From a candidate division KSB1 bacterium (GTDB taxonomy: Bacteria; Zhuqueibacterota; JdFR-76; DREG01), in the NCBI GenBank assembly GCA_022566355.1, contig JADFJB010000091.1, positions 1-20,010 of the forward strand: a stretch of 20,010 bases of DNA, in the 5' to 3' direction. Shown one piece after another: positions 1-20,010 of the stretch. The translations under genes were made by a program, and so were the position numbers. The first letter of the stretch is position 1. Every line of letters begins with the position of its first letter. The notes under the pieces are model-generated. The model was not told the origin of the DNA. It was given only the letters and a program-made list of their open reading frames with translations, and searched no databases.

Positions 1-129
1 TATATACACGAGTGCCATTAAAAGCACGACTTGGAATGCAATAGATACGTAGGGGGTTTTATATTTAGGATGAATCCTTGCAAATTGCACAAAGAATAAT
101 TTATCTTCTGCTATTGACATTAATACGAA
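1..129 (-). pseudogene. Fragment of an APC-family amino acid permease
   Basis: Read on the minus strand from about 129, the frame gives FVLMSIAEDKLFF, then FARIHPKYKTPYVSI and the start of a hydrophobic segment, and runs off the left edge. The 'AEDK/G-L-F-F, F-A-K-I-H-P-K-Y-K-T-P-Y' block is the cytoplasmic loop typical of APC-superfamily amino acid transporters, where it lies well inside a roughly 450-residue protein, before one of the late membrane helices. Here two stop codons (TGA at 130-132, TAA at 133-135) directly precede it, and nothing permease-like is visible further upstream. It is therefore most likely the 3' remnant of a decayed gene. It could instead be the 3' side of a frameshifted gene whose front has been lost to recombination. 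The family call rests on about 40 residues. Confidence 0.55.
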
Positions 130-132
130 TCA

Positions 133-586
133 TTAGCGGTCTCCTATAAACAAAATAAACCTACCTCCAAATATATGCATCCTTACATGAGATAGGTTCC
201 AAACCTTAAGCGAGCGTCCTTGCTCAAAGTAGGAGCTATGACATAAACTATATGTCCACAGCCTAAGAAAGATCAGAAAAGGAGCAGGAAATCCTGGATC
301 TGTGAATGTGACAACATTATAAAGACTTGCTATGAAAAAGTCAAGGGAAAAGTTCACTCTATTGCCAAAGTGTGAAAAGGGAAGGATGAATTGAGAGTTC
401 TAGCCTCAAATATGGTCTTGCGATTTACCCGAAAAGTCCGTTAATTTGCTGTCGCATAATGCCGTGCACAATGAAAAGTGATATGGGATCGTGGCTCTAT
501 CTCTAAATGCTTTCACAGTAATAAATATTCAATTATCAAAAGGTTTTTACGAAAAAGTGGTAACGTTTTGGTAACATTTTTTTATT
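133..586. other. Stretch without a credible gene
   Basis: No reading frame here resembles a known protein. A 74-codon frame on the minus strand (133-357) overlaps a strong promoter-like sequence and has no family features. The stretch holds the sigma-70-like promoter at 316-344. At the right end is a short direct repetition around 558-580 (two GGTAAC units each followed by T-rich sequence). Nothing else is seen. Confidence 0.5.
316..344 (-). promoter_or_regulatory. Near-consensus sigma-70 promoter
   Basis: On the minus strand TTGACT (339-344) and TATAAT (316-321) are separated by exactly 17 bases: 5 of 6 and 6 of 6 matches to consensus at optimal spacing. Transcription would start near 309 and run left. 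The first thing it meets is the broken permease frame below 129, after a leader of about 180 bases that contains a GGAG followed by ATG (126-146 region) opening only a 10-codon frame. It may be the surviving promoter of a lost gene or drive a small RNA. It is seen by sequence only. Confidence 0.5.
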
Positions 587-588
587 CC

Positions 589-615
589 AAAAACAAAAGC
601 CTGAATAAATCAGGC
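589..615 (-). terminator. Rho-independent terminator of the tRNA
   Basis: On the minus strand a perfect 6-bp stem (599-604 with 610-615, GCCTGA/TCAGGC, 5-base loop) is followed by TTTTGTTTTT (589-598). It begins 22 bases after the tRNA 3' end, in the right orientation to terminate that transcript. Confidence 0.75.
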
Positions 616-636
616 CTAAGTTATTGTTTTTTAAAG

Positions 637-710
637 TGGGCCCTACAGGACTCGAACCTGTGACCCGCTGATTATGAGTCAGCTGCTCTAACCAACTGAG
701 CTAAGGGCCC
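637..710 (-). tRNA. tRNA with anticodon CAT, probably tRNA-Ile2 (lysidine-type)
   Basis: The minus strand folds as a complete 74-base cloverleaf: 7-bp acceptor stem beginning GGGCCCT, D arm with AGTTGGTTA loop, anticodon stem GCTGA/TCAGC with loop CTCATAA, 5-base variable loop, T arm ACAGG/CCTGT with TTCGAGT, and discriminator A (637). The anticodon is CAT, so it is either elongator tRNA-Met or tRNA-Ile2, whose C34 is changed to lysidine by TilS. In E. coli TilS prefers C4-G69 and C5-G68 in the acceptor stem, whereas elongator tRNA-Met has U4-A69 and A5-U68. This tRNA has C at positions 4 and 5, which favours Ile2. The 3' CCA is not encoded (the next bases are CTT), so it must be added by the CCA-adding enzyme. 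Confidence 0.93.
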
Positions 711-722
711 ATGAAAATTATG

Positions 723-774
723 ATTCCCGCTGAACTTGCGCCCATACGTTTTTAATGGGTAAGCATGCGGGAAT
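723..774. repeat. Imperfect inverted repeat with GTCATTCCCGC-type end
   Basis: ATTCCCGC at 723-730 pairs with GCGGGAAT at 767-774, and inner segments (CTTGCGCCCAT, AATGGGTAAG) continue the pairing imperfectly around a short loop. The outer end reads GTCATTCCCGC on the minus strand, similar to the repeat units at the far right of the window. It lies between dnaG and the tRNA. It is probably a dispersed intergenic palindrome, and the tRNA promoter must lie in or just after it. Confidence 0.5.
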
Positions 775-885
775 GACAGATTGGATGTTAAATTGTCCAT
801 TGTCCATTGAAAAATTTGAACCCTCAATAATATGACATTTCGCATGGATTTGCAATGGTTTTTTGGGGGTTAATGTTGGAGATTA

Positions 886-2685
886 TCATTCATTTTCCGT
901 AACAATAAATTCTTTGCGTTTTAACTCCATTTCGATCTGTTTTAGATGATGGTATTGTTCATTCAGTTCGCGAAGTTCCTTGCCATCGCCGAGATGCAGC
1001 CGAATTGCTTCGCGCGCCGTTTGAATTTTTTGCTGTAAATTGCCAATTTTAATCAGCCGTATACAATCCGATGTCCACTGCTTCAAGGTTTCATTGGGTT
1101 CATCGTCTGCCTCTTTCATCATTACATTCACGATGAAATTCTGCATACCGGACGATTCCACAAAGTCAAGGACATGCTGCTGGTTGACTTTACCAGTCTT
1201 CACAAATTGTTCATAAATCTGTTCCAAAATAACCTGGTTTTGTTGATCTCGAATTTCAGTCACTTCCAAGCTTTGATAAACAGATGGAATAATGTGGGGA
1301 TAACGAAGAAGGATCTCAAGCAAATCCCGTTCGGCATGCATTCGGCCACTGATGATTTCTTTGGGTTGGGGTTCGTCGCTTTCCAATTTGCGGACCTGGC
1401 GTCTTTTCTTGGCAACGGCTTTAAAGATGATGGTTTCGTTAACTCCCAATCGTTTGGCAACATCTTGAATGTATAAATTTTTGGCCACTTCATCTCTAAT
1501 CTCAGCTATACTTTCGGCCAGTACGTAAACCAGTTCCGCTTTTCTTTGCGGTGTATTGGTTGGTTTAATGGAAGTAAACGCATAAATCTTGAAATCAATT
1601 AGCTCTTTTGCATGGTTTATTTTATTCCTGAGTGAATCGGCACCTTGGGTCTTAACAAAACTATCCGGATCTGTACCTTCCGGTAACTCTGCAACTTTAA
1701 CATGTAATCCCTGGTGCATTAAAATATCTATACCACGCAAGGCGGCATTAGCGCCGGCTAAATCGCCATCATAAAGGATATTTACATTTGGTGTATGCCG
1801 TAAAAGCAATTGAGCTTGCTCCTGTGTCAAAGCCGTTCCTGATGTCGCCACCACGTTTTTGACCCCCGCCTGGACAAGGCCCAGCACATCTGCATAGCCC
1901 TCTACTAAAATTGCATTTTCATCTTTCCTGATCGCTTCCCGACTTTGGAACAGGCCAAATAGAATTTTGCTTTTCCGGTAAATTGCAGTTTCCGGTGAAT
2001 TGATATACTTTGGCGCATCCGGTACATCTTTAAATATTCGTCCACCGAAGCCAACAACCAATCCGGATAAATTGTGGATAGGGAACATGATTCTATCCCG
2101 GAAGCGATCATAGTAGCCGCCGCGATTGTTCGGAACGATTAAGCCAACCGTTTTGAGCTGGTCGTTGGTGAACTCGAATTTCAAAGCTGCTTTAATCAAG
2201 TTGTCCCAGCCTTCAGGCGCATAGCCGACTTCAAATTGCTGCAAAACCGCTTCGTCGAAACTCCGATCTAACAAATAATTTTTGGCATCTTTGCCGGTCT
2301 CACTCCAAAGTTGATCCTGGTAATATTTTGCCGTGAATTTAGTCAAATCGTATAATGCCAGCATTTCTTTTTTGCTGGACTCGTCTTCGCTGCTTTCGGG
2401 AATTTCGATATTCATTTTTTGAGCCAGGAATCGCACGGAATCAGAAAAGGAGATATTTTCAATCTTCATAATGAACGAAATGGCGTTGCCGCCTTCGCCG
2501 CATCCGAAACAGTGGAAGATCTGTTTTTGCTGGTTTATCGAAAAGGATGGCGTTTTTTCTGTGTGAAAAGGACAGATACCAAAGTGATTTAGACCCCTCT
2601 TCTTTAAGCTGACATAACCGGATACGATTTCAGTGATGTCGGCGGAATTTCGGATGTCTTCGATGATGTTGGCTGGAATACGCAA
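886..2685 (-). CDS. dnaG: DNA primase DnaG
   Basis: This primase synthesises the short RNA primers for the lagging strand and works with the replicative helicase DnaB. The 599-residue product has the full domain order. The N-terminal CHC2 zinc finger has ligands C38, H41, C59 and C62. The RNA-polymerase core includes RDRIMFPI (197-204). The TOPRIM fold has its conserved glutamate in VEGYAD (E262) and the metal-binding aspartates in YDGD (306-308). A C-terminal region from about 440 binds the helicase. Length is normal (E. coli has 581). The start is a TTG at 2683-2685: a TAA lies two codons upstream in frame, and the encoded MRIPANIIEDI matches the usual start of the family. No clear ribosome site precedes it. 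Unlike the common rpsU-dnaG-rpoD arrangement, rpsU is about 5 kb upstream and no rpoD follows. Confidence 0.97.
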   Translation of the reverse strand: MRIPANIIEDIRNSADITEIVSGYVSLKKRGLNHFGICPFHTEKTPSFSINQQKQIFHCFGCGEGGNAISFIMKIENISFSDSVRFLAQKMNIEIPESSEDESSKKEMLALYDLTKFTAKYYQDQLWSETGKDAKNYLLDRSFDEAVLQQFEVGYAPEGWDNLIKAALKFEFTNDQLKTVGLIVPNNRGGYYDRFRDRIMFPIHNLSGLVVGFGGRIFKDVPDAPKYINSPETAIYRKSKILFGLFQSREAIRKDENAILVEGYADVLGLVQAGVKNVVATSGTALTQEQAQLLLRHTPNVNILYDGDLAGANAALRGIDILMHQGLHVKVAELPEGTDPDSFVKTQGADSLRNKINHAKELIDFKIYAFTSIKPTNTPQRKAELVYVLAESIAEIRDEVAKNLYIQDVAKRLGVNETIIFKAVAKKRRQVRKLESDEPQPKEIISGRMHAERDLLEILLRYPHIIPSVYQSLEVTEIRDQQNQVILEQIYEQFVKTGKVNQQHVLDFVESSGMQNFIVNVMMKEADDEPNETLKQWTSDCIRLIKIGNLQQKIQTAREAIRLHLGDGKELRELNEQYHHLKQIEMELKRKEFIVTENE

Positions 2686-2885
2686 GTTTTAGTAATTGTT
2701 CTTTTGAGCTTTATTTTATAGTAGATTATTAATTCAAAATTAATCGTATTGTATCAAATTGTGGAGTTTAGTAAGAACTCATTAATTTAGAATAATTCCC
2801 CTTGAACAGTGTCAAGTTAGTGGAATCTTAAATGTAATGTTACTTTGAGTTTTACATTAATTTGTTAGAATCCTGCCAATTAATT

Positions 2886-3080
2886 TTATAGCAAACCAAT
2901 TTGCCTTTGCATTGAATTTATTGATATTAATAAAACTTCTTTAGGCTCACCTTTTGAAATTCTTTCTTTCAAATTATCTAAAAAATCGTTTAAAAGCCTT
3001 TCAATGCCTGCTTCGTGATATGCCTTAACAAATTCCGGATCTTTCTTTTGCTCATTAAATAATTTATCAAAATTAGTCAT
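2886..3080 (-). CDS. Small antitoxin-like protein next to a HigB/Gp49-type toxin gene
   Basis: This 64-residue acidic/basic helical protein begins MTNFDKLFNEQKKDPEFVKAY. The 'F-x-E-Q-x-K-D-P-E-F' motif is common at the N terminus of HigA-type antitoxins paired with HigB/Gp49 toxins. The XRE helix-turn-helix that normally follows is not recognisable here; the protein ends after KEVLLISINSMQRQIGLL. Its ATG (3078-3080) overlaps the TGA (3077-3079) that ends the continuation of the toxin reading frame, as ATGA, so the two genes are translationally coupled or once were. It is either a short non-HTH antitoxin or a truncated one. The family call is inference from the motif and position. Confidence 0.5.
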   Translation of the reverse strand: MTNFDKLFNEQKKDPEFVKAYHEAGIERLLNDFLDNLKERISKGEPKEVLLISINSMQRQIGLL

Positions 3081-3484
3081 TTTATACCCGTTTTATATTG
3101 GTTTTTCAAATCCTTGGCTTTTTCAATCTCTTTTCGAGGAGTTTTTTGGCTTTTCTTAATAAACCCATGAGTTATTACAATCTTAGTTTCTATTTTATAG
3201 AAAACAATATTCTTGCAATCTTATTTTGCCAATGAAGTTCTAAGTTCAAAAATGCCATTTTTCAAATACTTTGATAAACTTTCTTTTATTGGTAAATTTT
3301 GATTTTTAAGTTCTATGAAATAATTGATTGTTTCAAAGATTCTCGCTCTTTTCCTTCCATGGAGCTCTTTTACCCATAACACAATAAAGTAGGAATTGTT
3401 AATAGTTTTACAACAGTTTTGTATGGTGTTAGGAAGCATCCAAAAATATAATGAAAATTTTAATAAATTATCCTTCCTTAACAA
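3077..3484 (-). pseudogene. HigB/Gp49-family (RelE-like) toxin interrupted by an in-frame TAA
   Basis: The frame opens at 3484 (or more plausibly at the ATG 3437-3439) and reaches a TAA at 3221-3223. After that single stop the same frame continues for 47 more sense codons to a TGA at 3077-3079. The part before the stop carries LWVKELHGRKRARIFETI and LSKYLKNGIFELRTS. The part after carries KIVITHGFIKKSQKTP and REIEKAK-like KEIEKAKDL. Together these are the canonical blocks of the phage-derived Gp49-like/HigB mRNA-interferase family ('K-L-x-x-G-I-x-E-L-R' and 'H-G-F-x-K-K-x-Q-K-T-P'). The stop separates the ELR block from the C-terminal catalytic strands, so the truncated protein should be inactive. 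The first ~30 residues match the family poorly, so there may be further damage at the 5' end. The antitoxin-like gene follows with an ATGA overlap. Confidence 0.8.
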
Positions 3485-3514
3485 TATAATTATTTTCGTT
3501 TGTGATTCTCAATC

Positions 3515-4195
3515 CTATTTCTTAAAATGAACAATGGTCACACCCACATCACCTTCGTTCCATGCGCCAGCATGATGATGATTAATTTTAGAGTGCATTT
3601 TGAGATAGGCTGTTACCTTTTTTCTTAAAGCGCCGGTTCCTTTGCCATGAATGATCCTAGCCTGTTCCAAACCCACCAGGTATGCCTGGTCCAGGTATTT
3701 TTCCAAAACCGGTTGTGCTTCGTCCATTGTCATACCGCGCAGGTCTACTTCCGTTCTAAGGCTCTCAACAAATTCTGTCGATGGAACATACAATTTTTTC
3801 TTACGATTGTCCTTTTTCCTGGTGATTTTTTTAAGAGATTTTTGCGGCAAACGGAGTTTGATATCTCCGGCTTCAAATAAGACCAGTCCTTTGGCATCAA
3901 TTTCCGATAGGACACAACCTTTGACTTTCATCTCAAGCCATTCGGCTTCGTCACCTTTTTGGGGCAGCTCTATGATTTTGCTATCGGAATCGGCAATTTT
4001 CAATAACTGCTCATCGATTTCTTTTTTGATATCAGTAATACTCGAACGAGCTTTTTTTATGCTTTCTTTTTCTAATTTTGCTATATTTTGATAAAAATTA
4101 CTGAAGTTGCTTCTTGATGCTCTCACCAAGGGACTAAAAACTTCAGCTAAAAACTTTTTTAAATCTGAAAATCTTCTATCCAATCTTTCAATCAT
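3515..4195 (-). CDS. mutS2: MutS2 C-terminal part (Smr endonuclease domain), separated by a frameshift
   Basis: These 226 codons are the rear third of MutS2. They contain a helical stretch (1-65) that continues the coiled coil, a small beta-rich segment with VKGCVLSEIDAKGLVLFE (91-108), and a C-terminal Smr domain (about 149-226) with DLRG (151-154) and HGKGTG (183-188), the nuclease-associated motifs. The frame stays open upstream of the apparent ATG to about 4264, giving LNFAAINIESIAQEKETKVK, so the true junction with the ATPase part is between about 4244 and 4266. No ribosome site precedes the ATG at 4193-4195. If translated alone it would be a free Smr protein without an ATPase. It belongs with the 4245-5927 entry; joined, they give a protein of about 800 residues, normal for MutS2. 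Confidence 0.9.
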   Translation of the reverse strand: MIERLDRRFSDLKKFLAEVFSPLVRASRSNFSNFYQNIAKLEKESIKKARSSITDIKKEIDEQLLKIADSDSKIIELPQKGDEAEWLEMKVKGCVLSEIDAKGLVLFEAGDIKLRLPQKSLKKITRKKDNRKKKLYVPSTEFVESLRTEVDLRGMTMDEAQPVLEKYLDQAYLVGLEQARIIHGKGTGALRKKVTAYLKMHSKINHHHAGAWNEGDVGVTIVHFKK

Positions 4196-4244
4196 AATTC
4201 TGTTTTTAACTTTTGTTTCTTTTTCTTGGGCAATTGATTCAATA

Positions 4245-5927
4245 TTAATCGCCGCAAAGTTTAATCAATCCCTCAAGTTCAGTTCTTTTCAATTCATTTT
4301 CAGACAACACTTTGTGGTAATGATTCAATTTATGTTCCAGATCCAGAATGAATTTCTCCAGCTTGCCATGTTCTTTGCCAACTAAATCTCGTGCTCTGCG
4401 AATTGTGGTTTCGGGGATGCCAAATCGCGATGCAATTTCGAATGCATAACTGCTTCCCGGAATCCCCATCTGAAACTGGTAGGTCGGAGTTAGGGTTTTG
4501 TCGTCAAATGCCATTGAACCATTTTCCACACCCTCCATTTCAAAAGCGAACGATTTCAAGGCGCCCTGGTGAGTCGTTACAATGATCGTTACACCAACTT
4601 CCTTCATCAGTTCGAGGAATGCCATCGCCAGAGCCGATCCCTCAGCCGGGTCTGTCCCAGAGCCTATCTCATCAATTAAAACCAGGGAGCGGGAGGATGA
4701 ATGATTAATGATATCCGTCAATCGTTCCACATGGGCGGAAAATGTAGACAAATCTTGTTCTATGGATTGGGAATCGCCAATATCTACAAAAATATGGTCG
4801 AACACAGGGAATTCGGATTTGCCATCAACAAAAACGGGAATACCGCTTTGGAACATCATGGATGACAATCCAATGGTTTTTAAGGCGACCGTTTTCCCAC
4901 CTGCATTGGGTCCGGTAATAACCAATATTTTTTTGTTTGAATCCAACTCCAAATTTAGAGGTACTACTTTCTCTTTTTTGCCATGTTTAATAAGAAGTAT
5001 GGGGTGATACCCATCAAAAATCTTTAACTCATTTGCATTTATTTTAGGGACAACCGCATTCCAGGTAACGCCAAACCTTGAAATAGCATAGAAAGCATCA
5101 AGTTCCGACAGTGCAGCTAAACTATCTTGAATAACCGGCAGTTGTTCTCTCAGCATGTTTGTCATTTGTAGCAGAAGTCTTTCAACCTCACGTCTTTCAT
5201 CTATTTGAAGCTCACGAATTTGGTTATTCATGTCAAAAATTGCTGTAGGCTCGATGAACAAAGTGGCGCCGGAAGCAGACCGGTCATGGATAAATCCTTT
5301 GATTCTGCCTTTGCAATCGTCTCGTAACGGAATAACCAACCTGCCTTCTCTCAAGGTGATTAAGGATTCACGAAGGTAATCTTTATTCTTTGCTATTATA
5401 TTAGATAATTTTCCCCGAACTTTTTCTTGCTCTCTTCGAATCGTTTTTCGCAGCCGGTTAAGTTCCGGAGAAGCATTATCCTTAATTTCTTTTAGTTCCC
5501 AATCAAAACTATCCTTAATTGGTTTTATTACGTTCGGCAAAGAAGCAATTGCAGAAAAAAATTCATATAATTTGGAATATTTCTCCTTGCGAGAATTGAA
5601 GTAACGGTTAATTTTGTGTGAAACTTCCAATGTTTGTCCGACAGCAACTAATTGTTCGATTGAAAGCGAACTGCCTGCCAGCGTAGCTTGTTCTAATTCT
5701 TTACGTATATCCTTCAACCCGTCGATTGGAAAAGGATCATCGAATTTGATCAGCCCCATCATTTCTTGAACCAGGTTTAATTTCTTGTGAATGACTTGTT
5801 CATCATTGTTCGGTTCAATGACTAAAACACGTTCTTGCCCCAAATTAGAAGTAGCATATGATGCGACTTTTTCAAGAATAACGTCGAATTCCAGAGATGT
5901 GCTTAGATAATTAAAATCAGGAGCCAT
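4245..5927 (-). CDS. mutS2: MutS2 N-terminal part (clamp and ABC-type ATPase), truncated by a frameshift
   Basis: MutS2 is a MutS-like ATPase without the mismatch-reading domain; in other bacteria it suppresses recombination or acts on stalled or collided ribosomes. Numbered from the chosen ATG (5925-5927, MAPDFNYLS...), the 560 residues contain the helical core/clamp region and then an ATPase with Walker A GPNAGGKT (339-346), Walker B LVLIDE (415-420) and the switch TTHQG (about 451-455). A coiled coil follows and ends abruptly in KLCGD at a TAA (4245-4247). The coiled-coil and Smr part continues in the +1 frame (see 3515-4195). An ATG at 5988-5990 in the same frame would add 21 residues and overlap the cvpA-family gene. 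The downstream ATG gives the usual family N terminus and sits 17 bases after the cvpA stop. The ATPase itself is intact, but the clamp's return strand and the Smr domain are cut off. Confidence 0.92.
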   Translation of the reverse strand: MAPDFNYLSTSLEFDVILEKVASYATSNLGQERVLVIEPNNDEQVIHKKLNLVQEMMGLIKFDDPFPIDGLKDIRKELEQATLAGSSLSIEQLVAVGQTLEVSHKINRYFNSRKEKYSKLYEFFSAIASLPNVIKPIKDSFDWELKEIKDNASPELNRLRKTIRREQEKVRGKLSNIIAKNKDYLRESLITLREGRLVIPLRDDCKGRIKGFIHDRSASGATLFIEPTAIFDMNNQIRELQIDERREVERLLLQMTNMLREQLPVIQDSLAALSELDAFYAISRFGVTWNAVVPKINANELKIFDGYHPILLIKHGKKEKVVPLNLELDSNKKILVITGPNAGGKTVALKTIGLSSMMFQSGIPVFVDGKSEFPVFDHIFVDIGDSQSIEQDLSTFSAHVERLTDIINHSSSRSLVLIDEIGSGTDPAEGSALAMAFLELMKEVGVTIIVTTHQGALKSFAFEMEGVENGSMAFDDKTLTPTYQFQMGIPGSSYAFEIASRFGIPETTIRRARDLVGKEHGKLEKFILDLEHKLNHYHKVLSENELKRTELEGLIKLCGD

Positions 5928-5944
5928 TAGAATGGTTGTTGCTA

Positions 5945-6547
5945 TTACTGGTTTGGGTCCGGAGATTGTTTTCTCAAAGTTTCCAACCATTTCAGCGCAT
6001 CAATATTGATGTCACCCGAAATGTTGGTAAAACTTTGTCTTAATTCTTCGTAAAAATCTCCAGCAATGGGTAATGATTTTGTTAATAGATCGAATACGGC
6101 AGGCGCTATTTGTTTCGCCGGTTTAAACAATAAAGAGTCATTAAGTTCAGTTCGGAACTGGCCGCGAAAAGGAAACAAAGAGATCATTAGGACGATAATA
6201 CTTACAATTATCGATCCTTTTAACAGACCAAGAATACCGCCGGCTATTCGATCGACCCAGCCCAGGGCTACCATGCTTAAAACTGAGCGTATGAGCTTCG
6301 CAGCCAAGATAAATCCCAAAAACACCACAAAGAAAATAATCACTGCAGTCAATAGAACTGCAGTTTGCGGGGAGAGTGCAAAAAAGCGTAGAAGAATTCT
6401 CGATAAATCATCCATGAATTGAACAGCCAAAATTAAAGCTACACTAAGGCCAATAAGTCCTGCTATTCCTCGTAAGAATCCACGACTAAATCCCCTCACA
6501 ATAAAAATTAGTAATATAATGATGATGATTAAGTCGACTAAGTTCAT
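5945..6547 (-). CDS. CvpA-family inner-membrane protein
   Basis: This 200-residue protein has four hydrophobic segments (about 3-22, 26-45, 60-85, 107-130) and the family's N-terminal signature, MNLVDLIIIIILLIFIVRGFSRGFLRG. A typical 'W-x-D-R-x-x-G-x-x-x-G-L-x-K-G' block (WVDRIAGGILGLLKG, 117-131) precedes the last helix. CvpA was found through colicin V export in E. coli and in other bacteria is linked to envelope homeostasis; the molecular role is not settled. The C-terminal 65 residues are soluble. It lies directly upstream of mutS2, an arrangement seen in many bacteria, and probably shares its transcript. No clear ribosome site is visible. Confidence 0.88.
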   Translation of the reverse strand: MNLVDLIIIIILLIFIVRGFSRGFLRGIAGLIGLSVALILAVQFMDDLSRILLRFFALSPQTAVLLTAVIIFFVVFLGFILAAKLIRSVLSMVALGWVDRIAGGILGLLKGSIIVSIIVLMISLFPFRGQFRTELNDSLLFKPAKQIAPAVFDLLTKSLPIAGDFYEELRQSFTNISGDINIDALKWLETLRKQSPDPNQ

Positions 6548-6630
6548 TTGGTATATTCAATCATTGTAACTTTCAAGAAACTTGAAGTTTCTCATATAAA
6601 ATTAGGTTCGTCGCTTTTACGAATCTCTGC

Positions 6631-6663
6631 CACTATTCAGCCATTAGCTATTTGCTGTTGGCC
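6631..6663 (-). repeat. Imperfect terminal inverted repeat, downstream copy
   Basis: On the minus strand this reads GGCCAACAGCAAATAGC and then TAATGGCTGAATAGTG. It resembles, in the opposite orientation, the element at 7019-7039 (GCCAATAGCTGAACAGCTACC on the plus strand). The two flank the broken S23-type gene; the first bases of this copy overlap that gene's last codons. The similarity is partial, so the pairing is tentative. Confidence 0.4.
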
Positions 6664-6984
6664 TTTAGTTTACTGATGAGATTGTTACTCATTTTTTGTT
6701 CACTATTTAACTGATCCATAATCACTTAACCATCTTTTGTTGGGATTAAAGATAGTTCTTCAATGATGACTAATTGAGTTTCCAATTCAAATGATGAACC
6801 TAAAGCAATTTCTAAAAACCGTTTGAAATCTATTTGACTGTTTCGGCTACAACCCTCGGCAATATTTGATGGTATAGATACAGCCGAACGACAGATTTGA
6901 CTTCTTAACCCGTATTTCTCTTCAATCGGAAGCCATTCTGCCAATACCTTCTTGCCAAATATTCAGAGTCTTAAAATTTCTCAC
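6648..6984 (-). pseudogene. S23-type four-helix-bundle protein, broken by deletion, frameshift and TAA
   Basis: Three pieces of one small gene can be read on the minus strand. A GTG at 6982-6984 opens VRNFKTLNIWQEGI, the usual N terminus of the four-helix-bundle (23S rRNA intervening-sequence, S23/IVP) family. After a frame change near 6945, LPIEEKYGLRSQICRSAVS and IPSNIAEGCSRNS follow, the family's central signature, ending FELETQLVIIEELSLIPTKDG at a TAA (6726-6728). The same frame then continues with VIMDQLNSEQKMSNNLISKL to a TAG at 6648-6650, as family members do. About 14 residues of helix 1 that normally join the first two pieces are missing. The function of free-standing members is not known. 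They are often found in multiple copies in Bacteroidota-like genomes. Short inverted repeats flank it. Confidence 0.85.
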
Positions 6985-6997
6985 TAAATTTTACCAA

Positions 6998-7013
6998 TCC
7001 CGAAGCGTCGGGA
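6998..7013. repeat. Short perfect palindrome
   Basis: TCCCGA (6998-7003) pairs with TCGGGA (7008-7013) around AGCG, 14 bases upstream of the dead S23 gene's GTG start. It is GC-rich in an AT-rich setting. It may be part of the same intergenic repeat family as the flanking element at 7019-7039. No T-run follows on either strand, so it is not a terminator. Confidence 0.45.
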
Positions 7014-7018
7014 CAATT

Positions 7019-7039
7019 GCCAATAGCTGAACAGCTACC
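7019..7039 (+). repeat. Imperfect terminal inverted repeat, upstream copy
   Basis: The plus strand reads GCCAATAGCTGAACAGCT then ACC. It is the counterpart of 6631-6663 in inverted orientation, so the two elements enclose the S23-type pseudogene. The similarity (GCCAA, TAGCT and AACAGC words) is partial. Confidence 0.4.
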
Positions 7040-7094
7040 AATCTTTTTATAAAACAACATTGCTATTAATTTGTATTTCAATTTATAATCAATT

Positions 7095-7136
7095 ACAAAT
7101 AAAAAAAGTGAAGTTGGCGATTTGCCTCATTCACTT
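7095..7136 (-). terminator. Rho-independent terminator after yqeY
   Basis: On the minus strand AAGTGAA-type arms (7130-7136 with 7106-7112) form a 7-bp stem, extended inside by GGC/GCC after three mismatches. A run of seven T and then ATTTG follows (about 7095-7107). It closes the rpsU-yqeY unit about 70 bases after the yqeY stop and separates it from the genes to the left. Confidence 0.75.
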
Positions 7137-7203
7137 AAAATTGTTTTTATTGTCTGATTTAGACAAATTTAGAACCTTATTGGATGAAGATCATGAACCA
7201 TCC

Positions 7204-7647
7204 CTAAGATAATTTTTCTCTAACAAGCATTTGAACCTCTTTACCATCCACGCGTCCACGGTATTTATCCATCACTGATTTCATAACGAGTCCAATATCC
7301 TTAACAGTTGTGGCGTTCACTTGTGAAATGGCCTGGTTGACTGCTTCTGCAAGTTCGGAGTCGGAAAGTGGTTCCGGTAAATATTCCTTAATGATTTCTA
7401 CTTCTTTGGCATCTTTTTTAAAAAGATCATCCCTACCGCCTTTTTTGTATAGCTCCATTGATTCCCGAAGCTTTTTTAAGTAAGAGTTTAATACCTGAAT
7501 AGCATTTTCTTCACTAAGGGAATCTCCTGTCTCAATCTCTTTATATTTGAATTGAGATTTTAACATTCTTAAAACCCCAACCTTAGCTTTATCCCCAGCT
7601 TTAAGAGCGCTTATCATATCCTGGTTAATACGGTCCGGTAAGGACAT
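7204..7647 (-). CDS. yqeY: GatB/YqeY-domain protein
   Basis: The 147-residue product matches the stand-alone YqeY family over its whole length: 'L-x-x-R-I-x-x-D-M-x-x-A-x-K-A-x-D-K' at the start (LPDRINQDMISALKAGDKAK), the central YKEIETG and ELYKKGGRDDL, the EIIKEYLPEPLSDSEL hinge, and the C-terminal GLVMKSVMDKYRGRVDGKEV, which resembles the tail of the GatB amidotransferase subunit that contacts tRNA. Its function is not firmly established; it is assumed to be a tRNA- or translation-related protein. It starts 19 bases after the rpsU stop, the usual rpsU-yqeY pair, and is followed by a terminator. Confidence 0.93.
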   Translation of the reverse strand: MSLPDRINQDMISALKAGDKAKVGVLRMLKSQFKYKEIETGDSLSEENAIQVLNSYLKKLRESMELYKKGGRDDLFKKDAKEVEIIKEYLPEPLSDSELAEAVNQAISQVNATTVKDIGLVMKSVMDKYRGRVDGKEVQMLVREKLS

Positions 7648-7666
7648 TTTTTTCTACCCCAATATA

Positions 7667-7861
7667 TTATTCACCATACAACAAAATTTTTCGTTGACGA
7701 CGAATTGCAGCATTCAGTTTTCTCTTACGCCGGTCGCTGGGTTTTTCAAAATGCTGATGTTTCTTAATGTCAGACATTAACCCGGATTTTTCACAAGCCT
7801 TTTTAAATCTTCTGAATGCTCTCTCGAAATTTTCTCCATCACGAACTACTACTGCTGGCAT
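7667..7861 (-). CDS. rpsU: Ribosomal protein bS21
   Basis: This is a 64-residue, very basic small-subunit protein that sits by the anti-Shine-Dalgarno end of 16S rRNA and affects initiation. MPAVVVRDGENFERAFRRFK, the K-K-H-x-H/F-E-K-P-S middle and the RRKRKLNAAIRRQRK tail are typical. The ATG at 7859-7861 is chosen. A TTG four codons earlier lies flush against the ribosome site and cannot be used, while the ATG has AAAGGAGG at a spacing of about 12. It is the first gene of a unit with yqeY. The 125-base gap to the DedA gene must contain its promoter; TTGATT and a TTATCT-like element at 16-base spacing (near 7915-7945) are a weak candidate. Confidence 0.96.
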   Translation of the reverse strand: MPAVVVRDGENFERAFRRFKKACEKSGLMSDIKKHQHFEKPSDRRKRKLNAAIRRQRKILLYGE

Positions 7862-7873
7862 TAAATTTTTCAA

Positions 7874-7881
7874 CCTCCTTT
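7874..7881 (-). promoter_or_regulatory. Strong Shine-Dalgarno of rpsU, decides the start
   Basis: On the minus strand AAAGGAGG is complementary to the 16S rRNA 3' end over eight bases, the best site in the window. It lies 12 bases before the ATG at 7861, and directly abuts an in-frame TTG, which rules out the longer start. In bacteria where bS21 helps occlude the anti-Shine-Dalgarno, such a site on rpsU can allow autoregulation. Here other genes also carry sites, so this is only a possibility. Confidence 0.8.
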
Positions 7882-7988
7882 CAGGGTCTTATTTTTTATC
7901 GGACACTTAAGATAACGGATTATTATTATGAAATCAAGAGTTTATTAAATGAAATAACCGGATATTTATTTAAATCCTGTTTCGTTCT

Positions 7989-8597
7989 CTAATCCTTAGA
8001 ATTTGAGGTATTAGAAGATACTGTTCTATGAATTTTATTCCAAACCCAGTTAAAGGCCTTTAAAAATAAAAAGACAATCAAGATGGAAAATAGAGAAACA
8101 AAAAGAATAAGCTCAAAATTGACTTGACCTTCAAACAAAAGATCCGTTCCTTTCGCTAATGTATGTCCAACAGTTGCAAATACAATTATCCAAATTGTTA
8201 CGCCTATCAAATTAAAAATGAAGTATCTTTTCCAGCCAATATTTGTAAGTCCTAAGAAGAATGGGACAAGAATTCTTAATCCATATAGAAATCGCATGAT
8301 TAGAATCACATAAACATCATTGTTTTGAATCATGCGGATAATTTTTTCCATTCGCTTCGAAAGGAAGGTCGATTTTTGCAACCAATATTTACCCTTGGTT
8401 CTTGCAAGCAAGAAACACAATTGATCTCCGAGTAATGCAGAAAAGAATCCGATGAGGATTACAGGTGTGAGGCTCAAATAATTTTGATTTGCCATTACAC
8501 TTGCAATGACCAGAGGAGTTTCTCCTTCGATGATTACCCCAAGAAATAATAACACATAGGCATATTCTAATATGAATTCTTCCAACTTCCTCAGCAT
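7989..8597 (-). CDS. DedA-family membrane protein (SNARE-associated/VTT domain)
   Basis: The 202-residue polytopic protein has the DedA landmarks. An acidic residue follows the first hydrophobic segment (GVIIEGETPLVI). A re-entrant region with G-x-x-x-G-D (SALLGDQLCFLLAR) comes next, then the 'R-F-x-x-G-x-R-x-x-x-P-F-x-x-G' motif (RFLYGLRILVPFFLG, about 102-116), then GWKRYFIFNLIGVTIW, and a final long hydrophobic helix (about 164-185). DedA proteins take part in moving lipids (undecaprenyl phosphate or phospholipid head groups) across the inner membrane and support envelope homeostasis. The start codon ATG at 8595-8597 has AAGGG immediately before it, so initiation is unclear. It may be monocistronic; rpsU lies downstream in the same direction, 125 bases after its stop. 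Confidence 0.93.
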   Translation of the reverse strand: MLRKLEEFILEYAYVLLFLGVIIEGETPLVIASVMANQNYLSLTPVILIGFFSALLGDQLCFLLARTKGKYWLQKSTFLSKRMEKIIRMIQNNDVYVILIMRFLYGLRILVPFFLGLTNIGWKRYFIFNLIGVTIWIIVFATVGHTLAKGTDLLFEGQVNFELILFVSLFSILIVFLFLKAFNWVWNKIHRTVSSNTSNSKD

Positions 8598-8619
8598 CCC
8601 TTATTTCACATGAAACCAT

Positions 8620-9078
8620 TACTCCACTTAGGATAGTATCGGATATATTTCGATTTTGTAAATCACAAAACTTAAATGGATTGATTGAAAAAATATTGTA
8701 TTTGTCTAAGGTTTTAGTGAATAAAGTAAACTACACCTTCGTACAAATGGAATTGCGAAATGTGGCTGGCTCAGGTAAAGGGAAAACAAATCCTAATTAA
8801 TCACCTCGAATTTCTAAACAAATCACAAATAACCAATTCTGACAAGTAAAAACCAATCCAAATTATTTTTGAAATATTTTCACTTCGTTGGATAATTTCA
8901 ATCGGTTGAATTTGGAATTTAAATTTTGTTTCGAATTCCTGAACCCTTGAGCCTGTGGTCAGGGGCCGGCTCACAGAAACAGGTTTAGATTTTCGTTTTA
9001 GGATTTTGATCGTTAAACTATCGACAAGAAATTGTCGATGAAAAAGCTGTAATCGCTGCCCTTATCCCCTTGAAAGAT
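8620..9078. other. Intergenic stretch with hairpins, no gene
   Basis: No protein-like frame is visible. The middle (about 8815-8935) is AT-rich with recurring AAATCACAAAT, CCAAAT and GAATTT words that look like degenerate intergenic repeat sequence. At 8948-8976 TGAGCC/GGCTCA and, alternatively, CTGTG/CACAG can pair. At 9020-9039 there is a perfect 8-bp hairpin, listed separately. Confidence 0.5.
9020..9039 (-). terminator. Perfect hairpin after the HIT gene, possible terminator
   Basis: ATCGACAA and TTGTCGAT form an uninterrupted 8-bp stem around four bases (GAAA as read on the plus strand). It lies 40 bases past the stop of the HIT gene. No long T-run follows on the minus strand (ATAGTTTAAC), so it may be a weak terminator or an mRNA 3'-end stabiliser. 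Confidence 0.35.
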
Positions 9079-9423
9079 TTACCCCGGTGGCCAACTCATC
9101 GGTCGCCCTCCTAATAAATGTAAATGAATGTGAAATACTGTTTGTCCTACACTTTTACCCGTGTTGATGACTAACCGATAACCGCTTTCACTAATATTTA
9201 ACTCCCCGGCAATTACTTTTGCTCTGAGCATAAGTTCACCCAAAACCTGGCGATCATCTTCAACAGCTTCATTGATTGAAGACATATGCTTTCGAGGAAT
9301 GATTAAAACATGGACTGGTGCGACTGGGTTGACATCGTGAAATGCGATTACTTCATCGTCCCGGTGAATGATGTTTCCTGGAATTTCCCCAGCGATGATT
9401 TTACAGAAAATACAATCTTCCAT
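9079..9423 (-). CDS. HIT-family (HINT-type) nucleotide hydrolase/transferase
   Basis: The 114-residue HINT-branch protein acts on nucleoside phosphoramidates and similar adenylated compounds. MEDCIFCKIIAGEIP at the start contains the C-x-x-C of the zinc-associated HINT form. The catalytic HIT motif is H98-I-H100-L-H102, followed by LLGGRPMSWPPG, the canonical end of the family. The ATG at 9421-9423 is chosen because AGGAG lies 5 bases before it and homologues begin there; the frame extends 48 codons upstream without family similarity. It is divergent from the phosphatase pseudogene at 9670, with a shared 246-base upstream region. Confidence 0.95.
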   Translation of the reverse strand: MEDCIFCKIIAGEIPGNIIHRDDEVIAFHDVNPVAPVHVLIIPRKHMSSINEAVEDDRQVLGELMLRAKVIAGELNISESGYRLVINTGKSVGQTVFHIHLHLLGGRPMSWPPG

Positions 9424-9669
9424 GATTTCTCCTGAAAAAATTATTCCAATTACAGAATTGTGGTTCACACCGAAATCTATAACTTTTAGAGATAAAATCA
9501 AGGTGAAATGCAGGGTATTACAATCCCAAGTAGAGTTACTATTCTTTGGGTTATTAATTGTAAACATGAGGCAATTTAACTAAACTTTCCCTCTCATTAA
9601 TCGTAATTGATTTTTCACAGAAGAAAGCTCAATTTTAGTAAGTTTTCTTTATAATTTTTGTGAGGACAT

Positions 9670-10481
9670 ATGAATAGAAAAACACTAGAAAAATTTAGGC
9701 GCACTTTAAAAGACCAACGTCAAAATATTCTTGAATGGCTTGATAAAGATTCAAATCATTTGGCTCAACTTTTTGGCAAAGATAGGATTAACACAAAATT
9801 CCCGATTTCTCCAAAAAAATTACAAAAAATATCAGACATCAATAGTGCAATTGTTCAAATTGACAAAAGTAATTTCGGACAATGCAAACTCTGTACTGGC
9901 GAGGTTGAAACCGAGCGATTAGTGTTCAATTTTACCGAAGATATTTGCCTTGATCATTATACGGAATCTCAAAAACGCGACCTCGAAAATGACCCTGAAT
10001 TAGCAGCTAAAGTACATCGGAATTTGTTGCCATCAACCGTACCGGTTATCCAGGGAATTGAAATTGCAGCCCATTCTGAGCCGGCCGGAATTATTGGTGA
10101 GGACTATTATGATTTTTTTTGTTTCCAAAATAATATGCAGGGTTTGGTTATTGCGGATGTTTTGGGCAAGGGGCTGCCTGCCAGCATGTTAATGTCAAAT
10201 CTGCAGGCATCACTAAGAATACTTGGTCCTGAAAATGATGAAATAGAGAAAACAGCCACTCGGTTAATTCTGGTGATTTATTTTTACTATATACATATGG
10301 CTTGGTGGAAGCTAGAAATCAGGCAAAAGAAGAGTTCGGTGCAGATCGATTGGTTGAATATATAAAATCTCATTCTCGTGATTCAGCATCTGATTTCTTG
10401 GAAGGATTGAAAGTTAAAATCACTGATTTTTCTCGTCGTTTATATGATGATCTTACAATCTTAATCATAAAAATTAAATAG
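9670..10481 (+). pseudogene. DksA/TraR-type zinc finger fused to SpoIIE-type phosphatase, internally deleted
   Basis: The first 231 codons encode an N-terminal helical part, a DksA/TraR-like zinc finger (C72-x2-C75-x17-C93-x2-H96), and then the front of a PP2C/SpoIIE serine phosphatase: KVHRNLLPSTVP, PAGIIGEDYYDFF (D145) and VIADVLGKGLPASMLMSNL (D163), which hold the metal-binding aspartates. After TATRL (about codon 199) the frame is lost. In another frame, from 10269 to the TAG at 10479-10481, the C-terminal end of the same domain appears: SGDLFLLYTYGLVEARNQ through RRLYDDLTILIIKIK. Roughly 75 codons of the domain's middle (the 'fvTl-f-g...GH-P' part) are missing. In the remaining YTDG motif the metal-binding Asp is Tyr. 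Intact homologues would be partner-switch phosphatases acting on anti-sigma-factor antagonists. A GAGG ribosome site precedes the ATG. It is non-functional as a phosphatase. Confidence 0.85.
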
Positions 10482-10571
10482 AATTGATGAAATCAGTGAT
10501 TTAATTAACTGAATAATTTCAACCCTGATGGACTCTGAAAGTACAAATTGATCGATAAACTATAAGTCTCA

Positions 10572-11294
10572 TTAAGTTTTCGTCAATTTAAATCGAACCA
10601 CTATGGAAGTCCACACCTGAACGGGTACATCTCTCTGTTTTGCCGGGATCCATTTTAGCTTACTCACCGCATATTGAGCCGCATCTTCGAAGCCAACCTT
10701 CGTTTCCGAAGATTTCAAAATGATTGTTTTAACGCAATTCCCTTTTTCATCGACAAGTATACCAACAACAACCCGGCTTTCTACACCTGCCTGGCGTGCA
10801 ATTTCAGGATATTGAATATATTTTTGTAAACTAGCCAGACCACCAATCGGTTCTGGTGGACTATCGAACGGAATGAAACGATAACCATCTTCTGTTGATT
10901 CACTGGGAGGGGGAGGAGCCGGTGGTAATTCATCAAAAACAAGTTCAGTTTCTGCAATGGTAAGATCTTCGGGAATTTCATCATCATCAATGGGAATTGG
11001 CATTGCCGGACGCGGCGGTGGTTGTACACGGCTTAACTGCTGCGTTCGGGGTGTAATATCTTCAGCAATTAAGTCGATTTGTTCGGCATCCGGCACTCCG
11101 GAGCCCAATTGCATTTTTTTTGGAATAGCTTGAAAAAGGACCACAAAAACCAGGAGGCTGATCATAAAAGTGAATTTTAAGGATTTACGATAAGTTCTGT
11201 TTATTTCTATTACCGGAGTTTTTAATGAGGTCATTGGAGAAATAAATTTTTTTACTAAAAACCGTTTTCTCGGAAAAGTTTTAAGTCCGCTCAT
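10572..11294 (-). CDS. tonB: TonB energy transducer
   Basis: The 240-residue protein couples the ExbB/ExbD proton-driven motor in the inner membrane to outer-membrane receptors. It has a basic cytoplasmic N terminus of about 38 residues, one membrane anchor (39-57), and a proline-rich periplasmic linker (QPPPRPAMPIP at 91-101, PPAPPPP at 124-130). A C-terminal TonB domain follows (about 145-238: PEPIGGLASLQKYIQYPEIAR, then VVVGILVDEKGNCV and W-T-S-I-V-V-R-F). The start has AAGGTG 7 bases before the ATG. An internal ATG at codon 21 would give a shorter, more typical N terminus. No exbB/exbD or receptor gene is nearby, so its motor partners are elsewhere. Confidence 0.93.
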   Translation of the reverse strand: MSGLKTFPRKRFLVKKFISPMTSLKTPVIEINRTYRKSLKFTFMISLLVFVVLFQAIPKKMQLGSGVPDAEQIDLIAEDITPRTQQLSRVQPPPRPAMPIPIDDDEIPEDLTIAETELVFDELPPAPPPPSESTEDGYRFIPFDSPPEPIGGLASLQKYIQYPEIARQAGVESRVVVGILVDEKGNCVKTIILKSSETKVGFEDAAQYAVSKLKWIPAKQRDVPVQVWTSIVVRFKLTKT

Positions 11295-11760
11295 TTTGTC
11301 ACCTTCTTAGTTTTTCATTAAATCATAATGTGCTTTATTTATGGACTTAGTTACGATTATATATTCAATTTTGTTTTATAGAATGGAAAAAGAATGGAAC
11401 TTTGGTTGGCTAAGTTCAAGCCCAAAAAGAAGCCAGTTAAAAAAAAACTACAATCGGAAAAAAATTAGTAACCTTTCTGAAGATCAAGGCGTCTTATCTA
11501 TTAAACAACAAAGAATTTTCAGAAAGTAATAGAAAAATGAAGAAGATAAAAGAAGACAAAATCTCAATCAACAAATTCAATTCTGTAACTGATTTAAAAG
11601 ACGAAATACGAAGAATTATTCAAATACGAAAAGATTCACATTGGTCCTTCAGCAATATCCAAAGTAAAGGATCTAATATCTCCTTAACGTTTGTTTGCCC
11701 TTGCACTCAGTAATACAATTAGAATCATTGCAGCCTTTTATTCGAACCTCATTTCAAACA
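11295..11760. other. Intergenic stretch, only short doubtful frames
   Basis: Between tonB and the DUF2911 terminator there are only short plus-strand frames, none with family features: 62 codons at 11341-11529, a lysine-rich 24-codon frame from 11394 (MELWLAKFKPKKKPVKKK), and the 58-codon frame listed separately. They overlap or abut in different frames, so this may be the remains of one or more small genes. Confidence 0.4.
11537..11713 (+). CDS. Doubtful 58-residue ORF
   Basis: The ATG at 11537 opens MKKIKEDKISINKFNSVTDL, then KDEIRRIIQIRKDSHWSFSN, ending CPCTQ at TAA 11711-11713. Composition (K/D/E/I-rich, helix-compatible, no rare stretches) is protein-like, and the bidirectional terminator at 11761-11799 would end its transcript. 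No ribosome site and no recognised family; it could be a chance frame or a remnant. Confidence 0.22.
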   Translation: MKKIKEDKISINKFNSVTDLKDEIRRIIQIRKDSHWSFSNIQSKGSNISLTFVCPCTQ

Positions 11761-11799
11761 AAAAAAAGCTGACAAGTTGAATGCTTGTCAGCTTTTTTA
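11761..11799. terminator. Bidirectional rho-independent terminator
   Basis: GCTGACAAG (11768-11776) and CTTGTCAGC (11784-11792) form a perfect 9-bp stem with a 7-base loop. It is flanked by A7 on the left and T6 on the right, so it works on both strands. It ends the DUF2911 transcript coming from the right and any plus-strand transcript from the left. Confidence 0.9.
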
Positions 11800-11823
11800 T
11801 TTTACAAAACTTTTGATTAAGAG

Positions 11824-12690
11824 TTATTCCATCATCTTTTTCCATTCCGCTATGGCTTCTTCATTGAATTTGACGAATTGCTCATTTTCTACTTCTTTGG
11901 CTTTTTTCATGGATAATTCTGCCGTTTTTATTGCACCTTTGTAATCTTTTAAATCAGCCTGAATTTGAGATTTTGTTCGTAAGACAAAAAACGGACCGCC
12001 ATTTAATTCTATTGCCTTATTGATCCATTCTAGAGATTTGTTTAGATCTTTACCATTATTGAAGTAGTAGCCTGCTGCTTGTTGATATAATTGGGCATTC
12101 CTCGATTGCATATCTTCCATTGCTTCATCAATATCAGCCATAATCTTGGTATCAATGTCAAATTCCATTTTGAATTCTACAACAGTGTTTTCCCAGGCCA
12201 TACATACATTAGCAGAATTTGATTTGAGATCGGTAATACTTATAGTAAATGATTCAGCTGTTTCAGAGGTGGTTTTAGAACTTATAACAAAACGAGTAAC
12301 ATCATTGGCTTCACCAGGATAACTTGCACCGCCTGTCAAATTATCACTAAGGATGATCGTCCATTCCTTTTCAGTCGGGATTGTAAAAATTGCATATTCA
12401 CCAGCTGCAACTTTATTGCCATTCAGCATGACATCTTCAGAAAACGATATTTTAGTAGATGCATTAGCTCCCGTCCGCCACACTTCATTAAAAGGCACTA
12501 ACCCACCCATTATCTTCCTCCCACGAATACTGGGACGAGAATAGTCGATTGTCACATCAGCTATTCCAACAACCTGTGTTATTGTCTGCCTGGGGCTTAA
12601 AATGGGTGTTCTTAATTGGGCCATTACCGTGCTTTCCAGTAAAGTCCCGATCAACAAACTCATAGCAAGAATGAACATCGGTCTTTTCAT
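11824..12690 (-). CDS. DUF2911-domain exported protein with TPR-like tail
   Basis: This 288-residue protein has a Sec signal peptide (MKRPMFILAMSLLIGTLL... cleaved near AQ at about 24). A DUF2911 domain follows (about 28-175) with the hallmark 'P-x-x-x-x-T-Q-x-V-G', 'I-D-Y-S-R-P-x-x-R-G-R-x-I-x-G', 'V-P-F/Y-x-E-V-W-R-T-G-A-N-x-x-T' and 'G-x-Y-A/S-I-F-T-I-P' blocks. The C-terminal 100 residues look like two to three TPR-like helical hairpins (DLNKSLEWINKAIELN, DYKGAIKTAELSMKKA). The biochemical function is unknown; the family is frequent in Bacteroidota and relatives and is periplasmic or secreted. The ATG at 12688-12690 is chosen: GGAGGTG lies just before it, and the TTG four codons upstream overlaps that site. 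Confidence 0.92.
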   Translation of the reverse strand: MKRPMFILAMSLLIGTLLESTVMAQLRTPILSPRQTITQVVGIADVTIDYSRPSIRGRKIMGGLVPFNEVWRTGANASTKISFSEDVMLNGNKVAAGEYAIFTIPTEKEWTIILSDNLTGGASYPGEANDVTRFVISSKTTSETAESFTISITDLKSNSANVCMAWENTVVEFKMEFDIDTKIMADIDEAMEDMQSRNAQLYQQAAGYYFNNGKDLNKSLEWINKAIELNGGPFFVLRTKSQIQADLKDYKGAIKTAELSMKKAKEVENEQFVKFNEEAIAEWKKMME

Positions 12691-12901
12691 AGACACCTCC
12701 AAAATTAATAAATAAATGAATAGTTAGTTTTTAATTGAATCCGGACTACACATATAGGGTTTAATTAGATTATGAAACTTTCTCAAAAAAAACAAATAAA
12801 CATTACCAATTGCATTATAATAATTTAAATGCTTAATTTCAGCTATCAAGTTTGTTGTGTTTTTAATGAAAAAAGATTTTGGACAAATATAAGAGGAAGA
12901 G

Positions 12902-13498
12902 ATGGATATTCCTAAAAAAGTAGCGATTCTAATTTATGATGAAGTTGAAGTTCTCGATTTTTGTGGGCCTTTTGAGGTCTTTTCGGTTTGTGGCAGGCGC
13001 GACCAATCCAATCCATTCAACGTTTATACCGTTGCTGAAAAATCAGGTCCGGTTTTGGCCAGAAATCAATTGAGCGTCAATCCAAAATATTCGATAACAG
13101 ATTGTCTACAACCAGACATTCTGGTTATACCGGGCGGATTTGGTGCCCGGCGTGAAATGAATAATCAAAACCTGGTTGAATGGATAAAAAAATGTAATGA
13201 AAAGGCAGAGTTGATCCTTTCGGTTTGTACTGGCGCCCTTCTGTTAGCAAAAGCCGGGCTCCTTGAAGGATTGTCAGCCACTACGCATCATGGCGCGTTC
13301 GAGTTGTTGGAGGAAATCGCTCCGAATACTAGAGTAAAGAGGGGAGAACGCATTGTAGATAATGGCAGGATTATATTGTCGGCCGGTGTAGCAGCAGGAA
13401 TTGATATGTCATTTTACGTTATTTCCAAACTATTGGGAGAAGAGCAAGCTTTGGAAACTGCGCAATATATCGAATATCCTTGGATGCCGAATTCATAA
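12902..13498 (+). CDS. DJ-1/PfpI-family protein (isonitrile-hydratase-like branch)
   Basis: The 198-residue protein has a DJ-1/PfpI glutamine-amidotransferase-like fold. The nucleophile elbow is SVCTGA with C109. Near the N terminus EVLDFCGPFEVF carries the conserved acidic residue that contacts the cysteine (E25). PDILVIPGGFGAR (71-83) is the oxyanion-side loop, and TTHHGAFELL supplies the histidine region. The shape 'V-A-I-L-I-Y-D-x-V-E-x-L-D-x-x-G-P' places it with isonitrile hydratase and the amidotransferase domains of AraC-type regulators, but there is no DNA-binding domain here. The actual substrate cannot be read from the sequence. AGAGGAAGAG precedes the ATG. It stands alone on the plus strand between two minus-strand units. 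Confidence 0.92.
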   Translation: MDIPKKVAILIYDEVEVLDFCGPFEVFSVCGRRDQSNPFNVYTVAEKSGPVLARNQLSVNPKYSITDCLQPDILVIPGGFGARREMNNQNLVEWIKKCNEKAELILSVCTGALLLAKAGLLEGLSATTHHGAFELLEEIAPNTRVKRGERIVDNGRIILSAGVAAGIDMSFYVISKLLGEEQALETAQYIEYPWMPNS

Positions 13499-13530
13499 TT
13501 AGTTCAAAATGGCTATTTGTCCATACTGAT

Positions 13531-13567
13531 AAAAAAAGACCCCGGTTCTATGAAGTTTTCCGGGGTC
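13531..13567 (-). terminator. Rho-independent terminator of the sigma operon
   Basis: GACCCCGG (13538-13545) and CCGGGGTC (13560-13567) form a perfect 8-bp GC-rich stem with a 14-base loop. On the minus strand it is followed by seven T (13531-13537), so it is a strong terminator for the operon from the right. On the plus strand, after the DJ-1 gene, it lacks a clean T-run but may still act. Confidence 0.88.
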
Positions 13568-13597
13568 CAAATTTCTAAAACGAAGATATCATCCAAT

Positions 13598-14386
13598 TTA
13601 CCACTCCAAAGTACTGGCCTCTCCGATCAGCTGTTTCAGCCTGTTATCCACGATCAAATCTTTGTTCTTTTTACGCAGTCGGAGATTCTCGTGAAGCGCC
13701 GATAACTTCTCCTCCAGCTTGACAACCTCCCGTTTACGTTCTTTTTCACGGAAATCAAAAAGTTGTGCGAGATTGGTTCTCAATTCCTTTTTTATGTTGG
13801 AATTGCTTTTGTTTCCAGGTATAGACTTATATTCCTTGATCAATTTTTTAACTTGCACTTCTAGTCCATATGTATCAAACAGCAGGTTATAATACTCTTT
13901 ATCGGATCCTGCTCTTCTTTGAATCGACCACTTTTTTTGGATTGCAAAAACGATCTGTCTTTTATAACCATCAGGATCATCAGATTTCATTGCGAGTACT
14001 TCTTCATAGTAGTCTGGTGCATGTTCTTGTAAAAATTCCAGGCCATCCTGTTCTGTTTTTTCTCCAAATTCCGCATACACTGCTAAGGCTTGTTCATATT
14101 GTATTTGCTTTTCTTGCAGTTGCATCAACATCGCTTTTTGACGAAAGGCTTCTTCTGAATTTGCATTTTGTTGCATTTCGGTTTGTAAGTTCATCTTTTG
14201 CAATTTTAATAAGCTCAACTTTTTGGTGTAGTCCGAAACGAACTTTTCTCGATAGTTTATAAACGTTTCTTTTTTGAACTGCTTTTTTGCTTCTTCAGAT
14301 TCTTTTTTCTTTTCTTCCTGGCCATGAAGCATCGGAACCCAAACAGTTAAAATACTGATCACGACAAAAATAATTATTCTTCTCAT
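13598..14386 (-). CDS. Exported coiled-coil protein, third gene of an ECF sigma operon
   Basis: No family is recognised. The 262-residue product starts with a signal peptide (MRRIIIFVVISILTVWVPML, likely cleaved around HGQ at 21-23) and is otherwise very rich in K, E, Q and L. Long amphipathic helices dominate: about 25-105 (with KLSLLKLQKMNLQTEMQQ) and 195-250 (REKERKREVVKLEEKLSAL). A less helical middle contains EFLQEHAPDYYEEVLAMKSD. There are no cysteines or obvious catalytic motifs. It follows the membrane anti-sigma candidate after 12 bases, with AAAGGA before its ATG, and precedes the operon terminator. By position it could be the periplasmic sensor or effector of the sigma/anti-sigma pair, comparable in role (not visibly in sequence) to helical periplasmic sensors such as CnrX or CpxP. 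That is inference. Confidence 0.75.
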   Translation of the reverse strand: MRRIIIFVVISILTVWVPMLHGQEEKKKESEEAKKQFKKETFINYREKFVSDYTKKLSLLKLQKMNLQTEMQQNANSEEAFRQKAMLMQLQEKQIQYEQALAVYAEFGEKTEQDGLEFLQEHAPDYYEEVLAMKSDDPDGYKRQIVFAIQKKWSIQRRAGSDKEYYNLLFDTYGLEVQVKKLIKEYKSIPGNKSNSNIKKELRTNLAQLFDFREKERKREVVKLEEKLSALHENLRLRKKNKDLIVDNRLKQLIGEASTLEW

Positions 14387-14398
14387 TTTTTAATCCTT

Positions 14399-14953
14399 TC
14401 ATTGATTAAGAATGAATAGAGAGTCGAACAACGAACTTTCCAGCTTTGACAGATGTAATTTCGCATCGAGCAATGCATTATTAGTATTTTGGGAAAATAC
14501 TACATTACTCTGCGATTCTTCGAACCAGGCGTTTCCTGTAAGTAAGACTGAGGCTAATTCAATTTCGTAGCTTATGGTGTGAAATTCTGTGGCTTCCCAA
14601 TCGAGATTTGTGGGTTGCTTAGGTTCGTAGAGCTGAAATAGAGCAATAGTCAATACTGCAGCCGCTAATAATCCGAATCCCAGGCGCCTGGCAACTGTCG
14701 GTTTCCTGAGCGGTGGATTACCTGCAGTCTTTGTTATTGCTTCTGCAATTTTCTCAACATATTCATCCGGCAAACGCAACCCTTGTCTTGGACCGGATAA
14801 TTCCAGAACCATTGAAATTTCCTGCATCTCTTCCGTCGATATTTTAGATTTGCGATCTGGTTTTGTTCCCTCCTTTTCCGGAATGGATCTTTCCAGAATT
14901 TGGAGGATTCGGCGGCCTCGGAATAAATCATTGTCTTGATTATCAGGCTTCAT
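14399..14953 (-). CDS. Single-pass membrane protein, candidate anti-sigma factor
   Basis: The 184-residue protein has a charged N-terminal cytoplasmic region (1-85), one membrane helix (91-108, LGFGLLAAAVLTIALFQL) preceded by basic residues (RKPTVARR), and a periplasmic C-terminal part of about 75 residues. This is the topology of ECF anti-sigma factors. The usual zinc anti-sigma motif (H-x3-C-x2-C) is absent; the protein has no cysteines. Its ATG (14951-14953) overlaps the end of the sigma gene by 11 bases, which signals coupled expression. The role is inferred from topology and operon position. AAAGGT precedes the ATG. Confidence 0.75.
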   Translation of the reverse strand: MKPDNQDNDLFRGRRILQILERSIPEKEGTKPDRKSKISTEEMQEISMVLELSGPRQGLRLPDEYVEKIAEAITKTAGNPPLRKPTVARRLGFGLLAAAVLTIALFQLYEPKQPTNLDWEATEFHTISYEIELASVLLTGNAWFEESQSNVVFSQNTNNALLDAKLHLSKLESSLFDSLFILNQ

Positions 14954-15500
14954 AATTTACCTTTAATATTGTTCTTAATTTTTTAACCGCGTAATGCATA
15001 TGGCTTAAAACCGAATTCAGCGGTTCATTCATAATTCCGGCGATTTCTTTGTATGGCAGCTCGGCTTGTTGCCGCAGAAGAAAAACCCTGCGTTGTTTTT
15101 CCGGTAATAATTTCACAGCTTCCTCGATTTGGTTACGAAGTTCATTGGTTTGTAATTGCTCCTCCGGATTGTCATCACCTGGGTATTCCAAATGTTCTAC
15201 TGATGCCACAGCCATTCGAACCGATCCCGACCGTAACGCATCGATACGAACCCGATCTGCAATTGTAAAGACCCAGGCTGCAAAACTGCGATTGACATCA
15301 AATTTATGAAACGATTGCCAGACACGTAAGAAAGTCTCCTGAAATAAATCCTGAACAATTTCCCGTCTGCCGAAAGTACGGTAAAAATATCCGTAAACCC
15401 GGGAATTGTAGAGATGCAGCAATTGGCCAAATGCTGACTTATCGCCATGCTTGATTTTCTTGATGAGCATATATTCGAACTCTGGTGATTTTTCTTTCAT
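14943..15500 (-). CDS. ECF-type RNA polymerase sigma factor
   Basis: The 185-residue protein has only sigma regions 2 and 4. Region 2 (about 24-90) includes DLFQETFLRVWQSFHKF and FAAWVFTIADRVRIDALRS, the -10 recognition and core-binding helices. Region 4 (about 122-178) includes LLPEKQRRVFLLRQQAELPY and the helix-turn-helix KEIAGIMNEPLNSVLSHMHY. It should direct RNA polymerase to a small regulon under control of the next gene's product. It is first in a three-gene operon (sigma, membrane protein, exported coiled-coil protein) that ends at 13531. No ribosome site is visible before the ATG. An autoregulatory promoter is expected in 15501-15748 but I could not identify one with confidence. Confidence 0.95.
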   Translation of the reverse strand: MKEKSPEFEYMLIKKIKHGDKSAFGQLLHLYNSRVYGYFYRTFGRREIVQDLFQETFLRVWQSFHKFDVNRSFAAWVFTIADRVRIDALRSGSVRMAVASVEHLEYPGDDNPEEQLQTNELRNQIEEAVKLLPEKQRRVFLLRQQAELPYKEIAGIMNEPLNSVLSHMHYAVKKLRTILKVNYEA

Positions 15501-15748
15501 TACTGTTGTATACGGATGAGTATGGATTTTATTGTAAGCAAAGTTTGAATTTTTGCAGAATAGCTAGGTGTTGAAGTTATCGGAAATGGTTTATCCGCCT
15601 ATGTATTTTTCTTTTCTGGTTCAATAGTCCAAGAAAACAATGGCAAGGCATAAAGGTAGATTTTTTAATCAAATAAAATATGATATAATAATAAATATTT
15701 TTAAATTTTAACCTATATTTTCTTCACAAAAATAGTTTCATTCAATTC

Positions 15749-17008
15749 ATGATAAGCATCAATGAACAGCAGTTCCTGGAAACGCTTAGCACGCAATCCA
15801 AATTTGGGCGATTGCCGCCGGAAGAAGGTGGAGGCTTAAACAGGCCATCGTTATCCATTGGCAACCGAGAGGTATGTGATTATTTTTGCAGACAGGCTGA
15901 AGCGGCATCTCTTGATGTTGCCTTTGATGGTGCTGCCAACCTGTCAGCCAAACTGAAAAGCGCAAATCCTGATGCTCGAACGATAATTCTCGGATCTCAT
16001 TTGGACAGTGTTCCTAATGGTGGGTCACTTGATGGCAGTCTGGGAGTGTTTGCCGCTTTAGAGGTGTTACGGACTATCACTGGAAACAAAATTGAATTAC
16101 CTGTTCATCTTGAAGCCCTTTCTTTCACTGACGAAGAAGGTCGATGGAGTGATTTATTCGGTAGTCGGGCTTTAGCGGGAAAACATACCGTTTCGACAGT
16201 TGAAGCCTGCCTGGCGCAAGCCGCTCAATTCCCCGAAGATCTGGCTGCAATGCGCAAGATTGTGCCAGGTGGATTGACACCACAAGCAGTGCTGACTGCC
16301 AAGCGACCACCAGGGTCCATTGCAGGTTTTCTTGAATTGCATATTGAACAAGGTCCCCAATTAGAACATGCCGGCATCCCCATTGGCGTGGTCGATTCCA
16401 TTTTTGGACGGAGATCTTTAGCCATACAATTCTTTGGCCGCAGTGATCATGCCGGAACCACACCCATGCATTTACGTGCGGACTCTCTCGTTGCAGCTGC
16501 TGAATTCATTATCCAGGCGCCGCAAATAATCAAAAAGCAATTTCCAAACTGCGTTTTAACTTGTGGAAATGTGATTGCGAAACCTGGAGCATATAATGTA
16601 ATACCGGAAGAGACGACAGTATGGGTTGAATTTCGAGCCTCTACACAGGCAAAACTGAAACATATAAACGAGATGGTTACTGATCTTGTGAAAAGGATAA
16701 CTGCTACTCCTGAAATTTCTTTCTCTATAAAAAAACATGATTACCAGGAGCCTGTTGCAATGGATAACGCAGTGCAAGCCATAGTCAATGAAACTTGTAA
16801 AAAACTGGGTTATCCTTGTATGACTCTGTCTTCAGGTGCGCTGCATGATGCAGTCTTGATGTCAACTGTTGCGCCTACCGGATTAATTTTTGTTCCTTCC
16901 AAAGATGGGCGAAGCCACTGTCCTGATGAAGACACGGGTACCCAAGATTTAATCGCCGGAGCTAATGTGTTATTGCATTCGACATTGGCTCTTGCGCTTG
17001 GAAAGTAA
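15749..17008 (+). CDS. M20-family amidase: hydantoinase/carbamoylase-type zinc hydrolase
   Basis: This 419-residue enzyme belongs to the group of N-carbamoyl-L-amino-acid hydrolases, beta-ureidopropionases and allantoate amidohydrolases. These cleave a carbamoyl C-N bond using two metal ions. The ligands are visible: GSHLDSV (H84), LDGSLGV (D95), TDEEGRW (E129/E130), LELHIEQGP (H198) and the late GRSHCPDE (H390). The dimerisation insertion (about 216-330) begins with FGRSDHAGTTPMHLR, and SGALHDA (362-368) lines the active site. Which N-carbamoyl or ureido substrate is used cannot be decided from the sequence. The start ATG has no clear ribosome site; a TATAAT at 15684-15689 is the only promoter-like word upstream. 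It converges on the symporter gene with a 45-base gap and no terminator between. Confidence 0.93.
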   Translation: MISINEQQFLETLSTQSKFGRLPPEEGGGLNRPSLSIGNREVCDYFCRQAEAASLDVAFDGAANLSAKLKSANPDARTIILGSHLDSVPNGGSLDGSLGVFAALEVLRTITGNKIELPVHLEALSFTDEEGRWSDLFGSRALAGKHTVSTVEACLAQAAQFPEDLAAMRKIVPGGLTPQAVLTAKRPPGSIAGFLELHIEQGPQLEHAGIPIGVVDSIFGRRSLAIQFFGRSDHAGTTPMHLRADSLVAAAEFIIQAPQIIKKQFPNCVLTCGNVIAKPGAYNVIPEETTVWVEFRASTQAKLKHINEMVTDLVKRITATPEISFSIKKHDYQEPVAMDNAVQAIVNETCKKLGYPCMTLSSGALHDAVLMSTVAPTGLIFVPSKDGRSHCPDEDTGTQDLIAGANVLLHSTLALALGK

Positions 17009-17053
17009 AGGTGGTGTGTCTTCTTTCCCCTCAATTAAGCTCAATATCAAACT

Positions 17054-18469
17054 TCATTTTGGCATCTTGATATAGTTTTTTGATTTGTCAACGATTGCAG
17101 TGGCATATTCATTTTTGCCGGATAAATAATCTTTCATCAATTTGAAGAAAACACCGCTCAGAACCAAAATAGCCACCAGGTTTGGAATTGCGATTACTCC
17201 AACAGAAATATTCGCCAAAACCCAGAGTTGATCGACATTTGCAACTCCCGCAAAAAGAACTCCCGGTATAAAATAGAGCCATTTTAAATACTTGATCGCA
17301 TTCTTGCCAAACAGATTATTAATCGAGGTTTCATAATAAATAAAGAAACCAATTTGAGTGGATAAGCAAAAAGTCAGGATCACAATTGAAACAATCAGGC
17401 TGGCCAGGCTATCCGGAAAAACCGATGCAAAAGCAGTCAAGACTAAATCGATACCTGTTTCTCCACCTGCAAGAGCTCCGGTTGACAAAATGGCAAATGA
17501 TGTGATCGTGCAGATGATGATGGTATCGACGAAAACCTCAAATGCCCCCCAGATTCCCTGCTGAAAAGGATGGCTTGTATCGGCTGTTGCATGCACCATG
17601 GGTGCGGTACCCAAGCCGGCTTCGTTGGATAACATGCCTCGGGCCATTCCTTGTTTAATGGCCGCGGCAACAGCGATACCACTGGCTCCACCGATGGCCG
17701 GCGCCGGAGCGAAGGCATATTTGAATATCATAGAAAAGACAGAGGGAATTTCTGTATAATTAACCACAAATATGGTTAATCCGGCCAGGATATAAATAAC
17801 CGACATGAATGGCACCATTCTTTCGGAAAATTGTCCGATCCTTTTGATCCCGCCGATAACTACATAGGCCGTTGTTATGGCCATCAGAGCCGTTACGATG
17901 TAAGGATTAAATTGATAACTGGAAAGAAAAGCTCTGCCTACAGTGTGAGCCTGTAGAAGAGATGAACTAAAAACAGCATTGATCAACATTCCAGCGCTGA
18001 AAGTATAAGCAAGAAACTTCCAACCTAGGCCCTTATTAATGTAGTGTGTCGGACCGCCATACGGGCGTCCGTCTTTGTTAAGCTCTCTGTAATGTACCGC
18101 CAGAGTGATCTCTACGGTCTTGGTCATCATACCAAAAAATGCAAGAGCCCACATCCAAAAAATAGCGCCCGGGCCACCAACGGATAGCGCTGTTGCAACC
18201 CCGGCCATATTTCCCATACCAACAACAACCGTCCCGGCCAGTGAGGTCGCCGTTGCCTGGAATGGAGTCATTTTTTGCTGAGCTTCATCTTCCGGTTTTT
18301 TAAACATTATACCAAAGGTGTTCCGTATGATATATGAGAATTTGAAAAATTGGAAGAAACGTGACTTCATGGTTAGATAAATCGCAACAGCAGCAATAAA
18401 AATCATCGTCCAGGGTCCCCAAAGGACTTTATCGAAATCAGTTAAAATCTTGAGGATTGTTTCAATCAT
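17054..18469 (-). CDS. Sodium:alanine/glycine symporter (AGCS family)
   Basis: The 471-residue inner-membrane transporter imports small neutral amino acids, mainly alanine or glycine, with sodium. About ten or eleven hydrophobic segments are present. Family signatures are PFQATATSLAGTVVVGMGNM (69-88) with AGVATALSVGGPGAIFWMW, the FGMMTKTVEITLAVHYR segment, PYGGPTHYINKGL, and the central QGMARGMLSNEAGLGTAP. Length is normal. It follows the class V PLP enzyme by 18 bases on the same strand and is very likely in one transcript with it. A GGAG lies 13 bases before the ATG, further than usual. Confidence 0.95.
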   Translation of the reverse strand: MIETILKILTDFDKVLWGPWTMIFIAAVAIYLTMKSRFFQFFKFSYIIRNTFGIMFKKPEDEAQQKMTPFQATATSLAGTVVVGMGNMAGVATALSVGGPGAIFWMWALAFFGMMTKTVEITLAVHYRELNKDGRPYGGPTHYINKGLGWKFLAYTFSAGMLINAVFSSSLLQAHTVGRAFLSSYQFNPYIVTALMAITTAYVVIGGIKRIGQFSERMVPFMSVIYILAGLTIFVVNYTEIPSVFSMIFKYAFAPAPAIGGASGIAVAAAIKQGMARGMLSNEAGLGTAPMVHATADTSHPFQQGIWGAFEVFVDTIIICTITSFAILSTGALAGGETGIDLVLTAFASVFPDSLASLIVSIVILTFCLSTQIGFFIYYETSINNLFGKNAIKYLKWLYFIPGVLFAGVANVDQLWVLANISVGVIAIPNLVAILVLSGVFFKLMKDYLSGKNEYATAIVDKSKNYIKMPK

Positions 18470-18487
18470 GATTGACTATTTCTCCGG

Positions 18488-19720
18488 TCAAAATATTTTA
18501 TCAAAAACATCAATCAAGCGGTCGACCTCTTCTGTAGTGTTATAATGTGCCATACTCACACGCACGACGCCGCTATTTTCAGCTAACCCCAAATCCTTAA
18601 TGAAACGTTTGGAATGAAAATCACCATAACGAATTCCGATATTGTGTTTGTCTACTTCCGGTGGTATTGAGGCGCTATTCATTTTATCAACAGTGAATGA
18701 AATCGTTGGTACCCGTACCTGGCTGTCGGCTGTTTGGTGGCCAACCAAATGAACATTGGGTGTGGAGTTTAAATAATCGAGAAGACGAGCGCCTATGAAT
18801 TCTTCATATTCGGTTATTAGCTCAAATGTATAGGTAATTCGTTTGCTCAAATCATCCAAGATTTGGCGGTTGCTCTGCAGCACAGCCAATTCGTCTAAGT
18901 AATCTATCAACCCCAACATGCCATAACTGAGCTCATAATTTACACTTCCCGGTTGAAATTTATAAGGGATATTGGTGGAATCCACAAAGTAATGGTTAAA
19001 CCCGGGAAGTTCCAGAAGAAGCTCCTGCTTGCCAAACATCACCGCATGATGGGGACCAAAAACCTTATAGCAACTGAAGGCATAAAAATCGACATTGAGC
19101 GCCTGCACATCAATTTTTCGGTGTGGCGCATAAGCAACACCATCGACACAGATGAGCGCTCCATGATCATGAACAAATTCTGTGATATTTTTGATAGGAT
19201 TGATGGTGCCGAGAATATTTGAAACATGGGTCATGGCAACCAGGCGGGTTCGCTTATTCATTAAGGGTGCCAGATCATCCAGGTGTAATTCCAGGCTTTC
19301 AGGATTAATTTGCCAAAATTTGATTTTTATCCCTTGTTTTTCCAGATCTACCCAGGGTCCGATATTGGCTTCGTGATCACAATTCGTAACGATTATTTCA
19401 TCACCAGGCTTGAACCAGTTGCCCAAACATATAGATAGAATCCGGATCAGCATAGTGGTGGACGACCCCATGATTACTTCAGACGGATTTTTGGCATTAA
19501 TAAAAGCAGCCATCGCCCGGTTTGCTTCAGCAAGACGTTCTTGCGCCAATTGAGATATGGAGTATGAAGCGCCATGCTGGACATTCGAAGTCAACAAATA
19601 TTTATTGATTCGATCTACAACAGGCTGCAGGATTTGCGATCCGCCAGCATTATCAAAAAATACCCAATCTCCCGAAAGTGCCGGGAAATGTTGCCGAACC
19701 CATTCAATATTTAAACTCAT
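18488..19720 (-). CDS. Class V PLP enzyme, cysteine-desulfurase-like but without the catalytic cysteine
   Basis: The 410-residue protein has the fold-type I aminotransferase class V layout: FFDNAGGSQ near the start, NCDHEAN (H116 stacks on PLP), CVDGVAYAPH (D193 to the pyridine nitrogen), and the Schiff-base lysine in FYAFSCYKVFGPH (K219). It resembles the VC1184-type 'cysteine desulfurase family protein' branch rather than IscS/SufS. The mobile loop that carries the active-site cysteine in SufS/CsdA (R-x-G-x-x-C-A) here reads GIRYGDFHSKRF, with no cysteine, so sulfur transfer by the usual persulfide route is unlikely. No sulfur-acceptor gene is nearby. The alanine/glycine symporter starts 18 bases downstream, suggesting a role in amino-acid catabolism. 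GGTGATT precedes the ATG. Confidence 0.9.
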   Translation of the reverse strand: MSLNIEWVRQHFPALSGDWVFFDNAGGSQILQPVVDRINKYLLTSNVQHGASYSISQLAQERLAEANRAMAAFINAKNPSEVIMGSSTTMLIRILSICLGNWFKPGDEIIVTNCDHEANIGPWVDLEKQGIKIKFWQINPESLELHLDDLAPLMNKRTRLVAMTHVSNILGTINPIKNITEFVHDHGALICVDGVAYAPHRKIDVQALNVDFYAFSCYKVFGPHHAVMFGKQELLLELPGFNHYFVDSTNIPYKFQPGSVNYELSYGMLGLIDYLDELAVLQSNRQILDDLSKRITYTFELITEYEEFIGARLLDYLNSTPNVHLVGHQTADSQVRVPTISFTVDKMNSASIPPEVDKHNIGIRYGDFHSKRFIKDLGLAENSGVVRVSMAHYNTTEEVDRLIDVFDKIF

Positions 19721-19785
19721 GGAATCACCAAGTTATAGAAATATTAGGTTAATAATTTATCTGTATAATTCAAAATTGTCGGTAA

Positions 19786-20010
19786 AGTCATCCGTCGGTA
19801 CTGTCATCCAGAGGGGATCTATTTGACCCTTTATTCTATACTTGCTAATAATCTTTTTCAATCAAATCTAACAAGATCCCGAAACGCAGGCTGTCGCAGA
19901 ATGCGCAATATCATTAAAATGTCATTCTGAGCGCCAGCGAAGAATCTTGTTGGTACAGCCCTTAATAACTTGATTATACTAGAGTTACAACGAGTTTCAA
20001 ACAAGATCCT
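19786..20010. repeat. Cluster of GTCATTC/GTCATCC-type intergenic repeat units
   Basis: Two GTCATCC words (from about 19787 and 19802, the second continuing AGAGGGGATCT) are followed by an imperfect inverted repeat. Its left arm (19870-19903) starts AACAAGAT and ends CAGAATG; its right arm (19923-19951) starts CATTCTG and ends ATCTTGTT, with a poorly matching middle. At 20000-20010 AACAAGATCC begins again, so another unit starts at the window edge. The unit GTCATTCTGAGCG...CGAAGAATCTTG looks like the dispersed palindromic intergenic repeats common in several FCB-type genomes. No gene is present here. Confidence 0.6.

Follow-up and report, generated by a model that had tools for sequence, protein, structure and literature searches.

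The window analyzed here is a stretch of 20,010 nucleotides from a candidate division KSB1 bacterium. At 9670-10365 on its plus strand, a 231-aa open reading frame carries a DksA-type helical hairpin and zinc finger, followed by a SpoIIE phosphatase. Does this combination belong to a real gene, and if so, what would a finger of the DksA type do on a phosphatase?

A broken fusion gene in the window

Residues 1-103 of the translated frame (9670-9978, plus strand, as are the other parts of this gene) make up a DksA-like N-terminal module, a short helical hairpin with a zinc finger of the form C-x2-C-x17-C-x2-H. The four ligands are Cys72, Cys75, Cys93 and His96, encoded within 9883-9957. Residues 1-96 match the NCBIfam dksA profile TIGR02420 with an E value of 1.3e-7 and 32 bits, against a curated equivalog cut-off of 115.5. 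A predicted linker helix (alpha-0) at 9964-10032 leads from the finger to the phosphatase and has LLP at its end. The first half of the SpoIIE/PPM phosphatase domain occupies 10033-10266. It keeps the DVLGKG motif and reads GED for GGD; the Pfam SpoIIE match covers residues 158-199 and, at 22.9 bits (E 9.1e-5), stays under the cut-off of 25.

The remainder of the phosphatase is disrupted. When the intact orthologue L054 was used as the tblastn query, its residues 1-192 aligned to 9670-10266 in one frame and its residues 265-334 aligned to 10263-10472 in a different frame. About 72 codons, equivalent to L054 residues 193-264, are deleted and the frame changes near 10263. The remnant of the C-terminus (10263-10481) ends in a TAG stop at 10479-10481, and the metal-binding Asp of its YTDG motif (D276) is replaced by Tyr, giving YTYG. 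With the deletion, the frame change and the D276 substitution, the window copy lacks a complete SpoIIE/PPM (PF07228) catalytic domain. An assembly error is unlikely to be the sole source of the break, as the deletion and the frame change coincide with two catalytic-motif substitutions. A chance motif is ruled out by the profile matches, the fold and the orthologues: other proteins in which the domains follow in this order align across nearly the whole homologous part of the window protein at 40-53% identity. The window copy is a pseudogene of a real, single-copy, stand-alone gene family.

The differences between the window and L054 fall on the codon positions as 0.32/0.31/0.68. This bias indicates that most of the divergence arose under selection, and thus that the inactivation was probably recent. 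The persisting bias, together with 199 open initial codons and intact finger ligands, could also be read as the mark of a living copy, in which a 231-residue product retains a DksA-like head that acts without a phosphatase. We regard this as very improbable. The bias is mostly older than the damage, the leftover phosphatase half would probably not form a PPM fold, and a second damaged copy in the same phylum (L067, in genome G024) points to decay.

The head is related to DksA

Profiles place the head among the DksA relatives, at scores that stay below most curated cut-offs. Intact members reach 18-37 bits with TIGR02420 and none attains the cut-off of 115.5. One member, L084, scores 31.4 bits with the Pfam DksA/TraR finger (zf-dskA_traR), above its cut-off of 24.9, and the other members fall below it. 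A profile search of the PDB returned the DksA structure 1tjl with an E value of 7.9e-8. The Bacillus YteA-type profile TIGR02890 is the best DksA-type NCBIfam match of the subfamily B member L080 (E 5.6e-12), whereas the family differs from YteA-type proteins in being fused to a phosphatase and in scoring far under the cut-off of 134.4 bits.

Residues 1-113 of L054 were modelled with AlphaFold2 without templates (pLDDT 82). The top 8 Foldseek hits of this model were all DksA, from E. coli, P. aeruginosa, C. trachomatis and A. tumefaciens, with probabilities of 0.99-1.00 and E values of 5.9e-4 to 2e-2. In a second structure comparison, DksA structures had Z scores of 9-10, except for the last hit at 7.3, and other helical proteins reached at most 6.7; a Z of 9-10 is by itself modest for helical models, and the DksA hits are distinguished by covering nearly the whole module. 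By profile and predicted fold, the head is a member of the zf-dskA_traR/DksA-like fold superfamily. It shares with DksA the C-x2-C-x17-C-x2-(C/H) finger fold, a helical hairpin before it and a helix after it. In contrast with DksA, the hairpin is about 40-60 residues shorter, the DxxDxA tip and the ppGpp residues are lost, the fourth ligand is His rather than Cys, and a phosphatase is attached.

An earlier note, made from the letters of the window, had described a dead copy of a DksA/TraR-related finger fused to a partner-switch-type phosphatase. Each part of that description holds: the kinship of the finger in the TIGR02420, Pfam and 1tjl matches and the predicted fold, the fusion in the TIGR02420 and SpoIIE matches within one reading frame, and the death of the copy in the deletion, the frame change, the loss of the YTDG Asp and the change of GGD to GED. 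The modelled N-terminal module of the orthologue also matches DksA structures, as seen in the AlphaFold2 and Foldseek results.

Intact relatives in two phyla

Twenty-one places in the window's own genome match the query, and the finger is covered by none of the other 20; the own-genome search with the window query found no second fusion copy. Two other DksA-type proteins are encoded there, both stand-alone. This genome is rich in partner-switch-type signalling, with 21 matches to STAS and about 20 to SpoIIE-type phosphatases.

The fusion is present in 11 of 82 genomes sampled from the window's phylum, the window included (KSB1/Caldithrix-type MAGs). Named records matching the same profile come from KSB1, Caldithrix and 'Bacteroidota bacterium' MAGs and from one 'Ignavibacteriae bacterium' (L058). 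Among sampled genomes of the phylum of L058, a finger-bearing fusion was found in 15 of 395, and in its class in 35 of 294, always as one copy per genome. The functional paralogues expected by the earlier note thus turned out to be orthologues in other genomes: intact relatives occur in dozens of them, and no further copy is present in the own genome.

The family consists of two subfamilies. Members of subfamily A are about 340 aa long with the first Cys near residue 65, and those of subfamily B are about 325 aa long with the first Cys near residue 55. Intact members match SpoIIE (PF07228) with E values of 1e-41 to 1e-51, and their catalytic Asp residues are invariant. The four zinc ligands are kept across a set of 40 members, with a Tyr in L067 as the sole exception; in this set L067 is damaged, and the sequences of L068 and L150 are broken by a gap in the assembly or probably by the end of a contig. 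For the pair L074/L075, dN/dS is 0.036; the finger module alone gives 0.035. The finger of the pair L056/L025 gave 0.41 from 3 changes, the pair being too close to judge the finger. Judged from the L074/L075 ratio and the conserved residues, the fusion is under selection in intact members. The damaged copy L067/L027 (G024:C3:149190-149774) is decaying, with the first zinc Cys changed to Tyr, helix 2 partly deleted and a C-terminal frame change; fusion copies are intact in G036, G048 and G053, which belong to the same genus as G024.

In a tree of phosphatase domains from 36 fusion and 61 non-fusion proteins, those of the fusion form one clade with a support of 99/96. This suggests that the fusion probably arose once within the sample. 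Members of both phyla interleave in subfamily A, a pattern that could come from an ancient origin followed by losses or from horizontal transfer. A tblastn search of 72,556 plasmid records yielded no match spanning most of the query; the hits were partial, several annotated as TraR/DksA and one as SpoIIE. A partial literature search found no paper describing the fusion, although the combination may already be on record in domain databases.

A fixed spacing between finger and linker

The full-length AlphaFold2 model of L054 (pLDDT 81) has a PPM domain that matches SiaA, Rv1364c and RssB. The comparison with SiaA-PP2C gave a Z score of 26.1 over 239 residues with an rmsd of 3.0, and that with RssB a Z score of 22.0 over 228 residues with an rmsd of 2.8. 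Both alignments begin at residue 91, inside the linker helix. The modelled helix spans residues 92-112 of the orthologue and starts three residues past the last zinc ligand. From the model and the structure alignment, the family has a helical linker of the RsbU/RssB type that ends at LLP before the PPM domain.

The distance from the last zinc ligand, His, to the Pro of LLP is exactly 25 residues in all 40 members. Unlike this spacing, the hairpin length varies between and within the subfamilies, and subfamily B is only 32-38% identical to the subfamily A reference in the finger module. The distance from LLP to the catalytic Asp is 24, as it also is in 54 non-fusion phosphatases, and is therefore uninformative; only the finger-to-LLP spacing is specific to the family. 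RsbU, P. aeruginosa RssB and SiaA share with the family the alpha-0 linker ending in LLP and a PPM domain with identical catalytic motifs. The difference lies in the head, which is a four-helix dimerisation domain in RsbU, a response-receiver domain in RssB (PMC12143880) and a DksA-like zinc finger here.

Gene neighbourhood

The surroundings of the fusion were inspected at 19 loci, up to 12.7 kb each, by reading the starts of the open reading frames, without profiles; none of the adjacent genes was recognized as encoding a STAS protein or an anti-sigma kinase. STAS domains were searched in four genomes, the window's own and three others. None of the STAS matches of the own genome lies on the window contig, and in the other three no match lies less than 30 kb from the fusion within the sequence covered. 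An operon with a STAS or anti-sigma kinase gene was thus rejected for lack of any adjacent one in the 19 neighbourhoods and in the four-genome search. Nor was a neighbour gene found that is conserved across the family as a candidate partner.

Some neighbours recur locally when identified by eye. In L118 and L120 of subfamily B, a histidyl-tRNA synthetase-like gene immediately precedes the fusion on the same strand. An alanine racemase-like gene is divergently upstream of the fusion in L114, L115 and L116. M16-type peptidase-like genes adjoin the fusion in L054, L107 and L108, from two phyla and in differing orientations, which may be chance. The window (11824-12702) and the closest orthologue, L022 (2233-3105), each have a DUF2911-like gene in the vicinity of the fusion, in different relative orientations.

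Does the head still act on RNA polymerase?

When 25 members are aligned to E. coli DksA, the entire coiled-coil tip region is missing, and with it the DxxDxA motif at the tip. The residues ahead of the first Cys number 50-71 in the family versus 113 in E. coli DksA. Three strings resembling DxxDxA occur among the 40 members, all in helix 2 and 17 residues before the first Cys. The ppGpp site 2 of DksA is formed by R91, L95, K98, R129 and K139 (PMC7676912). All 40 members have Asp or Asn in place of R129 and a hydrophobic or aromatic residue (Leu, Met, Tyr or Phe) in place of K139. At the K98 position, 26 of them carry an acidic residue (Asp or Glu) and only 5 a basic one (Lys or Arg). R91, like K98 and K139, is not kept, and L95 is kept in subfamily B only. 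DksA homologues without such features do not behave like DksA (PMC9239242). With the tip missing and the ppGpp residues lost, a role as a switch of the phosphatase is more likely for the finger than one as an RNA-polymerase effector, and these alignments indicate that the family probably does not act in the secondary channel in the manner of DksA.

Could the finger nevertheless dock on the rim helices, where the secondary channel opens, with the phosphatase tethered to or gated by RNA polymerase? The predicted fold of the head is that of DksA, and an Arg aligned by position with DksA R125 and TraR R48, a rim-helix contact (PMC9239242), is kept in 31/40 members. This Arg, however, may belong to the general finger consensus, and the short hairpin without its tip, the altered ppGpp positions and the behaviour of comparable homologues (PMC9239242) all weigh against docking, which we consider unlikely. 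More doubtful still is the fuller version, in which the head of intact members binds RNA polymerase without the tip and the phosphatase, placed on or gated by the polymerase, couples occupancy directly to sigma-factor partner switching. The earlier note had proposed that relatives might connect RNA polymerase or stringent-response status to partner switching. That link is unsupported, given the absent tip, the ppGpp residues lost or reversed in charge, and the lack of recognized STAS or anti-sigma kinase neighbours at 19 loci.

A putative regulatory head on the phosphatase

Phosphatases of the RsbU type switch on as the linker orders into a coiled coil and dimerises the PPM domains, and their heads are proposed to be exchangeable (PMC12143880). 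In combination with this mechanism, the 25-residue register that stays constant despite the variation of the hairpin points to the finger module as a regulatory head, though the fixed distance could alternatively be plain inheritance. We give somewhat better than an even chance to the following reading. The window holds a pseudogene of a family in which a DksA-derived CCCH head sits on the alpha-0 linker of an RsbU/RssB-type PPM (SpoIIE) phosphatase, and the head of intact members controls the phosphatase, probably without any DksA-like action in the secondary channel. The finger would be a repurposed head joined to the linker helix, and its folding or zinc state would be passed on to the linker. 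The head may thereby order or disorder a linker-mediated phosphatase dimer, by analogy with RsbT acting on RsbU. DksA itself has been described as a thiol-based sensor (PMC4815678), which makes the zinc or thiol/redox state of the finger the likeliest input by analogy. The presumed substrate would be the phosphorylated form of a STAS anti-anti-sigma protein whose gene lies at another site in the genome; STAS proteins are substrates of PPM phosphatases (PMC11418112).

The head may instead be a structural or dimerisation module only, with the signal coming from a partner protein that binds the hairpin or the linker. RsbU offers the precedent, since its N-terminus is a helical dimerisation domain and its partner RsbT binds across that domain and the linker (PMC12143880), and the zinc site is perhaps needed just for folding. 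Yet no neighbour gene is conserved family-wide as a partner candidate, and a purely structural module would not need the invariant CCCH set, even if stability could account for it. We view this alternative as somewhat unlikely and retain the regulatory head, with a putative zinc or thiol input, as the preferred reading.

Implications

Among PPM phosphatases that start stress responses, the sensing head is the main difference from one to another. The type of phosphatase described here is already known, and the novelty is the new head. A DksA-derived zinc finger in that role was not mentioned in the literature searched. The family illustrates how a domain of an RNA-polymerase effector can be reused as a signalling module.
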